Positions 1 to 64,000 of a DNA stretch of 64,000 nucleotides are shown piece after piece. The DNA comes from Photobacterium angustum. GTDB taxonomy: Bacteria; Pseudomonadota; Gammaproteobacteria; Enterobacterales; Vibrionaceae. Below the pieces are notes generated by a model. It made no database searches, had not been told where the DNA came from, and worked only from the letters and a program-made list of their open reading frames with translations. The position numbers were made by a program, and so were the translations under genes. Location: contig NZ_MSCJ01000001.1 of NCBI RefSeq assembly GCF_002954615.1, positions 1,550,001 to 1,614,000 on the forward strand. Reading direction: 5' to 3'. Position 1 is the first letter of the stretch. Every line of letters starts with the position of its first letter.

Positions 1-1382
1 AAGCAACAACTGATGGGTCTTTTATTGTCGCACGTAATGAAGACTATCAAGCCACTAATGCAAAACAGTTTATCTACCATCCCGCTGAAGCTAAACAAAA
101 AGCTGATTTCAAATCTAACGCCAATGACTTTACTTATCCTGCCGCAGAAAATGCACTGGAATACACTTCATTGTCAGATTTTGACACCCATGGTACCAGT
201 ATGGGTGAAGCTGGATTTAACTCTGCTGGGATTGGTATGTCTGCAACCGAAACCATTTATAACGGTACTCAAGCACTCGCGGTTGATCCGTACGTAACCA
301 AAACAGGTATTGGTGAAGATGCGATTGAAAATGTCATTTTGCCACGTGTAAAAACAGCTAAAGAAGGCGTTGAACTGTTAGGTAAGATCATTGAGAAACA
401 AGGCGCATCTGAAGGCTTTGGTGTTGCCTTCGTCGATAAAACCGGTATTTGGTATTTAGAAACTGGCAGTGGTCACCAATGGATGGCACAAAAGATCCCA
501 GCCGATAAATATTTCGTTTCTGCGAACCAAGGTCGATTAACTACCTATAAACCGCATAACCCAGATTATTTAGCTTCTCCAACACTAGTTAGCTTTGCCG
601 AACAACATGCTTTATACACTCCTGTTACAGGAGAGGCTTTCAACTTCCACAAAGCTTACTCGCAAGATACCAAGAATGATCAAACGTACAATTACCCTCG
701 CGTTTGGACGTTACAACATATGTATACAAAAGGCTTAAATACCAAGATAACGCAAGGTGAGAGTTTCCCTGTCTTTTTAAAACCAAGCCATAAATTATCT
801 GTTGCAGATGTTGAACAAGGGCTACGAAACCACTATCAAGGTACGTCACACGACCCATACGCGAATAGCAATCCTAAAGAAGCATACCGACCAATATCTG
901 TATTTAGAACTCAAGAATCACACATATTGCAAGTTCGTCCTAATCTGCCTATCGCTATCGGTGAAACCGAATACATGGCATACGGGATGACAGCACTCAG
1001 CGTTTATATTCCTTACTATCAAGGTATGACAGAGGTGCCTAAAGCATTAACCATTGGCACAGATAAAGCAGACAACCTATCTGCTAACTGGCAATTCCGT
1101 AAGTTACAAACCATTGCCATGACCAACTGGAATGAGTTCTCGCCAATTGTTCAAAAAGCCTATCAACAATTTGAGCAGCAAACGGCCGTTAAGCAACAAG
1201 AGCTTGAAAAGCAGTACCTTGCGATATACAAAAAACAACCTAAACAAGCACAAGCATTAATCAATCAATTCGAACAAAAAACAGTTGATAACGCATTGGC
1301 ATTAACCAATGAATTAACCAATACCTTATTAACAAAAATGACCCATAACACCGATATGCTGTATCACTTTGAAGGCGCATAA
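1..1382 (+). CDS. C69-family dipeptidase, 5' end outside window
   Basis: The reading frame is open from base 3 to the stop at 1380-1382, so the protein lacks only its N-terminus, including the catalytic Cys that C69 (N-terminal nucleophile) peptidases carry just after the signal peptide. The first visible residues, TTDGSFIVARNEDY, are the typical segment right after that Cys. The interior motif GEAGFNSAGIGMSATETIYNG and the later GSGHQW region also fit the family. Known members cleave dipeptides and are secreted or periplasmic. About 460 residues are visible. The C-terminus is Gln/Lys-rich and helical. A hairpin terminator follows. Family assignment is confident; substrate is unknown. Confidence 0.88.
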   Translation, partial: ATTDGSFIVARNEDYQATNAKQFIYHPAEAKQKADFKSNANDFTYPAAENALEYTSLSDFDTHGTSMGEAGFNSAGIGMSATETIYNGTQALAVDPYVTKTGIGEDAIENVILPRVKTAKEGVELLGKIIEKQGASEGFGVAFVDKTGIWYLETGSGHQWMAQKIPADKYFVSANQGRLTTYKPHNPDYLASPTLVSFAEQHALYTPVTGEAFNFHKAYSQDTKNDQTYNYPRVWTLQHMYTKGLNTKITQGESFPVFLKPSHKLSVADVEQGLRNHYQGTSHDPYANSNPKEAYRPISVFRTQESHILQVRPNLPIAIGETEYMAYGMTALSVYIPYYQGMTEVPKALTIGTDKADNLSANWQFRKLQTIAMTNWNEFSPIVQKAYQQFEQQTAVKQQELEKQYLAIYKKQPKQAQALINQFEQKTVDNALALTNELTNTLLTKMTHNTDMLYHFEGA

Positions 1383-1410
1383 GTTGATAAAACATAATCA
1401 CTAGCAATAA

Positions 1411-1460
1411 TCGAGAGATAACCAAAGGTTATAAAATTAAGGGTTATTTCTCGTTTTATC
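1411..1460 (+). terminator. Rho-independent terminator after C69 dipeptidase
   Basis: The arms cgagagataacc (1412-1423) and ggttatttctcg (1442-1453) pair with one G-U, and are followed by the T-rich run ttttatctttt. Confidence 0.7.
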
Positions 1461-1551
1461 TTTTCAATGTCGCACTTTGAAACAATATTTATACCTATTC
1501 TTTTTCCGCATCTTATATCATTTGCTCATTCTGTTATGAGCACTCTCGACA

Positions 1552-2667
1552 ATGCGAATACTACTCACCTTTCTTAGCCTTATTGTTCTTGTCTTTATCC
1601 CTTGTTCTGCATTGGCAAAAACAAGTGAGCAACAAGCTCAGATCACCTTAGGCCGCTATTTATTTAATGATGTTCGCTTATCAAAGCTCGGCAATCGCAG
1701 CTGTGGCCTTTGCCATGCTGTCGATCTTGGTTGGACAAATCGATTTAGCAAAGTTCCTGATATCAATGGCAACCCAACAACGCTAAACACGCCAGCATTA
1801 CTTAATGTTGCCCAATATGACCAATTCATGCAAAGTCGCGAAGGATTACAGACACTAGAACAAGCTATTTTGTTGCCTTTATTTGGCACAACCCCAACAG
1901 AAATGGGGATGACAGAGCCGTTATTATTACAACGTTTACAACAAGCGTCTGATATCTATACCCCACTATTTGAAGCCAGTTATCAATCAGCAGATATCAC
2001 AACCCAGAAAGTCATTGACGCATTAGCGAAGTATGTAGAAACAATTCAAAGTGTTGATACGCCCTATCACCGTTATTTATCTGGTGATACTGATGCGCTA
2101 AATAAAGAGCAAAAGCTAGGATTAGCACTGTTCAATAGTGATCGCCTAAAGTGCTCACAGTGCCATGGTGGCGAGCTATTAAATACCCCTAAAAACAACA
2201 CCGATCCACTTTATGTCAGCACAGGGTTGTACGGTATAAAAAATAAAGATGGTAAATACTTATACCCTGAAAATGAACGTGGCAAAGCCAGTTTTAGCCA
2301 TAAAGAAAGTGACGACGGAAAATACCGTATACCTTCATTGATCAATGTGAGCGAAACAGCACCTTGGGGGCATGATGGCAGCGTACAATCACTCGAGCAG
2401 TATATTGAACATTATGCTGCCGGTGGACGAATGCTGACGATAGGAAAAAATGCAGGAGATGGTCGTTATCATCTCAATAAAGACAACAAGATCTCAGGCT
2501 TTAGTTTATCGAATAAAGAGAAAAAAGCGCTCGTTGCTTTTCTCAACAGCTTAACCATAAATCGACTACCAGCACAGCAACACCAAGATCCCTTTTGCCA
2601 GTTAGTCCCATTAAAAAATAAAAAAGACAGCCCGAACTGTCTTCCACCTTTTAAAGTGAAGTCATGA
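1552..2667 (+). CDS. MbnH/MauG-like di-haem c enzyme
   Basis: 371 residues with an N-terminal signal peptide ending near residue 22 (CSALA). Two haem c attachment motifs are visible, CGLCH at 51-55 and CSQCH at 201-205, the two-domain plan of bacterial cytochrome c peroxidase/MauG. Segments such as LLPLFGTTPTEMGM, PYHRYLSGD, STGLYG, APWGHDGS and YAAGGR match the subgroup that includes MbnH (MXAN_0977-type di-haem enzymes), which are coded beside a small partner protein. MbnH is known to oxidise a Trp of its partner MbnP to kynurenine. The ATGA overlap with the next gene fits such a pair. Periplasmic location is inferred from the signal peptide. The exact reaction here is not established. Confidence 0.8.
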   Translation: MRILLTFLSLIVLVFIPCSALAKTSEQQAQITLGRYLFNDVRLSKLGNRSCGLCHAVDLGWTNRFSKVPDINGNPTTLNTPALLNVAQYDQFMQSREGLQTLEQAILLPLFGTTPTEMGMTEPLLLQRLQQASDIYTPLFEASYQSADITTQKVIDALAKYVETIQSVDTPYHRYLSGDTDALNKEQKLGLALFNSDRLKCSQCHGGELLNTPKNNTDPLYVSTGLYGIKNKDGKYLYPENERGKASFSHKESDDGKYRIPSLINVSETAPWGHDGSVQSLEQYIEHYAAGGRMLTIGKNAGDGRYHLNKDNKISGFSLSNKEKKALVAFLNSLTINRLPAQQHQDPFCQLVPLKNKKDSPNCLPPFKVKS

Positions 2668-3176
2668 ACACCATAAACAAGACCATGAAAAAGACGATTC
2701 AGCTAATAACAATAAGCACCTTGCTAAGCCAATCAATGGCCGTAAGCGCGAACACCGACATTAACCCTGAACACAAAGGACGTAATGATTATTTTGCCAA
2801 AAGTTATCAGCCATTATGTAACTTGCCAACAAAGACTATTGCTACAGCTTCAACACTTGAAGAGGCCAGCCAGCAAGAATTTATTTTAAATAAAGAATTA
2901 GGCTTATCCACCCAGCTAAATTCCCAAGGTGAAGCTTATATTCAACTGGCGATCAAAGAGTGGAATGAGAAGTTTATCGTCGGTGTTACACCGAAAACCC
3001 AAGTATCGATGGCGGGTGCTGATATTCAAGGCGCAGATATTGTTAACTTGCAATGTGCCGAGCAATCACAATACCTTACCCACTTAAACACCCACGAATG
3101 GGGAAGCTATACTCTGAAACTCACAGGTAAGCCAAACCAGTTAGTGAAAGTACAAATCACCACAACAGATAAGTAG
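2664..3176 (+). CDS. Small exported protein, partner of the di-haem enzyme
   Basis: 170 residues starting at the ATGA overlap with the upstream di-haem gene; a second possible start is ATG 2685 (MKKTIQLITIS), which begins the hydrophobic signal segment. Cleavage after VSA or SANT is likely. The mature part has only two Cys (in PLCNLP and LQCAEQ) and two Trp (in KEWNEK and HEWGSY). I do not recognise the family. It is much shorter than canonical MbnP and lacks the four-Cys signature of the 'metallo-mystery pair' proteins, yet occupies the same genomic position. Translational coupling suggests it works with the enzyme, perhaps as substrate or metal-binding partner; that is inference. Confidence 0.7.
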   Translation: MNTINKTMKKTIQLITISTLLSQSMAVSANTDINPEHKGRNDYFAKSYQPLCNLPTKTIATASTLEEASQQEFILNKELGLSTQLNSQGEAYIQLAIKEWNEKFIVGVTPKTQVSMAGADIQGADIVNLQCAEQSQYLTHLNTHEWGSYTLKLTGKPNQLVKVQITTTDK

Positions 3177-3180
3177 AAAC

Positions 3181-3210
3181 AAGCCTGAGCAATCTTTGCT
3201 TAGGCTTATT
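3181..3210. terminator. Bidirectional hairpin between convergent genes
   Basis: The arms aagcctgagc (3181-3190) and gcttaggctt (3198-3207) pair with one G-U. It sits between the convergent di-haem unit and the lipoprotein gene and can serve both. Confidence 0.65.
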
Positions 3211-3219
3211 GTTTCAAAC

Positions 3220-3501
3220 TTATAAACCTGTGTTGCGGTGGTATTCTTGCTCAGCAAATTCTTTGCCTTTTTGTGCCGCCGCCGCACAAGACTCTGGTGC
3301 AATATCACCACGCTCAGTCACATATTGCTTAAGCTCCGCCGCTTTCTCTGTGCGATTAAAAAATTCATGATAGCCAATATTTTTACATAGCTCCCATGAC
3401 GATACACCCGCTGCATTTTTTAATGTATAGCTATTTGATGGCGTTCCAGCACACCCCACTAGCCCGAATGCAATCAGTGAAAATAACACCTGCTTTTTCA
3501 T
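3220..3501 (-). CDS. Small lipoprotein, unknown function
   Basis: 93 residues from ATG 3501, chosen because ggat lies at good spacing upstream and the upstream in-frame TTG adds only one residue. The N-terminus MKKQVLFSLIAFGLVGCAG is a type II signal peptide with lipobox LVGC, so Cys17 is the likely lipidated residue and the product is probably on the outer membrane, periplasmic face. The mature part is short and charged, with two more Cys (ELCKN, ESCAA) that could form a disulphide. I do not recognise the family and its neighbours give no hint of function. Confidence 0.75.
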   Translation of the reverse strand: MKKQVLFSLIAFGLVGCAGTPSNSYTLKNAAGVSSWELCKNIGYHEFFNRTEKAAELKQYVTERGDIAPESCAAAAQKGKEFAEQEYHRNTGL

Positions 3502-3714
3502 CAAAAATCCTTTGTTTCAACTTTATCTCAATGATTTGACATACAATATCACATCATCTCTTACTTATGTTTTAGTATAAACATGATACTGATTCAAAGC
3601 CTCATTATTGATTAGACGTTAATAGGATAATTTCCTAATATACGCATGGTTCAAATACGTTTATGATCGTTGCTAATGTAACCTTCATCGCTAGAGCTAT
3701 TTTTAGGATTCACC

Positions 3715-4095
3715 ATGAGCAATTTTAATCTTTATACCGCCCTTTTACCTTGTTTCGATTGCCGTCAACAAAAAGCAGAAGCAAGCTTAGGTTGGCTAAC
3801 CCCTGCTATGCATGAAGCGGTTCTTGCGCAAGTTAATACCATCATTACAGCGAGCAATGATTACCCTGATGATCTTGTTACCACTATCACTTGTTCTGTT
3901 GATGAAGCTAAGTATTACCTATTGTTAAATGCATTTGCTTATTCAGAAGAAGAAATGCAAACAACAGGCGTAGATCCAGACGACCTTGTTGAAATTGAAA
4001 AAGAAATCAAAGCAAACAAGAATGCTGATGGCATGATTGAGCTTGAACATGACATTGCGCTACAAGGCTGTACTACTTGCTGCCCTGACGCATAA
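3715..4095 (+). CDS. Small two-CxxC protein, paralogue 1
   Basis: 126 residues, no signal peptide or membrane segment, acidic. The N-terminus has LPCFDC (CxxC, near residue 13) followed by LGWLTPAM, the centre has CSVDEAKYYLLLN, and the C-terminus has HDIALQGCTTCCPD. The same blocks in the same order occur in the product of 9676-10071, so the two are paralogues. Paired CxxC motifs at both ends suggest a shared metal site (zinc-ribbon-like) or a redox pair; this is inference. I do not recognise a named family. The gene stands alone, with a nitroreductase gene 145 bases downstream on the same strand. Confidence 0.75.
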   Translation: MSNFNLYTALLPCFDCRQQKAEASLGWLTPAMHEAVLAQVNTIITASNDYPDDLVTTITCSVDEAKYYLLLNAFAYSEEEMQTTGVDPDDLVEIEKEIKANKNADGMIELEHDIALQGCTTCCPDA

Positions 4096-4240
4096 TTCCA
4101 TACTATTTACTATGGTGTACGCTATGTGCGCCATAGTCATATTCCCCCTCTCGCCTCAACCATACCGCCTTAAGACTTGAAATTACGCTGACTAGCCCCA
4201 TTTTATTAATACGACAATTAATAATAAGAGCAAAAATAAG

Positions 4241-4894
4241 ATGAACAGCCCTATTTTAGATGACTTAAATTGGCGTTATACCACCAAGAGTTACGATCCT
4301 AATAAAACCATCTCAGCAGAAAATATTGCCATTATTTCAGAAGCACTACGCTTATCAGCATCATCAATCAACTCGCAGCCATGGCGCTTTATTATTTTAG
4401 AATCAGATGATGCTAAACAACGATTTAGCAATACCTTTGAGACTAAGTTTTTAGCCAATAAACCTCACGCAACTAACGCCAGCCATATCATTTTATTTAC
4501 TCACAACCCTCATTATTCGATTGAAGATTTTGAAGCTGTGATAGATAAAAATATTCTTGATGGCCGAATTAAACCAGAGAAAAAAGACGATGCAGTGAGC
4601 AAGTTTAGCTTTGCGGATTTATACACCGAGCCGAGTGGTTACAATGCTAATTGGACAAAAGCACAACTGTATCTTGCTTTCGGTAATATTCTGCATGTTC
4701 TTGCACGATTAAAAATAGACTCAACACCACTTGAAGGTATTGACGTAAAACGTGTTGAGAAAGAATTCAGCCAAGAGTTAGATGGCTTCTCATGCCCTGT
4801 CGCACTAGCGATTGGCTACCATGATGAATCTGATTTTAATGCTCGTTTACCTAAATCTCGTATGCCATTAGAAACTGTTGTTCATAAAATCTAA
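4241..4894 (+). CDS. NAD(P)H-dependent nitroreductase/flavin reductase (FRase I/NfsB-like)
   Basis: 217 residues, the usual length for the NfsB/FRase I family of FMN-containing homodimeric oxidoreductases. Typical landmarks are RYTTKSYDP near the N-terminus, LRLSASSINSQPW (FMN-binding region), AYLAFGN-type sequence (QLYLAFGNILH), and the C-terminal ALAIGYHDESD followed by LPKSR. It resembles the major flavin reductase of Aliivibrio fischeri by eye. The family reduces FMN, quinones and nitroaromatics using NAD(P)H in the cytoplasm. No nearby lux genes are present, so a role in luminescence cannot be argued from context. A terminator follows 100 bases downstream. Confidence 0.88.
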   Translation: MNSPILDDLNWRYTTKSYDPNKTISAENIAIISEALRLSASSINSQPWRFIILESDDAKQRFSNTFETKFLANKPHATNASHIILFTHNPHYSIEDFEAVIDKNILDGRIKPEKKDDAVSKFSFADLYTEPSGYNANWTKAQLYLAFGNILHVLARLKIDSTPLEGIDVKRVEKEFSQELDGFSCPVALAIGYHDESDFNARLPKSRMPLETVVHKI

Positions 4895-4994
4895 CAGCAT
4901 GTGGAATGATAAAGTGATAGGTGAACCTTAAATAATAAGCCAACACACTAATAACATTATTCAACCAGTTGATGGTTTATTATCTATTAACTAT

Positions 4995-5030
4995 AAAAAA
5001 GCCGCTGATTAATCAGTGGCTTTTTCTTTT
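4995..5030. terminator. Hairpin terminator, left copy of tRNA-Ser terminator
   Basis: The arms aaaaagccgctgatt (4996-5010) and aatcagtggcttttt (5011-5025) end in a T-rich run. It is nearly identical to the hairpin at 8645-8680 beside the intact tRNA-Ser, forming with the tRNA remnant a direct repeat that bounds the accessory segment. Confidence 0.8.
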
Positions 5031-5036
5031 AAAACT

Positions 5037-5077
5037 TGGCGAAGAGATAGGCTATGAATTCTCGATACGCGATAAAA
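5037..5077 (-). pseudogene. Remnant of tRNA-Ser 3' end
   Basis: On the minus strand this stretch reads as a decayed copy of the 3' part of the tRNA-Ser at 8686-8776: variable arm base, T arm and acceptor strand, ending in CCA. By eye about three quarters of the positions match, with one deletion and a ruined T-stem. The adjacent terminator is also duplicated. It is either an attachment-site duplication from integration at the tRNA or what is left of a tandem tRNA copy. Confidence 0.7.
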
Positions 5078-5084
5078 CAATAGT

Positions 5085-5154
5085 AACCACCAAACGTTAC
5101 GCATAGTAAAAATGCCACGCGTGCAAATCACGCTTTAGCTATTTGTTATGTAAA
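5085..5154 (-). repeat. Truncated integron attC-like site
   Basis: Read on the minus strand just after the stop codon of the 5155-5601 gene, the sequence begins CATAACAAATAGCTAAAGCG and continues GCACGCGTGGCATTTTT, the pattern of the left half of Vibrio-type attC sites. The complementary right half (a CTTTAGC... then GTTA) is absent: the sequence runs straight into the tRNA remnant, so the site is cut at the island edge. Confidence 0.55.
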
Positions 5155-5601
5155 TTATTTCAGCGCAATGTAGACGCTAACTTTACTAGCACTTTCGTAA
5201 TGCTCAAAATCTGTTGTATAAGCCCTTTCATGCGCACAATTAGAAGAAGCAAAGTACGACCAAACAGACTGCCACGCGGCGATAACGGCAGCAGGAAACT
5301 CACCTTCGGATTCAAACTTAAGGTAAGAGCCAGATAGAACAGATACCGATGACAGCGCAACATTTGAAGAGGATATTTCATCCGCCCCCATCAAAACATC
5401 AAAGTAGCCATCAACATCAGACTCGTAATTGCAGTAGACACTATAAGCCCTTGCCCCCGATTGATAATTGATGACTAAGTTCGCATCAACGTATTCAACA
5501 TGTTTTGGTATATTCGCCGTTTCAGGATTCATCTCAATTTCATTGCGGGTTCTTAGAACTAAACCTTGGATTTCAAAACCTTTTACTTCAACAACTTCCA
5601 T
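5155..5601 (-). CDS. GyrI-like/effector-binding domain protein (cassette gene)
   Basis: 148 residues with ggag at good spacing before ATG 5601. The sequence pattern VYCNYESDVDGYFDVLMGA, then YLKFESEGEFP, AWQSVWSYF, RAYTTDFEHY and a final VYIALK matches the GyrI-like (AraC effector-binding) fold, whose members bind small molecules or, for GyrI/SbmC, DNA gyrase. It is a stand-alone effector domain with no DNA-binding part. Such proteins are common cargo of vibrio integron cassettes, consistent with the attC-like sites on either side. Cytoplasmic; ligand unknown. Confidence 0.72.
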   Translation of the reverse strand: MEVVEVKGFEIQGLVLRTRNEIEMNPETANIPKHVEYVDANLVINYQSGARAYSVYCNYESDVDGYFDVLMGADEISSSNVALSSVSVLSGSYLKFESEGEFPAAVIAAWQSVWSYFASSNCAHERAYTTDFEHYESASKVSVYIALK

Positions 5602-5613
5602 TTTTTACTCCAT

Positions 5614-5720
5614 TGACATAACGACTGCAATAAGGTGTGCCCCGCTGAACTAACCAAGCACACTGAACTCTATACCCAACAACTACCAAGTTGTAACGAA
5701 TCATCTTAATTGCTTTGCTA
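5614..5720 (-). repeat. Integron attC-like site
   Basis: On the minus strand it begins at the stop codon of the 5718-6317 gene: TAGCAAAGCAATTAAG ... CCTTATTGCAGTCGTTATG. The two ends are imperfectly complementary, with the extra bases expected for attC, and the right end has the G/TTATG crossover form. Length near 107 bases is usual for attC. The interior GTTACAACTTGG also fits the vibrio type. Confidence 0.65.
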
Positions 5721-6317
5721 TGCCCGGCAAAATAGTAGAGCAACAACAGGGTAGTACTTGCCGTCATGACTTGAATGTTTTTGGGACATATTTGGACAGC
5801 ACCAGGCTATAGCACCTACGTTAAATGACGGTAAGGCTTCAATAAATTTACTCACGTCTTCATCATTAGCTCTATCTGACTGAGAGTATGGTGCTACAAA
5901 TACTACTCCTATCTTTTCACCTTCATCTTTAATCTTTCGGACATCAGAAAGTGCACCAAACAACTGCGATTTAACCAAATTTGTATATTGTTTTTTATTT
6001 AGAATATTTGGAAAAGAGACTTTGGCTTCAATAAAAGCACCGATTGATTTATCTGCTAAATAAAGGTCATTCCTACCTTTAGAGTCTTCACCGTCATCTG
6101 CGACTTTTATGGTCTGAAACTCTTCAAGAGCTATCATGCCACTTCTCCAAGCAGCCCCAGCCAATATGCCTACATTTGCCCTTTCGTTATACCAATAAGG
6201 AAGATCATCTCCATCCCATACTGATATATAATCTTGTATGCACTCAATCCAGCTTAAAAGAAGTGACCTATACGACAAAAGGCTTTCATCACGAATATGA
6301 ACACCTGAACTAACCAT
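5718..6317 (-). CDS. Putative PD-(D/E)XK-type protein (cassette gene)
   Basis: 199 residues from ATG 6317, preferred over ATG 6329 because gagga lies just upstream of it. I recognise no named family. The stretch GRNDLYLADKSIGAFIEAKV has Asp84, then Glu97-x-Lys99, the spacing of the PD-(D/E)XK nuclease core, with strand-like hydrophobic flanks and a preceding conserved-looking Glu in YNERANVG (near 45). This suggests a restriction-endonuclease-like fold, but the motif is short and could be chance. It lies between two attC-like sites, so it is a probable gene cassette. A role in defence is inference from the motif and setting. Confidence 0.62.
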   Translation of the reverse strand: MVSSGVHIRDESLLSYRSLLLSWIECIQDYISVWDGDDLPYWYNERANVGILAGAAWRSGMIALEEFQTIKVADDGEDSKGRNDLYLADKSIGAFIEAKVSFPNILNKKQYTNLVKSQLFGALSDVRKIKDEGEKIGVVFVAPYSQSDRANDEDVSKFIEALPSFNVGAIAWCCPNMSQKHSSHDGKYYPVVALLFCRA

Positions 6318-6333
6318 TTTTATCCTCATCGTT

Positions 6334-6541
6334 TTAAGGGGCGAAAAACGATAGCTTCACGCGAAAATACCACATTAAATGCCATAAATTAATTTAACAA
6401 AAATAGCGGAGCGTTTTTCGTCAGCCTGAAACCCCTAGTTATACTTATTTTTTCTCGACGGCTTTAGTAGCTACAACAGCTAAACCCAACGATAGAATCA
6501 AAAATGCCAAGCGTTGGAAAACACTCTTAAATGCTTTGTTA
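6334..6541 (-). repeat. Integron attC-like site, enlarged or interrupted
   Basis: On the minus strand it starts at the stop codon of the HEPN-like gene with TAACAAAGCATTTAAGAG and then CCAACGCTTGGCATTTTTG, closely matching Vibrio superintegron attC sites. The right end CGCCCCTTAAAACG is a partial partner of the left arm but lacks the usual final GTTA. At about 208 bases it is long, and includes an inverted CGAAAAACG/CGTTTTTCG pair, so a small insertion inside attC is likely. Confidence 0.65.
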
Positions 6542-7681
6542 GCTTTTAGTTGTACTCTCCAACCATGAATTCATCCGTGCAATATAGTTATCAAGCTCTG
6601 CATTTTGCGAGGTAAATAGAACTAAGGTTGACTCCCAATACTCTAAGTCAGATTCATCGTGACGCTGAGGATAGATGTCTTTGCACTCAAAGAACATATA
6701 ATTTAGTCGAGATATGAAGTAGAGATCATTGAACACTACCATCTCAACAATATTTTTATAAAACACATCTAAGTCAAAGAAATCATTAAAGATTACACTA
6801 AGTATATGAGGTACTTTTTGTCTTTCGACATCTATGCTTTTAATACCAAGCTGACTACTTATTGCATCTATTTGATGCTTGTTTCCAACTTCAACCTGAC
6901 GATAAAGCATATCAAAATAAGGAGATTTGTTTACCAATGGAGTGATAAGTTCTTCAAACCTACTTACAATTTCCATTCGCTTTTCTGTGCAGTAAGGAAG
7001 CCTTTTGTAAGTTATAACGATGTCCCCCTCATATGTATAACCTTCTTCACTACAAGCTTGTTCTAGCAAGCTATTAAACTTTTTAACAAACGAAGGAAAA
7101 AGAAAATTTGGAGCAACTTCTTCGATTATTAACTCACAGGCCAGTTCTAACTCTTTAATCTTTGTTTTTGCTAGGGACAAATAGTTGTTGATCTCTTCCT
7201 TTATTTGAGAGATTCGCTCTGCTTGCTCTTTTGTTAAACTTGTATTTGAAAGTTGCTTGTCCAGATCCACTTTTAGTAATTGTTTAAATAACACCTTTAT
7301 GACCGAGATGTACTCTTCTAAATGAATTCGTTGAACTGTGAGACCATTTCCTTGATGGTATAGCTTATTTCTAATTCCATGGAAAAATTCAACTCGGGCT
7401 AAATCTTTTAAGCTGATTCCTTGTCTACTACTTTTGACGCCCTCAACAACGTCATGGAAACCCTTGCGAATTATGGTGTAACGTTCGTCTTCCGACGTTG
7501 TTGATCCTGTAATTTTCTTAGGAAGACCTAAATAGGTCTTTAGTAACATTTCTGCTCCAACATCTAATAACAGGAAAGCAATTAAGTTATCTTCTTCACT
7601 CTTTTTTCTTGCATGGTTGATAGCCTCACTCACGATTTTTACGGGCGCTTTTTGCCAAGCTTCTAAATTTTCTTTACTCAT
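6539..7681 (-). CDS. Putative HEPN-domain protein (cassette gene)
   Basis: 380 residues. Residues 33-52 (LIAFLLLDVGAEMLLKTYLG) and the following EFFHGIRNKLYHQGN contain R104-N-x3-H109, the RX4H motif of HEPN domains, many of which are ribonucleases in toxin-antitoxin, abortive-infection and CRISPR systems. A helical, charge-rich stretch follows (about 140-190) and the C-terminal half is helical without a motif I recognise. It resembles large HEPN proteins of the DUF3644/AbiV sort in layout, not convincingly in sequence. The stop codon is fused to an attC-like site, so it is a probable integron cassette. Toxic or antiphage activity is inference. Confidence 0.7.
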   Translation of the reverse strand: MSKENLEAWQKAPVKIVSEAINHARKKSEEDNLIAFLLLDVGAEMLLKTYLGLPKKITGSTTSEDERYTIIRKGFHDVVEGVKSSRQGISLKDLARVEFFHGIRNKLYHQGNGLTVQRIHLEEYISVIKVLFKQLLKVDLDKQLSNTSLTKEQAERISQIKEEINNYLSLAKTKIKELELACELIIEEVAPNFLFPSFVKKFNSLLEQACSEEGYTYEGDIVITYKRLPYCTEKRMEIVSRFEELITPLVNKSPYFDMLYRQVEVGNKHQIDAISSQLGIKSIDVERQKVPHILSVIFNDFFDLDVFYKNIVEMVVFNDLYFISRLNYMFFECKDIYPQRHDESDLEYWESTLVLFTSQNAELDNYIARMNSWLESTTKS

Positions 7682-8119
7682 CTACTTTCATCTCTAAATC
7701 TAATATAAGCTAACAGTGTATTAATAAGTATTCTTACTTTCACGTAAAAAACTCATAAAATATCTTCATCGTACTCAATATAATCTCTACATATCATGAG
7801 GTTGGTAGCATTATTTAACACCAATACTTTATGGAAGTATCTGAAAAATAAGAGGTGTATTTAATCTGTCTTATTAAATACAAAACGGAACTCAAACGAG
7901 AAAACCACCACGTTTCATTACCACTGTTTATACACATTAAATAAAATTAGTGCAAAATCACGTTAATACGATAGGAATGAGTATCTGTTCGAGATAATAA
8001 AAGGGAAAATATGAGTGAGCCGAATAACTCACTCATTTGTAAACATAAGTGCGTAGAGTACAAACCGTACAATACGCACTAGTGTTTTAGTAAATTTCAG
8101 GATAAATACTATCTCCCAT
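7682..8119. other. Gene-poor AT-rich gap with two strong hairpins
   Basis: No convincing gene is present. Two inverted repeats stand out: atgagtgag (8011-8019) with ctcactcat (8028-8036), and agtgcgta..gtac (8048-8061) with gtac..tacgcact (8067-8080). Both lie downstream of the small minus-strand membrane-protein gene and may terminate it. Near 7713-7720 the minus strand reads GTTAGC just ahead of the HEPN-like gene, possibly the worn right end of another cassette junction. Confidence 0.5.
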
Positions 8120-8326
8120 TCACTCATCTTTATTGATACCCAATATTTTATCGCACCAAGCTATAATTTTTTCAGCATAGAGAGTCAGAATACCAAGACC
8201 TAGCAATAAGAAAATGTAGATCCATCCAAGCCAGTAAAAAATTTTCGGTACATTTGGAGCAATAACTGCGGCTACACTACCAAACGACATTAATAAAAAA
8301 AATATTTCCCAGAATGCTTTCTTCAT
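8120..8326 (-). CDS. Small two-helix membrane protein
   Basis: 68 residues with agaggt upstream of ATG 8326. Two hydrophobic segments (about 5-24 and 30-51) are separated by a short PNVPK turn, followed by an amphipathic, charged C-terminus, so it is a predicted inner-membrane hairpin. I do not recognise the family. It lies inside the tRNA-Ser-bounded segment on the same strand as the cassette genes but without an attC of its own that I can see. Confidence 0.65.
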   Translation of the reverse strand: MKKAFWEIFFLLMSFGSVAAVIAPNVPKIFYWLGWIYIFLLLGLGILTLYAEKIIAWCDKILGINKDE

Positions 8327-8644
8327 AGCAAACCTCTAACTTTAGTTAATAGAACACCAACGTTAGCATGCCTTTTTTATTTCCAAAGTCAGCGTACTGC
8401 GACCTTACAAGCTCGCTTGGGATGCTTATTTAATAGAAATGGCAGTAATGAATTTTCAGACATAAGCGGTTATGCAGTTGCCACAATTAAAACTAATCGT
8501 CTTAGGAAAAGTAAAGGTAGCAGTAGCACTTATTACAGACATTGCTCTAGATAAAGAAGGTATGTAATAAATACAGGAAAGTAGTTTGTTTTGAACTCTT
8601 TGTATCACTCCATTGGCATGAGTAGTTTCAATACTCTAGATACA
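8327..8644. other. Gap with no supported gene
   Basis: An intergenic stretch between the membrane-protein gene and the tRNA-Ser terminator. A 31-codon plus-strand frame from ATG 8472 has no good ribosome site. I see no integrase remnant. Confidence 0.5.
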
Positions 8645-8680
8645 AAAAAGCCGCTGATTAATCAGCGGCTTTTTCGTTTT
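8645..8680. terminator. tRNA-Ser terminator, right copy
   Basis: The arms aaaaagccgctgatt (8645-8659) and aatcagcggcttttt (8660-8674) are perfect. It lies six bases past the CCA end of the minus-strand tRNA-Ser and is the intact counterpart of the hairpin at 4995-5030. Confidence 0.85.
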
Positions 8681-8685
8681 AAATA

Positions 8686-8776
8686 TGGCGGAGAGATAGG
8701 GATTTGAACCCTAGATACGCTATAAACGTATGCCGGTTTTCAAGACCGGTGCTTTCAACCACTCAGCCATCTCTCC
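8686..8776 (-). tRNA. tRNA-Ser (anticodon UGA)
   Basis: On the minus strand, acceptor ggagagat pairs with atctctcc and is followed by an encoded CCA. The anticodon loop CTTGAAA gives anticodon TGA. A long variable arm (atacg/cgtat) marks class II serine tRNA, and the T arm aggg-TTCAAAT-ccct is intact. Its 3' end faces the accessory segment at 5.0-8.7 kb. Confidence 0.96.
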
Positions 8777-8862
8777 ATGGCGCGAATAGTAGCGAAGTGA
8801 ATACCGAGTGTAAATAGTAGTAAGTGTTATCTGGACAGTCTTTAATCGAATTTAACGGATTA

Positions 8863-9654
8863 TTATTTTGGAACACCGCAATCTGTTAAAAAACGTTCAA
8901 AACCGTATTTTTCTAGCCATTCCAATTGTTCAGTGGAACTCACTAAGAAGCGACCAATAAAATTAACCCCATGCCCTTTTATTTCGCCAACTTGATTCTT
9001 TGTACGAGGAATAAGCAACATCCAGCGTTGCGTTAATAATATATTATACGGGTGACATTCTGTTAAACCATTGATACTCGATGTCATATACAGCTGCATT
9101 GATTCCATAACCGACAAGTAATGCTGGTAGAGTTCTGCTGCATTCAAATATTCGAATATTATCAAGTCATGTTTAAAGGGTAATAGACCCTGAAGAATTG
9201 TCTTTTCTAATGGCAGTGATGTTCTAATTAGCTGCATATGCCTATGCATTTGACTAGAACCTGCTATCGCACCTGAATTAAAAAAACCTAAGACGCTATC
9301 ATCCGTTATTCCTTGTACCCAAGCTTCAAAATCTTTTAAAACTAATGGCGACGTTTGAGGAATATAATTTTTCGCACAGATAAGTAGATGCGGAACAACA
9401 ATAGGAAATTTATTTAATAAACAAACGTGTTGTTCTCCAATCGTGTTGATATATGCTGAGGGATTATAAGGTGATACAAACGGATCATGAGTTGCTACAG
9501 ATGGAGAATGTTTAACTTTCATATTCTCTGTTTCTACATTAACAATGAACTCTATCCCATTTTGCTCAATGATAAGATCGTTTGTTATTAACGGTAGTAA
9601 CTCACCAGACGCTAATCCCTTGTTTGACTTTTCATAACCGATATCCCACAGCAT
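8863..9654 (-). CDS. Ap4A phosphorylase/ATP adenylyltransferase-like protein
   Basis: 263 residues. The motif NSGAIAGSSQMHRHMQLI matches the HIT-superfamily active site of Ap4A phosphorylases (HxHxQ, here HRHMQ), and HVCLLNKFPIVVPHLLI before it and PYNILLTQRWMLLIPR after it fit the same fold. Known enzymes cleave diadenosine tetraphosphate with phosphate to ATP and ADP, or run the reverse. It is a probable cytoplasmic nucleotidyltransferase. It lies 21 bases after the 9676-10071 gene on the same strand, with aaagga before its ATG, so the two probably form an operon. The link between a two-CxxC protein and Ap4A metabolism is not known to me. Confidence 0.8.
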   Translation of the reverse strand: MLWDIGYEKSNKGLASGELLPLITNDLIIEQNGIEFIVNVETENMKVKHSPSVATHDPFVSPYNPSAYINTIGEQHVCLLNKFPIVVPHLLICAKNYIPQTSPLVLKDFEAWVQGITDDSVLGFFNSGAIAGSSQMHRHMQLIRTSLPLEKTILQGLLPFKHDLIIFEYLNAAELYQHYLSVMESMQLYMTSSINGLTECHPYNILLTQRWMLLIPRTKNQVGEIKGHGVNFIGRFLVSSTEQLEWLEKYGFERFLTDCGVPK

Positions 9655-9675
9655 ATTCTTTCCTTTACTACTTAT

Positions 9676-10071
9676 TTAGTAGTCTTCATCAATCTCGGGG
9701 GTACATTCTTCGCAACTTTGTAAAGCAATCTCGTGTTTAAACATTGCAACACCTTCTGATGTCATATGCTCTGAAGTGAGATCATTAACTTCGGTTGAAT
9801 CTTCTGAATTAACTTGGCCATGGTTAATTTCATGTTCAGAATAACCATAATAGTTCAGTAACAAATAATCACGAGCTTCATCTTCTGAACATATGATACT
9901 GACTGAAAAATACTCTTCGTAGTCTGTATCTGATTGAGATAGTACGTTTTTTATCTGTTCGAGAACATCATCTTTCATACTTGGTGTAAACCATCCAAGT
10001 TCAGTTTTCGCCATTCGTTTATGACAGATAAAGCAAGGTAAATCTTCGCTATAATATTTAAAGTTAGTCAT
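9676..10071 (-). CDS. Small two-CxxC protein, paralogue 2
   Basis: 131 acidic residues without signal peptide. It shares with the 3715-4095 product the N-terminal LPCFIC, LGWFTPSM, the central CSEDEARDYLLLN, YSEHE, and the C-terminal HEIALQSCEECTPE. The segment between the central and C-terminal blocks is longer and richer in Asp/Glu/Ser. The conserved CxxC at each end suggests a metal or redox site. I do not recognise a named family. It is the first gene of a likely two-gene operon with the Ap4A-phosphorylase-like gene. Confidence 0.75.
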   Translation of the reverse strand: MTNFKYYSEDLPCFICHKRMAKTELGWFTPSMKDDVLEQIKNVLSQSDTDYEEYFSVSIICSEDEARDYLLLNYYGYSEHEINHGQVNSEDSTEVNDLTSEHMTSEGVAMFKHEIALQSCEECTPEIDEDY

Positions 10072-10369
10072 TGTGAAACTCCATAAAAGAGGTACACGAC
10101 AAAATATTCCTAATATAAATAAATTAATACCTATAAAAATGGAATTTTGTGTTGCGGTTTGAGCTTTTATTCTATAAATAATAACGTTAGCGAGATCATA
10201 TATTTTATAAATATAACCTCTCTACCAATTTAATTGACTCAAGATCACAAGTTAACAACTTAATTACATACTTTATATTTTTAATAGCTATTCTTAAAAA
10301 TCACAAATTGAATGCTTACAGGATGTAAGATAAGCATTGCTCTTAAATGGATTAGGAGGTTCAATCGAA

Positions 10370-10477
10370 ATGGAAAATAATAAAGACACAAAAAATCAAT
10401 GGATTATACCCACAGGGATCAGCTTACTTATGGCTGTACTTGGTGTTGTTATACTATCTCCATTTATTAACATTTAA
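10370..10477 (+). CDS. 35-residue single-helix membrane protein
   Basis: ATG 10370 follows a perfect aggaggt at 10354-10360. The 35-residue product has a short charged N-terminus (MENNKDTKNQ) and one hydrophobic helix from about residue 11 to 33. A hairpin terminator follows directly, so this looks like a genuine monocistronic small protein. No family is recognised. The roughly 300 bases upstream are AT-rich and hold no other gene I can support. Confidence 0.6.
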   Translation: MENNKDTKNQWIIPTGISLLMAVLGVVILSPFINI

Positions 10478-10480
10478 TTT

Positions 10481-10510
10481 AAATGGGGAGTTTCTTCTCC
10501 CCATTTACTT
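10481..10510 (+). terminator. Hairpin after the 35-residue gene
   Basis: The arms aaatgggga (10481-10489) and tccccattt (10498-10506) are perfect. The T tail is weak (acttctta). Confidence 0.6.
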
Positions 10511-10521
10511 CTTACTAAACA

Positions 10522-10983
10522 TTAACTTACAGAGTTCATATTGAATGGATAATAATATTTTGGCATTTCAGAAAGCCGGTTAATATTTTTTTGTTCTTTT
10601 TCTGTTAATACTAAATTATCTCTTTCACCGTATAAAGCAGATTGAAATATAAGCCAACTATTAAGAAATAATTTATCTCCTGTTTTGGCTGTATAATCCA
10701 ATAACTTATATGTAAAATCTTTTTCTTTATTTATAACACACCGCTGAAGAGCCGTATTATTCAATTCATTAAGTATTATCTTTTTTCTTTCTAAAGGTAG
10801 ACTGCTTAACCATGGATCATTAATAGGTTTTAATTTTCTATTTTCAAGTAATTGACATTGATGAATTTGATTCTCATATTCTTGCTTAACTTTTAACAAC
10901 TGCATTTTCTCTGAAGAGCCATTCATACTTAATGAAAATGAAGGAAAAGAGATAATTAAAAATATATACAATAAATTATACAC
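10522..10983 (-). CDS. Exported protein of unknown function
   Basis: 153 residues with a signal peptide (YNLLYIFLIISFPSFSLS, cleavage near residue 19). The mature part is helical and Lys/Glu/Leu-rich with two Cys (QCQLL, RCVINK) that could form a periplasmic disulphide. I recognise no family. Codon use is markedly AT-rich compared with flanking housekeeping genes, which may indicate acquired DNA. The upstream region to 11252 is also very AT-rich. Confidence 0.55.
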   Translation of the reverse strand: MYNLLYIFLIISFPSFSLSMNGSSEKMQLLKVKQEYENQIHQCQLLENRKLKPINDPWLSSLPLERKKIILNELNNTALQRCVINKEKDFTYKLLDYTAKTGDKLFLNSWLIFQSALYGERDNLVLTEKEQKNINRLSEMPKYYYPFNMNSVS

Positions 10984-11252
10984 TTATAGCTACTCAATAA
11001 TAAATAATGATTCAGTGAAAAACATTAATTAAATGATGTTTTATATATCAGACGGCAACCTTACAACAATAATTAATGTAAAACAATAAAGATATTTATC
11101 GATAAAAAATACAAATTATAACCATAAAAATTTCTTGTTTAAATTATTAGATTTTCATTTTAATTTGATTGTTTAAACTCATTTTTTACTACAAAATAAT
11201 CTCAATTAATAACGCTGTCTTTTTCATACACACTATGTTTAGGGATAAAATA

Positions 11253-11606
11253 ATGCATTTCGAACAGCAATTAGCCTTAGCGCATCAAGAATTAACTCGC
11301 TATGGTATTCAGGCATCGAATAGTCATCCTATAAGTTTTCAATTATTGCACTGGTCAGGTTTACAAGCGCCTCTCCCTCATTATGGTCACTTCAAAACCA
11401 ACTTTTCCATTTTTTCTGCATGGTATAGCCTTATTTTTGCGATCATTTTCATTCTTGCAGAAATAATCAGTGACACACCTATTGCTCTCATTTCGGCTAT
11501 TTTTACCTCTTTATTTGCAGGTCTAACTGCAGGAATTTCAATGGCTACTTATTATTACTACAGTGCTAAACGTTTTAATTTGAGCCCTTGGCACCAGTTA
11601 AAATAG
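11253..11606 (+). CDS. Small membrane protein, DUF6404-like
   Basis: 117 residues from ATG 11253, chosen because aggga precedes it at proper spacing; the frame stays open to 11169 but has no better start. An N-terminal cytoplasmic segment (FEQQLALAHQELTRYGIQASNSHP) precedes two membrane helices (about 55-75 and 80-102) and a final SAKRFNLSPWHQL. That layout matches short vibrio membrane proteins I recall as DUF6404. Function is unknown. Confidence 0.68.
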   Translation: MHFEQQLALAHQELTRYGIQASNSHPISFQLLHWSGLQAPLPHYGHFKTNFSIFSAWYSLIFAIIFILAEIISDTPIALISAIFTSLFAGLTAGISMATYYYYSAKRFNLSPWHQLK

Positions 11607-11781
11607 TTTTAATGGCAGACCCAAACACGACTTCTTTTATTTCTGATTTAATTCCCCTATTAAGCTATGTATAAAACGCATGGCTTAAATGTATTTTATT
11701 CATTTGTTTAAAAAATTTATCTCTATATTATCCGCCGCTCGCATTTTAACGCACGCTGCACACTAAAATTTAGAGACAATC

Positions 11782-11967
11782 ATGTTTTCACAATCAACAC
11801 CTGCACAACTTATTCGCATGCTTGCGCTCCTTGTTATCACTTTGGTTGCTGTTCATCATTGCCAACCATTATTAGATGCCCTTGCTAAACATGCGACAAA
11901 TGGCGGCTGCCACCAACAAAACATGATGGATGATGAGCAACCTATGTCTCACCACCACATGCATTAG
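11782..11967 (+). CDS. 61-residue membrane peptide with His/Met-rich tail
   Basis: One hydrophobic segment (about 11-25) is followed by a tail containing two Cys (HHCQP, GGCHQQ) and ending in MSHHHMH. Such His/Met/Cys-rich tails commonly bind transition metals, so copper, nickel or cobalt binding is a possible role, unproven. The MFS transporter gene begins 48 bases downstream on the same strand, so the two may be co-transcribed. No family recognised. Confidence 0.55.
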   Translation: MFSQSTPAQLIRMLALLVITLVAVHHCQPLLDALAKHATNGGCHQQNMMDDEQPMSHHHMH

Positions 11968-12015
11968 TTATCAACACTTCCCTATAAATATAATTCACTT
12001 ATACGAGTACCCTTA

Positions 12016-13233
12016 ATGAGTATTTTTCGCTTTCCTCTCCTAGTTTGGTTAGGTATTGGCATTTTAATTTTTAGCCTAGGGATCAGGCAGTCTTTCGGTA
12101 TTTTTATGATGCCCATATCTGACACTTTTGGCACAGGACGTGAGTTTTTCAGTTTTGCTATCGCCTTACAAAACCTATTATTTGGCTTTTTCCAACCTTT
12201 TATCGGCATGGCATCTGATCGTTTTGGCTCAAAGAAAATCATCATCGGTGGTGCCATTGCGTATGGGTTAGGTTTATATCTTACCTCTATCGCAACCGAG
12301 CCAAGCATGCTGTATTTGAGTATTGGTGCTTTAATTGGCTTGGGCTTAAGTGCAACAAGCTACGTGATCATCTTAGGTTCTATTGCGCGTGTTGTTCCCG
12401 CAGAGCACACAGCAAAGGCATTTGGCTTAACCACATCAGCAGGATCATTTGGTATGTTTGCTGTGATCCCGGGTGCTCAAGCGTTACTTAATCAATTTGA
12501 TTGGCAAACAGCAATGCAGATATTCGCTCTACTTTGTTGCATGATGATCGCTTTTGCTGCCTTTATGAAAACGGCTAATGAAGATAGCTCTAGCAATACA
12601 CCTGTGGTTGACGATAGCCAAACATTATCAGAAGCTTTAAAGGAAGCATTTCAAAATAAAAGCTATTGGTTAATTCACTTAGGTTTCTTTGTCTGCGGTT
12701 TTCACGTTATGTTTATCGCGACGCACTTACCAAGCTATTTAGCAGATAAAGGTTTACCTGCACAAACAGCCGCTATGGCGCTGGCCTATGTCGGTATCTT
12801 TAATATCTTCGGATCTTATTTCTGGGGAATTATGGGGGACCGATTCGACAAGCGCTATGTAATGACATCACTCTACCTTGTAAGAACAGTTGTTATTGCA
12901 GCGTTCGTTACACTACCTGTAACTGAAAACACAGCAGTTATTTTTGGTGGGGCTATCGGTTTTTGCTGGTTAGGGACTGTGCCATTAACTTCTGGTCTAG
13001 TTCGACAAATATTCGGTGCGAGATACTTATCTACTTTGTACGGTCTGGTTTTCTTTACTCACCAAGTGGGGAGTTTTTTAGGTGCTTGGGTCGGTGGGCG
13101 TATTTACGACTATTACCATTCATACACACCTATCTGGTGGCTAACTGTTGTTATGGCATTTATTGCTGCGCTAGTGCACTTACCTATTAACGATAAGCCT
13201 CTTCCTCGTTTACTTGCTCACCACGCAAGTTAA
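12016..13233 (+). CDS. MFS transporter, monocarboxylate-porter-like
   Basis: 405 residues with twelve predicted membrane helices and a central cytoplasmic loop (about 195-215, acidic and Ser-rich). The N-terminal FSLGIRQSFGIFMMPIS and the loop 2-3 motif GMASDRFGSKK are those of bacterial MCT/oxalate-formate-type MFS proteins; the matching GIMGDRFDKRY occurs in the second half. It probably moves a small carboxylate or similar solute across the inner membrane. The substrate cannot be read from sequence. The preceding His-rich peptide gene may be in the same transcript. Confidence 0.85.
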   Translation: MSIFRFPLLVWLGIGILIFSLGIRQSFGIFMMPISDTFGTGREFFSFAIALQNLLFGFFQPFIGMASDRFGSKKIIIGGAIAYGLGLYLTSIATEPSMLYLSIGALIGLGLSATSYVIILGSIARVVPAEHTAKAFGLTTSAGSFGMFAVIPGAQALLNQFDWQTAMQIFALLCCMMIAFAAFMKTANEDSSSNTPVVDDSQTLSEALKEAFQNKSYWLIHLGFFVCGFHVMFIATHLPSYLADKGLPAQTAAMALAYVGIFNIFGSYFWGIMGDRFDKRYVMTSLYLVRTVVIAAFVTLPVTENTAVIFGGAIGFCWLGTVPLTSGLVRQIFGARYLSTLYGLVFFTHQVGSFLGAWVGGRIYDYYHSYTPIWWLTVVMAFIAALVHLPINDKPLPRLLAHHAS

Positions 13234-13239
13234 ACGCAA

Positions 13240-13275
13240 AAAAAAAGCCCTACTAATTTTCATTAATAGGGCTTT
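13240..13275 (-). terminator. Terminator for htpX
   Basis: The arms aaagccctactaat (13244-13257) and attaatagggcttt (13262-13275) have one mismatch. The long T run is on the minus strand, so it mainly ends the htpX transcript, with weaker action for the plus-strand transporter. Confidence 0.75.
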
Positions 13276-13310
13276 ATTCAGCTCTTTCTAATTGAAAGTG
13301 TCTCCGTCGA

Positions 13311-14198
13311 TTACTTGTTTAAGTACTCGCCTTGACGAAGTGCTTCAATACGTTTTTCTAGTGGCGGGTGAGTCATAAATAATTCAGATAATGACTTCTT
13401 ACCATTAATACCAAACGCCATCATTGAGCCTTCTAATTGTGGCTCGTGGCTCACTTTTAGACGCTCAAGCGCTGCGATCATTTTCTCACGACCAACAAGC
13501 TTTGCAGAGCCAGCATCAGCATAGAATTCACGATGACGGCTGTACCACATTGTTAGAATGCTTGCTAAGAAGCCGAATAGAATTTCCATGATGGTTGATA
13601 CGATAAAGTATGTCATGTAGCTACCGCCACTTCCGCCTTCTTCATCGCTATTATTCACACCACTGATTGCGCCAGCCACTAAACGTGAAACGAAAATAAC
13701 AAAGGTATTCACAACACCTTGCATTAACGTCATTGTTACCATGTCACCATTAGCCACGTGACTCACTTCGTGAGCAAGCACAGCTTCAGCTTCATCACGT
13801 GTCATACTGTGTAATAAACCTGTAGAAACAGCTACAAGTGAATCATCACGCTTCGCACCTGTTGCAAATGCGTTAATATCTGGTGAATCATAAATAGCGA
13901 CTGTTGGCATACCAATACCCGCCTGTTGTGCTTGGCGAGATACTGTTTCCATCAACCAGTGTTCTGTTTCGTTACGTGGGCTTTCGATAACCACACCACC
14001 AACAGAACGAAGGGCCATTGACTTTGACATCATCAAAGAAACCAATGAACCACCAAAACCAAATAGTGCAGCCATAACTAGCAAACCAGAAAGGCTACCG
14101 GGTTGCATCCCTGTTACAGCATAAACAATGTTCAATACAACACTGAACACCAGCATTACTGCTAAGTTTGTTAATAAAAACAATGCAATACGCTTCAT
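13311..14198 (-). CDS. htpX: Membrane zinc protease HtpX
   Basis: 295 residues from ATG 14198 ([16 protein letters not shown]), the usual HtpX start; an upstream in-frame GTG at 14216 would add six residues. Two N-terminal membrane helices, the zinc motif HEVSH at 143-147, two further helices in the middle (about 155-180 and 195-220) and the conserved [20 protein letters not shown] and [10 protein letters not shown] blocks are all present. HtpX degrades misfolded inner-membrane proteins with FtsH and is usually stress-induced. I could not identify a heat-shock promoter. Confidence 0.95.
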
Positions 14199-14648
14199 AT
14201 TTCTAATATTCTCCACTTAGAAATTATTTCAATTCCTACCGTTATCAGTAGAATCGATGCTATCTCTTAATACTGACTCTATACTAAACAAAGCCTGTAA
14301 CTTAACATTATATTCAATGAATATACGTATGATTTAAAGAGTTTAATTGTTACTAATTCTTTATATATGTTCAAAGAGGCAATTTATCAATAGCGAACAT
14401 TGACAAAGGTTTTCCTTTATTAATTTAATATAGTCAATCTACGCTGCTGTTTTATCCTCTTTTTAACTACCAATATAAAATTAATTTCATATTAATTACG
14501 AATAAAAAACCAACATTATCAAAAAGTTACGACTTACGCATATGCAATATAATACTTATTAGACTTTAGTCTTATTGCTTAAGATAACATTCTCGACTAT
14601 TGTGATTGTGTTTTAAAATTAGACAAAACATTGAACCAGGGAGGATTC
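14199..14648. other. AT-rich gap between htpX and a small gene
   Basis: A 450-base divergent intergenic region expected to carry the htpX promoter (minus) and that of the 53-codon gene (plus). It is very AT-rich. I see no further gene, tRNA or strong repeat. Confidence 0.5.
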
Positions 14649-14810
14649 ATGGCTAGTAAAGAGAATTACCAAGTTGCCGTTGATATTTTACGTTGTCACC
14701 TTGGCATGTCTTTAGAAGAAGCTCATAAAGAGCTTGGCATTGATCAGGTAGCAAAAACGTCAGCAACAGAAACACAAGAATTACTCATGGGTCTTAACCA
14801 AGATAATTAA
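14649..14810 (+). CDS. 53-residue conserved-looking cytoplasmic protein
   Basis: ATG 14649 is preceded by ggaggat at ideal spacing and the frame is followed directly by a strong terminator. The product is helical (DILRCHLGMSLEEAHKELGI) without signal or membrane segment; the SLEEAHKELGI part resembles a short helix-turn-helix or UBA-like turn, but I would not assign a family. Good ribosome site, normal codon use and its own terminator make it a real small gene. Confidence 0.65.
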   Translation: MASKENYQVAVDILRCHLGMSLEEAHKELGIDQVAKTSATETQELLMGLNQDN

Positions 14811-14831
14811 TTTGTGTATGCTCAGTTATAC

Positions 14832-14866
14832 AGAAAAAGGCACTCAATGAGTGCCTTTTTCTTATT
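14832..14866. terminator. Bidirectional terminator
   Basis: The arms aaaaaggcactca (14834-14846) and tgagtgccttttt (14848-14860) are perfect, with U tracts in both directions. It serves the 53-codon gene and the bioBFCD operon. Confidence 0.88.
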
Positions 14867-14895
14867 CTTTGTATTAAAAATACGATGATTAAATC

Positions 14896-15576
14896 CTATA
14901 ACCCAAGCTTTTCTAATTGAATATACGATGATAAATCACGCTTATTAATACCTGGCATATAGGGGATCTCACCTAATTTCACACCAGGTAAATTAAGCTC
15001 AAGCATTTTTATCATTTCAGCGTAATTTTCAACCCCAGGGTTAACACGATTAGCAACCCAGCCAACCAGTTCTAAACCGTCAGCTTCAATAGCTTCAGCC
15101 GTTAGCATCGCGTGGCTTAAACAACCTAATTTAATACCTACCACTAAAATTACAGGCAACTTTTCTCGTTTAACCCATGTAGATAAGAAATCGGTGCGTG
15201 TTACGGGCACACGCCAACCACCCGCCCCTTCCACTAATACCACATCAGATTTAGCTTTAAGGTGCGCTAATCCCTGTGAAAGCACATCAAAATCAATGGT
15301 TTTACCTTCTCTTTCTGCAGCCAAATGCGGAGAGACAGGCTCTTTAAACGTATAAGGATTCACTTCTTGATAAGTAAGCTCAACCGGTGAGGCTTCTTGT
15401 ATAAATAAAGCATCTGAATTGCGAAGTCCTTCGGCTGATTCTTCACTGCCTGAAGCGATAGGCTTATAACCTGCCATTTGAATATTGCGCTGACTGGCCG
15501 CTTGTAAAATAGCGCGACTACTGACTGTTTTACCGACTTCGGTATCCGTCCCAGTAAGGAAAAAAGCATTAGTCAT
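14896..15576 (-). CDS. bioD: Dethiobiotin synthetase BioD
   Basis: 226 residues, usual length. The N-terminal P-loop GTDTEVGKT (9-17) binds ATP, and [10 protein letters not shown] and the Lys/Asp region YKPIASGS are the substrate-binding segments. The enzyme closes the ureido ring of diaminopelargonate with CO2 and ATP, the step before biotin synthase. It is the last gene of bioBFCD and overlaps the end of bioC by 8 bases, implying translational coupling. Confidence 0.95.
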
Positions 15577-16405
15577 TAATTAAAACTCCAAAACAAACTT
15601 GATAAGTGGCGGGTAATAAATTGCTTTCATCACGATAGGCATCATAGGCATGCTCTAACGCGTTCAATGTTTGACGCCCTAATAACACATTTTTCCTTTT
15701 TTGTTGCAAATGTGTAGCGCCAATACCTTTTAGATCTTTCATTAACCCTAGTGCTGATGGGTAATGAACGACTATGGGTGAGAATACTAATTTATCAACC
15801 TGTGTTCCTGTTTGCGCCAGCGCAACTTTTATTTCATTTTCTGTTTTAAAATCATTAACATGTTGATGCTGATCAACTTGTGCCCATGCATCTTTTAACT
15901 CATATAATGAGCCATCAACCAGCGTTGTGAAAAAGATCATACCGCCCGGTCGAACAATACGTTTTAATTCTTTAAGTGGTACAGCTAAATCATCACACCA
16001 CTGTAACGCCAAGCTACTAAAAGCAATATCATAGCTATTGTCTGCCAATGGCAAATTTTCAGCATCAGCCAATAGATAATCACAGTCGCTATTACAGCGT
16101 TGTTTAGCTTGCGCCAACATTTCTGAAGACAGATCTGCAGCCGTCACATTAAAGCCAAGCTTTACCAGCTCCGCACTAAAATAGCCTGTTCCACAACCTA
16201 TATCGATCGCTTTTTTATGGCTTCCTACGGCATGAAGATGAGGTAATTCCTCTAATAATAAATGCCCAACTTTACGTTGAAATGCCGCTGCGTTATCGTA
16301 ATTTTTCGCCGCTTTACCAAAAGCCGATGCAACCGCTTGTTTATCTATTAGCATCGCTGGCTCGGTATTTAACGCCGTATTAAATTTATCCATTATATTG
16401 CTCAT
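15569..16405 (-). CDS. bioC: Malonyl-ACP O-methyltransferase BioC
   Basis: 278 residues. The SAM-binding motif [15 protein letters not shown], the following [11 protein letters not shown] and the ALQWCDD block are characteristic. BioC methylates malonyl-ACP so that fatty acid synthesis can build the pimeloyl chain. No bioH is in this window. gaggtg precedes ATG 16405, which lies inside the end of bioF (20-base overlap); it overlaps bioD at its own end. Confidence 0.93.
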
Positions 16406-17570
16406 TAATCACCTCATTTAATGATGCAGCAAGCAGACGAATATCTTTATCGTTATGTGTTGCTGTTAATGTGACGCGAAGACGAGCTGTATTTTGAGGA
16501 ACCGTCGGAGGACGAATAGCACCTACCCATAATCCACGCTGTTTTAACTGCTCAGATATCGCGATAGTTTGTTCACTACTACCAATAACTATCGGTTTTA
16601 TAGGGGTAATGGTGTGCTGCAACGGTATTGCAGAATCGAGTTGCTGGGTGAACAAATCACTTAACGCTGTTAATTTTTCTCGTCGCCAAGGCTGTTGCTG
16701 TATCACTTCACATGCTTTACTTAATGTATAGGCTTGAGCTGGCGGCATCGCTGTTGAGTAAATAAAGTGTCGTGCAAACTGAATCAAATATTCAGCAGTG
16801 TCGTTATCACATAATATTGCAGCGCCTTGGAGCCCAAACGCTTTCCCGAATGTGATCACTAAAATATCTGCTTTTATTCCGCTCGCAGCACAACTCCCTC
16901 TTCCTTCATCGCCAAGTACACCACACCCATGTGCATCATCAACCACTAACCAACTTTTTTGTTTATCACAAACATGACGTATTGCTTTAAGCGGTGAACA
17001 ATCACCATCCATGCTAAATACGCCTTCTGTAATCACCATTCGTGCTTGGTTAGGTTCGAGGACTTGTTTATCAAGTAATCTATCTAGAGCATCAATATCA
17101 TTATGTGGAAAACGCTTCATCATTGCTGGTGATAACATTCCCGCTTCCATCAATGAAGCATGATTCAACTTATCTTGGTAAACACTGTCGTGCTTTTGTA
17201 ATAGCGTAAAAAGCAAAGCTTGATTTGCGCTAAATCCGCTATTGAAAAGTAATGCCCTGTCATAGCCGAGCCATTCAGATAATTGCGCTTCTAAATTTGC
17301 ATGGGGAGAGTGGTAACCTGTCACTAATGGTGATGCGCCACTGCCAGCACCATATAGACTCAACCCTAGCTGCCATGCTTCGATGATTTCAGGTGACTGT
17401 GCTAATCCCAAATAATCATTACTTGAAAAGTTAACAAATGATTGTTGAACCGCAGAAATGTGCCCTGAATCATTACCCTGCTTACGAGATAAACAAGTAC
17501 GGCTACGATAAAGCCTTTGTTTATCTCGTTCTGCTAACGCATGGCGAAAGCGTTGACTAAACAGAGGCAT
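16386..17570 (-). CDS. bioF: 8-amino-7-oxononanoate synthase BioF
   Basis: About 394 residues from ATG 17570 ([16 protein letters not shown]), the start that matches the family; upstream in-frame starts reach 17609. Landmarks are [24 protein letters not shown], the aspartate-containing [10 protein letters not shown], and the PLP-lysine segment [11 protein letters not shown]. The enzyme condenses pimeloyl-ACP or -CoA with alanine. Its start overlaps the end of bioB by about 14 bases, and bioC begins within its end, so bioBFCD is one tightly packed operon. Confidence 0.94.
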
Positions 17571-18609
17571 CGTAAAAGATGTCATCTTTAGTCGGGCGAG
17601 ATGCCACACGGTGTGCCACTTTGCCTAATAATTCATGCTCTTGAACTTCATCAGGTTTCGCTGCTTGTTGCTCACTGTTAATCCCTAACTTAGCAAACAA
17701 CTGCATGTCTTTATCTTCACCAGGGTTTGGTGTTGTCAGTAATTTGCAACCATAGAACACAGAATTAGCACCCGCCATGAAACAAAGCGCTTGCATCTGC
17801 TCATTCATGTCTTCACGACCGGCTGATAAACGTACTGCTGACATCGGCATAATAATACGGGCAACCGCAATAATACGAATAAAGTCAAAAGGATCGACAT
17901 CATCAACACTTTCTAACGGTGTCCCTTTCACTTTTACCAACATATTAATTGGTACACTTTCAGGGTGAACAGGCAGGTTCGCTAGCTCAACCAATAATCC
18001 AGCGCGATCACGCGAGCTTTCACCCATTCCAATGATCCCACCTGAACAAATTTTCATCCCAGCATCACGAACATGAGATAACGTATCAAGTCGATCTTGA
18101 TAAGTACGTGTGGTGATAATATTGCCGTAGTATTCAGGGGATGTATCAAGGTTATGGTTGTAATAATCTAAACCAGCATCGGCAAGCGTATCGGCTTGAT
18201 CACTGGTGATCATACCCAGCGTCATACACGTTTCTAAACCCATTTCTTTTACGCCTTTAACCATATCGAGTAGATACGGCATGTCGCGCTCTTTCGGGTT
18301 CTTCCAAGCCGCTCCCATACAGAAACGGGTTGCGCCTGATTGCTTTGCTTTATTTGCAGCGTCTAGGACACGCTCAACTTCCAATAAGCGTTCCTTATCT
18401 ACATCTGTACGATAATGAGCACTCTGTGGGCAATACTTACAATCTTCAGGACATGCGCCTGTTTTAATCGAAAGCAAAGTACTGACTTGTACTTGATTCG
18501 GCTGATGATATTGACGATGTACTTGCTGTGCTTCAAAGACTAAATCCATAAATGGTTTATCGAATAAAGCTTGGACTTCCTCTACTGTCCAATTATTACG
18601 TACTTCCAC
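17557..18609 (-). CDS. bioB: Biotin synthase BioB
   Basis: 350 residues starting at GTG 18609 with gaggt upstream. The radical-SAM cluster motif is C53-x3-C57-x2-C60 in [34 protein letters not shown] and SAGREDMN carry the ligands to the second (2Fe-2S) cluster. The enzyme inserts sulphur into dethiobiotin. It is the first gene of bioBFCD, read away from bioA across a shared control region. Confidence 0.96.
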
Positions 18610-18767
18610 AGTCTGACCTCAATTATAGTTATCTTACGACTCACAAGGACTTGCTCGATCCTTCATGTTTTCCTATGTTTCACAGCTCTAGTTGTTAACG
18701 TCTTGTTTCACTTTTACTAAGTAAAAAGCTATTAAATGATAACTCTATGAACTATTACTACTTGGCT

Positions 18768-18795
18768 AGTCTACTAACAGCACGTAGACTGTCAA
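18768..18795 (-). promoter_or_regulatory. Probable bioB promoter
   Basis: On the minus strand, TTGACA (18790-18795) is followed by 16 bases and TAGACT (18768-18773). The -35 lies inside the left half of the proposed BirA operator, as expected for repression. Confidence 0.5.
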
Positions 18796-18820
18796 CTATG
18801 GATAATAACAGAGGTTTACA
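18790..18820. promoter_or_regulatory. Probable BirA operator between bioB and bioA
   Basis: The half-sites TGTCAACT (18790-18797) and GGTTTACA (18813-18820) are separated by 15 bases. They resemble the E. coli bio operator arms TGTAAACC and GGTTTACA; the right arm is perfect and the left has two changes. The site overlaps the bioA ribosome site and the bioB promoter, so biotin-bound BirA could block both genes. Confidence 0.6.
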
Positions 18821-18823
18821 TCT

Positions 18824-20107
18824 GTGCAAAAAACAAACAATGTAGATATTGGTTTTGATAAAGAACACGTTTGGCATCCCTATACATCAACAGTTACTCC
18901 CCTACCTTGCTACCCTGTTACATCAGCCCAAGGCGTTTATCTCACCCTTGAAGATGGTACGCAGCTAATCGATGGTATGTCATCATGGTGGTCGACTATT
19001 CATGGTTATAATCACCCAGTTTTAACTGAAGCGGCAAAAGCGCAGCTTGATAAAATGTCACATGTGATGTTTGGTGGTATCACCCACCAGCCAGCCGTTG
19101 ATTTGTGTAAAAAACTCATTTCCATCACGCCAGATCCTTTAGACAAAGTGTTTCTTGCCGATTCTGGCTCTGTTGCCGTTGAAGTTGCTCTTAAAATGGC
19201 ATTGCAATATTGGCACGCACAAAATGAATCTCGTGCAAAATTTTTAACGGTTAGCCATGGCTATCACGGTGATACTTTTGCAGCGATGTCTGTGACTGAT
19301 CCTACAAATTCCATGCACAGCATTTATAAAGGTTTTTTACCTGAGCATATTTTTGCCAAATCGCCAGAATGTGGGTTTGGGGATGATTGGGATGAAACTG
19401 ACATTGCTGACTTTGAAGAAAAGATTCGTACTCATCATCAAGATCTTGCTGCTGTGATTATTGAACCTATTGTTCAAGGTGCAGGTGGCATGCGTTTTTA
19501 CCATCCAACGTATTTAAAACGTATTCGTGAACTTTGTGATAAATACAATGTTTTACTTATTGCTGATGAGATTGCTGTCGGATTTGGTCGAACAGGTAAA
19601 TTATTCGCCTGTGAACACGCAGAAATAAGCCCTGATATTATGTGTTTGGGTAAAGCATTAACGGGTGGGTATATGACCTTGTCAGCCACGCTGACCACCA
19701 AGCATGTCGCCGATACCGTTTGCAGCGGTGAAGCGCAATGCTTTATGCATGGACCAACATTTATGGGGAATCCCCTTGCTTGTGCCGTCGCAAACGCCAG
19801 TTTAGATTTGTTAGCAGAAAATAAATGGCAACAACAAGTCAAAAATATAGAGCAGCAATTATCGCTGGAACTTCCGTTAATTGCAGAACTTGAAAATGTA
19901 AACTCTGTCCGTTGGTTAGGTGCTATTGGTGTGGTTGAATTACATCACCCAGTTGAAATGAAAAGTATTCAAGAGAAGTTTGTCCAACAAGGCGTATGGG
20001 TTCGCCCATTTGGCAAACTTGTCTATATTATGCCGCCATTCATTATTAGCTCTTCACAGTTAACCCTACTAACAACGGCTATTAAAAAGGTTATAAGCTC
20101 AATATAA
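18824..20107 (+). CDS. bioA: Adenosylmethionine-8-amino-7-oxononanoate aminotransferase BioA
   Basis: 427 residues from GTG 18824, with agaggt upstream. WHPYTS near the N-terminus, SSWWSTIHGYNHP, the PLP-lysine segment CLGKALTGGYMTLS and the HGPTFMGNPLACA block are those of BioA. It makes diaminopelargonate using SAM as amino donor. It is transcribed divergently from bioBFCD, the enteric arrangement, and shares the proposed BirA site. Confidence 0.96.
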   Translation: MQKTNNVDIGFDKEHVWHPYTSTVTPLPCYPVTSAQGVYLTLEDGTQLIDGMSSWWSTIHGYNHPVLTEAAKAQLDKMSHVMFGGITHQPAVDLCKKLISITPDPLDKVFLADSGSVAVEVALKMALQYWHAQNESRAKFLTVSHGYHGDTFAAMSVTDPTNSMHSIYKGFLPEHIFAKSPECGFGDDWDETDIADFEEKIRTHHQDLAAVIIEPIVQGAGGMRFYHPTYLKRIRELCDKYNVLLIADEIAVGFGRTGKLFACEHAEISPDIMCLGKALTGGYMTLSATLTTKHVADTVCSGEAQCFMHGPTFMGNPLACAVANASLDLLAENKWQQQVKNIEQQLSLELPLIAELENVNSVRWLGAIGVVELHHPVEMKSIQEKFVQQGVWVRPFGKLVYIMPPFIISSSQLTLLTTAIKKVISSI

Positions 20108-20148
20108 CGGTCATTAATTCTAGCGAAAATATCGCATGATTTATCAAA

Positions 20149-20185
20149 AAGCAGACAAAAATCTTATTTATGTCTGCTTATACTT
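20149..20185 (+). terminator. Possible bioA terminator
   Basis: The arms aagcagaca (20149-20157) and tgtctgctt (20171-20179) are perfect with a 13-base loop; the tail (atacttt) is only weakly T-rich. Confidence 0.45.
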
Positions 20186-20265
20186 TAGGTCATGATGCCA
20201 GTACTAAAAAATAATAATAATTTAAGTACTGTATCGAAGAGAGTACGTCAGCTAGGGCTAAGATT

Positions 20266-20835
20266 ATGCAAATACCTCTGTTTCCACTAGATGTTTATCT
20301 ATTACCAGGCGGGGTCAGCAAATTAAGGATCTTTGAACCTCGTTATATCAAACTGGTAAAAATTGCAGCAACAAACAAATATGGATTCGGTTTGTGCATG
20401 TCAATAGATAATACGATCTGCCACTTTGGCACACGCGTAGTTATCACTGATTTTGATTCATTGCCAGACGGTGTCTTGAGTATCACAATTCAAGCCGTTG
20501 AGTTATTTCTTATTGATGATCATTGGCGTGATGAAGATGGCCTTTATTTGGGCAGAATATCTTCTGTTCCTAATTGGCAAAGTACTGATATTAACTATAC
20601 CGATGTTGAGATAGCTAACAGCCTTAAAGTGCTTTTCCAAGAGCATCCAGATCATGCAAGCTATTACCCTACCCCTAATTTTGAAGACATGACTTGGGTA
20701 TGTCAGCGCTGGCTCGAAATTTTACCCTTAGAAGTCAACCAAAAGCAGTGGTTCATGAGCCGAAACGACCATACTGCCGCCTTATCTTTTTTACACACTG
20801 TAATTGATGATAATTTGCAAAAAAATGATCCATAA
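20266..20835 (+). CDS. Lon N-terminal-domain protein
   Basis: 189 residues. The start MQIPLFPLDVYLLPGG and the following LRIFEPRYIKLV are the hallmark of the Lon substrate-binding (LON/PUA-like) domain; no AAA or protease domain follows, so it is a stand-alone LON-domain protein, a common type in gammaproteobacteria with no settled function. It is likely cytoplasmic. It directly precedes the ECF sigma/ChrR pair on the same strand, 124 bases upstream, which may be chance. Confidence 0.85.
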   Translation: MQIPLFPLDVYLLPGGVSKLRIFEPRYIKLVKIAATNKYGFGLCMSIDNTICHFGTRVVITDFDSLPDGVLSITIQAVELFLIDDHWRDEDGLYLGRISSVPNWQSTDINYTDVEIANSLKVLFQEHPDHASYYPTPNFEDMTWVCQRWLEILPLEVNQKQWFMSRNDHTAALSFLHTVIDDNLQKNDP

Positions 20836-20855
20836 CTAAATTAATGACGTATCAC
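20826..20855 (+). promoter_or_regulatory. Candidate ECF-sigma (RpoE/ChrR-type) promoter
   Basis: TGATCC at 20826-20831 matches the -35 element of RpoE-ChrR promoters, followed 18 bases later by TATCAC as a weak -10. The -35 overlaps the last codons of the LON-domain gene, so it may be coincidence; autoregulation of the sigma gene would fit. Confidence 0.3.
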
Positions 20856-20959
20856 TATGTAACCATTCACTATTTATATCAATACACATTGAGATTATGT
20901 CTATTATTACATACCCTAATTCTCAATCTAGTCATCATTATAGGTTGAGAACACCAACA

Positions 20960-21532
20960 ATGAATGAGATCAGTATTGAGCAACAAAAACAATTACTCGT
21001 TAGTGTAGCAACAGACCGTGACAAGACGGCCTTTGCCGCTATATTTTCTCATTTTGCGCCTAAGATCCGCTCCTATGGTTTAAAACACCTCAAGCAAGAA
21101 GCGAATGCGATGGAGCTCGTTCAAGAAACAATGCTTACTGTTTGGCGTAAAGCACATCTTTTTCACCCAGAGAAAGGTGCGGTATCAACATGGGTTTACA
21201 CAATAATGCGTAATCAATGCTTTGATATTTTACGTAAGCGCCAAGCAACAAAAGAAGATAATTACAGTGATGATATTTGGCCTATTTTTGAGCAGAAACT
21301 CGTCACAACATCAGAAGACCCAAGTAACGAACAACTCAATGGTGAGCTCGTTACATTAATAGCAACATTACCGAAAAATCAACAAGTTGTAGTGAAAGAA
21401 ATTTATCTCAATCAGCGTTCACATCAAGAACTTGCTGATCAGCTAGGACTCCCAGTGGGTACCGTAAAATCGAGGTTACGCTTAGGCTTGCAAAAGCTGC
21501 GTTTGCATTTGGAGAATGACGATGCCTACTAA
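20960..21532 (+). CDS. ECF RNA polymerase sigma factor (RpoE/ChrR type)
   Basis: 190 residues from ATG 20960; an upstream ATG at 20897 would add 21 residues not typical of the family. Sigma region 2 (FAAIFSHFAPKIRSYGLKH ... ELVQETMLTVWRKAHLF ... VSTWVYTIMRNQCFDILRK) and region 4 (LPKNQQVVVKEIYLNQRSHQ then GTVKSRLRLGLQKLR) are clear. The ChrR-type anti-sigma gene overlaps its end, so it belongs to the ECF group that in Rhodobacter and Vibrio responds to singlet oxygen. Target genes such as photolyase are not in this window. Confidence 0.92.
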   Translation: MNEISIEQQKQLLVSVATDRDKTAFAAIFSHFAPKIRSYGLKHLKQEANAMELVQETMLTVWRKAHLFHPEKGAVSTWVYTIMRNQCFDILRKRQATKEDNYSDDIWPIFEQKLVTTSEDPSNEQLNGELVTLIATLPKNQQVVVKEIYLNQRSHQELADQLGLPVGTVKSRLRLGLQKLRLHLENDDAY

Positions 21533-22223
21533 TAATATATCGTTTATCAAACATCACCCCAGTAAACAATTACTCGAGCAACATATAGAAGGCAAATTAC
21601 CTCTTTCTATGGCACTGGCTGTAGCGGCACATATTGAACTTTGCCCTCATTGCCAACAATTAGAGGCACAATTAACGCCTCAAATTGCCAATGCTTCTTG
21701 GGCACAGTCAAAAGTCGCACAACGTGATTTAGAGCAAGACATAAACGTTGACGCATGTTTTTCTGCCATGCTGAGTGATATTACAGAGAGTAGTGATGAC
21801 AATACGTCATACCATGAGTCAGAGCCTCTTGCTATTGAATGCAAAGGAATGACATATACCTTACCGAGAGCATTCACTAAATTTCATCAGTTAAACTGGC
21901 GCAATTTAGGGAAAATTAGTCGTGCTCGGTTACCCTTTGAAGAAGCTGAAGTAAGATCCAGCTTATTACACATAGGCAAAGGCGGTACGATCCCAACTCA
22001 TACTCATAAAGGCTACGAACTTACGCTGTTGCTTGCTGGAGATTTTGAAGATGAAAACGGGCACTATGTCGCTGGTGATTTTATCTTACTTGATGAGTCA
22101 CATTCAGGACACAGCCCAAAAACCTCCGAAGGATGCCTTTGCTACACCGTGTCAAATGCCCCACTTCATTTTACCCAAGGTGTGAGTCAGTTATTTAACA
22201 GCATAGGTAAAGTCATCTACTAA
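21522..22223 (+). CDS. chrR: ChrR-type anti-sigma factor with cupin domain
   Basis: 233 residues from ATG 21522, chosen over ATG 21516 because ggag lies seven bases before it. The N-terminal zinc anti-sigma domain has H-x3-C-x2-C in HIELCPHC; the C-terminal cupin domain has HTHKGYE and DESHSGHSP supplying probable metal ligands. In Rhodobacter ChrR the N-terminal domain holds the sigma factor inactive and the cupin part is needed for release on singlet oxygen. It overlaps the sigma gene by 11 bases, giving coupled synthesis. Confidence 0.9.
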   Translation: MPTNNISFIKHHPSKQLLEQHIEGKLPLSMALAVAAHIELCPHCQQLEAQLTPQIANASWAQSKVAQRDLEQDINVDACFSAMLSDITESSDDNTSYHESEPLAIECKGMTYTLPRAFTKFHQLNWRNLGKISRARLPFEEAEVRSSLLHIGKGGTIPTHTHKGYELTLLLAGDFEDENGHYVAGDFILLDESHSGHSPKTSEGCLCYTVSNAPLHFTQGVSQLFNSIGKVIY

Positions 22224-22231
22224 TACTTATT

Positions 22232-22285
22232 TAGAGCCTCTTAACTAAAATGCCTGATGGCTAGAAAAACAGTTGAGAGGCTCTA
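22232..22285. terminator. Long hairpin after chrR
   Basis: The arms tagagcctcttaact (22232-22246) and agttgagaggctcta (22271-22285) pair with one G-U. There is no T tail, so intrinsic termination would be weak; it may protect the 3' end of the sigma/chrR transcript. Confidence 0.5.
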
Positions 22286-22450
22286 AAACCCCATTCATTT
22301 ATTGATTTAATGTATTTACAATTTTTTACTTTATTTCGATAATCTATATTTCACCCTACCATTCATTTACAAAATCAAATATAAAAGCAACCTTATTTAT
22401 AATATAAACAAAATAACATCGTTTTATATTTTAATTCTTATTTAAACATA

Positions 22451-22488
22451 AAATCGTATTTGTAGTTTAATTACTACAAATACGATTT
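22451..22488. repeat. Perfect inverted repeat in the chrR-lldP gap
   Basis: The arms aaatcgtatttgtagt (22451-22466) and actacaaatacgattt (22473-22488) are fully complementary with a 6-base loop. It is AT-rich and lacks a downstream T run. Role unknown: terminator, mRNA structure or protein-binding site. Confidence 0.7.
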
Positions 22489-22873
22489 CATTTGAAAATA
22501 AGTCTTATTTTATTTTTTACTAAACTTACCTATTATTCAAAATAAATAGCATCTTTATTAGGTTGGAATCGCAAAATGTTTGTTTCCAATACTCACCTAA
22601 TCAATTATTAAACACACCCTCAAAAAACACACAACCCATTGATTATAAATAAAAACAAAAACAACCAATGATACATAATTGTCAACTAGCATCACATTTC
22701 TTTTATTTTTCATCACCTTTGGGATTAAAAAATAGATAGTCATCATCTATTTCCAACCTAAAATACTCTTCCCACTGTGGTTATACGTTCAGTTATTACG
22801 TGTCACTCAGTAAATAATTAAAAATAACAACAAAACAATTTCGTGAAACAACGAAATAACTTAGGTGGGAAAT

Positions 22874-24457
22874 ATGTTAAATCTTGCAATATCGGTTATC
22901 CCTATTTTGCTTTTAATTTGGATGATGACAAAAAAGAATGCGTTACCATCACATATCGCATTACCAGTGACGGCACTCATCGTTGGTTTTTTACAACTTG
23001 TCTATTTTGGTACAGAAAGCCAACTTTTAGCCGCAAACGTCATTTCTGGTGCATTATCCGCGATAACGCCAATATCAATTATTGCAGGTGCTATTTTATT
23101 AAACCGTACGTTAAACGTATCTGGTGCTGAAGATGTGATTCGCCAATGGTTAGAAGGCATCAGTAAAAACCAAGTCGGTCAGTTGATGATTATTGGTTGG
23201 GCATTCGCTTTTATGATTGAAGGCGCATCAGGGTTTGGTACCCCAGCTGCAATTGCAGCGCCGATATTAGTCGGTCTTGGTTTTAATCCATTACGTGTAG
23301 CCATGCTAGCACTGGTTATGAATTCTGTTCCAGTCTCTTTTGGTGCAGTGGGTACACCTACATGGTTTGGTTTAGGCAACTTAGGACTTCCCGATGCAGA
23401 ATTGCTTGATGTAGGTCGCCTATCAGCAATTATGCATACAGCGGCAGCTGTGGTTATTCCCGTAATTGCGCTTAAGTTTGTTGTTAACTGGCAACAAATA
23501 AAACGCAACTTTGTGTTTATCCAACTAAGCATTTGGTCATGTACTATACCTTATGTATGTCTAGCCCAGTGGAACTACGAGTTCCCAGCATTGATCGGTG
23601 GCGCAATTGGCTTAACGCTGTCGATTATTTTTGCCCGTTACAATATTGGTTTAGAAAAGCAGACAAATGCTGAAAACGATGAAAAATTAGCAAGATTACC
23701 ATTTGGTACTGTTTTTAAAGCAATGGCGCCAACACTATTACTTATTGTTATTTTAATCGTAACCCGTATTAAACAACTTGGTCTCAAAGGCCTATTAAAT
23801 GACGCAACGCCGATGCTACATCTAAATTTAGGTTTTGCTGATTTACACCTTAGCCAAGCGTTAATCATTCAGCTTAGTAATATTTTAGGTACAGATACAT
23901 CTTGGGCATATAAAACACTCTATGTTCCTGCATTAATTCCGTTTTTTGTTGTAGTGCTTATTTCGATTCCTTTCCTAAAAATGAATAAGCAGCAAACAAA
24001 ACAAGTATTTAGTGATACCGCATCACGTATTAAAACACCGTTTATCGCCCTAGTAGGCGCGTTAATTATGGTGAAGTTTATGATGATTGGTGGAGAGCAC
24101 TCACCAATTATGACTACGGGTAATGCCTTTGCTGATCTAATGGGTAAAAACTGGCAATACTGCGCTGCCTATTTAGGTGCGCTTGGTGCTTTTTTCTCAG
24201 GCTCCGCAACCGTTTCAAACCTAACCTTTGGGGCAATTCAGCAAAGTATTGCCCACAATGTTGGGTTACCTGAAGCCACTATATTGGCCATGCAATCTGT
24301 TGGTGGTGCGATGGGTAATATGGTGTGTATTAACAATATTATTGCGGTATCGACCATTCTTGGTATTGCAAATAAAGAAGGCTACATCATTAAGCGTACA
24401 GTGATCCCTATGATTTTGTACGGTGTGATTGCAGCATGTGTCAGCATTTTTATCTAA
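22874..24457 (+). CDS. lldP: L-lactate permease (LldP/LutP)
   Basis: 527 residues from ATG 22874, preceded by taggtggga; the upstream GTG at 22865 is less likely. Many membrane helices are predicted, with the lactate-permease signatures GFLQLVYFGTE, GASGFGTPAAIAAPILVGLGF, VSFGAVGTPTWFG and FSGSATVSNLTFG. It imports L-lactate by proton symport across the inner membrane. It heads a run of genes lldP-lutA-lutB-lutC on one strand, so uptake and oxidation are coupled. Confidence 0.93.
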   Translation: MLNLAISVIPILLLIWMMTKKNALPSHIALPVTALIVGFLQLVYFGTESQLLAANVISGALSAITPISIIAGAILLNRTLNVSGAEDVIRQWLEGISKNQVGQLMIIGWAFAFMIEGASGFGTPAAIAAPILVGLGFNPLRVAMLALVMNSVPVSFGAVGTPTWFGLGNLGLPDAELLDVGRLSAIMHTAAAVVIPVIALKFVVNWQQIKRNFVFIQLSIWSCTIPYVCLAQWNYEFPALIGGAIGLTLSIIFARYNIGLEKQTNAENDEKLARLPFGTVFKAMAPTLLLIVILIVTRIKQLGLKGLLNDATPMLHLNLGFADLHLSQALIIQLSNILGTDTSWAYKTLYVPALIPFFVVVLISIPFLKMNKQQTKQVFSDTASRIKTPFIALVGALIMVKFMMIGGEHSPIMTTGNAFADLMGKNWQYCAAYLGALGAFFSGSATVSNLTFGAIQQSIAHNVGLPEATILAMQSVGGAMGNMVCINNIIAVSTILGIANKEGYIIKRTVIPMILYGVIAACVSIFI

Positions 24458-24556
24458 TTGTCCTTACATAACATTAGATAAATGATTGGCTTACTTTCGG
24501 GTAAGCCAATCTCAAATATGAACAATCAGGCGGTAAACCGCCACTGGAGCAATAAA

Positions 24557-25276
24557 ATGAAGGTAAACTTTTTTGTCACCTGCCTAGGCGATACAGTAAA
24601 AGCTGAAGTTGCCAAAAAAACAGTAGGTTTACTAGAACAACTTGGCTGCGAAGTGATCTTCCCAGAACGTCAAGGTTGTTGTGGTCAGCCTGCATTAAAT
24701 AGTGGCTACATTGAAAAAAGTAAGCCGGCAATGAAAAGCATGATCCAAGCTTTTGAGATCAATGACTTCCCTATCGTAACACCAGCCGGTTCTTGTGCGG
24801 CTGCGGTTAAAAAGTACCCTGAGTATTTAGCAGATGAGCCAGAATGGGCAGAACGCGCGAAAAAAGTCGCTGATCGTCTGTTCGAATTAACACAATTTGT
24901 TGTACGTCAGCTAGGTGTTGAAAACGTCGGTGCTCGTCTTGAAGGTAAAGGTGTTTACCACCCTTCTTGTAGCTTGATCCGTAAACTTGGCGTACGTGAA
25001 GAACCTCTACTTCTTCTTAGCAACGTTGAAGGCCTTGAGCTTTTACCTATCGAAAACCAAGAAACATGTTGTGGTTTTGGCGGTACATTCTCTGTGAAAA
25101 TGTCTGAAATCTCCGGTGAGATGGTGACAGAAAAAGTGCGTCACATTAAAGCAGCAGAGCCTGATTTCTTAATCGGCGCTGATATTAGCTGCTTATTAAA
25201 TATTGGTGGTCGTATTAGCCGTGAAGGTCAACCAATCAAAGTGATGCACATTGTTGATGTGCTGATGAGTCGTTAA
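24557..25276 (+). CDS. lutA: L-lactate utilisation protein LutA (Fe-S oxidoreductase)
   Basis: 239 residues from ATG 24557 with ggagc upstream; the frame extends to 24482 but MKVNFFVTCLGDTV is the standard start. Two CCG motifs, CCGQPALNSG (Cys41-42) and CCGFGGTF, are typical of the CCG-domain subunits of LutA/GlpC-like proteins, which help bind iron-sulphur clusters. LutABC together oxidise L-lactate to pyruvate. It lies 12 bases before lutB. Confidence 0.92.
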   Translation: MKVNFFVTCLGDTVKAEVAKKTVGLLEQLGCEVIFPERQGCCGQPALNSGYIEKSKPAMKSMIQAFEINDFPIVTPAGSCAAAVKKYPEYLADEPEWAERAKKVADRLFELTQFVVRQLGVENVGARLEGKGVYHPSCSLIRKLGVREEPLLLLSNVEGLELLPIENQETCCGFGGTFSVKMSEISGEMVTEKVRHIKAAEPDFLIGADISCLLNIGGRISREGQPIKVMHIVDVLMSR

Positions 25277-25288
25277 GAGGTCATTATT

Positions 25289-26701
25289 ATGTCAATGAAA
25301 ACAAGCAACCAAAAATTTAAAGATCGTATTCATGTAAAAATGAAAGACGAGTCTATGCGTGCCGCTGTTGCTAATGCACAAGAACGTATGTTCAAAAACC
25401 GCGCTGTTGCTGCGGAAAAACTCGGTAACTGGGAAGAGTGGCGCGAAATGGGTATGGATATCCGTAACCATGTGCTTGAAAACCTAGACTACTACCTACA
25501 ACAACTTAGCGATAATGTTGAAAAGAACGGTGGTCATGTATTCTTTGCAGCAACAGCTGAAGATGCAACTAACTACATCGAAAAGATTATCCAGCAAAAG
25601 AATGCGAAAAAAGTTGTTAAGTCTAAATCCATGGTGACCGAAGAAATCGGTATGAACCAAGTGATTCAGCGTAATAACTGTGAAGTAATTGAAACTGACC
25701 TTGGCGAATACATTCTTCAAGTCGATGATTGTGATGCGCCATCGCACATCGTTGTACCTGCACTACATAAAAACCGTACTCAAATTCGTGACGTTTTCAA
25801 TAAAAAACTCGGTTACGAAGGCTCTTCTGATCCAGAAGAAATGACACGTTTTGTTCGTAAACATATTCGTCATGATTTCCTTGAAGCAGAGATCGGTATC
25901 ACGGGCTGTAACTTTGCTATTGCAGAATCAGGCACCGTCACCCTTGTGACCAATGAAGGTAACGCGCGTCTTGCAACCAGCCTACCGAAAACACATATCG
26001 CAGTAATGGGTATGGAGCGTATCGTTCCTACTTTTGAAGAATTCGATATCCTAGCAAGCTTGCTATGTCGTAGTGCTGTTGGTCTGCCTCTAACAGGTTA
26101 TGTAACAGCACTTACAGGCCCTCGTGAAGACGGTAACTGTGATGGCCCTGAAGAGTTCCACTTAGTGGTTGTTGATAACGGTCGTTCTAAAATTATTGGT
26201 TCTCAATTCCGTTCTATCCTACGTTGTATCCGTTGTGCGGCGTGTGTTAACACATGTCCTGCATACCGTCATATTGGTGGTCAATCTTACGGTTCAATCT
26301 ACTCTGGCCCTATTGGTGCGGTACTTTCACCACTACTTGGCGGCTATGAAGATTTTAAAGACCTACCAAACGCTTGTAGCTTATGTCGTGCTTGTCATGA
26401 TGTATGTCCTGTTAAGATCCCACTGTCTGATTTGCTGCTTAAACACCGTCAAATCATGGGTGAAGAAAAAATCACAGATTCCATGGAGCGAGCTTCAGTC
26501 AGTGGATTTAGCTTTGTGAATGCTCATCCTGCACTATGGGATAAAACCGTTAAGATTGGTGCTATCGTTGCAGGTAAACTGATTAAAAATGGTCAATTAC
26601 CATTTAAAGTTGGTCTATTAAACGCATGGACTCAAACGCGTGATTTACCAAACCCATCGGGTGAGTCATTCCGCAGTTGGTTTAAAAACAAGAATAAATA
26701 A
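25289..26701 (+). CDS. lutB: L-lactate utilisation iron-sulphur protein LutB
   Basis: 470 residues. The N-terminal LUD-type domain (to about 300) is followed by two 4Fe-4S motifs, C313-x2-C-x2-C-x3-C ([12 protein letters not shown]) and C363-x2-C-x2-C-x3-C ([12 protein letters not shown]). It is the electron-transfer subunit of LutABC in the cytoplasm, probably passing electrons towards the quinone pool. Spacing of 12 bases from lutA and 16 to lutC indicates one operon. Confidence 0.94.
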
Positions 26702-26717
26702 TTAAGGAGCTTTCCGT

Positions 26718-27470
26718 ATGTCATCTCAAAATGAGCAACGCATTTATAATCGCGATAGTTTCCTTAACAACATCGCTAAACAACTTGGTCGTGAGCGCAT
26801 TACTACACCCGTAGAGCGCCCAAACCTAAAATATAACTGTCACAAAGAAGTATTTGCTGATAAATCACAAGATGAATTAAAAGATATCTTGGTAGAATAC
26901 ACGCAGTCTTCTTTAGGCGCTCAAGCCGTTGTGACAACAAAAGCACAGTTAACTGAAGCACTACGTAATGTTTGTTTCAAATACTGCAGCGAAGACGAAA
27001 CAAACATTGATCCTGTTGGTGAAACCATTTTTACCGCAGATACTCGTCTACTTAACATTATTGACCCGAAAGATTTGAGCGCCGATAAGCATGGTGTTTA
27101 CATTTGGGATCACTCGGCGGGTTACGAAGCAAACATCACAGTAGCAGAACGTGCAAAAGTCGGTGTTGTCTTCGCTGAACAAGCGTTAGCAGAATCAGGC
27201 ACAATGGTACTTTACAGCAACCCAGCACAGGGTCGCGCAGTAAGCCTATTACCAGAAGCTTCTGTATTCGTTGTACCTAAAAGCTCAATCGTTGCTCGTT
27301 TAACACAAGCAACTGAGATTCTGCATCAAAAAGCCATGAACGGTGAACGTGTACCTTCATGCGTAAACTTTATTTCAGGTCCGAGTTCGACAGCAGATAT
27401 CGAGCTGATCAAAGTTGTTGGTGTGCATGGGCCCGTCTTTGCCACCTACATCATTATTGATGATATGTAA
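26718..27470 (+). CDS. lutC: L-lactate utilisation protein LutC
   Basis: 250 residues, LUD domain throughout; VVFAEQALAESGTMVLYSNP and the VPKSSIVARLTQA segment are typical. It has aaggag at good spacing before its ATG. LutC is the third component of the lactate-oxidising complex. It is the last gene of the operon; a clear terminator lies about 70 bases downstream. Confidence 0.92.
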   Translation: MSSQNEQRIYNRDSFLNNIAKQLGRERITTPVERPNLKYNCHKEVFADKSQDELKDILVEYTQSSLGAQAVVTTKAQLTEALRNVCFKYCSEDETNIDPVGETIFTADTRLLNIIDPKDLSADKHGVYIWDHSAGYEANITVAERAKVGVVFAEQALAESGTMVLYSNPAQGRAVSLLPEASVFVVPKSSIVARLTQATEILHQKAMNGERVPSCVNFISGPSSTADIELIKVVGVHGPVFATYIIIDDM

Positions 27471-27542
27471 GCTTACTTATCACCAATAGTGATAGCAAAC
27501 TAGTAGGATACTAGTGGTTAAGCACATTACGGGAATATGAAT

Positions 27543-27571
27543 AACGCAGTCTTCGGGCTGCGTTTTTTTAA
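27543..27571 (+). terminator. Terminator of the lut operon
   Basis: The arms aacgcag (27543-27549) and ctgcgtt (27558-27564) enclose tcttcggg (a UUCG-like loop) and run into seven T. Confidence 0.88.
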
Positions 27572-27633
27572 CTAGAATTTAATCTTTTTAAGTATATAAT
27601 CCTTCGCCTATTAGGCTTTAAGTGGGATAAATA

Positions 27634-28536
27634 ATGCCAGCTATCGATGATCTCGTTTTATTCACTCAAGTTATTGAACATGGCTCATTCAGTAAGGTTG
27701 CTGAACTCAATAATGTGACTAAATCCGTTGTTAGCAAGCGTATTAGTAAACTTGAAACCGAATTAGGCTTACAACTCATTTACCGCACCACACGAAAGCT
27801 TACACTCACTGAACCCGGTGAAGTGCTTTACCATCGTGCTAAAAGTATCAACCATGTTGCTCAAGCTGCTTTTGACTCTGTAAAGGGTTACAGCGAAGCA
27901 CTCTCTGGTAAAATTCGGATGTCAGTACCGACGATTTCAGGCGAATTGGTGTTAGCAAAAGCCGTGTCTGATTTTTGCCAGAAACATCCAGGTCTTTCGG
28001 TTGATATGTCGCTAAACAATCACTTTGTCGATCTCGTTGCTGACAACTACGATCTGGTGATCCGTACCGGTTATCTCGAAGATTCAAGCTTAATCGCTCG
28101 TCATATTTTTAATTCGCGCTGGGTAATATGTGCCTCACCCGCTTATATTGAACATTATGGCAAGCCAGAAAAACCTAAAGATCTCAATTGTCATAACTGT
28201 CTTGGTTATAACCCTCAAAGTACCGGCCCTTTTGACTGGCAATTTATTAAACAAAATAAAATTTACACTCAAAAAGTCAGCGGAAACTTTTCATCCGACA
28301 ATGCGATCGCGTTGAAAAAAAATGTACTCGCAGGTAATGGTATCGCTTATCTACCAAATTGCTTAGTTCATGATGAATTAGAGCGCGGTGAGTTAGTTGA
28401 ATTGCTCTCGACACATGCAGGTAAGGTGGTGGGAATTTATGCTGTCTATCCTTATACCAGAAAGCCCGCTAAACGAATTCAAGCACTGATTGAACATATT
28501 CGAGAAAGCTACATGGAAATTAAAGAAAAATTCTAA
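27634..28536 (+). CDS. LysR-family transcriptional regulator
   Basis: 300 residues. The N-terminal winged helix (about 17-60) has GSFSKVAELNNVTKSVVSKRISKLETELGLQLIYRTTRKLTLTEPG, with the LysR recognition helix. The C-terminal ligand domain resembles the AaeR/DmlR type (SGKIRMSVPT, YDLVIRTGYLEDSSLIAR). It lies downstream of the lut operon but beyond a terminator and on the same strand, so control of lut genes is possible yet unproven. No divergent partner gene exists. Confidence 0.88.
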   Translation: MPAIDDLVLFTQVIEHGSFSKVAELNNVTKSVVSKRISKLETELGLQLIYRTTRKLTLTEPGEVLYHRAKSINHVAQAAFDSVKGYSEALSGKIRMSVPTISGELVLAKAVSDFCQKHPGLSVDMSLNNHFVDLVADNYDLVIRTGYLEDSSLIARHIFNSRWVICASPAYIEHYGKPEKPKDLNCHNCLGYNPQSTGPFDWQFIKQNKIYTQKVSGNFSSDNAIALKKNVLAGNGIAYLPNCLVHDELERGELVELLSTHAGKVVGIYAVYPYTRKPAKRIQALIEHIRESYMEIKEKF

Positions 28537-28572
28537 CCCCCATGTAATATCAATCGGTTACATCAAATACAA

Positions 28573-29787
28573 TTAACCATCTACGAGTTTCATCAGTAGA
28601 TGTCCATCGTATAACGCTTGTTTAACCAGCGCTGCTCCCGGCATCGTTGCTTGAGTATAAAAACAGCTTTCTTCTATTTCTAAGCCATCGAAATAAACAG
28701 GTAAGGTTTGCGAGCTAATACACTCCATAATCGCAGGGTAAAGTACCGATTTAGCACGATTAAACTCCCCTCCAATCAAAATACGCTGAGGGTTAAATAG
28801 GTTAACCATTATCGCAATGGCTTGCCCTAAATTATGACCTAACTCCACAATAATTTGTCTCGCTAAACTGTCACCTTCTACTGCCGCATCACAAACTGAC
28901 TCAATCGTTAAAGGCATATGACTCAGCATAGATTCATGCCCAGCTTCAAGCTGCGTTTTCACTTGTTCCAAAATAGCCTGTAAACTCGCAACGGTTTCTA
29001 AGCAGCCGTGATTACCGCAAAAACAACGTTTACCAAACGGCTTAATTTGAATATGCCCAAGCTCACCCACATTACCGGTTTTGCCTTGCAGCACATTATC
29101 ATCAAGGACGATCCCCGCTCCTACGCCATGATGAATCGAAATCAAAATAGAGTTTGAAATACCACGAGAATTACCAAATAACTTTTCAGCTAAAGCCCAT
29201 GAACGCGTGTCGTTGCCGATAAAAACAGGCAGTCCGGTTTCGTTGTGAATAATTTCACCCAAGGGTAAATTAGACACATTATAATGTGGCATCTGCAATA
29301 CCATGCCTTCACTGGAATTGACTAACCCCGGTAATGACACAGCAATCGCAGTCATTCTATCTAGTTCGCTGACATGATTGGCAAAGAAAATGTTTATTTC
29401 AGCTAATAACTTTTTAACCACATCTTCTTGATGAAGTTCTTCAATATCTTGACGTTCTTCCACTAAAATTTCACCGCCAAGTGCATGTAAAGCAATCGTA
29501 AGGTAACCACGACCTAAACGAATAGATAAAAATTGCCACCCTTCATTAGCAGGAACTAGCCCAATAGCAGGTCGTCCACGGCTACTAGGTTCTTGAAATT
29601 GCGTTTCTTTAATTAAATGCGCATCAATTAATTCACGGGTGATCTTAGTAATACTTGCGGGGGCAAGTTGACTGCGTTTAGACAATTCAATGCGTGAGAT
29701 CGGCCCATACAAATCAATTAGTTTATATACGCTGCCGGCATTATTTCTTTTTATATGATCGATATGGCCTGGCTGAGCGACGTACAT
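28573..29787 (-). CDS. mlc: ROK-family repressor Mlc
   Basis: 404 residues. The N-terminal QPGHIDHIKRNNAGSVYKLIDLYGPISRIELS helix-turn-helix region is close to E. coli Mlc, and the ROK domain has the zinc site region GHIQIKPFGKRCFCGNHGCLE. Mlc represses glucose and other PTS genes and is sequestered by the glucose transporter PtsG. It is single-copy and monocistronic here, with ggag ahead of ATG 29787; it meets the LysR gene tail to tail. Confidence 0.9.
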   Translation of the reverse strand: MYVAQPGHIDHIKRNNAGSVYKLIDLYGPISRIELSKRSQLAPASITKITRELIDAHLIKETQFQEPSSRGRPAIGLVPANEGWQFLSIRLGRGYLTIALHALGGEILVEERQDIEELHQEDVVKKLLAEINIFFANHVSELDRMTAIAVSLPGLVNSSEGMVLQMPHYNVSNLPLGEIIHNETGLPVFIGNDTRSWALAEKLFGNSRGISNSILISIHHGVGAGIVLDDNVLQGKTGNVGELGHIQIKPFGKRCFCGNHGCLETVASLQAILEQVKTQLEAGHESMLSHMPLTIESVCDAAVEGDSLARQIIVELGHNLGQAIAIMVNLFNPQRILIGGEFNRAKSVLYPAIMECISSQTLPVYFDGLEIEESCFYTQATMPGAALVKQALYDGHLLMKLVDG

Positions 29788-30062
29788 GTCGATACTCCTG
29801 AGAAAAATCAGCTGAAAAACCTTCGGAAGTTAATTTTTTTACTTTGCGAAGTAATTGTGAAGCCTCTTATCGTCAGTACGTGACAAGTATCACTATCAAT
29901 GACTAAAGACATTGAGTTTCGCTTCTGCGATAATGAAAAAAAGGCTTTTTTGCCTACTATTTTTTTTAATTAGCGGATTTATTTCACGCAGTAACTTTTC
30001 TAATAATGACCATGTTTCATTGAAAATAGAATGGTGATAGTCGTGAGAATAAGAGGTTCAAC

Positions 30063-30731
30063 GTGTACAAAATTAACGAAGTATTCGAAACAATTCAGGG
30101 TGAAGGTGTATTTACTGGCGTACCTGCAATTTTTGTTCGATTACAAGTCTGCCCTGTTGGCTGCTCATGGTGTGACACCAAACAAACTTGGACGGCAGAG
30201 CCACAAGATTTAGTTAGCTTAGACCAGATCATGGCTAAAACTGGGGATTCACCACTTTGGACTAATCTTGACGCTAATGGTGTAGTGCAATTATTACAAG
30301 ATCAGAAATATACGGCTAAACATGTTGTTATTACAGGCGGTGAACCTTGTATTTACGATCTTCGACCTTTAACTCATGCACTAGAAGATGCAGGCTTTAA
30401 CTGTCAAATAGAAACCAGTGGTACGTCTGATATCCAAACTAGTGATAATACTTGGGTAACGGTATCACCAAAAATCAACATGAAAGCAAAGCTGCCCGTT
30501 TTAGCTTCTTCCCTCGCGCGCGCTAACGAGATCAAGCACCCTGTCGGCACTAGCAAAGACATTGAACAACTTGATGCGCTCATTGATGGCGTTACGCTAA
30601 AACCTGATGTCACGATTGCGCTTCAACCTATCAGTCAAAAGCCACGTGCAACAGAGCTATGTATTGAAACTTGTATTCAACGTAACTGGCGTTTATCGAT
30701 CCAAACACACAAATATCTAGCCATCGCTTAA
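30063..30731 (+). CDS. queE: 7-carboxy-7-deazaguanine synthase QueE
   Basis: 222 residues from GTG 30063 with agagg upstream. The start VYKINEVFETIQGEGVFTG, the radical-SAM motif CPVGCSWC (C-x3-C-x2-C, the form typical of enteric QueE), VITGGEPCIYD and the C-terminal LSIQTHKYLAIA match E. coli QueE closely. It makes the deazaguanine core in queuosine synthesis. No other queuosine gene is nearby. A terminator follows. Confidence 0.94.
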   Translation: MYKINEVFETIQGEGVFTGVPAIFVRLQVCPVGCSWCDTKQTWTAEPQDLVSLDQIMAKTGDSPLWTNLDANGVVQLLQDQKYTAKHVVITGGEPCIYDLRPLTHALEDAGFNCQIETSGTSDIQTSDNTWVTVSPKINMKAKLPVLASSLARANEIKHPVGTSKDIEQLDALIDGVTLKPDVTIALQPISQKPRATELCIETCIQRNWRLSIQTHKYLAIA

Positions 30732-30772
30732 TTGCTCTGTACTTTGCTTGATTTATAAAACACTTATCAAAA

Positions 30773-30822
30773 AAACCGCTTCGCAGTAATGTTTTACAAC
30801 GCTAAAGCGAAGTGGTTTCTTG
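30773..30822 (+). terminator. Terminator after queE
   Basis: The arms aaaccgcttcgc (30773-30784) and gcgaagtggttt (30807-30818) pair with one G-U, with a 22-base loop. Confidence 0.65.
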
Positions 30823-31006
30823 CAAATGACCGATAATTAACCAACTATCACCTCAAATTGCCTATTTCCTTCATCAATTTATCATTTGATTGATATCAAT
30901 ACTTGATGCTTGTCGTAAGAAAGGTAATATTGCTAATACATAAATATCTTTAAGCACGAGATACTTTAATTCCAAAGTCAGTGCCTAAACGGAGAATGAT
31001 TTAAAC

Positions 31007-32407
31007 ATGACTTACGCGCCTGTAACAGACGTATTAAGCGGTAAACTAGCGGTAGACAGTGAAGTTACTGTTCGCGGTTGGGTTCGCTCACGTCGTGATT
31101 CCAAAGCTGGGATCTCTTTCCTTGCCATTTATGACGGCTCTTGTTTCGACCCGATTCAGGCCGTGGTCCCTAATGAGTTAAATAATTACCAGGAAGAAGT
31201 GCTTAAGCTAACAACTGGTTGCTCTGTTGAGGTTACCGGTACAGTTGTTGCTTCACCTGCTAAAGGTCAAGATTTCGAACTTGCGGCAACAAATGTGAAA
31301 GTGGTTGGTTGGGTTGAAGATGCTGATTCTTACCCAATGGCTAAAACTCGTCACTCAATCGAATACTTACGTGAAGTAGCTCACCTTCGTCCACGTACTA
31401 ATGTAATTGGTGCGGTTGCACGTGTTCGTAACTGCCTATCTCAAGCTATTCACCGTTTCTACCACGAGCAAGGCTTCATTTGGATGTCAGCACCACTTAT
31501 CACAGCATCTGACTGTGAAGGTGCGGGTGAAATGTTCCGTGTATCAACATTAGATCTTGCTAATGTTCCTATGACAGATGAAGGCAATGTTGACTTTGAC
31601 AAAGATTTCTTTGGTAAAGAGACATTCCTAACGGTATCTGGTCAGCTAAACGCAGAAGCATATGCTTGTGCACTAAGCAAAGTTTACACTTTCGGCCCAA
31701 CATTCCGTGCTGAAAACTCAAACACAAGCCGCCACCTAGCTGAATTCTGGATGGTAGAGCCTGAAGTTGCTTTCGCTGAACTTGATGATGTAGCAAAACT
31801 TGCTGAAGACATGCTTAAGTACGTGTTCAAAGCTGTACTTGAAGAGCGTCGTGACGATCTTGAGTTCTTTGCATCTCGCATCGACAAAGAAGCAATTACT
31901 CGTCTAGAGCAATTTGTAACGTCTGATTTTGCACAAGTTGATTACACTGATGCAATTAAGATCCTACAAGATTCTGGTCGTAAGTTTGAGTTTGATGTTG
32001 AGTGGGGCATTGATATGTCTTCTGAGCACGAGCGTTTCCTTGCAGAAGAGCACTTCAAAGCACCTGTAATTGTTAAGAACTACCCGAAAGACATCAAAGC
32101 ATTCTACATGCGTATGAACGATGATGGTAAAACAGTTGCAGCAATGGACGTACTAGCACCTGGCATCGGTGAAATCATCGGTGGTTCTCAACGTGAAGAG
32201 CGCCTAGACATTCTAGATGCACGTATGATTGAGATGGGTCTAGATCCTGAGCACATGGGTTGGTACCGCGATTTACGTCGTTACGGTAGCGTTCCTCATG
32301 CAGGTTTCGGTCTAGGTTTCGAGCGTCTAGTATCTTACGTAACAGGTATGGGTAACGTACGTGACGTGATCCCATTCCCACGTACTCCTCGCTCTGCAAA
32401 CTTCTAA
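31007..32407 (+). CDS. asnS: Asparaginyl-tRNA synthetase
   Basis: 466 residues, the normal length. An OB-fold anticodon-binding domain (about 1-110, [20 protein letters not shown]) precedes the class II catalytic core with [21 protein letters not shown] (motif 2) and [15 protein letters not shown] (motif 3). It charges tRNA-Asn in the cytoplasm. It stands alone between terminators. Codon use is strongly biased, as expected for a highly expressed gene. Confidence 0.97.
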
Positions 32408-32436
32408 TCGTATTTAGTTTAGAATTTCAAAACGCA

Positions 32437-32468
32437 AAAAGGCTGCCCTATTGGCAGCCTTTCTTTTA
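32437..32468 (+). terminator. asnS terminator
   Basis: The arms aaaggctgcc (32438-32447) and ggcagccttt (32453-32462) are perfect and followed by cttttat. Confidence 0.85.
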
Positions 32469-32514
32469 TCATCTATTTTTCAAGAAATTTACTTAACAAT
32501 GAAATTAAACGACG

Positions 32515-34056
32515 TTAATCATTAAAGTCTAACTCACTAAACGGCACAGGCTTTGAGTAATAATAGCCTTGAATATAATCGATTTTATGGGCACGCAAGA
32601 AATCAACTTGCTGTTGGGTTTCAACTCCCTCAGCCACAATATCAATACCTAATCGTTTTGCCATCATAATAATAGAGTTGAGTACTTCCACTTTCACATC
32701 GTCAACCCCAATAACATCAATAAACATTTTATCGATCTTCACGCCATCTAAGTTAAAGTCCATAAAATAACTAAAACCACCATAACCCGTTCCAGCATCA
32801 TCCAATTTAATTTGATACCCCTGCCCTTGTAGACTGCGGATATTCGCTTTTGCCATCGCTAGGTTTTTAAAATGCTGGCGCTCGGTAATCTCGAACGAGG
32901 CAATAAAATTCGTTTCAGATTTCAACATATCAATAAGCTGATCAATAAATGCTTTATTCTCTATTTGTTGCGCCGTTAAGTTAAAGGCGCAGAATACCTT
33001 CCGTTCATATTGATAACGGTATCGTGAAAAGTCTTTTTGTACTTTTTTCACTAAGGTTAATGTGATTTGGTTAATTACTTCTATTTTCTCAGCGACATCA
33101 ATAAAATATGCTGGCAGTAATAAACTACCATTACTTAATTTCCATCGAACGAGAACTTCTACCCCTTGAAGTGTATCATCAAGAGACATAATAGGTTGAT
33201 AGTAAGGAATAAATTCATTCTTTTTACAGCCAACTACTAATAACTTTTTTAAGTCATGCCGAGAATGATAATAGTAAATAATACCAGCTGAGATTAAGCA
33301 TAATAATAAGAAATAAATTAACCAGTAATAATAAATATTTCTCTGATTTAACTTTTCTTGTAAGTATTTATCAACAACAACAACCCCATTGAGATGACCT
33401 AAATCAGAACGCATTACGAACCAGGTTGTGGGCTTAAAACTAATATTATCTAAATCATGTTCATAATGAAAAGATAAACACTTATTACAAAAATAGAAAA
33501 AAAACTTTGAAAAATCAGATACAGTAATATCAACAAGAAACGTTTGCTGATTAACACTCATTAAAACCGCTGTTTCTTTTTTCTTACTAATTGGAGATAT
33601 GTAGCGAATATAAGGCGGCTGTTGTGCTTCAATAATTGGAAAATCAATGAGTCCGTTCGAAGTGCATAATTTATCAGATCCTAATTTTACACCAATATAA
33701 CGAATGTCATGACTATCATATTCTAACTCTCTTAATTGCATTTGATCTAACTGACTACAATCTGATACTTTTTTTAATTTTTCGATTTTTTGTCTTTCAA
33801 ACCAATAATCTGTATCTAATTTTTTACCATAATCTTTTATATCAGAAGCAATTGTTGAATAGGCAATAAGGTAAGATAGCCAAGATGCAGAAATCTTTGC
33901 GAATCCATAACTCATGAAAATAAGAATAAGAATAACAGTCAGTTGTCTTGCTATTTTTACAATAGGATTCAAAAACACCGCTATTACCTTACCAATAAAC
34001 CACAGATGTGCTTTAATTATACTTAAAATGAATAAAAAAAATTCAATGAATTTCAT
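32515..34056 (-). CDS. EAL-domain c-di-GMP phosphodiesterase with CSS-like sensor
   Basis: 513 residues. Two membrane helices (about 35-70 and 240-265) enclose a periplasmic domain with Cys100-Ser and Cys131, the layout of CSS-motif sensors, in which a periplasmic disulphide controls activity. The C-terminal EAL domain retains EVLVRW (EAL motif), FNLTAQQI, EITER, KLDDAGTGYGG (usually DDFG), KIDKMF, EGVE and QGYYYSKP, so metal-binding and catalytic residues are present and it should hydrolyse c-di-GMP. It is divergent from the diguanylate cyclase gene at 34163. Confidence 0.88.
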   Translation of the reverse strand: MKFIEFFLFILSIIKAHLWFIGKVIAVFLNPIVKIARQLTVILILIFMSYGFAKISASWLSYLIAYSTIASDIKDYGKKLDTDYWFERQKIEKLKKVSDCSQLDQMQLRELEYDSHDIRYIGVKLGSDKLCTSNGLIDFPIIEAQQPPYIRYISPISKKKETAVLMSVNQQTFLVDITVSDFSKFFFYFCNKCLSFHYEHDLDNISFKPTTWFVMRSDLGHLNGVVVVDKYLQEKLNQRNIYYYWLIYFLLLCLISAGIIYYYHSRHDLKKLLVVGCKKNEFIPYYQPIMSLDDTLQGVEVLVRWKLSNGSLLLPAYFIDVAEKIEVINQITLTLVKKVQKDFSRYRYQYERKVFCAFNLTAQQIENKAFIDQLIDMLKSETNFIASFEITERQHFKNLAMAKANIRSLQGQGYQIKLDDAGTGYGGFSYFMDFNLDGVKIDKMFIDVIGVDDVKVEVLNSIIMMAKRLGIDIVAEGVETQQQVDFLRAHKIDYIQGYYYSKPVPFSELDFND

Positions 34057-34162
34057 ATATCGTGTTGATAAAATATTCTCATCAAAGATATGACAAATAT
34101 GATTGAATTTATATCTTCAAGATATAAAATCCCATCCTTCATCTCTTGTATTGATATTGCAA

Positions 34163-35464
34163 ATGTTTGGTAAGTTAACAAGTAAAAACAAAAGTTTAAT
34201 CACTAGCTTTAAACTTTTCTCTCTGTTATTCACAGCAATATCAGGTGGATATTTTGCTTATAACGCCTATCATTTAGACGAATTTCATGATCAATTTTTT
34301 GAAAAAATGAATTCGATTTACTCTGTTAGTCGACGTTTTAGTTCATATTACAACAATACTGGCACCACCTTTATCCCAAAAGGTATGCATGATTACAATG
34401 GCGTTGACGTTTGGGTAAAAAAACCTTCAGATGTAAAATTATTATCAACAGGGATAAAACGCCTTCGTTCTCAACTAGATGAACTTACCGATAATAATAT
34501 ATGGACTATTGCGGTTTTTGAAAATCCTGCCGACTATGTCCATTTTGATCCCGCTAGACCACTCTATTTAGAACTTTATAAAAATAATAAAGACAACGAT
34601 ATAATAAAGCGAATTATCAAACGTGAGGGTCTCGGTGAAACCTACCGATATTTTTATGGCTGTAATTTAAAACTGACGGAAAGGTATGTAGAAGAAAGTT
34701 CTAACCAAAAGATCAGGTCTTTATATTACCCTATTTACAATAATCGTAAGTTAGATGCGTTACTGGTCATTGATATCAAAAGTAACTTACTTAATGAATC
34801 TCTTAAAAGTTACAATAATGAATTCAAGACGGTGCTTTTTGCTAACCCATCAAAGCATGGCTATTACATAGAAAAGCTATTACCTTGCGCTAGCCAAGAT
34901 CCTTTTTATGTTGGTGTAAACTTATTGGCTATTTTAAAAGTATCGCTTACACCTGCATTACTTTTAACCTTCTTTATTCAACTCTTAAGTTCGAGATTAA
35001 AAAGAAGAAAGTTTTCGTTACAACGCGATCTCATGACGCATTTCTATCGACGTGATTATTATGAGAAAAAGCTACTTTCTCAAAAGAGTTTTTGTTTATT
35101 AATCATTGATATTGATAACTTTAAGTCTATCAATGACACTTATGGTCATGAAGTCGGCGACGAAGTAATTCGTACTGTCGCGGAAAGAGTAAACCAATGT
35201 ATCCGCCAAAGTGATATCGCGATACGTTGGGGAGGAGAAGAGTTTATTTTAAGCTTCCCAGTAATGACAAGAGAGCAATTAGAGCTGAAGGCAGAAGAAA
35301 TCCGACATATTATTCAGGTGTACCCTATCCATGGGATTGATGTCACAATTTCAATTGGGGGGACTGTGTCGGACACATTGTCATTTACTGAAGCATATAA
35401 AGTCAGTGATGATGCGTTATACCAATCAAAACATAACGGCCGTAATCAATCGACGATTATTTGA
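34163..35464 (+). CDS. GGDEF-domain diguanylate cyclase
   Basis: 433 residues from ATG 34163 (MFGKLTSKNKS); an in-frame TTG at 34103 would add 20 residues, and neither has a strong ribosome site. Helices at about 15-33 and 270-290 bracket a periplasmic sensory region (VSRRFSSYYNNTG, GCNLKLTERYVEES), and the GGDEF domain carries an intact GGEEF near residue 357 with DIDNFKSINDTYGH before it. It should make c-di-GMP from GTP. I see no RxxD inhibitory site just upstream of GGEEF. The gene is back to back with an EAL phosphodiesterase gene. Confidence 0.88.
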   Translation: MFGKLTSKNKSLITSFKLFSLLFTAISGGYFAYNAYHLDEFHDQFFEKMNSIYSVSRRFSSYYNNTGTTFIPKGMHDYNGVDVWVKKPSDVKLLSTGIKRLRSQLDELTDNNIWTIAVFENPADYVHFDPARPLYLELYKNNKDNDIIKRIIKREGLGETYRYFYGCNLKLTERYVEESSNQKIRSLYYPIYNNRKLDALLVIDIKSNLLNESLKSYNNEFKTVLFANPSKHGYYIEKLLPCASQDPFYVGVNLLAILKVSLTPALLLTFFIQLLSSRLKRRKFSLQRDLMTHFYRRDYYEKKLLSQKSFCLLIIDIDNFKSINDTYGHEVGDEVIRTVAERVNQCIRQSDIAIRWGGEEFILSFPVMTREQLELKAEEIRHIIQVYPIHGIDVTISIGGTVSDTLSFTEAYKVSDDALYQSKHNGRNQSTII

Positions 35465-35566
35465 TAACGTTATTGCTGATGACAACTTACTTTTGATACT
35501 AAATTAGTAAATAATTACTGTTATATGCCATCCTTGATAAATCACTTATCGTTCAAGGATGGCAAC

Positions 35567-36322
35567 ATGATCACTTCATCTTTATCAAATCATATTCTTA
35601 CGCTCACTATTGACCGCCCTACCGCGAAAAATGCACTTAACCTTGATATGTACCAAGATCTTGCTCAACAGTTAGAGCGAGCAAAAAATGATGATATATA
35701 CGTCGTTATTATTACCGGTAATTCGGATATTTTTTGCAGTGGTAATGATATTGAAGACTTTATTCAATTAGCGCAGGCAGATAACACTCAAGCACAAATA
35801 AACCGAGAGATTATTGAACGCTTTATGCTCGCAATGATTGATTGCCCTGTGCCTATTATTGCCGCGGTGTCTGGTGCAGCCATTGGGATAGGGATGACAC
35901 TGTTACAACACTGTGATTTCATTTTTGCCACTCCTAATACACACTTCACTCTCCCTTTTGTAAAGCTCGGATTATGCCCTGAATTTGGTTCAAGTTTGTT
36001 ATTACCGCAATTGATCGGTGAACGAAAAGCTAAAGCAATGTTACTGCTTGGCGAGGAAATGACAGTAGAGGAAGCGTTATCTCTTGGTTTTATCAATCAA
36101 ATAACCGTTCAACCTGAGCAACGTGCTGCGCACTGTGCTAATACACTTGCCGCTTTACCTAAAGAAGCATTACAACACTCTAAAAAACTACTATCAGACA
36201 GTACGCGCCAACAGCTTATTGATTGTATTTACAAAGAGAATGACCTTATTTTTAAGCTGATTAAACGTTCAGAAGCAACCAGTGCATTATCTCGATTTAA
36301 GGGAAAAAAAAGTCATACTTAA
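35567..36322 (+). CDS. Enoyl-CoA hydratase/isomerase (crotonase family)
   Basis: 251 residues from ATG 35567, with aaggatgg upstream; the frame is open from 35525. The crotonase fold is marked by LTIDRPTAKNALNLDMY, the oxyanion segment SGNDIEDF, GAAIGIGMTLLQHCDFIFA and LCPEFGSSLLLP, whose Glu is the likely catalytic residue. Proteins of this length and pattern include enoyl-CoA hydratases and delta3-delta2-enoyl-CoA isomerases. No beta-oxidation gene is adjacent, so the exact substrate is open. Confidence 0.82.
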   Translation: MITSSLSNHILTLTIDRPTAKNALNLDMYQDLAQQLERAKNDDIYVVIITGNSDIFCSGNDIEDFIQLAQADNTQAQINREIIERFMLAMIDCPVPIIAAVSGAAIGIGMTLLQHCDFIFATPNTHFTLPFVKLGLCPEFGSSLLLPQLIGERKAKAMLLLGEEMTVEEALSLGFINQITVQPEQRAAHCANTLAALPKEALQHSKKLLSDSTRQQLIDCIYKENDLIFKLIKRSEATSALSRFKGKKSHT

Positions 36323-36428
36323 TTCATGAATAAAAATTATGACTAATTTGTTGCATTATCTTGTAAAGGTTCTATGACAAAGGGTATAAATAGACATTAC
36401 CATTTATTAACGCCACGGATGACCAAAT

Positions 36429-37619
36429 ATGTTTGAGAAAATTACGGCAGCTCCTGCTGATCCAATTTTAGGTTTAACAGAAGAATTCAAAGCAGATACA
36501 CGCGCAACAAAGATTAATCTAGGCGTTGGTATTTATAAAGATGAAACAGGTAATACACCTGTTCTTGCCACCGTAAAAAAAGCAGAAGCAATTTTGCTTG
36601 AAAAAGAAAAAACAAAATCATACTTAAGCATCCCAGGTACGCCAGAATACGGCCTAGCCGTACAAGAGCTACTTTTTGGTAACGATGCAACAATCATCAC
36701 TGAAAAACGCGCACAAACAGCTCAAGCACCTGGTGGTACTGGTGCACTACGTGTTGCCGCTGAATTTATTAAGCGTCAATTAGGCGATGTGAAAGTATGG
36801 ATCAGTAATCCTACTTGGGCAAACCACCACGGCGTATTTGGTGCTGCTGGTCTTGAAACACAGCAATACTCTTACTATAACGCTGAAACAAGTGATATTG
36901 ACTTTGACGCTGCTGTTGCTGATTTAAGCCAAGCTAGCGAAGGTGATATTGTTCTTCTGCATGGTTGCTGTCACAACCCAACAGGTATTGACCCAACAAC
37001 AGAGCAGTGGCAAGTACTAGCAAAACTCTGCATTGAGAAAAAACTACTACCAATGTTTGATTTTGCTTATCAAGGCTTCGCACGCGGTGTAGAAGAAGAT
37101 GCGCAAGGTTTACGCATCTTTGCAGATCAACTGCCAGAATTACTGGTAGCAAGTTCATTCTCTAAGAACTTTGGTTTATACAATGAACGTGTAGGTGCAT
37201 TTACACTTGTTGGTAAAACTGCAGAGCAAGCAGCCACAGCATTTAGCCAAGTGAAATCTATCGCACGTGTTATTTATTCTAACCCACCAGCTCACGGTGC
37301 TGCGATTGTAACAACAATCCTAAACAACGCTGAACTTCGTGCAGAATGGGAACAAGAAGTTGCTGATATGCGTGATCGTATCCAAGAAATGCGTACGCTA
37401 TTTGTAACGACATTAAAAGAGTTAGGTGTAACTAACGACTTTAGCTTCATTGAACGCCAAAACGGTATGTTCTCGTTCTCTGGTTTATCAAAAGACCAAG
37501 TTACACAACTTAAAAATGACTTTGCTATTTATATTGTTGGTTCAGGCCGTATTAGTGTTGCGGGCATGACAAAAGATAATATGATGCCTTTATGTAAAGG
37601 TATTGCTGCAGTCTTATAA
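36429..37619 (+). CDS. Aspartate/aromatic amino-acid aminotransferase
   Basis: 396 residues, the length of AspC/TyrB. Signatures include [23 protein letters not shown], the PLP-lysine region [28 protein letters not shown] and the C-terminal RISVAGM. The enzyme transfers the amino group between aspartate (or Tyr/Phe) and 2-oxoglutarate. By overall resemblance it is AspC-like, but AspC and TyrB are hard to separate by eye, so I leave the symbol blank. A terminator follows directly. Confidence 0.93.
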
Positions 37620-37636
37620 TATAAAAGATAAACAAT

Positions 37637-37666
37637 AAAAGAGGACGTAATGTCCTCTTTTTTATT
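37637..37666 (+). terminator. Terminator after the aminotransferase gene
   Basis: The arms aaaagaggac (37637-37646) and gtcctctttt (37652-37661) are perfect and continue into T. Confidence 0.88.
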
Positions 37667-37727
37667 TCTGAGCATAACAACTAAATGTCTTTTTTCTGCG
37701 AATTTGACTAATTAAAACAAGATAAAA

Positions 37728-38033
37728 TCAGCCTGATTTATTTAATGGTAATACATTGCAATATAAATCGCGCTCGTAATTTCTTTTTAGCTGTTCCTTC
37801 CAAGGTCTTTTTGCAATAGGAACAAGATAGAACATTTCACGTGTAGTATCTGTTACAAAAGCCATATCATGGCGCATCACTTCGTAGTGAATATCATGAA
37901 CAAATCCTAACGAGAAACTTTGCCTACCCGTTAATATATTTATATCTTCCCGCGTTAAAGAAACGCCTTGATTATCTTCAGCAAAACGATCAATCAACCA
38001 ATCTGAAAATTCTCTCGCACTTATCATTGTCAT
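37728..38033 (-). CDS. Small cytoplasmic protein, unknown
   Basis: 101 residues from ATG 38033; ATG 38027 (MISAREFSDWL) is an alternative. There is no signal or membrane segment. The N-terminal half (FSDWLIDRFAEDNQGVSLTREDINILTGR) looks helical, the C-terminal half is basic (KRPWKEQLKRNYERD), which would fit nucleic-acid binding, but I recognise no family. It stands alone, convergent with the aminotransferase gene. Confidence 0.6.
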   Translation of the reverse strand: MTMISAREFSDWLIDRFAEDNQGVSLTREDINILTGRQSFSLGFVHDIHYEVMRHDMAFVTDTTREMFYLVPIAKRPWKEQLKRNYERDLYCNVLPLNKSG

Positions 38034-38269
38034 AGATCATTAACTCCAAATGCTTCGAGCTCCTTGAAATTAACATCCAAATAATCGCCATATAAAACGT
38101 AAACTAATAAATGTTTAAATGTAATCTAATAAAATCATGGATATTAATTCATTATTATATTTATAGCATTAAAATAGTTATTATTAAAAATAATCGGAAC
38201 GATGCATAAATAATAAAGTAGAACTTAATATTAGCAGAAGAAAATAATTTAGAAGGAATATAAATGAGA

Positions 38270-38303
38270 ATAAAAACCCCCGCTTCTTAAGAAGAAGCGG
38301 GAT
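38270..38303 (-). terminator. Terminator of the 38311-38721 gene
   Basis: The arms cccgcttctt (38279-38288) and aagaagcggg (38292-38301) are perfect; on the minus strand they are followed by gggtttttattc. Confidence 0.82.
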
Positions 38304-38310
38304 TGGCTGA

Positions 38311-38721
38311 TTAAAGTGCTTTGTATAAAACTTTGTTGCCAGCCAATTGAATGCGTTCAACTAACCCTTCTTCAGTCAGTTTTTTTAACGCACCTGTAGC
38401 CCAAGAAGCCGCTTTCGCATCTTCCTGACCAGCTTCTAAGCCAATGCCTTTAGGGTTTAAACCTTCAGCATTTTTAACAACAATATCTAACACTTGTTGC
38501 TGCTTAGGAGTTAATGACACTGCCGTTGTTGCTTTCGCAGGTGTCGCTTTAACTTCTTTTTTTGCTTCTACAGCTTTTGCTGCTGGTGCAGCTTTCACTG
38601 TTTCAACATTTGATGCTTTTTCAGCTGCTTTTTTAGGCGCTGCTTTTGTCGCTAACTCAGCAAAAACAGGCGTCTGTTTTTGAAGTTTTAGCTGTACTTT
38701 ACGTTTGTGAGAGATTCTCAT
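38311..38721 (-). CDS. Lys/Ala-rich protein with C-terminal winged helix
   Basis: 136 residues in two parts. Residues 1-65 are Lys/Ala/Pro/Val-rich low-complexity sequence (AAPKKAAEKA, KAAPAAKAVEAKKEV), like bacterial histone-H1-type tails. Residues 67-136 (LTPKQQQVLDIVVKNAEGLNP ... ASWATGALKKLTEEGLVERIQL) form a MarR-like winged helix-turn-helix. It is a likely DNA-binding protein; whether it is a regulator or a nucleoid-associated protein is unknown. It is monocistronic, with its own terminator. Confidence 0.7.
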   Translation of the reverse strand: MRISHKRKVQLKLQKQTPVFAELATKAAPKKAAEKASNVETVKAAPAAKAVEAKKEVKATPAKATTAVSLTPKQQQVLDIVVKNAEGLNPKGIGLEAGQEDAKAASWATGALKKLTEEGLVERIQLAGNKVLYKAL

Positions 38722-39017
38722 TAAATTTCCTACTCCGTTGCACTACTTTCAGTCACCACTATGCCAGCGGGAAAAAGTAAGCGCGTTTTATATCAAGTAT
38801 GTCAGAGAAATGCCAGCAAACGGCGACATATCAACCGATAAATATGATTTTAAGCAAAAAATTCCTTCTATATTCTTCATATATACTTAATAAGTACAAA
38901 AGATGTAGGCATCTATCATGAACATGCCGTTGATGTGCAATATTTTGAGTAGCCAATACGATCGCTACGCATGTCCATAACGTAGGATAAATAGATGATT
39001 TGATTTGGAGTAAAACA

Positions 39018-39686
39018 ATGGAAACGTACCATGTAAAGTCAGCCCCTATTACCCCTTATGTAATGCTGTTTGTTTTTTGTTTTACAGCGTCGATTAGTGC
39101 TAGCTGCCTTACCTTTTTTATTCCTGATATGACACTTCTAGCAACTATTCTGACCACTATTATTATTGGGGTTAGTGCCGTTATTGTTATTCGTTACATC
39201 TGTGATTCAAAATATCTGTTCACGCTTACATTCATGCATTGCCAATATCATAGTCATTACGGTGGTTGGTCAACGCCTTGGTATAATATATCGCAATTAG
39301 GTAAAGCCGAAATAAGCCACCAAGGCTGGCAACAACCTCTGCCGTGGATTGGAATTAGACTCAACGATTATGATGATTTTATTAAAAATATAAGCCCCCG
39401 TTTGGCTGCTCGCATTATTATTGAGCAACGCATTTTATTAGTCATGGCGATTAAAAACAGCGACGTTGATAATTACACGATAGAAGATGTGTTATTTGAT
39501 GATGAACCTTACCAATCACCAAATGGTAATGTCTTTAAAGGCCTAAGAGCGATGCTAGCACACCGTATGAAATATAATCGTGAGTTCTTAGGCTTTGATT
39601 TTTTCATATCTGAAGATACGTTAGATAGGCCAATTAATGATTTTATTGGCCTACTAAGACGTTATAAAGCAGCCGCTATACACTAA
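39018..39686 (+). CDS. DUF2982-like membrane protein
   Basis: 222 residues from ATG 39018, with ggag at 39007-39010. Two hydrophobic helices (about 14-36 and 42-62) are followed by a cytoplasmic domain of about 160 residues containing GIRLNDYDDFIKNISPRLAA and IIEQRILLVMA, which I recall from the vibrio/shewanella family DUF2982. Function is unknown. The gene end overlaps the end of the convergent uhpC by 11 bases. Confidence 0.72.
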   Translation: METYHVKSAPITPYVMLFVFCFTASISASCLTFFIPDMTLLATILTTIIIGVSAVIVIRYICDSKYLFTLTFMHCQYHSHYGGWSTPWYNISQLGKAEISHQGWQQPLPWIGIRLNDYDDFIKNISPRLAARIIIEQRILLVMAIKNSDVDNYTIEDVLFDDEPYQSPNGNVFKGLRAMLAHRMKYNREFLGFDFFISEDTLDRPINDFIGLLRRYKAAAIH

Positions 39687-40968
39687 TAGCGTCGCCGTGT
39701 TGCGCTTTTAAAAATGGTAATAGCAATAACCCTATCGCAGCAGCTGCTACAGAAATAACAACAAAGAATCCCATCCAATGGTAATGCTGCATAATTATCG
39801 CTAGAGGGTAACCTGCAAGCGCTGCGCCCATATAGGCAAATAGCCCCACAAATCCGGTTGCTGCGCCAACGGAGTCTTTATGTGAGCACTCAGCAGCCGC
39901 CATACCTATAAGCATTTGAGGGCCAAACACAAAAAAGCCAATCGTAAATAAACACACCGCCTGCAACACAAAGCTCGAGATTGGAATTAACCACAGCGCG
40001 GCAACAGATAAAAAGATACCGATTGAAAACAATAAGATCATCGGCCCGCGATTACCTGAGAATATTTTATCCGATCCCCACCCAGCCACCAGCGAACCGA
40101 AAAATCCGCCAATTTCAAACAATGACAATGCGCTATTAGCCGTGATCAAGCTATAACCGTATTGTTCGGTAAGGTATAAATTACCCCAGTCATTAATCGC
40201 TGTCCGAACGATATAGACCAGAATATAGCTAAAGCTTAATAACCAAATGTATTTATTATTGAGTACATAACGAAATAGGATCTGCTTTTGCGATAAGCCC
40301 TTGCCTGTATTTTCATGGGCAATTTCTAAGTGATCTTTGCGCCAGTGTCCGATACTCGGTAATCCCATTGACGTCGGTTTATCGCGTAAACGCCAACAAA
40401 GAAATAAACCGATAACCACAGCAATGATGCCAGGAATATAGAAACTGTAACGCCAGCCAAAATGGAGCACAGTGAAACCAACAATAATGGGGATCATTGC
40501 GCCCCCCACATTGTGTGCAGTATTCCAAATAGACCACCATCTGCCACGCTCAGAGCGTGAATACCATGTTGTTAGTAATTTAGAACAGGCAGGCCATCCC
40601 CAGCCCTGAAACCATGCATTTAATATCCATAATATGCTGAGCGCGACAATGGAACTAGATAAGCCAAATAGAATATTAATTATACCGGTTGCAATCAGCC
40701 CAACCCCCATAAAATAACGAGGATTAGAACGATCACTGACAATACCAGAAATGAATTTAGAGCAGCCGTAAGTGATATAAAATAATGTGCCCATTAGGCC
40801 AATATCTGCTTTATCCCACCCCAAATCAGTAATGATTGCAGGCATGGCATAACTGAAGTTTTTACGGGTTAAATAGAAGGCAGCGTAACCAATATACATA
40901 CTCACCATAATGTGAATACGCCAATAACGATAGCGTTGTGCCGTTTCTTGAGTAGCGTCTATATTCAT
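39676..40968 (-). CDS. uhpC: Hexose-phosphate sensor UhpC (MFS, OPA family)
   Basis: 430 residues and twelve predicted membrane helices, organophosphate:Pi antiporter family (YIGYAAFYLTRKNFSYAMP near the N-terminus, GWGWPACSKLLTTWYSRSERG, GFVGLFAYMGAALAG). Its place directly after uhpB shows it is UhpC, which senses external glucose-6-phosphate and signals to UhpB, rather than a transporter. It lies 30 bases downstream of uhpB and overlaps the tail of the DUF2982-like gene. Confidence 0.88.
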   Translation of the reverse strand: MNIDATQETAQRYRYWRIHIMVSMYIGYAAFYLTRKNFSYAMPAIITDLGWDKADIGLMGTLFYITYGCSKFISGIVSDRSNPRYFMGVGLIATGIINILFGLSSSIVALSILWILNAWFQGWGWPACSKLLTTWYSRSERGRWWSIWNTAHNVGGAMIPIIVGFTVLHFGWRYSFYIPGIIAVVIGLFLCWRLRDKPTSMGLPSIGHWRKDHLEIAHENTGKGLSQKQILFRYVLNNKYIWLLSFSYILVYIVRTAINDWGNLYLTEQYGYSLITANSALSLFEIGGFFGSLVAGWGSDKIFSGNRGPMILLFSIGIFLSVAALWLIPISSFVLQAVCLFTIGFFVFGPQMLIGMAAAECSHKDSVGAATGFVGLFAYMGAALAGYPLAIIMQHYHWMGFFVVISVAAAAIGLLLLPFLKAQHGDAISV

Positions 40969-40998
40969 AATCTCTATTATCGTCTAAAGGTTCTAAAC

Positions 40999-42570
40999 CT
41001 ACGAGAGCGAGCTAAGCTGTGGCAGTACAACACGAATGTTAGTCCCAGCTAAAGGCGGATGGTCATAGTACATCTGTAATTCAGCTTTAGGCTGAATATG
41101 GCTGGTAATAACACACTGACCACCTAACGCTTCGATACGCTCTTTCATCCCACGCAAACCAAAGCCTTTCAATGTATCACTGGTTTTAAAACCCACGCCG
41201 TTATCTTCTATTTCCATTGTGATATTGTCATCAACCGACAGTGTGATCAGCACTTCCGTTGCCTTTGCGTATTTTGCGATGTTATTTAGCGCTTCCTGTG
41301 CGACACGAAACAGCGTGATTTGCAGCATATCTGACATCACATCATCAATATTTTTCGGATAAGACATTGCGACATCAATATCTTGTGCTTCAAAGTTTAA
41401 ATCTCTGATCACTTGTTCGATCGCTGCTTTTAAGCCTAAATCATCCAGTGTCTTTGGCCGTAATTGCGACAATAAGCCTTTTGTTGTGTCATAAATATTT
41501 AGCGATAATTGCTCTATCGAAGAGGCACAAGATTCGCCAACCTGTGATGTTTCAACACGTTTTAAAATACTGGCTTGAGTGCGTATTGCGGTAATATTTT
41601 GTCCAATTTCGTCATGTAATTCTCGAGCGATATTTTGTCTTACAGACTCTTCTGCCGTAACCAACTGACGTGATAAGGAATAATTGCGTTTTAATTGTTT
41701 CGACAGTTTTTTATTTAAATCACGCTGATGTTGGATCCCAATCCCCAACAAAATCCCCGTAATACTTTGTGCTGATAACGACAGCAACAAATCAACGGTT
41801 TCAATTGAGCTCACTTCACTACGAACAGCAATTAAAGCAATACTGTTAAGTAAGGTGCCCAGTAATGCCCCTTCCCAACCATAACGAAACGCTAATACTA
41901 TAATCGGAATTGCCAAACAAAATGGCGCAAACAAACTCAATTGCTCAGGTAAATGCACCTGCAATAAGATGTTGGCAATGAATAATAGGCAGAAGAAAAA
42001 AAGATGCTGGCTACGAAATTCAACCGGACGAGAAACCACATCGACTGTTAATGGTATCCACTCCTTTTGAAACAAATAATTCCAAATCAAATAACAGCTC
42101 GGTACCAACATTAAGCCGCTTGTCATACTAATAAGAAAAATAAAACCGAGTCGGCGAGTATTGAAAAGATCAAAGAAGTGCACCCCATTCAATACCAGCA
42201 TATTGATCAATGCTAACGTTGTTATCGCAATCGCCATAACAGTAAGTAAACGCCACTGCACACCTTTATAATAACGCCGCGCAAGTAAGGTGACAGGTAT
42301 CGATAACATACTGGCAATAAATAAAGCCAGCCAACTATATTGCGGCAAAGATAATGCCAGTAATAGTAACCCGCTCCATTCTGCACTATAGATAGCAAGC
42401 CAATACTTTTTAGAGCTATGAAGAGTTAAACCAAGCCTAAGTGCAAAAGGAAAAAACACCGTTGCGAGAATAGGATCCATAATGAAGTAATATGAAATAC
42501 CCCATAAGCAGAACCAACTACAGCAAACAAATAACCAAACACAAAGTGATGTTAGGCTAAAGCTACGCAC
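40999..42570 (-). CDS. uhpB: Sensor histidine kinase UhpB
   Basis: 523 residues from GTG 42570, sharing one base with the uhpA stop codon. About eight membrane helices fill residues 1-280 (MASE1-like). The dimerisation and phosphoacceptor segment NIARELHDEIGQNITAIRTQ places the active His in ELHDE, typical of HisKA_3 kinases, and the ATPase part has NIAKYAKATEV, IEDNGVGF and GFGLRGMKERIEALGG. It phosphorylates UhpA when UhpC detects hexose phosphate. Confidence 0.92.
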   Translation of the reverse strand: MRSFSLTSLCVWLFVCCSWFCLWGISYYFIMDPILATVFFPFALRLGLTLHSSKKYWLAIYSAEWSGLLLLALSLPQYSWLALFIASMLSIPVTLLARRYYKGVQWRLLTVMAIAITTLALINMLVLNGVHFFDLFNTRRLGFIFLISMTSGLMLVPSCYLIWNYLFQKEWIPLTVDVVSRPVEFRSQHLFFFCLLFIANILLQVHLPEQLSLFAPFCLAIPIIVLAFRYGWEGALLGTLLNSIALIAVRSEVSSIETVDLLLSLSAQSITGILLGIGIQHQRDLNKKLSKQLKRNYSLSRQLVTAEESVRQNIARELHDEIGQNITAIRTQASILKRVETSQVGESCASSIEQLSLNIYDTTKGLLSQLRPKTLDDLGLKAAIEQVIRDLNFEAQDIDVAMSYPKNIDDVMSDMLQITLFRVAQEALNNIAKYAKATEVLITLSVDDNITMEIEDNGVGFKTSDTLKGFGLRGMKERIEALGGQCVITSHIQPKAELQMYYDHPPLAGTNIRVVLPQLSSLS

Positions 42571-43178
42571 TAGATAACATCCCCGCTAAAGAACTTAGCA
42601 AGCTCAACGTTATTTTTTACGTCCAATTTATCCATCGCATTCGCACGATGAACATGTACTGTTTTATGGCTTAAACCCAATTTTACCGCGACCGCTTTAA
42701 CATCGAGCCCTGTTGCCAATAATTCACTAATTTGATGCTCACGTTTCGTCAATTTTCCTAACGCTTGCTTATTACAATTAGGTGAAACTAAATTAATCGC
42801 GATATCAGGGGTCAAATAACAACCACCTTGCGACGCTGTTCTTACCGCTTGAACTAATTCCTCAGGACTACAACGTTTACTTAAAAAGCCTTTTGCACCT
42901 AAGCTCAATGCTTTTTCTACTACCGTTGCAGAGTCATGGACACTCAGCATAATACTTGTAATACCTGATGGAAGATCTTCAAGTAACGTTAAGCCACTTT
43001 CATTAGGCATCGAAATATCTAAAATACATACCGTAACATCTAAACCAGGTAAACCTAATCGAGCATCTTCAGCAGAACTGAATTGTCCAACAACCTCCAT
43101 ATCAGGCTCTAACGCTAATAGCTGAGCAAAGCCAGAACGCACGATTACGTGGTCATCAACCAAAGCAATTTTAATCAT
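42570..43178 (-). CDS. uhpA: Response regulator UhpA
   Basis: 202 residues from ATG 43178 ([17 protein letters not shown]); the frame runs to 43208 but this start matches E. coli UhpA. The receiver domain has Asp-Asp (VDDH), phospho-Asp in ILDISMP, and [25 protein letters not shown]; the C-terminal LuxR/NarL-type helix-turn-helix has [36 protein letters not shown]. It activates uhpT, which here lies immediately upstream on the same strand beyond a terminator. Confidence 0.94.
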
Positions 43179-43287
43179 TACCTGAATACCTATAGAGAAA
43201 AACCCCATAAACTACCCCTTAGTATTACTGTGAGCAAGTGCTTTACTTTAGTTTTATTCCCTATTGATATACCTAAATGCATAGATA

Positions 43288-43325
43288 CAAAAAAAGCGCT
43301 TTGGTAATCAAAGCGCTTTTCTAAA
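43288..43325. terminator. Terminator between uhpT and uhpA
   Basis: The arms aaaagcgctttg (43292-43303) and caaagcgctttt (43309-43320) are perfect, with T runs on the minus strand. It separates the uhpT message from uhpABC. Confidence 0.88.
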
Positions 43326-43339
43326 ACGTTATATGCTAA

Positions 43340-44734
43340 TTAGTTAGTTGCTAATTGCTGTTTTTCTTTCTTCTCACGGTAAATCTTACGCTCTTCAAGA
43401 ACAGCAACAATTGCCATGATCACACAACAAATAACTGCAGCCGTATCTAGCGCAACGAATGTTCCTGCCCAACCCGTTTGACCGAAAATAGGCGTACCAT
43501 CAGCAATCATACCTAAACCTAGTTTCGCAAAGCTATCACCGATTAGGTAAGCAAACGTACCTTTAATACCATCGGCAACCGCGATGCCCTGTTTAGGCAC
43601 AAAGCCAACTGCTGCAACACCAATAAGAAGCTGTGGACCAAAGACTAAGAAACCAAGTGCAAATAATGATGCTCTGTAAGCAAAAATTGTATCCGCATGT
43701 TGGTAGAAACCTAATGTTGCAATCACACCAATAAGCGCAATACACGCAACTAAGCCACGACGACCATTGATTAAGTCAGAGAAGAAACCCCATAAACATG
43801 TGCCGATTAATGCGCCCGTTTCGAACATGGTGAAACCAGAAATAGCCGTTTCTTTATCAAAGCCAAGTATTTCGTAACCATATACCGTTGACCATTGGTC
43901 GATACCAATACGCACAACGTAAAGAAATACGTTAGCAAAACATAGAAGCCAAATAACCTTGTTGTACAGCACATAGGTTTTGAAGATTTCCAGCTTGCTC
44001 ATCTGGTTTTCGTTAACCGCTTTGTCTTCTTCAGAAATTGGCTCTTCAAATAGCTCTTCTGCAGTACCTAAACCATAAGACTCTGGGCTATCGTTACCCA
44101 TGCTAAAACCAATTAGCGCAACAACAATTGCAATGATAGAAGGCACGATAAACATACCCGCAACATTACCATTAAAGAAGTAGTTTGCACCAAATAGTGC
44201 AACACCTGCGGCACCCGCACCACCGATGTTGTGCGAAATATTCCACATACCAAGGAACGTACCGCGGTTCTTTTTACTGGTCCACTTTGAAATAGTGGAG
44301 TACGAGTTAGAACCACCCACACTTTGGAATAAACCCGATAATGCATACAGGCCAATCATCATGTAAAACGAGCCCATTGATGGCCCCATGACTAAACCAA
44401 AGCCCAGCATACATAAACCAGACAATAATAAGCCCAATGGCAAAATATTTTTCGAGTTCTTACCATCACACCAGTAATTTAATGCTGTTTTACCGATGCC
44501 ATAAGTAATAGAGAAACCAAGACCAATGGTACCTAGTTGCGTCATACTCATACCGTAATCAGAGATCAGGTCGTTTTGCGCAATATTGAAATTCTTACGG
44601 ATGAAATACATTACCATGTAGCTAACAAATACTACGAGGTATGAACGTAAGAATGGCGCAAGCCACATTTTCTTACGAACAGCTAAAGGTAAATCAAGCG
44701 TTGGTTTTCTTACCTGTGTAAGCAGTTTTAACAT
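43340..44734 (-). CDS. uhpT: Hexose-6-phosphate:phosphate antiporter UhpT
   Basis: 464 residues with twelve predicted membrane helices. [22 protein letters not shown] and [22 protein letters not shown] near the N-terminus and [20 protein letters not shown] in the C-terminal half are those of UhpT. It exchanges external hexose-6-phosphate for internal phosphate. In E. coli the order is uhpABCT; here uhpT precedes uhpA. A palindrome 225 bases upstream may belong to its control region. Confidence 0.94.
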
Positions 44735-45081
44735 GTGAAATCCTCAGATAGTCACTGAAAAATCGATGCTATGGATGTTTTATGATCAATACGCCCAATC
44801 GGAGTACTGTTATTACCATTAACATTCACAGTGCAGGGATCACCATCATTCAAAACGTGTGATTAAATTGGGATAAACCAATCAAAATGGATAGATGATC
44901 ATTGCCGAGGATTTTATCGATACCCAACCGTTAGGGCATGAGAAGCCGACCTAACATGACTAGGAATAATTCCTAGTTTACGTGAAATCGGAGTAAAAGT
45001 GTGACACAGCGCAAACTGATGATATGTAGCAAATAGAATAAAGTGAGGATAGAACCTCACTTTATAGAATAGAAAATCGCA
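44735..45081. other. uhpT upstream region, no gene
   Basis: 347 bases between uhpT and ycbL, both minus strand. It should hold the uhpT promoter and UhpA target. The palindrome at 44959-44977 is the clearest element. A TGTGA half-site (near 44859) might be part of a weak CRP site, but its partner is poor. Confidence 0.5.
44959..44977. promoter_or_regulatory. Palindrome upstream of uhpT
   Basis: actaggaat and attcctagt are perfect 9-base arms around one central A. It could be an operator, for instance for UhpA, but this is a guess from position. Confidence 0.4.
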
Positions 45082-45735
45082 TTAATATAATGGCATTTCA
45101 TCAGCAACAAATGGGTTTGTTGCTCGCTCATGACCAAATGTCGATAATGGACCATGACCCGGTACAAAAGTCACAGCATCACCTAACGGCCATAGCTTAG
45201 TTTTAATCGCGTTGATCAACGTTGGATGATCACCACGAGGAAAATCAGTTCGACCGATTCCCCCTTTAAATAGCACATCGCCAACAAATGCAACATTAGC
45301 GTCATTGCTAAATAAAATCACATGTCCTGGGGTATGTCCTGGGGTATGGAGAACTTGCAATGTTTGATTACCGACATTAATTTCATCGCCATCGTTTAGC
45401 CATTGCGTAGGCTCAAATGCTTCCGTCATCGGAAAGCCAAACATTTCGCTTTGACGCGGTAGGCCTTGTAACCAAAACTCATCATCTTTATGTGGACCAA
45501 TAACCGGTACATTTAAAGACTGAGATAACGGCGCTGTACCTCCAACATGGTCAAGGTGACCATGGGTTAAAATAAGTTGAGTAACGGTTAACCCTAACTC
45601 GTCAACCACTTTGGTTAATTGTTCAATGTCACCACCAGGATCAACAATCGCCGCTTGGTTTGTTTCATCACACCAAATAATTGAGCAATTTTGCTGAAAC
45701 GGTGTAACAGGAACAATTTGATACTTAAGACTCAT
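45082..45735 (-). CDS. ycbL: Metallo-beta-lactamase-fold hydrolase YcbL
   Basis: 217 residues. The metal motif [10 protein letters not shown] (HxHxDH), the later [13 protein letters not shown] and FVPGHGP are those of glyoxalase II-like hydrolases; E. coli YcbL (GloC) hydrolyses S-lactoylglutathione and other thioesters. The order ycbB-ycbK-ycbL matches E. coli, supporting the assignment. Cytoplasmic; 86 bases downstream of ycbK. Confidence 0.9.
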
Positions 45736-45821
45736 ACTCGCTTAACATCCTAGCCATAAACATAAGCCGAAAGAATGCCACGATTATTTATAAAAATATA
45801 GCGACGATTTATGCTATCTCA

Positions 45822-46379
45822 TTAACCACGCCAGTTACGCACAGGGCCTGTATCAATATGCACAAATTGGCTCCCTGGGTAATAACCCACACCACCAATT
45901 TTCAGATCCATTGCCGCTTGGCGAATTTTTGCTAATGGAACACCTTCAAGGTTAAAATCGATAGCTTGTGCCTTCATGTGATAACTCTTTTTCGCTACTC
46001 CACCGCTGCGTTTTGCTAACATTTTGTTAGTTTTTGGCGAGCGATAACCAGAAATAAGTTGAGCATAACCTTCATGTCCTAAATATGTCTGAATTTGCGA
46101 TATTGCATCATATAAACGGCGATCAATACGCGCGACTTCATTTTGTCTAAAATCACGGCACAGATGATCAATTTGTCTTACCGCAGAGCCGACATAGGTT
46201 TTTCCATTAAAATATTTAGTTTCTAACTCTTCACCTGTATGAAGATTACGAATCAATAGACTACGAGGATCTGATGCTTTAAATGGGCTGGCAATTGCTA
46301 TATTAGGTAATAAACAAGAACCGACAACCGCTCCGCCGAGAGCAAGGAATTTACGGCGATTAATATTAATTTCTGACAT
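45822..46379 (-). CDS. ycbK: DUF882/M15-type peptidase-like protein YcbK
   Basis: 185 residues. The N-terminus ININRRKFLALGGAVVGS is a Tat signal (RRKFL), so it is exported folded. The core SGYRSPKTN, HMKAQAIDF and GVGYYPGSQFVHIDTG carries the His-Asp-His zinc ligands of the M15/DUF882 fold, whose relatives cut peptidoglycan peptides. It follows ycbB, an LD-transpeptidase gene, in agreement with a wall-related role. Its actual substrate is unproven. Confidence 0.88.
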   Translation of the reverse strand: MSEININRRKFLALGGAVVGSCLLPNIAIASPFKASDPRSLLIRNLHTGEELETKYFNGKTYVGSAVRQIDHLCRDFRQNEVARIDRRLYDAISQIQTYLGHEGYAQLISGYRSPKTNKMLAKRSGGVAKKSYHMKAQAIDFNLEGVPLAKIRQAAMDLKIGGVGYYPGSQFVHIDTGPVRNWRG

Positions 46380-46540
46380 ACCAACTCATGATAAAAAAGT
46401 GCTATTTATTGTAATAATGCAAAGCGTATACCACCCGCTTTTCCTGCACGATATCCATCACTGATAAAGTAGTCAAAGACTCACGTCACATATTTTTAAT
46501 AGCAAAAAAACTACTATTTATTTTCATGGGGTTATCTAAC

Positions 46541-48280
46541 TCAGTAATTGTAAGCAGAAATTAACGAACTATTTTTTCCTTGATCGCGGTCATACTTATA
46601 TATATCACTACGGTAATTCAGCAAACCTAAATCATCGACCCATGCTGTCTGATAAATTAGATCTACAGGTACATTTTTACTGTCACCCAATACTATTGTG
46701 CGCGTTTTTCTACTTCTAGATAAATTATTAAAACGCTTTTCACTACTTCCTGAATATTCCAATAGTACCCTTGCTAAACTTTTTGCTCGTTCAACTCGAA
46801 TACAACCAGAACTTAATGCACGTTCATGCTTTTTAAATAAAGATCGTGAAGCTGTATCATGTAAATAAATAGCTTGGTTATTCGGGAAATTAAATTTAAA
46901 TAATCCTAATGCATTTCGTTTTCCTGGTTTTTGTCTTAAACGATAAGGAAAACGATTCGGTGATAACAAATGATATGGAATTGAATTAATAGCTATTTTT
47001 TGCGCACTTCCCCATCCTTTTATCACTTCATAATTATGGTTTGCCAAATAATTTCGATTTCTTCTCACCTTCGGCATAATATCTCTTTTCATAATAGAAT
47101 TAGGGACATTCCAATAAGGGTTAAAGACAACTGATTGAATATCAGAATCAATCATAGGCGTTTGCCTTGAAGGGCGTCCAACAATCACTTTACTTCCCAG
47201 TACCCTTTCACCGTCAAGCCATAAATTCATATAATAACTGGGAATATTTACCACAATCCCAGTGTCAGGTTTCACAGACCATAATCGCATACGTTGTGCA
47301 TTTAGCGCCAATAGCCGAATACGCTCTTTGATATTTAATGCTAGCCATTGCTGAGTTTGCGGGCCTATTACACCGTCACTCTTTAAACCATGTCGCTCTT
47401 GAAAACGCTTTACTGCTATCACAACAGCCCCTGATAAATGTTTTCTTTTTTGAGTGCGTACTTTCTTCGCTTCTAATGCCGTCATATCTCCTAATGTTTC
47501 AAGGACAGTCACAACACCCTCAATATTTTTAACATACTGTCCAGGACGAATATTGCCTTTAAATAAAAAGACTGGCCATCGTGTATCTTTTATTTCATTA
47601 AGTTTATTTAACGCAGTAACAAGCTCTGTATATTCATTATCTAATGGTTTTAACCTAGCAATAAAGTAACGTAACCGTTGTTGTTCATGGCTTGTTAATA
47701 ATTCTTCTATAAACCCATCAGAAGGTAATGGCAGTATTGTGGGAGGTATATCACCAAATAACCATAAATTTCCTTTTTTTTGTATTCCTTCAATAAATCC
47801 CATATATGCAAATAATGTATCAGTTGCTAACACATCATAATCACGCCAATCATTATTATTTCTATAACGTTTTAAATTATGATAGCGACGGGTTAAATCA
47901 GGCGAGATTCTAGTTAGCGATAATAAGTAAAGTTGCTCTTCAAACTCAGCCATGGCAATTTGATCTTGCCAAACTTGACCATAGCCAATGGTTAAATACA
48001 ATTCAGCTAACTTATCAATATATTGAATACCTTGTACATTATTCGCAATATCTTTAACCCAGCCTTTCGCGATTTGATATTGCTGACTAACGGTATGATT
48101 ATTGCTAAATATTTCTTCATCCGATGAATTCATTAATTCAGACGTGATAATTTGCTTATCTTTTATCACTATCGTTTTATTTTCAATTTCAGAATGAGAT
48201 GGTAAATCAGATGAAGCTGTAAGATTAATAGAAAATAAGCATAATACAGAGGTGAAATACCAATACTTACAAATAGTCAT
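46541..48280 (-). CDS. ldtD: LD-transpeptidase YcbB/LdtD
   Basis: 579 residues from ATG 48280, with ggggac ahead of it. After a signal peptide (ending near residue 20) come a helical scaffold domain, a peptidoglycan-binding domain (VKRFQERHGLKSDGVIGPQTQQWL, about 290-315) and the YkuD catalytic domain, with YLHDTASRSLF and the catalytic Cys in ALSSGCIRVER. LdtD forms 3-3 cross-links in peptidoglycan in the periplasm and confers beta-lactam tolerance in E. coli. Length is in the range of the family. Confidence 0.92.
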   Translation of the reverse strand: MTICKYWYFTSVLCLFSINLTASSDLPSHSEIENKTIVIKDKQIITSELMNSSDEEIFSNNHTVSQQYQIAKGWVKDIANNVQGIQYIDKLAELYLTIGYGQVWQDQIAMAEFEEQLYLLSLTRISPDLTRRYHNLKRYRNNNDWRDYDVLATDTLFAYMGFIEGIQKKGNLWLFGDIPPTILPLPSDGFIEELLTSHEQQRLRYFIARLKPLDNEYTELVTALNKLNEIKDTRWPVFLFKGNIRPGQYVKNIEGVVTVLETLGDMTALEAKKVRTQKRKHLSGAVVIAVKRFQERHGLKSDGVIGPQTQQWLALNIKERIRLLALNAQRMRLWSVKPDTGIVVNIPSYYMNLWLDGERVLGSKVIVGRPSRQTPMIDSDIQSVVFNPYWNVPNSIMKRDIMPKVRRNRNYLANHNYEVIKGWGSAQKIAINSIPYHLLSPNRFPYRLRQKPGKRNALGLFKFNFPNNQAIYLHDTASRSLFKKHERALSSGCIRVERAKSLARVLLEYSGSSEKRFNNLSRSRKTRTIVLGDSKNVPVDLIYQTAWVDDLGLLNYRSDIYKYDRDQGKNSSLISAYNY

Positions 48281-48491
48281 AGAAGTCCCCAAGCACTACT
48301 CCGCTATTACTAATAATAGTATTTAGAGCATTAAATGTAGACGCAATTTGGTTAAAGTGAAATATATCTATAAGAATAGAAAAGAAACGGGTTGTTATTG
48401 GCAATAACGTTCGCAGATTACAAAAAACAGTGCTGTTTCTTAATACTAAGAAGAAACAGCATTTATAATTTCGCAGTAGGAAATAACCTAA

Positions 48492-49613
48492 TTAGACAGA
48501 AGACAATGCCCAATGGTTATCCCACATAATCGCACTTTGTTTTGACGTCTTTTTAAAATGGGTATCAATACTGAGTATTTTCCCAGCGCCTGAGCCAACA
48601 ATCCAATGGTTATCAAGCATTGCAACACCAGAAGCATCAACCAAAGGCTTCACCTCAACTAACTCTCGCGTTGACTGATCCCAAATACCGTAACAATTCC
48701 CTCTTGGTGAGGTTGCTAATAAATAGCCATCAATCGAACCAATACTGGCAATGTAATGATTAAACCTCAACCATTGTTCATCTTCAGCCAATAAAGAGTG
48801 TAATGCTTGCCCCCGTTGATGCGTTGCCACCAGCGGTGCGGCATGTTCAGGCTCACCACGATACTGTTGACCGCAAGCAACACCACCATTATCCATTAAG
48901 CTAAGGTGGCGAATACTTAGTCGCTTATCAGCAAGTTCGGCTTGATCAACAATCTCACCTCGGCTTTTATCTAAATACACTAATGCAGGCTGCATTGAAT
49001 CAAGGTTTAACGGTGTACGTCCTTGGGTATGCACCCCACCAACCCCCACAGCTAAGGTATTATTATCAGCCCAAATCACCTCATGAGGACCAATACCAAA
49101 ATCGCTAAACTCAGCCACTTTTGGTAAACCTTGCCTGACCTCATAGACCCCAATAATACCGCGACTGGTTGCTGACTCTCCCTCCGTTGTATACAAATAC
49201 TGACCATCATCAGAAAAAACACCATGGCCGTAAAAGTAACGATTAGGATCTGCTGCTCGTAAGCCCCACTCTGTACCTGATTTATGATCAAACACTTGAA
49301 CATATTGCCCAGGACGGCGAGAAAACACCGCTGTTAATGAGCCATTACGTTGCAACGCAATACCATGACCTCGTGCAGGTAGCATAATTTTCAGCAGTGG
49401 ATTTCCTGATAAATCAGCCACAATAGCTGCAAATTTCCCCGCTGCGGTTCGACTACAACCAATCAATTTGGGCTGACTGTGTGAATGTGCTGAAACACCA
49501 TGTCTCGCGCTAGCATCACAGCCAGTTAACGACATAAACGGTAAAGCGCTGGCTGATGAAAGTGCATAACGTAATAATTTACGCCTCAATAAATTAGTCG
49601 CCATCGGTTGCAT
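48492..49613 (-). CDS. DUF1513 exported protein
   Basis: 373 residues. The N-terminus NLLRRKLLRYALSSASALPFMSLTGC has a twin-Arg motif and a lipobox-like SLTGC, so it is exported, possibly by Tat, and perhaps lipidated. The rest is strand-rich and WD/beta-propeller-like (DGQYLYTTEGE, DNNTLAVGVGGVHTQGRTPLNLDSM), fitting DUF1513. Its gene overlaps the imelysin lipoprotein gene by 20 bases, and it is the last gene of the four-gene iron-related operon. Function unknown. Confidence 0.85.
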   Translation of the reverse strand: MQPMATNLLRRKLLRYALSSASALPFMSLTGCDASARHGVSAHSHSQPKLIGCSRTAAGKFAAIVADLSGNPLLKIMLPARGHGIALQRNGSLTAVFSRRPGQYVQVFDHKSGTEWGLRAADPNRYFYGHGVFSDDGQYLYTTEGESATSRGIIGVYEVRQGLPKVAEFSDFGIGPHEVIWADNNTLAVGVGGVHTQGRTPLNLDSMQPALVYLDKSRGEIVDQAELADKRLSIRHLSLMDNGGVACGQQYRGEPEHAAPLVATHQRGQALHSLLAEDEQWLRFNHYIASIGSIDGYLLATSPRGNCYGIWDQSTRELVEVKPLVDASGVAMLDNHWIVGSGAGKILSIDTHFKKTSKQSAIMWDNHWALSSV

Positions 49614-50691
49614 TAAACCCCATCACAATACCTAGCTCTGCCGCAACATCATCGTGTAACGCTAACTGAATATATTCCAGCCCATTAAACACATTAATTA
49701 ATTCGCGGTATCCAGCTTTTGTTTTTAGTAACGCTCCCATGCTCTTTTCTTGAGGCCAATCGGCTAACAACAGTTCAAAGCGCTGATTAATACGATTTGC
49801 GGTGATCTCATGTCCTTCATTAATCAATAAAGCATTTAGACCTTTACCATTTGCTAAATATAACTGGTGTAATGCATCAACACTCGCTTTTAAACTCACC
49901 ATTGATGTTTGTGAACGCCATGCTTCCGCTTGATATGGTTTTGGCTTACCCGGTTTACCCATTGGACGAGTCAGTTTTTTAAGAGTGTAATCAAGCTGGT
50001 TATTGAGTGCGCCTAAATATTCACCCAAAGCTAATGGCGGTGGTAATGTTTGCCATGGGTTATGTTTCCACTCTGAGACTAAAGCTGAAGCGGTTTGTAC
50101 CATATGCCCTGTTATTGCATCGGCTAACTGACAATAATTAGCCTGAGATAACTGCTTTTGCTCTTGATATAAAAACCACTCAGCAGCACCTAAACCTTGC
50201 ACAACCACACTTTGATCAGCAATGTCTTGGCTACTAAATGTTTTTTCTGACTGTAATAACTCTTTAAGCTTTCTACCTGTGGTGTTCTTTTTGTCAGGCC
50301 AAAATTGCACTTGCCAGCTTAACGCTAAAGCTTCTTCACTGCCTTTTTCTCGGCCTTGTAATGCCATCCAGCTTTGCATTGTTGTTAACCATGCATCTTG
50401 CGCCGCTTTTATAGATGCATCACTGTACTGAGTACAAATATGATTAACGCTATCATGCAGTAAACGGGTCGATTGCTGATACTTTGTTGCGGCATCCAGT
50501 GACAGATCATAAACAGGCGTAAGATTAAAACCTAACGCCTCCGTAGGTTTTACACTTTCAATCGGTGGCGTTGGTTTGGGCTCTGATTGTGAAACGTCAG
50601 TGCTATCGTCACTACAACCTGTGGTAATGATACTTAACGCCAATGTACAAACAGTAAGAGTAATCTGAGATTGGCTTGCATACTTCTTCAT
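49594..50691 (-). CDS. Imelysin-family lipoprotein
   Basis: 365 residues. Lipobox SIITTGC (Cys26) marks a lipoprotein. The imelysin fold is helical; the segment VVQGLGAAEWFLYQ aligns with the usual GxHxxE motif but has Gly in place of His (GLGAAE), so metal binding is probably changed. Other landmarks are QFWPDKKNT and the C-terminal LQLALHDDVAAELGI-like region. Imelysins are linked with iron uptake. It is the third gene of the operon, 16 bases after the di-haem gene. Confidence 0.85.
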   Translation of the reverse strand: MKKYASQSQITLTVCTLALSIITTGCSDDSTDVSQSEPKPTPPIESVKPTEALGFNLTPVYDLSLDAATKYQQSTRLLHDSVNHICTQYSDASIKAAQDAWLTTMQSWMALQGREKGSEEALALSWQVQFWPDKKNTTGRKLKELLQSEKTFSSQDIADQSVVVQGLGAAEWFLYQEQKQLSQANYCQLADAITGHMVQTASALVSEWKHNPWQTLPPPLALGEYLGALNNQLDYTLKKLTRPMGKPGKPKPYQAEAWRSQTSMVSLKASVDALHQLYLANGKGLNALLINEGHEITANRINQRFELLLADWPQEKSMGALLKTKAGYRELINVFNGLEYIQLALHDDVAAELGIVMGFNATDGD

Positions 50692-50706
50692 TACAATACC
50701 TCTCCT

Positions 50707-52155
50707 TTACAGTGAATTTAAAAACGCGACTAATGCTTGGCGATCAGATAAAGGCAGTTGCAACACTTTATCGCGGCTCATTTGTGCTTCACCGCCATGC
50801 CATAACACCGCTTCCATAACCGTTCGAGCACGCCCATCATGTAAAAAGTTAGTGTGTCCGTTCACTTCCTCGGTATAACCTAAACCCCATAACGGCGGTG
50901 TTCGCCATTCTTGCCCATTAGCTAAAAACTCAGGGCGATTATCAGCTAACCCTTCACCCATATCGTGTAATAACAAATCGGTATAAGGGTTGATAGTTTG
51001 TTCAGATAACGCTGGACGATTAGGTACGTTGGTTGTCTTAATATTCGTGCGGTGACAACTTTCACAGCCAATATCAGCAAACAGCTTTTCACCTTTCATG
51101 ACTTGAGGATCTGTAATATTTCGACGCGCAGGAACCGCTAAATGCTGCGAATAAAATTCAACAAAATTAAGTACTTTTTCCGTCACTTCATGTTTGCCAC
51201 CATTAGGCAGATCTTGGCAAATTGACTGTTTATCGCTACAGTTTTCTTGTTCAAATAACGCACTGGTTAAGCCTAAATCACCATTAAACGCAGCAGCATT
51301 TTGTTGCATTAAAGTCGGTTGCCCCGCTTTCCAACCAAAGCGTCCAATCACCGTTTTATTCGCTTGCACATCCCACACTAGGTTTAATTTTCCGCTTACG
51401 CCTCTTCCTTCATCGGCTTGTGCAGTAACAAAAGACTGCAATGTCGCCTCTGGGATATGCTCCAACAAACCCAATCCGATCATGGGTGGCGCAATACGTG
51501 CAGATAACATTACATCTTCCACCATTGGGCCATAATTGAGATCCGTAATAGTTAAATTAGGCTTACGTAGGGTTATCACCTCACCGTCAGCAAACGTCAC
51601 AGGTACATCAGTGTAGGTTAATGATATTTGCCCTTCTGGTTTAGCTTCAGGCAAGGCAAAATCTTGTAATTGGCCGCCATAAGTCGGCTCAGGAATAGTG
51701 CCACTTTTAATTAACTGTTTTTTCTGCTCATCTGTTAGTGCAGGAATACTTAAACGTACCAGCATAGAAACAGCATTAATATCGCCTTTCTCAGGTGGAT
51801 GACCACGCCCATCTTTAATGTGGCAGTTCTGACAACCATTAGTATTAAATAACGGCCCTAAACCATCACGGGCATCGGTTGTTGCTGGCGCTTGGACCCA
51901 AGGGTTACGAAAAAAACTGTTACCAACACTGAAATCTAATCGCTTAGACATTGGCAAATTACTTGAAGGCAAAGAAAAGGCATTGGCACCTGTTTTTGGC
52001 GTGGTGGTATCACCGCCAGATTTGATTTTTGCCAGTTGCTCTTGGGTATATTTTGGTTTTTGTTTTTCAGGAATAGTGGATTCTGCCAACGCAATAACAG
52101 GCAGTCCCCCTAACGACATCAACATCGTTGCTAAATACTTCATACTCACACTCAT
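50707..52155 (-). CDS. Di-haem oxidoreductase-like protein (DUF1111)
   Basis: 482 residues with a signal peptide (ALAES, cleavage near 25). Two haem c motifs, CQNCH (108-112) and CESCH (near 363-367), and the NFLHDGRARTVMEAVLWHGGEA block identify the DUF1111/DHOR family of putative di-haem 'thiol oxidoreductases'. It is probably periplasmic. Lying between two imelysin genes is the standard arrangement for this family and suggests redox handling of iron. Real activity is unknown. Confidence 0.88.
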   Translation of the reverse strand: MSVSMKYLATMLMSLGGLPVIALAESTIPEKQKPKYTQEQLAKIKSGGDTTTPKTGANAFSLPSSNLPMSKRLDFSVGNSFFRNPWVQAPATTDARDGLGPLFNTNGCQNCHIKDGRGHPPEKGDINAVSMLVRLSIPALTDEQKKQLIKSGTIPEPTYGGQLQDFALPEAKPEGQISLTYTDVPVTFADGEVITLRKPNLTITDLNYGPMVEDVMLSARIAPPMIGLGLLEHIPEATLQSFVTAQADEGRGVSGKLNLVWDVQANKTVIGRFGWKAGQPTLMQQNAAAFNGDLGLTSALFEQENCSDKQSICQDLPNGGKHEVTEKVLNFVEFYSQHLAVPARRNITDPQVMKGEKLFADIGCESCHRTNIKTTNVPNRPALSEQTINPYTDLLLHDMGEGLADNRPEFLANGQEWRTPPLWGLGYTEEVNGHTNFLHDGRARTVMEAVLWHGGEAQMSRDKVLQLPLSDRQALVAFLNSL

Positions 52156-52238
52156 AGATTCTTATTATTAAAATACGAATAAAGTCGCCCTAACTGCTGG
52201 CGACTTATTCTTTATATTTTTGTAGAGCAGTAAGTCGT

Positions 52239-53492
52239 TTAGAACTGATGATCTGCTGTATCAGGATTAAGATTACTAACACCAATAATACTTGCCGCTT
52301 TTTCAATCTCAGCCGTTTGCTGCACTAACGCCATAATAGATTTATTCACCAACGCATGGCCGGCTTTATTATCTGTAGCAATAAGCTGATCAAAGTGTTG
52401 GTTATCTTTTTCAGCTGAATCAACAAGTGTTTGTAGTTGAGCACGAGTTTTATCAAATTCAGCTTTAATTTCAGCAGCGGCTTTCTTATCTTTCGCTGCT
52501 ACTAAATCATTAATACTTGGGCCTGTTAACACTTCACCATTAGTACGGGTGTAAGTACCAGTGTAAACGTTATAGATACCTTGCTCATTGTAGTAATGCG
52601 AGTTATGGGTGTTATCTGAAAAACAATCGTGCTCGTCTTCCGTTGAATTGGCTTCTAATGCCACCTTCATACGCTCACCAGCAAGCTCACCTAATGAAAG
52701 AGAGCCCATACCAAATAGCATTTTACGCAAACCGTTATCTGCTGATTCTGCTAGTAGTTCACTACGGTAGTTCTTCGCTTCGGTTGCTGACCACTGCTTT
52801 TCCATCCATTGCAGATCGTTAATCAACAGTTGAGAAGAAGCCGTTAAATACTCAGCTCGACGATCACAGTTACCATTAGTACACGCTTCGCCTTTTACAA
52901 AATCTGTAAATTTACGATCGCCAGCGCCACTCTTAGTACCGTTAAGATCTTGTCCCCACAATAGGAACTCAATTGCGTGATAACCAGAAGCTACGTTTGC
53001 TTCAGAACCGCCTAACTCATTTAAATCAGCGATCAATTCAGGCGTGATCTTAGTTACATCAATCTCTTTATTACCCACATTCAGGGTTTTGCTTGCTACG
53101 ATATTCGCTTTTGCGCCTTCATTACCAAGCTCGTGTTGGTAATCATTCGCTACGTAATCAATTAAACCTTCATCTAACGGCCACGCATTTAGTTGCCCTT
53201 CCCAATCATCAACAATACCGTTACCAAAACGGAATACTTCAGATTGTTGATAAGGAACGCGAGAAGCTTTCCATGCGGTACGTGCTGCTGAAAGTGTTTT
53301 TTCAGAAGGATTAGCAACAAGTGCAGCAATCGCTTTATCTAAATCTTTCGCGGTCGTTAATGCATCACTATAAACACTATGAGCAAGATCAGCATAATGC
53401 GTCACCACTTCTTGTTTAGTTGCCGCTTGTGCCACTGTCGGCAACGTGAATATCGCAGCCGCAATCAAAGTGTGAGTAAATGTATTATTCAT
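52239..53492 (-). CDS. Imelysin-family iron-regulated protein (IrpA-like)
   Basis: 417 residues from ATG 53492, with aaggaag upstream; the frame runs to 53609 but the signal peptide MNNTFTHTLIAAAIFTLPTVAQA begins here. The imelysin motif GYHAIEFLLWGQD (GxHxxE) is intact. A Cys pair in GEACTNGNCDRR is characteristic of the larger imelysins. It is the first gene of the operon imelysin-DUF1111-imelysin-DUF1513. A Fur-box-like sequence lies 56-70 bases upstream, so iron repression is likely. Confidence 0.88.
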   Translation of the reverse strand: MNNTFTHTLIAAAIFTLPTVAQAATKQEVVTHYADLAHSVYSDALTTAKDLDKAIAALVANPSEKTLSAARTAWKASRVPYQQSEVFRFGNGIVDDWEGQLNAWPLDEGLIDYVANDYQHELGNEGAKANIVASKTLNVGNKEIDVTKITPELIADLNELGGSEANVASGYHAIEFLLWGQDLNGTKSGAGDRKFTDFVKGEACTNGNCDRRAEYLTASSQLLINDLQWMEKQWSATEAKNYRSELLAESADNGLRKMLFGMGSLSLGELAGERMKVALEANSTEDEHDCFSDNTHNSHYYNEQGIYNVYTGTYTRTNGEVLTGPSINDLVAAKDKKAAAEIKAEFDKTRAQLQTLVDSAEKDNQHFDQLIATDNKAGHALVNKSIMALVQQTAEIEKAASIIGVSNLNPDTADHQF

Positions 53493-53547
53493 TAAAGGTT
53501 CTTCCTTGTTGAGCGTTTCTTGATACAACCCAGAATATAAATCTAAG

Positions 53548-53562
53548 TGATAATTGTTATTA
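53548..53562. promoter_or_regulatory. Probable Fur box upstream of the imelysin operon
   Basis: TGATAATTGTTATTA matches the 7-1-7 Fur pattern TGATAAT-N-ATTATCA at 12 of 14 positions, one half perfect. It lies at promoter distance from the first imelysin gene. The gap from 53493 to 53802 holds this site and the divergent MarR promoter, and no gene. Confidence 0.6.
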
Positions 53563-53802
53563 TTAAGGCAATATATCAGATTGGTAACATTTTGAAACAC
53601 ATCAACCACATTTAATGATAATAATTTGCATTTAATTTTAAAAAAAAGCTATAAGTCGAACAGATATAACGATTATCTCGATGTAATTCACGTATAATCT
53701 TTGCTATAGCTAGCGTAATGATACATATTGCACCACTGAGATTTATTACCGCAGTGATAAATCTCAATACGTAATATGCCGCTGTAAGATTTGGAGATTT
53801 AC

Positions 53803-54306
53803 ATGGACAAGCACGAAGAAGTTCTGATCGCTCTTCGACAAATTATTCGCGCTATCGATCTGCATTCAAGAAAATTGAACAAAAACGCAGGATTGACAGG
53901 CCCTCAATTAGTTTTGATGCGAGCGATTAAAGCATCAGGTGAAGAAGTGACTATTCGTCAGCTTTCTAATAACACTAATATGAGCCAAGCAACGGCTACT
54001 ACCATTCTTGATCGACTAGAAAAACGCGGTTTAGTGGTACGTCAACGTAGCCAATTAGATAAGCGTAAAGTGCATGCTCACCTTACCGAAGATGGCTTAG
54101 CACTCCTTGAAAAAGCGCCATTGCCGCTACAAGACAGCTTTATATCTCAATACCAAGAGTTGGACGATTGGGAGCAATCACTGCTGCTGTCATCAGTACA
54201 GCGAATTTCAACCATGATGAATGCCGAGCACCTTGATGTAGCTCCCCTGCTTGAAGTAGGTAGCATTACTCAGCAAGAAAAAACCAAAAGCGAATTAGAA
54301 GAATAA
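53803..54306 (+). CDS. MarR-family regulator, CosR/EctR-like
   Basis: 167 residues from ATG 53803, with ggag at 53793. The winged helix includes TIRQLSNNTNMSQATATTILDRLEKRGLVVRQRSQLDKRK. The N-terminus HEEVLIALRQIIRAIDLHSRKLNKNAGLTGPQLVLMRAI resembles the vibrio CosR/EctR group, which represses compatible-solute genes in low salt. No ectoine or betaine genes are in this window, so targets are elsewhere or the role differs. It is divergent from the imelysin operon. Confidence 0.8.
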   Translation: MDKHEEVLIALRQIIRAIDLHSRKLNKNAGLTGPQLVLMRAIKASGEEVTIRQLSNNTNMSQATATTILDRLEKRGLVVRQRSQLDKRKVHAHLTEDGLALLEKAPLPLQDSFISQYQELDDWEQSLLLSSVQRISTMMNAEHLDVAPLLEVGSITQQEKTKSELEE

Positions 54307-54336
54307 GCATCACACGTTCGCAAATATTGAGATAAT

Positions 54337-54366
54337 AAAAAACCGATCGAATGATCGGTTTTTTAC
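54337..54366 (+). terminator. Terminator, CCGATC family copy 1
   Basis: The arms aaaaaaccgatc (54337-54348) and gatcggtttttt (54353-54364) have a gaat loop. Near-identical hairpins occur at 62118, 62849 and 63984. Confidence 0.88.
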
Positions 54367-54425
54367 TTTTGGATATTTGGGTGTCTTTACAGGTTTGGAA
54401 ACGTCCACACACCATCTATAATCTC

Positions 54426-54656
54426 TTAGCTAAGTTGATACATCCGCACAATGAACCCAGTATAAGCACTAACTACATTTTCTCTGTTTAGCCAAAACTT
54501 TCCAGCTCCCGTTTTAATAAATCTGGTATAAGCTTGTTCATTAATCGTCATTAGCGAAACATACCGCCGCCTATTTCTGATATCGAAATTTACCCCAGCA
54601 CTCACCTCAAAAAAACACCACATAAAAAGCATCATATAAAGTGTATTTCGATTCAT
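54426..54656 (-). CDS. Doubtful small ORF with hydrophobic N-terminus
   Basis: 76 residues from ATG 54656 with a hydrophobic start (TLYMMLFMWCFFEVSAG) resembling a signal or anchor and a basic remainder (NRRRYVSL). There is no clear ribosome site and no family resemblance. It is listed only because the frame is compact, has a plausible signal and lies in an otherwise empty gap; it may be spurious. Confidence 0.25.
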   Translation of the reverse strand: MNRNTLYMMLFMWCFFEVSAGVNFDIRNRRRYVSLMTINEQAYTRFIKTGAGKFWLNRENVVSAYTGFIVRMYQLS

Positions 54657-54689
54657 TCTGATCGTTGGTTGCTGTCCAATCAGAGTCAA

Positions 54690-55485
54690 CGTCCTAAATC
54701 TTTACTATTGATACCACGTCTTTTTGCTAATTCTCAATCACCATGAATGTACTTGATGGATTCTACATGTACTCACAATTCTATTGCCTTTAACAGTCAT
54801 CCCCCATTTTTAGCCAAACAATGCAATGAGTTAAGAATGATAAAAGAGAGTGACGAAAGCAGAACGTCAAGACAAACCCATGCCATATTCAATGTTGCAA
54901 TTAGGTAACAAAAAATAATATAGCCACGAATAAACGTGATCTAAATCACGTGGGTATTTTGTATTAGAAAATCATAAAGCATCGGGGCTAAAGTGCCTCA
55001 AAAAAATGATCCATATCGTGCTTTAAAACATAAATTATTAAGAAAATCATAACTAAAGAGAATGTGAGATAAATGCTTGAGTTACACAAAAGTACTTATA
55101 TAAGTAACTCAAATCTTTAAGCAATGTAAAAATTAGTGATCAACAAGGATGAAAGCTAGGAGGATTACGTTATAAAATAGGAAAAATTAATCAATGTGAC
55201 GTACAAGTTCATCAATATTTGCAACGTACATCATCATTTTGCAACAAAACGAAACATGTGTTTTACATTGCTTACTTTTGCCATTAAATTGCACTCATAA
55301 ACCTTATGAACAAAAGAAGGAAATCAGACACGGTTAATATCAATAACGAATAACAAATTTCTAAATTTTGTTTTCAACGTTAAATAATTACAAATCAACA
55401 ATAAATATTTGACAATTCTTTTAAAGCAGTCTTCTGATTTTCATTACTGGATTAAATGAAAGTAGTACAAGGTCAGGGAGGAAAA
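54690..55485. other. Long upstream region of the cyo operon
   Basis: About 800 bases without a credible gene. It holds a CRP/FNR-like palindrome (54936-54951), a hairpin with arms ttgagttac (55077-55085) and gtaactcaa (55104-55112), an isolated aggagg (55160-55165) with no good start behind it, and two ttgcaac repeats 19 bases apart (near 55216-55245). The cyoA message may have a long leader or the promoter may be far closer to the gene. Confidence 0.55.
54936..54951. promoter_or_regulatory. CRP/FNR-like palindrome upstream of cyo
   Basis: CGTGATCTAAATCACG has the CRP core GTGA-N6-TCAC, flanked by AAA on the left. It also fits an FNR-type TGAT-N4-ATCA site. Either regulator would make sense for an oxygen- or carbon-regulated terminal oxidase, although the cyoA start is 535 bases away. 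Confidence 0.5.
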
Positions 55486-56373
55486 ATGAAGATAACACGT
55501 AGCAGGAAAGTTGGGATAACGATCCTTGCAATATTATCAGTAGCACTTTTAACGTTCCTATTTACTAGCAGTAACATGGTTCTATTCGATTCAAAAGGTT
55601 CGATTGGTCAAGCCCAGTCATCACTGATCATTACATCAGTACTTTTGATGGCAATAATTATAGTCCCTGTTTTGCTGATGTCCGTGTATTTCCCTTACAA
55701 ATACCGCCACAGCAATAAAGATGCGGAATACAAACCAAACTGGGAGCACTCCACAAAAATCGAAGTGATTGTGTGGGCAGTTCCTTGCTTAATCATTCTT
55801 GCGCTTGGTTGGATCACCTATCAAACCTCATATTCTCTCGACCCGCGTAAAGAGATTGCATCTGAAGAAAAACCGTTGACTATCCAAGTTGTTGCAATGA
55901 ACTGGAAGTGGCTGTTTATCTACCCTGAACAGCAAATAGCAACAGTTAATGAGATTGCATTACCTGTTAACCGTCCAGTTAGATTCCTTGTTACATCTGA
56001 CACCACGATGAATTCATTCTTCATCCCACAACTAGGTAGCCAAGTTTACGCAATGGCTGGGATGGAAAATAGACTTCACCTTATGGCAGAAGAGAAAGGC
56101 GTTTACCGTGGCATTTCTGCGAACTATAGCGGCTTTGGTTTTACCAACATGAAGTTCAAAGCACATGCAGTAGACAATGCCGACTTTGACCAATGGGTTC
56201 AAAAAGTAAAAGCGTCCGACAAAGTATTGAACGACAGTAGTTACGACGTGTTGACAGCAAATGCTAAAGAGCAAATTAAAACAGCTCACCCTGTGACTTA
56301 TTTTGCTTCTGTCGATCCTCTTCGATTCAAAGATATCATTGAAAAACATGCGGGAGTCCAAAATGGCTTATAA
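55486..56373 (+). CDS. cyoA: Cytochrome bo3 ubiquinol oxidase subunit II
   Basis: 295 residues from ATG 55486, directly after an excellent agggagg. An N-terminal hydrophobic segment and two membrane helices (about 35-60 and 85-105) precede the periplasmic cupredoxin-like domain ([25 protein letters not shown]). The CuA ligands of cytochrome c oxidases are absent, as expected for a quinol oxidase. E. coli CyoA is a lipoprotein with a lipobox Cys; the corresponding place here reads [13 protein letters not shown] with no Cys. It is shorter at the C-terminus than E. coli CyoA. First gene of cyoABCDE; overlaps cyoB by 11 bases. Confidence 0.94.
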
Positions 56374-58453
56374 AGGCGATGTCTACGCCGATCCGGATCC
56401 TATCTTCGGCAAACTAAATTGGGATGTAATTCCATTTACAGACCCAGTTATATTACCTGTTATGCTAGGCGCTCTTTTGGGTGGACTAGCACTTGTAGCT
56501 GCAATCACTTACTACGGTAAGTGGAAGCATTTGTGGGAACAATGGTTTACCTCCGTCGACCATAAAAAAATCGGTATCATGTACATCATTGTTGCGGCAG
56601 TGATGCTTTTCCGTGGTTTCGCTGATGCCTTCATGATGCGAACCCAGCAAGCTGCAGCAACCATTAATGGAACGGGTTATCTACCTCCTGAGCACTACGA
56701 CCAAATCTTTAGTGCCCATGGTGTAATCATGATTTTCTTCGTTGCCATGCCATTCGTGGTTGGTTTAATGAATATCATCGTTCCACTTCAAATTGGTGCA
56801 CGTGACGTAGCCTTCCCATTCTTGAACTCCTTGAGCTTCTGGCTATTTGTTGTTGGTGCAATTCTGATTAACATGTCACTGTTTATCGGTGAATTTGCTG
56901 CAACTGGTTGGCTTGCTTACCCACCATTATCTGGTATGGAATACAGCCCTTGGGTAGGTGTCGACTACTGGCTTTGGGCGCTACAGATCTCTGGTATCGG
57001 TACCCTACTGACCGGTGTTAACTTCGTTGTGACCATTATTCGCATGCGTGCACCAGGTATGAAACTGATGCAAATGCCTGTGTTTACATGGACATCACTA
57101 TGTGCAAACGCACTGATTGTTTTGGCTTTCCCAATTCTGACAGTAACGTTAACGCTACTAACACTTGACCGTTACATTGGCACCCATTTCTTCACAACAG
57201 ATATGGGCGGTAACGTAATGATGTACGTTAACCTTATCTGGGCATGGGGTCACCCTGAAGTATACATTCTGATTTTACCTGCTTTCGGTATCTTCTCAGA
57301 AATCACAGCGACATTCTCACGTAAGCGTCTATTCGGCTATGTCTCACTTGTATGGGCAACAGCCGTTATCATGATTCTGTCATTCGTGGTATGGCTACAC
57401 CACTTCTTCACCATGGGTGCAGGGGCAAGTGTTAACGCTTTCTTCGGTATTGCTACGATGATTATCTCTATCCCAACCGGGGTTAAGATATTCAACTGGC
57501 TATTTACTATGTACAAAGGCCGCGTTGAGTTTTCAGCGAGCATGTGGTGGACAATTGCATTCCTAATTACCTTCACAATTGGTGGTATGACAGGTGTAAT
57601 GCTTGCAGTTCCAGCTGCGAACTTCGTACTTCACAACAGCTTATTCGTTATTGCTCACTTCCATAACGTAATTATCGGTGGTGCGCTATTCGGTTACTTT
57701 GCAGGTTTCACTTACTGGTTCCCGAAAGCGACAGGTTTCAAGCTAGACGAAAAACTAGGCAAGCTTTCTTGTGTTCTTTGGACTGTCGGCTTCTTCGTAA
57801 CCTTCATGCCAATTTACGTTCTAGGTTTCAGTGGTATGACACGTCGTCTGAATGTTGCTGATAACCCTGAGTGGGCACCACTACTTTGGATCTCTGCATT
57901 TGGCGTATTTATCATTGCATCGGGTATTGCGACTCAGTTCTACCAAGTTTACGTAAGTATTCGTGACCGTAAGAAGAACCTTGATCTTACCGGTGACCCT
58001 TGGGATGGACGTACGCTTGAGTGGGCAACATCTTCGCCACCAGCGTTCTACAACTTCGCGACGCTACCTAAAATTCACGACCGTGATGAGCACCACTATG
58101 CAAAAGAGAACGGTTTAGCGTACAAAGCACCTGAACGTTACAAGCGCATCCATATGCCGAAGAATACTTGGGCAGGTGTTGTAATCAGCGCATTTGCATT
58201 AACTCTTGGTTTTGCTTTTGTATGGCACATCTGGTGGATGGTAATCGCTAGTGGTGTTGGTATTTTGGCGTCATGGATTGCATACAGCTTTGAGCGCAAC
58301 AAAGACTACTACGTTGAAGTTGCAGAAGTTGAAGCAATTGAGCGTGCACATCTAGCACGTGTTTATGGCGAACAAGGTTCGACTAGCGAAGAAAACAAAG
58401 ACGAAGATCAGGATGAAGATGATTCGTCTGACCTAAAACCTGTTACGGCATAG
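56363..58453 (+). CDS. cyoB: Cytochrome bo3 ubiquinol oxidase subunit I
   Basis: 696 residues from ATG 56363, with cgggag upstream and 11 bases of overlap with cyoA. About fifteen membrane helices are predicted. AHGVIMIFF carries a haem ligand His, [21 protein letters not shown] the CuB-His/Tyr pair, WLHHFFTMG the other CuB ligands and [22 protein letters not shown] the haem ligands. It reduces oxygen at a haem o3-CuB centre and pumps protons. The C-terminus is acidic ([15 protein letters not shown]). Confidence 0.97.
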
Positions 58454-58468
58454 GGACTGACAGCAATT

Positions 58469-59113
58469 ATGACTACAGAAGTTAAACATACATTTGAACC
58501 AAACGTCGCTGCTCAGTCACATGGCGGTCATGATCACGATGATCATGACCATCATGATTACGCAGGCGATACGATCTTTGGTTTCTGGATTTATATCCTT
58601 AGTGACTGTTTATTATTCGGTACACTTTTCGCAGTGTTTGCCGTTTTCTCAAACAGCTTTGCTGGACAAATTGAGCCAACTGAACTGTTCAACTTAACCT
58701 TCGTTGCTGGTGAAACTGCCCTACTTCTTCTAAGTAGTTTCACTTTTGGCATGGCGATGCTTAAGGCGAATAAAGAAGATATGAAAGGAATGCTCAAATG
58801 GTTGGGCATTACCTTTGCGCTCGGTCTGTCTTTCTTAGTAATGGAACTTTATGAGTTCTGGCATTTCAGTAATGAAGGTGCCACTTTCCACAGCAGTGCA
58901 TACTGGTCATCTTTTTATGCACTTGTTGCAACGCACGGTCTTCACGTATTTGCAGGCCTGATTTGGATGACGGTTCTATTCGTCCACTTCAAACGTGATG
59001 GTTTTTCTGAAGATAATAAAACGCGTCTAGCTTGTCTGAGCTTATTCTGGCACTTCCTAGATGTTATTTGGATCTGTGTATTCAGCGTTGTTTACTTGAT
59101 GGGGGTATTGTAA
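58469..59113 (+). CDS. cyoC: Cytochrome bo3 ubiquinol oxidase subunit III
   Basis: 214 residues and five predicted membrane helices. FGFWIYILSDCLLFGTLFA, ETALLLLSSFTFGMA and ATHGLHVFAGLIWM are characteristic. The N-terminal tail is unusually rich in His/Asp (SHGGHDHDDHDHHDY, about 15-30), suggesting metal binding near the cytoplasmic face. Its TAA stop shares its last base with the ATG of cyoD. Confidence 0.95.
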   Translation: MTTEVKHTFEPNVAAQSHGGHDHDDHDHHDYAGDTIFGFWIYILSDCLLFGTLFAVFAVFSNSFAGQIEPTELFNLTFVAGETALLLLSSFTFGMAMLKANKEDMKGMLKWLGITFALGLSFLVMELYEFWHFSNEGATFHSSAYWSSFYALVATHGLHVFAGLIWMTVLFVHFKRDGFSEDNKTRLACLSLFWHFLDVIWICVFSVVYLMGVL

Positions 59114-59451
59114 TGGCTAATTCATCTGAGCACGGCCAAGGTGGACAGGCTCACGGTAGCGTAAAAGAGTATTTGAATGGCTTGATTCTATCCATCATTC
59201 TAACAGTAGTACCTTTTGTTATGGTGATGGCTGGAATCGGCTCTAAGCCGCTAATTATTGGCGTAATCATGGTTTTCGCAGTCGCGCAAATTTTTGTTCA
59301 ACTTGTTTACTTTTTACATATGAACACCTCATCAAAGCAAATGTGGAATACCTCTTCCGCCGTTTTTGTTGTGGTAATTGTCGCAATTATCCTCATCGGT
59401 TCTTTGTGGATTATGGAACACCTAAATCACAACATGCTGATGGGTCACTAA
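59113..59451 (+). CDS. cyoD: Cytochrome bo3 ubiquinol oxidase subunit IV
   Basis: 112 residues from ATG 59113, which overlaps the cyoC stop. Three membrane helices are predicted; VKEYLNGLILSIILTVVPFVMV and FVQLVYFLHMNTSSKQMWN are typical of CyoD, a small subunit needed for assembly of the CuB site. Translational coupling to cyoC is evident. Confidence 0.94.
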   Translation: MANSSEHGQGGQAHGSVKEYLNGLILSIILTVVPFVMVMAGIGSKPLIIGVIMVFAVAQIFVQLVYFLHMNTSSKQMWNTSSAVFVVVIVAIILIGSLWIMEHLNHNMLMGH

Positions 59452-59463
59452 TAGGGTTACAGG

Positions 59464-60381
59464 ATGTATAGACCTTATCTAAAAATCACCAAACCCGGTA
59501 TTATCGGCGGCAACTTAGTTGCCGCCATCGGTGGTGTGCTTCTCGCCTCTCAAGGCAATATCGATTGGCTATTACTGCTTGCTGTTTGTATGGGTACTAG
59601 CCTAATCGTTGCGTCTGGCTGTGTTTTCAACAACGTGATCGATAAAGATATCGATCGCTTAATGAAACGCACCTGTGAAAGAGAGCTCGTTAAAAATGTT
59701 ATACCTGTATCTCACGCGCTTATCTGGGCTACGGTATTAGGTTTGTCTGGCTTTTATATACTAAGCCAATTTACAACAACGGTTGCATTGCAATTTGGTG
59801 TGCTCGGGTTCGTTGTTTATGTCGGTTTATATAGCCTTTATTACAAACGTAAATCTGTTTACGGCACACTGATTGGCGGACTTTCAGGTGCATGTCCTCC
59901 GGTTATCGGTTATTGCGCAGTAACAGGTCACTTTGATGCAGGCGCTGCAATCTTATTCATTACTTTCTGTATCTGGCAACTTCCGCATTCCTATGCCATT
60001 GCCATTTACCGATTTGATGATTACAAAGCAGCATCTATTCCAGTTCTACCTGTAGAAGTGGGTATCGCACGTGCTCGTTTACACATCATCGCTTACATTA
60101 TTGCCTTTGCTGTTGCTGCTTTAGCACTTAACTACCTAGGTTATGCGGGTAGCTGGTATGCACTGGGTGTTGGTTTAGTCAGTCTTCACTGGTTATATAT
60201 TGCCAAAGTGGGCTACCAAAAAGTGCCAGATGCGCAATGGGGCAAACAGATGTTACTTTGCTCAATCGCTAACATCATGGTGTTTTGTTTACTTATTTCT
60301 CTCGACTTTTCGGCGGGAGACCTATCAGAAAATTATCAAGCTAGTAATACAGTAGTGTCTACTCTGCTGGAGCGAAGTTAA
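59464..60381 (+). CDS. cyoE: Protohaem IX farnesyltransferase (haem O synthase)
   Basis: 305 residues with about nine helices. Prenyltransferase motifs NNVIDKDIDRLMKRTCEREL (NxxxDxxxD) and YRFDDYKAASIPVLPV are present, with KPGIIGGNLVAAIGG at the start. It converts haem b to haem o for subunit I. Twelve bases after cyoD; its stop overlaps the ATG of the SCO gene. Confidence 0.95.
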   Translation: MYRPYLKITKPGIIGGNLVAAIGGVLLASQGNIDWLLLLAVCMGTSLIVASGCVFNNVIDKDIDRLMKRTCERELVKNVIPVSHALIWATVLGLSGFYILSQFTTTVALQFGVLGFVVYVGLYSLYYKRKSVYGTLIGGLSGACPPVIGYCAVTGHFDAGAAILFITFCIWQLPHSYAIAIYRFDDYKAASIPVLPVEVGIARARLHIIAYIIAFAVAALALNYLGYAGSWYALGVGLVSLHWLYIAKVGYQKVPDAQWGKQMLLCSIANIMVFCLLISLDFSAGDLSENYQASNTVVSTLLERS

Positions 60382-61001
60382 TGACGAAAAACCCTGTAAA
60401 AATTGTGCTCCTTCTTGGAGCACTTGCCCTCGCTGGCATTTTCGCGCTTTACATAAGTAACAGTACAACCCCGATTGGAGAAAAACAGAAAGCACTTAAA
60501 GATCTTGGCGGTGAGTTTCAGTTAAATAGCCTTGATGGCACCGTTAACCTTAACCAATTTAAAGGACAAACAGTCGTTCTCTACTTTGGATTCCTTAACT
60601 GTGCAGAAGTCTGCCCTTCTTCAATGGGCGTGATGGCGACAGCTTTTTCCATGTTGCCACCAGAAGAATATGCAAACGTACAAGGTATCTTTATTAGTGT
60701 CGATCCAGGTCGCGATGATCTTGATTCTCTTGACAAGTTTGCTAAGTATTTTGATAAACGCATTAAGGGACTAACAGGAACAAAAGAAGAAATAGACGCC
60801 TTAACAGAACAGTATGGTGTTTACTTTGACTTAGTTGATATGGAGTCTTCTGAACTTAGCTACACCGTTGACCACGCATCTCGTTTCTATATCATAAACC
60901 CAGAAGGAAAGCTGGTTGATGCAATGAGCCATACAACAACACCTATCGAACTAGCGGCAGGTATTGACCGCGCTCATAGCAACGCCCTTGCTAATAACTA
61001 A
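60381..61001 (+). CDS. SCO1/SenC-family copper/thioredoxin-like protein
   Basis: 206 residues with an N-terminal membrane anchor (about 7-25) and a periplasmic thioredoxin-fold domain with CAEVC (CxxxC) and the conserved His in YTVDHASRF. SCO proteins deliver copper or act as thiol reductants for oxidase metal centres. It overlaps cyoE by one base and so is part of the cyo operon. SCO is best known for CuA assembly, but bo3 has no CuA, so here it may serve CuB. Confidence 0.9.
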   Translation: MTKNPVKIVLLLGALALAGIFALYISNSTTPIGEKQKALKDLGGEFQLNSLDGTVNLNQFKGQTVVLYFGFLNCAEVCPSSMGVMATAFSMLPPEEYANVQGIFISVDPGRDDLDSLDKFAKYFDKRIKGLTGTKEEIDALTEQYGVYFDLVDMESSELSYTVDHASRFYIINPEGKLVDAMSHTTTPIELAAGIDRAHSNALANN

Positions 61002-61019
61002 AAATTTATAGGGAATATT

Positions 61020-61532
61020 ATGAAAAAGACAGTATTATCGATCGCATTAGCACTCGCTGCATTCCAAGCTTCTGCACATGACCATAGTACACACGATCAC
61101 AGTGGGCATGATGCTACTGCCGCTGACACGAAAACATACCATGAAGTACAAAGCATTAATGACGTACTTACGGTTGAAAATGCTCGTGCTAAAGCAACCA
61201 TCCCAGGGGTAAAGGTTAGCGCTGGTTATATGAAGATAACCAACGATACCGATGAGCCTATTCGCCTTGTTGAGGCAAACTCATCTATCGCAAAACATAC
61301 AGAGTTCCATCGTATGTTTATGCGTGATAGTCAGATGGCAATGCGTAAAGTTGATGCTCTAGAGATCCCTGCAAATGGTTCTATTGAGCTAAAACCAAAA
61401 GATTACCACCTAATGTTTATGGGTGTTAAAGAAGCTTTAAAGCCAGGCCAAGAAATCAAAGTGACTTTAGTTGCTGACAACGGTGAAAAGTTTGACGTGC
61501 AATTAACTGTTATGCCGATGACCAAGTATTGA
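61020..61532 (+). CDS. Periplasmic copper chaperone PCu(A)C
   Basis: 170 residues. After a signal peptide (ending ASA, about 19) comes a His-rich stretch (HDHSTHDHSGHD), then the PCuAC domain with its copper motif: EFHRMFMRDSQMAMRKV and DYHLMFMG (H-x-M ... H-x-M). It lies 18 bases after the SCO gene in the cyo operon. PCuAC with SCO feeds copper to oxidase centres in other bacteria, probably CuB here. Confidence 0.9.
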   Translation: MKKTVLSIALALAAFQASAHDHSTHDHSGHDATAADTKTYHEVQSINDVLTVENARAKATIPGVKVSAGYMKITNDTDEPIRLVEANSSIAKHTEFHRMFMRDSQMAMRKVDALEIPANGSIELKPKDYHLMFMGVKEALKPGQEIKVTLVADNGEKFDVQLTVMPMTKY

Positions 61533-61546
61533 TTCGGAGTATAAAT

Positions 61547-62044
61547 ATGAAGTTATTTGCTTGTGTGCTAGGTTCGCTGATCGCGTTACCAAGCTTGTTT
61601 AATATCGCTCAAGCGAAAACATCAATGGACAGTATTCTTGAGAGCCAAGCTATCCCCTGCTCTTCTGAACTGAGGGATTTGGCAACAGTCACGTTGAAAG
61701 AGAATCCTCATAGAATGCTGCCCTACGTTAGTAAATCTGATGATGTGCACCTTTTCAATGCGCTGGCTGTAACCACTTATCGTGATCGTCAAAGCCATGT
61801 GACTTTTCATGGCGTGAAAAACATCGAAGGTGGATGTGATACTTCAGTTACTGAAAGCTATATTTTGCAAACTTCTTGTGCTGATGCCCGCCATGAAGCT
61901 TTTAGCAAATGGGATTTCGAAGGGAAACTGAATGAACATACCTATGTGCTTAAGAGCAAAAAGGTTATTGGTAAACAAGCGTTTCTTACAGAGCAGTTCT
62001 CAAACTTTTGCTTAGTAACGACGCGACAAGTGATTAGTAACTAA
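61547..62044 (+). CDS. Exported protein of unknown function, end of cyo operon
   Basis: 165 residues from ATG 61547, with cggag upstream. Signal peptide MKLFACVLGSLIALPSLFNIAQA. The mature part has four Cys (PCSSE, GGCDTS, SCADAR, NFCLVT), perhaps two disulphides, and is strand-rich. I recognise no family. Its place 14 bases after the PCuAC gene and before the operon terminator suggests a periplasmic role tied to the oxidase or copper. Confidence 0.75.
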   Translation: MKLFACVLGSLIALPSLFNIAQAKTSMDSILESQAIPCSSELRDLATVTLKENPHRMLPYVSKSDDVHLFNALAVTTYRDRQSHVTFHGVKNIEGGCDTSVTESYILQTSCADARHEAFSKWDFEGKLNEHTYVLKSKKVIGKQAFLTEQFSNFCLVTTRQVISN

Positions 62045-62064
62045 CTATAGCCACAATCAATATC

Positions 62065-62107
62065 AATGCCCTGTTTCTTGATTATTCAAGTACAGGGCAT
62101 TTTTTTG
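62065..62107 (+). terminator. cyo operon terminator
   Basis: The arms aatgccctgt (62065-62074) and acagggcatt (62092-62101) are perfect, followed by a run of T. Confidence 0.88.
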
Positions 62108-62117
62108 CACTGAAGAT

Positions 62118-62146
62118 AAAAACCGATCATCAGATCGGTTTTTTGT
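62118..62146. terminator. Terminator, CCGATC family copy 2
   Basis: The arms aaaaaccgatc (62118-62128) and gatcggttttt (62133-62143) have an atca loop. It lies between convergent genes and works on both strands. Confidence 0.85.
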
Positions 62147-62168
62147 ATCTAGAATATCAGAACGTGCT

Positions 62169-62633
62169 TTAAGTGAGATCTGGACAATCCGCAGTTTTCG
62201 CCATTTTCACTTTCATTACTTCCGCTTTACCGGCCTCTTCATCAACTAATTCAATACCTGCACCGCCGACAAACGCGCCAATTTTAATAAATTGATTAAT
62301 GAAATAGTTTCTACCCGCTTCAGTAAATAACGTTATATGGTTTTCAGAAAATTCAGATTCAGTACTGACTACGTGTTCTTCACCTGCTTTTACTTCATGG
62401 TAGAAAAAGACACCAGGTGCTGTTTCACCGACACATTCTTTATCTACATAAACATATTTTTTTAATGCCCCGCCTACAATAGAGTCCTCACGATAAATAT
62501 AGATACCCGCTTTACCTTCTTCTGGCGCAGTAAACTTCTTCGCTTCATTAGACACCGCGGTATCAACAGTAGGAACAGATGCACAACCTGATAAACCTAG
62601 AAGTGCCGCACTAATTAATAATTTATATTTCAT
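62169..62633 (-). CDS. DUF2846 lipoprotein
   Basis: 154 residues from ATG 62633 (MKYKLLISAALLGLSGCAS); lipobox GLSGC gives Cys17. GKAGIYIYREDSIVGGALKKYVYVDKECVGE and the HITLFTEAGRNYFINQ block match DUF2846, small strand-rich lipoproteins of unknown role. Probably anchored to the outer membrane. Monocistronic. Confidence 0.82.
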   Translation of the reverse strand: MKYKLLISAALLGLSGCASVPTVDTAVSNEAKKFTAPEEGKAGIYIYREDSIVGGALKKYVYVDKECVGETAPGVFFYHEVKAGEEHVVSTESEFSENHITLFTEAGRNYFINQFIKIGAFVGGAGIELVDEEAGKAEVMKVKMAKTADCPDLT

Positions 62634-62848
62634 AAAACCTTTCCACCAACAAATCCATGACAAAAATAAATAAACAACCTTGTTACTGATTAAATGTTAC
62701 TCAAGATAGTACATAATTAACACGAACCTAATAGCAGATTTTTACATTTGGCATTAATCTATTTTTGTATCTGACACCAAGCAATAAAACGCTAGTTAAA
62801 ATATGAGTAAACAGGCATTTGTTATCTATGAGGGTAAAAAAAGACCAT

Positions 62849-62878
62849 AAAAAACCGATCATCAGATCGGTTTTTTAT
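62849..62878 (-). terminator. Terminator, CCGATC family copy 3
   Basis: The arms aaaaaaccgatc (62849-62860) and gatcggtttttt (62865-62876) have an atca loop, as in copy 2. It lies just past the end of the DUF4870 gene. Confidence 0.88.
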
Positions 62879-62905
62879 TATTCGCCATACAAGGAAGTAT
62901 TAACG

Positions 62906-63271
62906 TTAGCCGTTATACCCTTTGTTTGAAGTCAGTTTCGCTAAACCTTTCACCACGCGGAAGATAGACCAAATCCAAACTGCAATCGCTAAGAAATAGC
63001 CAACAACAACTAAAGTTAGTACGCCGCAAATAATCGATAAGCCTAACCCCCACCAGAACGTTGTTGTGATATTGCTGTAGTGATCAGCAAAGATAGTCCC
63101 TTGCGCATCACCCTTTTTCACCATTGCCCAAATTGCACCAACGAACCAGAAAACCCCTGTAAACAAGCCAAGAATCATCAAGCCATACGCAATCAATGCG
63201 TTCGTTTTTGCGGCTTCATCTTTTGCTGTCATGGCTGGATTAACCACCACTTCTTCTTGCATCTCTGACAT
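62906..63271 (-). CDS. DUF4870-like small membrane protein
   Basis: 121 residues with aggag before ATG 63271. Three hydrophobic helices (about 25-45, 70-90 and 92-110) surround FADHYSNITTTFWWGLGL, the layout of DUF4870 proteins, inner-membrane proteins of unknown function. The N-terminus is charged and cytoplasmic. It is divergent from the truncated peptidase T gene. Confidence 0.75.
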   Translation of the reverse strand: MSEMQEEVVVNPAMTAKDEAAKTNALIAYGLMILGLFTGVFWFVGAIWAMVKKGDAQGTIFADHYSNITTTFWWGLGLSIICGVLTLVVVGYFLAIAVWIWSIFRVVKGLAKLTSNKGYNG

Positions 63272-63381
63272 GTAAAACTCCTAAAGTTGTCAGCTAATCA
63301 TCCGATCAAATAATGGTGAAAATACTATATATGTCTTTTTTTACTCGCAACGTAATACCTTGCTATGAAACGAGATACACA

Positions 63382-63939
63382 ATGTTATTCGACGAATATC
63401 TAAATTCATTATTAATGGCACATCAATTCATCAGCATGTTGCCAGCAGGTGAAGCACCACAATATACCGAAGGGCGCGAAGGTTATTACTGGTTAAAAGA
63501 AATGGCAGGCAACAGTGCTAAAACAGTGCTTAAGCTTGATATTCGTGATTTCAGCCAACAGGGCTATCGTGATCGCATGGCATTTTTACAAAACCTTGCC
63601 GATAACTGTGAAACATTGTGGGGTGAATCTACCATATCGATTCAATTAGATAACCGCTACGAGAATGTCGCAAATAGCTTAGAAGGTGAAGCAAGATTCC
63701 CTATCGATATTGCCAAAGAAGCCTACACACGTAATAACATAGAGATGAACGCGATCCCAATGCGAGGCGGCTATGATGGCGCGGTGTTGTCACAAAAAGG
63801 CTTACCTTGCCCTAACCTTTTCACTGGGGCACATAACTTCCATTCTATTTATGAATATCTGCCGGTTAAATCGCTACAAGCGGCCAGCTCTGTTGTAACC
63901 GAGATAATCAAAATCACCTGCGAGCGATACAGTAAATAA
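63382..63939 (+). pseudogene. pepT: Peptidase T remnant, N-terminal half missing
   Basis: 185 codons from ATG 63382 (the frame is open from 63313) match only the C-terminal part of peptidase T (about residues 225-408 of the usual 408): EGREGYYWLKEMAGNSA, LDIRDFSQQGYRDR, AIPMRGGYDGAVLSQKGLPCPNLFTG and NFHSIYEYLPV. The last His metal ligand is present, but the other metal ligands and the catalytic Glu, all in the missing half, are gone. Upstream is an unrelated gene on the other strand, so nothing can supply them. RGGTDGA, the normal form, reads RGGYDGA. It is almost surely non-functional as an aminotripeptidase. Confidence 0.85.
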
Positions 63940-63983
63940 GCAAATATACTTATTGCTACGCTGTTTAGTTGCGCCTGATTAAT

Positions 63984-64000
63984 AAAAAACCGATCGAATG
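63984..64000 (+). terminator. CCGATC-family hairpin, cut by window end
   Basis: aaaaaaccgatcgaatg is identical to the first arm and loop of the 54337 terminator; the second arm lies outside the window. Confidence 0.6.

Follow-up and report, generated by a model that had tools for sequence, protein, structure and literature searches.

Two nuclease-fold genes of unnamed families, candidate antiphage cassettes beside tRNA-Ser in Photobacterium angustum, and the repeated leader that precedes them

Introduction

Some integron cassettes are known to carry genes that act against phages (Darracq 2025, Kieffer 2025, and Getz, according to the consulted sections of PMC12409362). In these sections, expression is described as high for the cassette at the first position of an integron and as presumably low or absent for distant ones; an array whose cassettes are expressed at high cell density is described, and the use of unexpressed defence cassettes is left open. 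Clusters of attC sites lacking an integron integrase are referred to as CALIN (PMC9024848, in excerpt), and cassettes can also be inserted at attG sites, which are divergent (Loot 2024, via an excerpt of PMC12901181). Regarding the proteins, HEPN RNases such as HepT, Csm6, the HEPN domain of AbiA, and the "integron cassette HEPN" of Anantharaman 2013 have in common a four-helix fold, an Rx4H motif with N, and Ex3K. Membership in the superfamily is judged by this fold, by Rx4H with N at the end of helix 3, and by Ex3K in helix 2 (PMC3710099, in excerpt). For DefensePredictor, 13 validated systems with PD-(D/E)XK and four with HEPN are reported (PMC13092281, in excerpt). Cassette-borne antiphage genes, integrase-less attC clusters, and HEPN proteins in integron cassettes are already known from these sources.

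Here, we analyzed 64,000 nucleotides of P. angustum contig NZ_MSCJ01000001.1 (the window), in which a HEPN gene and a PD-(D/E)XK gene lie side by side. Like the antiphage integron cassettes, as far as the consulted sections describe them, the cassettes are single-gene, attC-ended, and carried by a member of the Vibrionaceae, but here the array is short, lies at tRNA-Ser, and belongs to a genome in which no integrase exceeded the cut-off. CALIN, as excerpted, share the several attC-like sites and the lack of an integrase over the cut-off; the scattered loci found here, however, open with the same leader, a feature not met in the excerpt of PMC9024848. Insertion of cassettes outside an integron is likewise described for attG in the excerpt at hand, but our leader recurs in conserved form with a length of about 105 to 420 bases, whereas attG sites are divergent. 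The single-gene PD-(D/E)XK and HEPN proteins of DefensePredictor, in the part of that work consulted, provide the same effector folds in otherwise unrelated proteins; from these, our nuclease is set apart as a family with its own WYNE(R/Q)A signature, by description rather than by direct comparison.

In contrast to the known HEPN RNases, the window protein has a C-terminal part of its own and no sequence match in the PDB at E ≤ 0.1 (a search with the HEPN alignment gave three designed binders at E 0.12–0.14). The locus furthermore differs from HEPN-MNT toxin-antitoxin systems in that no MNT domain or MNT-type nucleotidyltransferase was detected in the six ORFs scanned around the HEPN gene (the Ap4A phosphorylase encoded beyond the tRNA, at 8863-9654, is of another kind), and from type II restriction-modification in that the six ORFs scanned around the nuclease gene contain no cognate methyltransferase. 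As far as the open-licence literature shows, the repeated leader is new, and so is the candidacy of the two protein families. These two unnamed nuclease families would extend the list of candidate cassette-borne defence genes, and each, being a single gene, is testable on its own.

Results and Discussion

A probable short cassette array at a variable tRNA-Ser site

Read along the minus strand, the array consists of the leader, the HEPN gene, two attC-like stretches, the PD-(D/E)XK gene, a further attC-like stretch, the Cass2 gene, and a last attC-like site (Table 1).

Table 1. Features of the variable site and the cassette array, in array order, followed by its bounds (positions in the window).
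Feature	Position	Strand	Basis
Repeated leader upstream of HEPN gene; core 7711-7740	7711..8036, far end approximate	-	Sequence search, copy comparison
HEPN gene, 380-aa product	6539..7681	-	ORF, alignment of homologues, predicted structure
attC-like site, end of HEPN gene; 5' half clear, 3' half decayed	6454..6543	-	26.4 bits, E 6.3e-4 in 64 kb
Second attC-like stretch between HEPN and nuclease genes (weak)	6325..6443	-	17.0 bits, E 0.0071 in 3,961 bases
PD-(D/E)XK nuclease-fold gene, 199-aa product	5718..6317	-	ORF, homologue alignment, predicted structure
attC-like stretch, end of nuclease gene (weak)	5618..5722	-	13.6 bits, E 0.044 in 3,961 bases
Gene for Cass2 (integron-associated effector-binding protein), third cassette	5155..5601	-	PF14526, 2.9e-14
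attC-like site, end of Cass2 gene	5029..5150	-	47.5 bits, E 5.7e-9 (64 kb)
tRNA-Ser(TGA), one bound of variable site	8686..8776	-	–
Direct copy of tRNA-Ser terminator and 3' end (8641-8726), other bound	4992..5076		84%, 72/86

The attC covariance model was built from 15 sites picked by eye, 13 of Vibrio plasmid p1ST2 and two of the P. angustum genome itself, and a pair-less model was used as a cross-check only. In a scan of 4900-8860 without filters, the best four of 26 matches were the four attC-like stretches, all on the minus strand; two are strong and two weak, and they sit between genes or at gene ends. The site ending the HEPN gene resembles a contig C3 sequence (84% over about 55 bases), which was taken as an attC and entered the model. 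Its neighbour at 6325-6443 reached E 6.9e-6 with the sequence-only model and E 0.11 in the 64-kb covariance scan, in which the stretch at 5618-5722 was not listed. The 3' half of the Cass2 site runs into the tRNA-Ser remnant. The integron integrase model TIGR02249 gave six matches in the genome, none over the cut-off; in this the locus agrees with CALIN, which are defined by at least two attC sites without an integrase.

Comparison with relatives provides evidence for cassettes that is independent of the attC model. The close relative G477 aligns with the window over 3601-5623 (96%) and again from 8353 on (97%), and about 280 other bases replace the content of 5623-8353, so that both nuclease-fold genes are absent and the Cass2 gene is present. 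Position 5623, where the alignment breaks, is close to one end of the attC-like stretch at 5618-5722. At the same tRNA-Ser site, inspection by eye revealed a chemotaxis-like gene in G415 and G463, a transposase-like set in G487, and a GNAT-like gene in G470. The copied tRNA-Ser 3' end points to an earlier insertion at the tRNA or to the loss of a tandem tRNA. That both genes sit in mobile cassettes, as the first-pass annotation of this DNA had stated, is thus supported by the attC-like stretches and by G477. We consider it fairly likely that the site holds a short integrase-less cassette array beside tRNA-Ser, to which the two enzymes came as separate cassettes and in which they would act separately.

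A 68-aa ORF without a Pfam family lies at 8120-8326. As its surroundings (7954-8463) match G487 at 85%, it is part of the variable region and not of the two cassettes. Another repeated stretch of about 100 bases was seen by eye beside several cassettes (L077, L078, and L030) and is perhaps a second attC type of the genus. A promoter scan was of no use, because it returned fewer sites than shuffled sequences (8 versus 13.3).

A repeated leader with a sharp boundary

G470 shares the 34 bases at the upstream boundary of the HEPN gene, there ahead of its GNAT-like gene, and the leader stretch recurs over 110 bases elsewhere in the P. angustum genome. There, 17 places were found at E ≤ 1, the first 12 of which were carried on; with a second copy as the query, at least 13 copies were found at E ≤ 1e-6, including the one at the HEPN gene. 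In the genus, the leader occupies at least 97 places in at least 17 of 52 genomes (E ≤ 1e-6), with 1 to 16 each; as at most 16 candidates were scored per genome, copy numbers and genome count are lower bounds. Thirty of the 97 places were retrieved for examination. Together with the 12 places from the P. angustum genome, they make up 42 loci, of which 40 are distinct, since L087, L088, and L103 represent one junction; the leader stands at 7711-8036 of the window and in L086-L097, L103-L132, and L135-L140. The leader was also identified in 12 named plasmid records, ten from Photobacterium and two from one Vibrio campbellii strain, seven of the 12 being typed as conjugative. All six plasmids that were opened have a different annotated gene downstream of the leader, in five cases within 30 bases, and one of these genes encodes a DUF4145 protein, a HEPN-type family. 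Two viral contigs contain the leader core as well.

Among ten copies of the P. angustum genome, pairwise matches run as far as about 420 bases upstream; 37 of the 44 matches stop no more than 4 bases from G|TTA, and the remaining seven stop 8–17 bases from it. Across the 40 distinct copies, conservation falls from 1.44 bits per position (−40 to −1) to 0.20 (+3 to +40). Different genes follow this boundary: 37 of 42 loci (35 of the 40 distinct ones) have the start of an ORF of 50 aa or longer no more than 70 bases after the leader, compared to 24.8% of 1,719 random positions. Pfam was scanned for 29 of the 35 distinct ORFs and is given here as counts, not as assignments to single proteins. We found one member each of DUF4062, DUF4268, putAbiC, HNH_2, DUF2971, DUF4238, and PDDEXK_4, which we counted as defence- or nuclease-type; the other families were UPF0060, Metallophos, Metallophos_2, AAA_33, Cupin_2, and Glyoxalase. 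In ten loci (L086, L089, L093, L094, L109, L112, L119, L122, L124, and L127), an attC match lies directly at the end of the downstream gene with E 0.0051 or better, and L095 has a weak match at this position.

In integron-type recombination, a cassette enters a double-stranded attI at a G|TT. The sharp leader boundary, the attC behind some of the genes, and the strain-variable tRNA-Ser site fit the scheme of attI and cassette, and the leader copies look like scattered attI-like capture sites. As no integrase in the P. angustum genome exceeds the cut-off, the enzyme would act in trans, have been lost, or be too divergent for the model. We also tried the leader as a remnant of an integrase gene and rejected this, the best tblastn match being no better than E 2.1.

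The leader might instead be the end of a mobile element or a regulatory repeat that lies before genes by coincidence, and we give this considerable weight, albeit clearly less than even. No integrase was found over the cut-off, and nothing similar to the leader was found upstream of the G525 recombinase (see below). For 30 of the 40 distinct copies, the Vibrio-type model detected no clear attC at the end of the downstream gene, which calls for caution on the attI-like reading, and L098 is a weak partial copy without the GTTA end. The leader furthermore does not fold as an attC (z-scores −0.1 to −0.6), although a genuine attC reached merely −0.7, so that folding does not decide whether it is one. 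The loss of conservation at G|TTA, the excess of closely following ORFs over random positions, and the ten genes ending in an attC match argue for an attachment site.

Taking the leader copies as attI-like, Photobacterium may possess a distributed integron: a dozen or more leaders in some genomes, and others on plasmids, would each be a landing place for one or a few cassettes, and a fair share of the captured genes would likely be antiphage effectors. We put this forward tentatively, as slightly less probable than even. If true, many first positions would serve as the store of defence genes, in place of one long, mostly silent array, and scattered sites, every one with its own first position, would answer the question of unexpressed cassettes in another way. 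The leader sequence also makes it easy to compile the genes captured in this manner in Photobacterium.

The HEPN protein and its relatives

The first-pass annotation had described a 380-residue protein with RNKLYH in a helical setting, which the ORF, the alignment of homologues, and the predicted structure all bear out. The motif corresponds to R104-H109, and R104-N105-x3-H109 closes helix 3 (helix 91-110). Thirty-three of 52 matched proteins were taken into the alignment; R104, N105, Y108, and H109 are kept in all 33, and E44-x3-K48 of helix 2 in 32 of the 32 that cover it. The HEPN fold comprises residues 6-139 of the predicted structure as an N-terminal domain, followed by a long C-terminal part that is mostly helical. 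The protein thus combines the four-helix fold, Rx4-6H with a polar residue after R, and the acidic residue of Ex3[KR] in helix 2, as members of the superfamily do.

Bare motifs were rejected as proof for either protein, their frequency in composition shuffles being near chance: RX4H appeared in 29.5% and R[NDH]X3H in 4.1% of shuffles of the 380-aa protein, D-x12-E-x-K in 5.2% and the loose D..[DE]xK in 77% of shuffles of the 199-aa protein. Both assignments hold because of residue conservation together with fold. Structure prediction, a check that the annotation had proposed, found the HEPN fold as well as a restriction-endonuclease-type core. The annotation could name no family for either protein, and this was corroborated by Pfam, PADLOC, and NCBIfam, which gave no match at E ≤ 0.001 (best 0.042); the best match in PHROGs had E 0.0023. 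A phage origin of the two genes was considered and rejected, as there was no match in phage records.

The sequence search identified 52 relatives of the HEPN protein; the named full-length ones come almost throughout from marine Gammaproteobacteria, and none was found in viral contigs. The Moritella copy of the gene is broken by stops. A profile of distant relatives matched 1,029 of 7,993 candidates scored, and the best 120 of these 1,029 are chiefly about 245 aa long. Among 117 listed short relatives (200–290 aa), all but one (116) carry another R[NH]x3H downstream of residue 150. This family of about 245 aa with two HEPN-like motifs (P0037, P0140-P0248) is mostly nameless among the matches listed. 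The C-terminal part of the 380-aa protein shows no kinship to that of the short relatives (hhalign probability 0.4%). A common HEPN module is therefore joined to at least two different C-terminal parts, which would fit an effector with exchangeable sensors.

The HEPN protein is most likely a metal-independent RNase that would be kept inactive until its C-terminal part senses a trigger, e.g., phage infection, and would then cut RNA and halt growth. In accordance with a plausible role in defence, which the first-pass annotation held possible, relative L002 adjoins an AbiGi homologue; for L003 and L004, one neighbour each was scanned without a match. These scans covered chosen neighbours. Relative L025 (G525) lies between attC matches, close to a 326-aa tyrosine recombinase that we take, by eye, to be an integron integrase.

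Rather than being an antiphage effector, the HEPN protein could be the toxin of a toxin-antitoxin or stress-dormancy cassette that stabilizes the array or slows growth. Integron-cassette HEPN proteins were indeed proposed to induce dormancy (Anantharaman 2013, PMC3710099, in excerpt), and HepT toxins are among the nearest folds of the model, for which Foldseek alone gave nothing in the PDB at E ≤ 0.001; the integron cassette HEPN structure 3jrt was absent both from the sequence matches and from the folds listed. Unlike a small HepT toxin, however, the protein has 380 aa and a long conserved C-terminal part, and the MNT-type nucleotidyltransferase is missing from the six neighbouring ORFs scanned. 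We consider the dormancy role unlikely.

The PD-(D/E)XK protein

The longest ORF of the nuclease gene (5718-6329, minus strand) encodes 203 aa, and a second ATG at 6317 gives 199 aa. The latter start is likely, because the database protein has 199 aa and the upstream ATG falls within an attC-like stretch. In the 199-aa numbering, the annotation had noted D84-x12-E97-x-K99 in this neighbour of the HEPN protein. The ORF agrees, E45, D84, E97, and K99 are invariant in 44 of 44 aligned homologues (87 proteins matched, 44 of which were taken in), and the predicted structure reveals a PD-(D/E)XK core with D and (D/E)xK on neighbouring strands. No separate sensor domain was seen in the 199 aa. A PDB sequence search with the alignment returned merely designed or apparently unrelated proteins, and Foldseek alone, run with the model against the PDB, gave nothing at E ≤ 0.001.

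As no methyltransferase was seen beside the gene, the protein is most likely a stand-alone DNA endonuclease, which would act on foreign or modified DNA. Among its relatives, L024 adjoins McrC and an AAA ATPase, L023 lies near a PDC-S37/Hhe helicase, and L085 belongs to a cassette array with a ThsB-like TIR gene. For L022 and L084, no clear defence gene was present among the three and two neighbours scanned. A nuclease relative also occurs in two viral contigs, apparently one same element; the viral relatives L074/L075 stand, by eye, beside a putative integrase and a terminase.

The latter position, together with Hjc resolvases among the structural matches of the model, could suit a protein of DNA repair, recombination, or mobile-element upkeep. 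Defence genes neighbouring three of six relatives and the very patchy distribution of the family speak against such a role, which we regard as improbable. Each of the two enzymes is probably a stand-alone effector and a candidate antiphage protein; we infer catalysis, trigger, targets, and antiphage role for both.

The island around L024 in G061 (5872-14918) forms a row on one strand and contains McrBC-type genes, the nuclease relative, a RiboL-PSP HEPN gene, a MoxR ATPase, and a VWA protein.

Probably separate genes rather than a pair

The annotation had proposed an undescribed system, either as a pair or as two independent effectors; the pair did not hold up, whereas the independent effectors survive. 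Co-occurrence across genomes, by which the annotation would have judged a pair, told against one. Among 394 genomes of the order, the HEPN profile matched three and the nuclease profile six (three strong and three weak partial matches, E 3.3e-4 to 7.0e-4), and among 247 genomes of the family three and two, respectively; in both sets, the P. angustum genome alone has both. With so few carriers, zero co-occurrence excludes tight linkage but could not reveal a weak association. None of the relatives' loci retrieved outside this genome contained both families in a cross-search, and the two genes look like independent, swappable cassettes, not a matched pair.

A genuine two-gene defence system kept together by selection, e.g., one sensor and one killer, would suit adjacent genes on the same strand that both encode nuclease folds and are jointly missing from G477, but it is very improbable given the attC-like stretches between the genes, the lack of co-occurrence (few carriers notwithstanding) and of a shared locus, and the finding of each family alone as a cassette.

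At class level, two of 229 genomes matched the nuclease profile, P. angustum among them. If the 52 genus genomes belong to the family set searched, the P. angustum genome would be the only one of them with either gene. Elsewhere in Photobacterium, the HEPN gene is represented by the protein of Photobacterium sp. J15, a relative at 76%.
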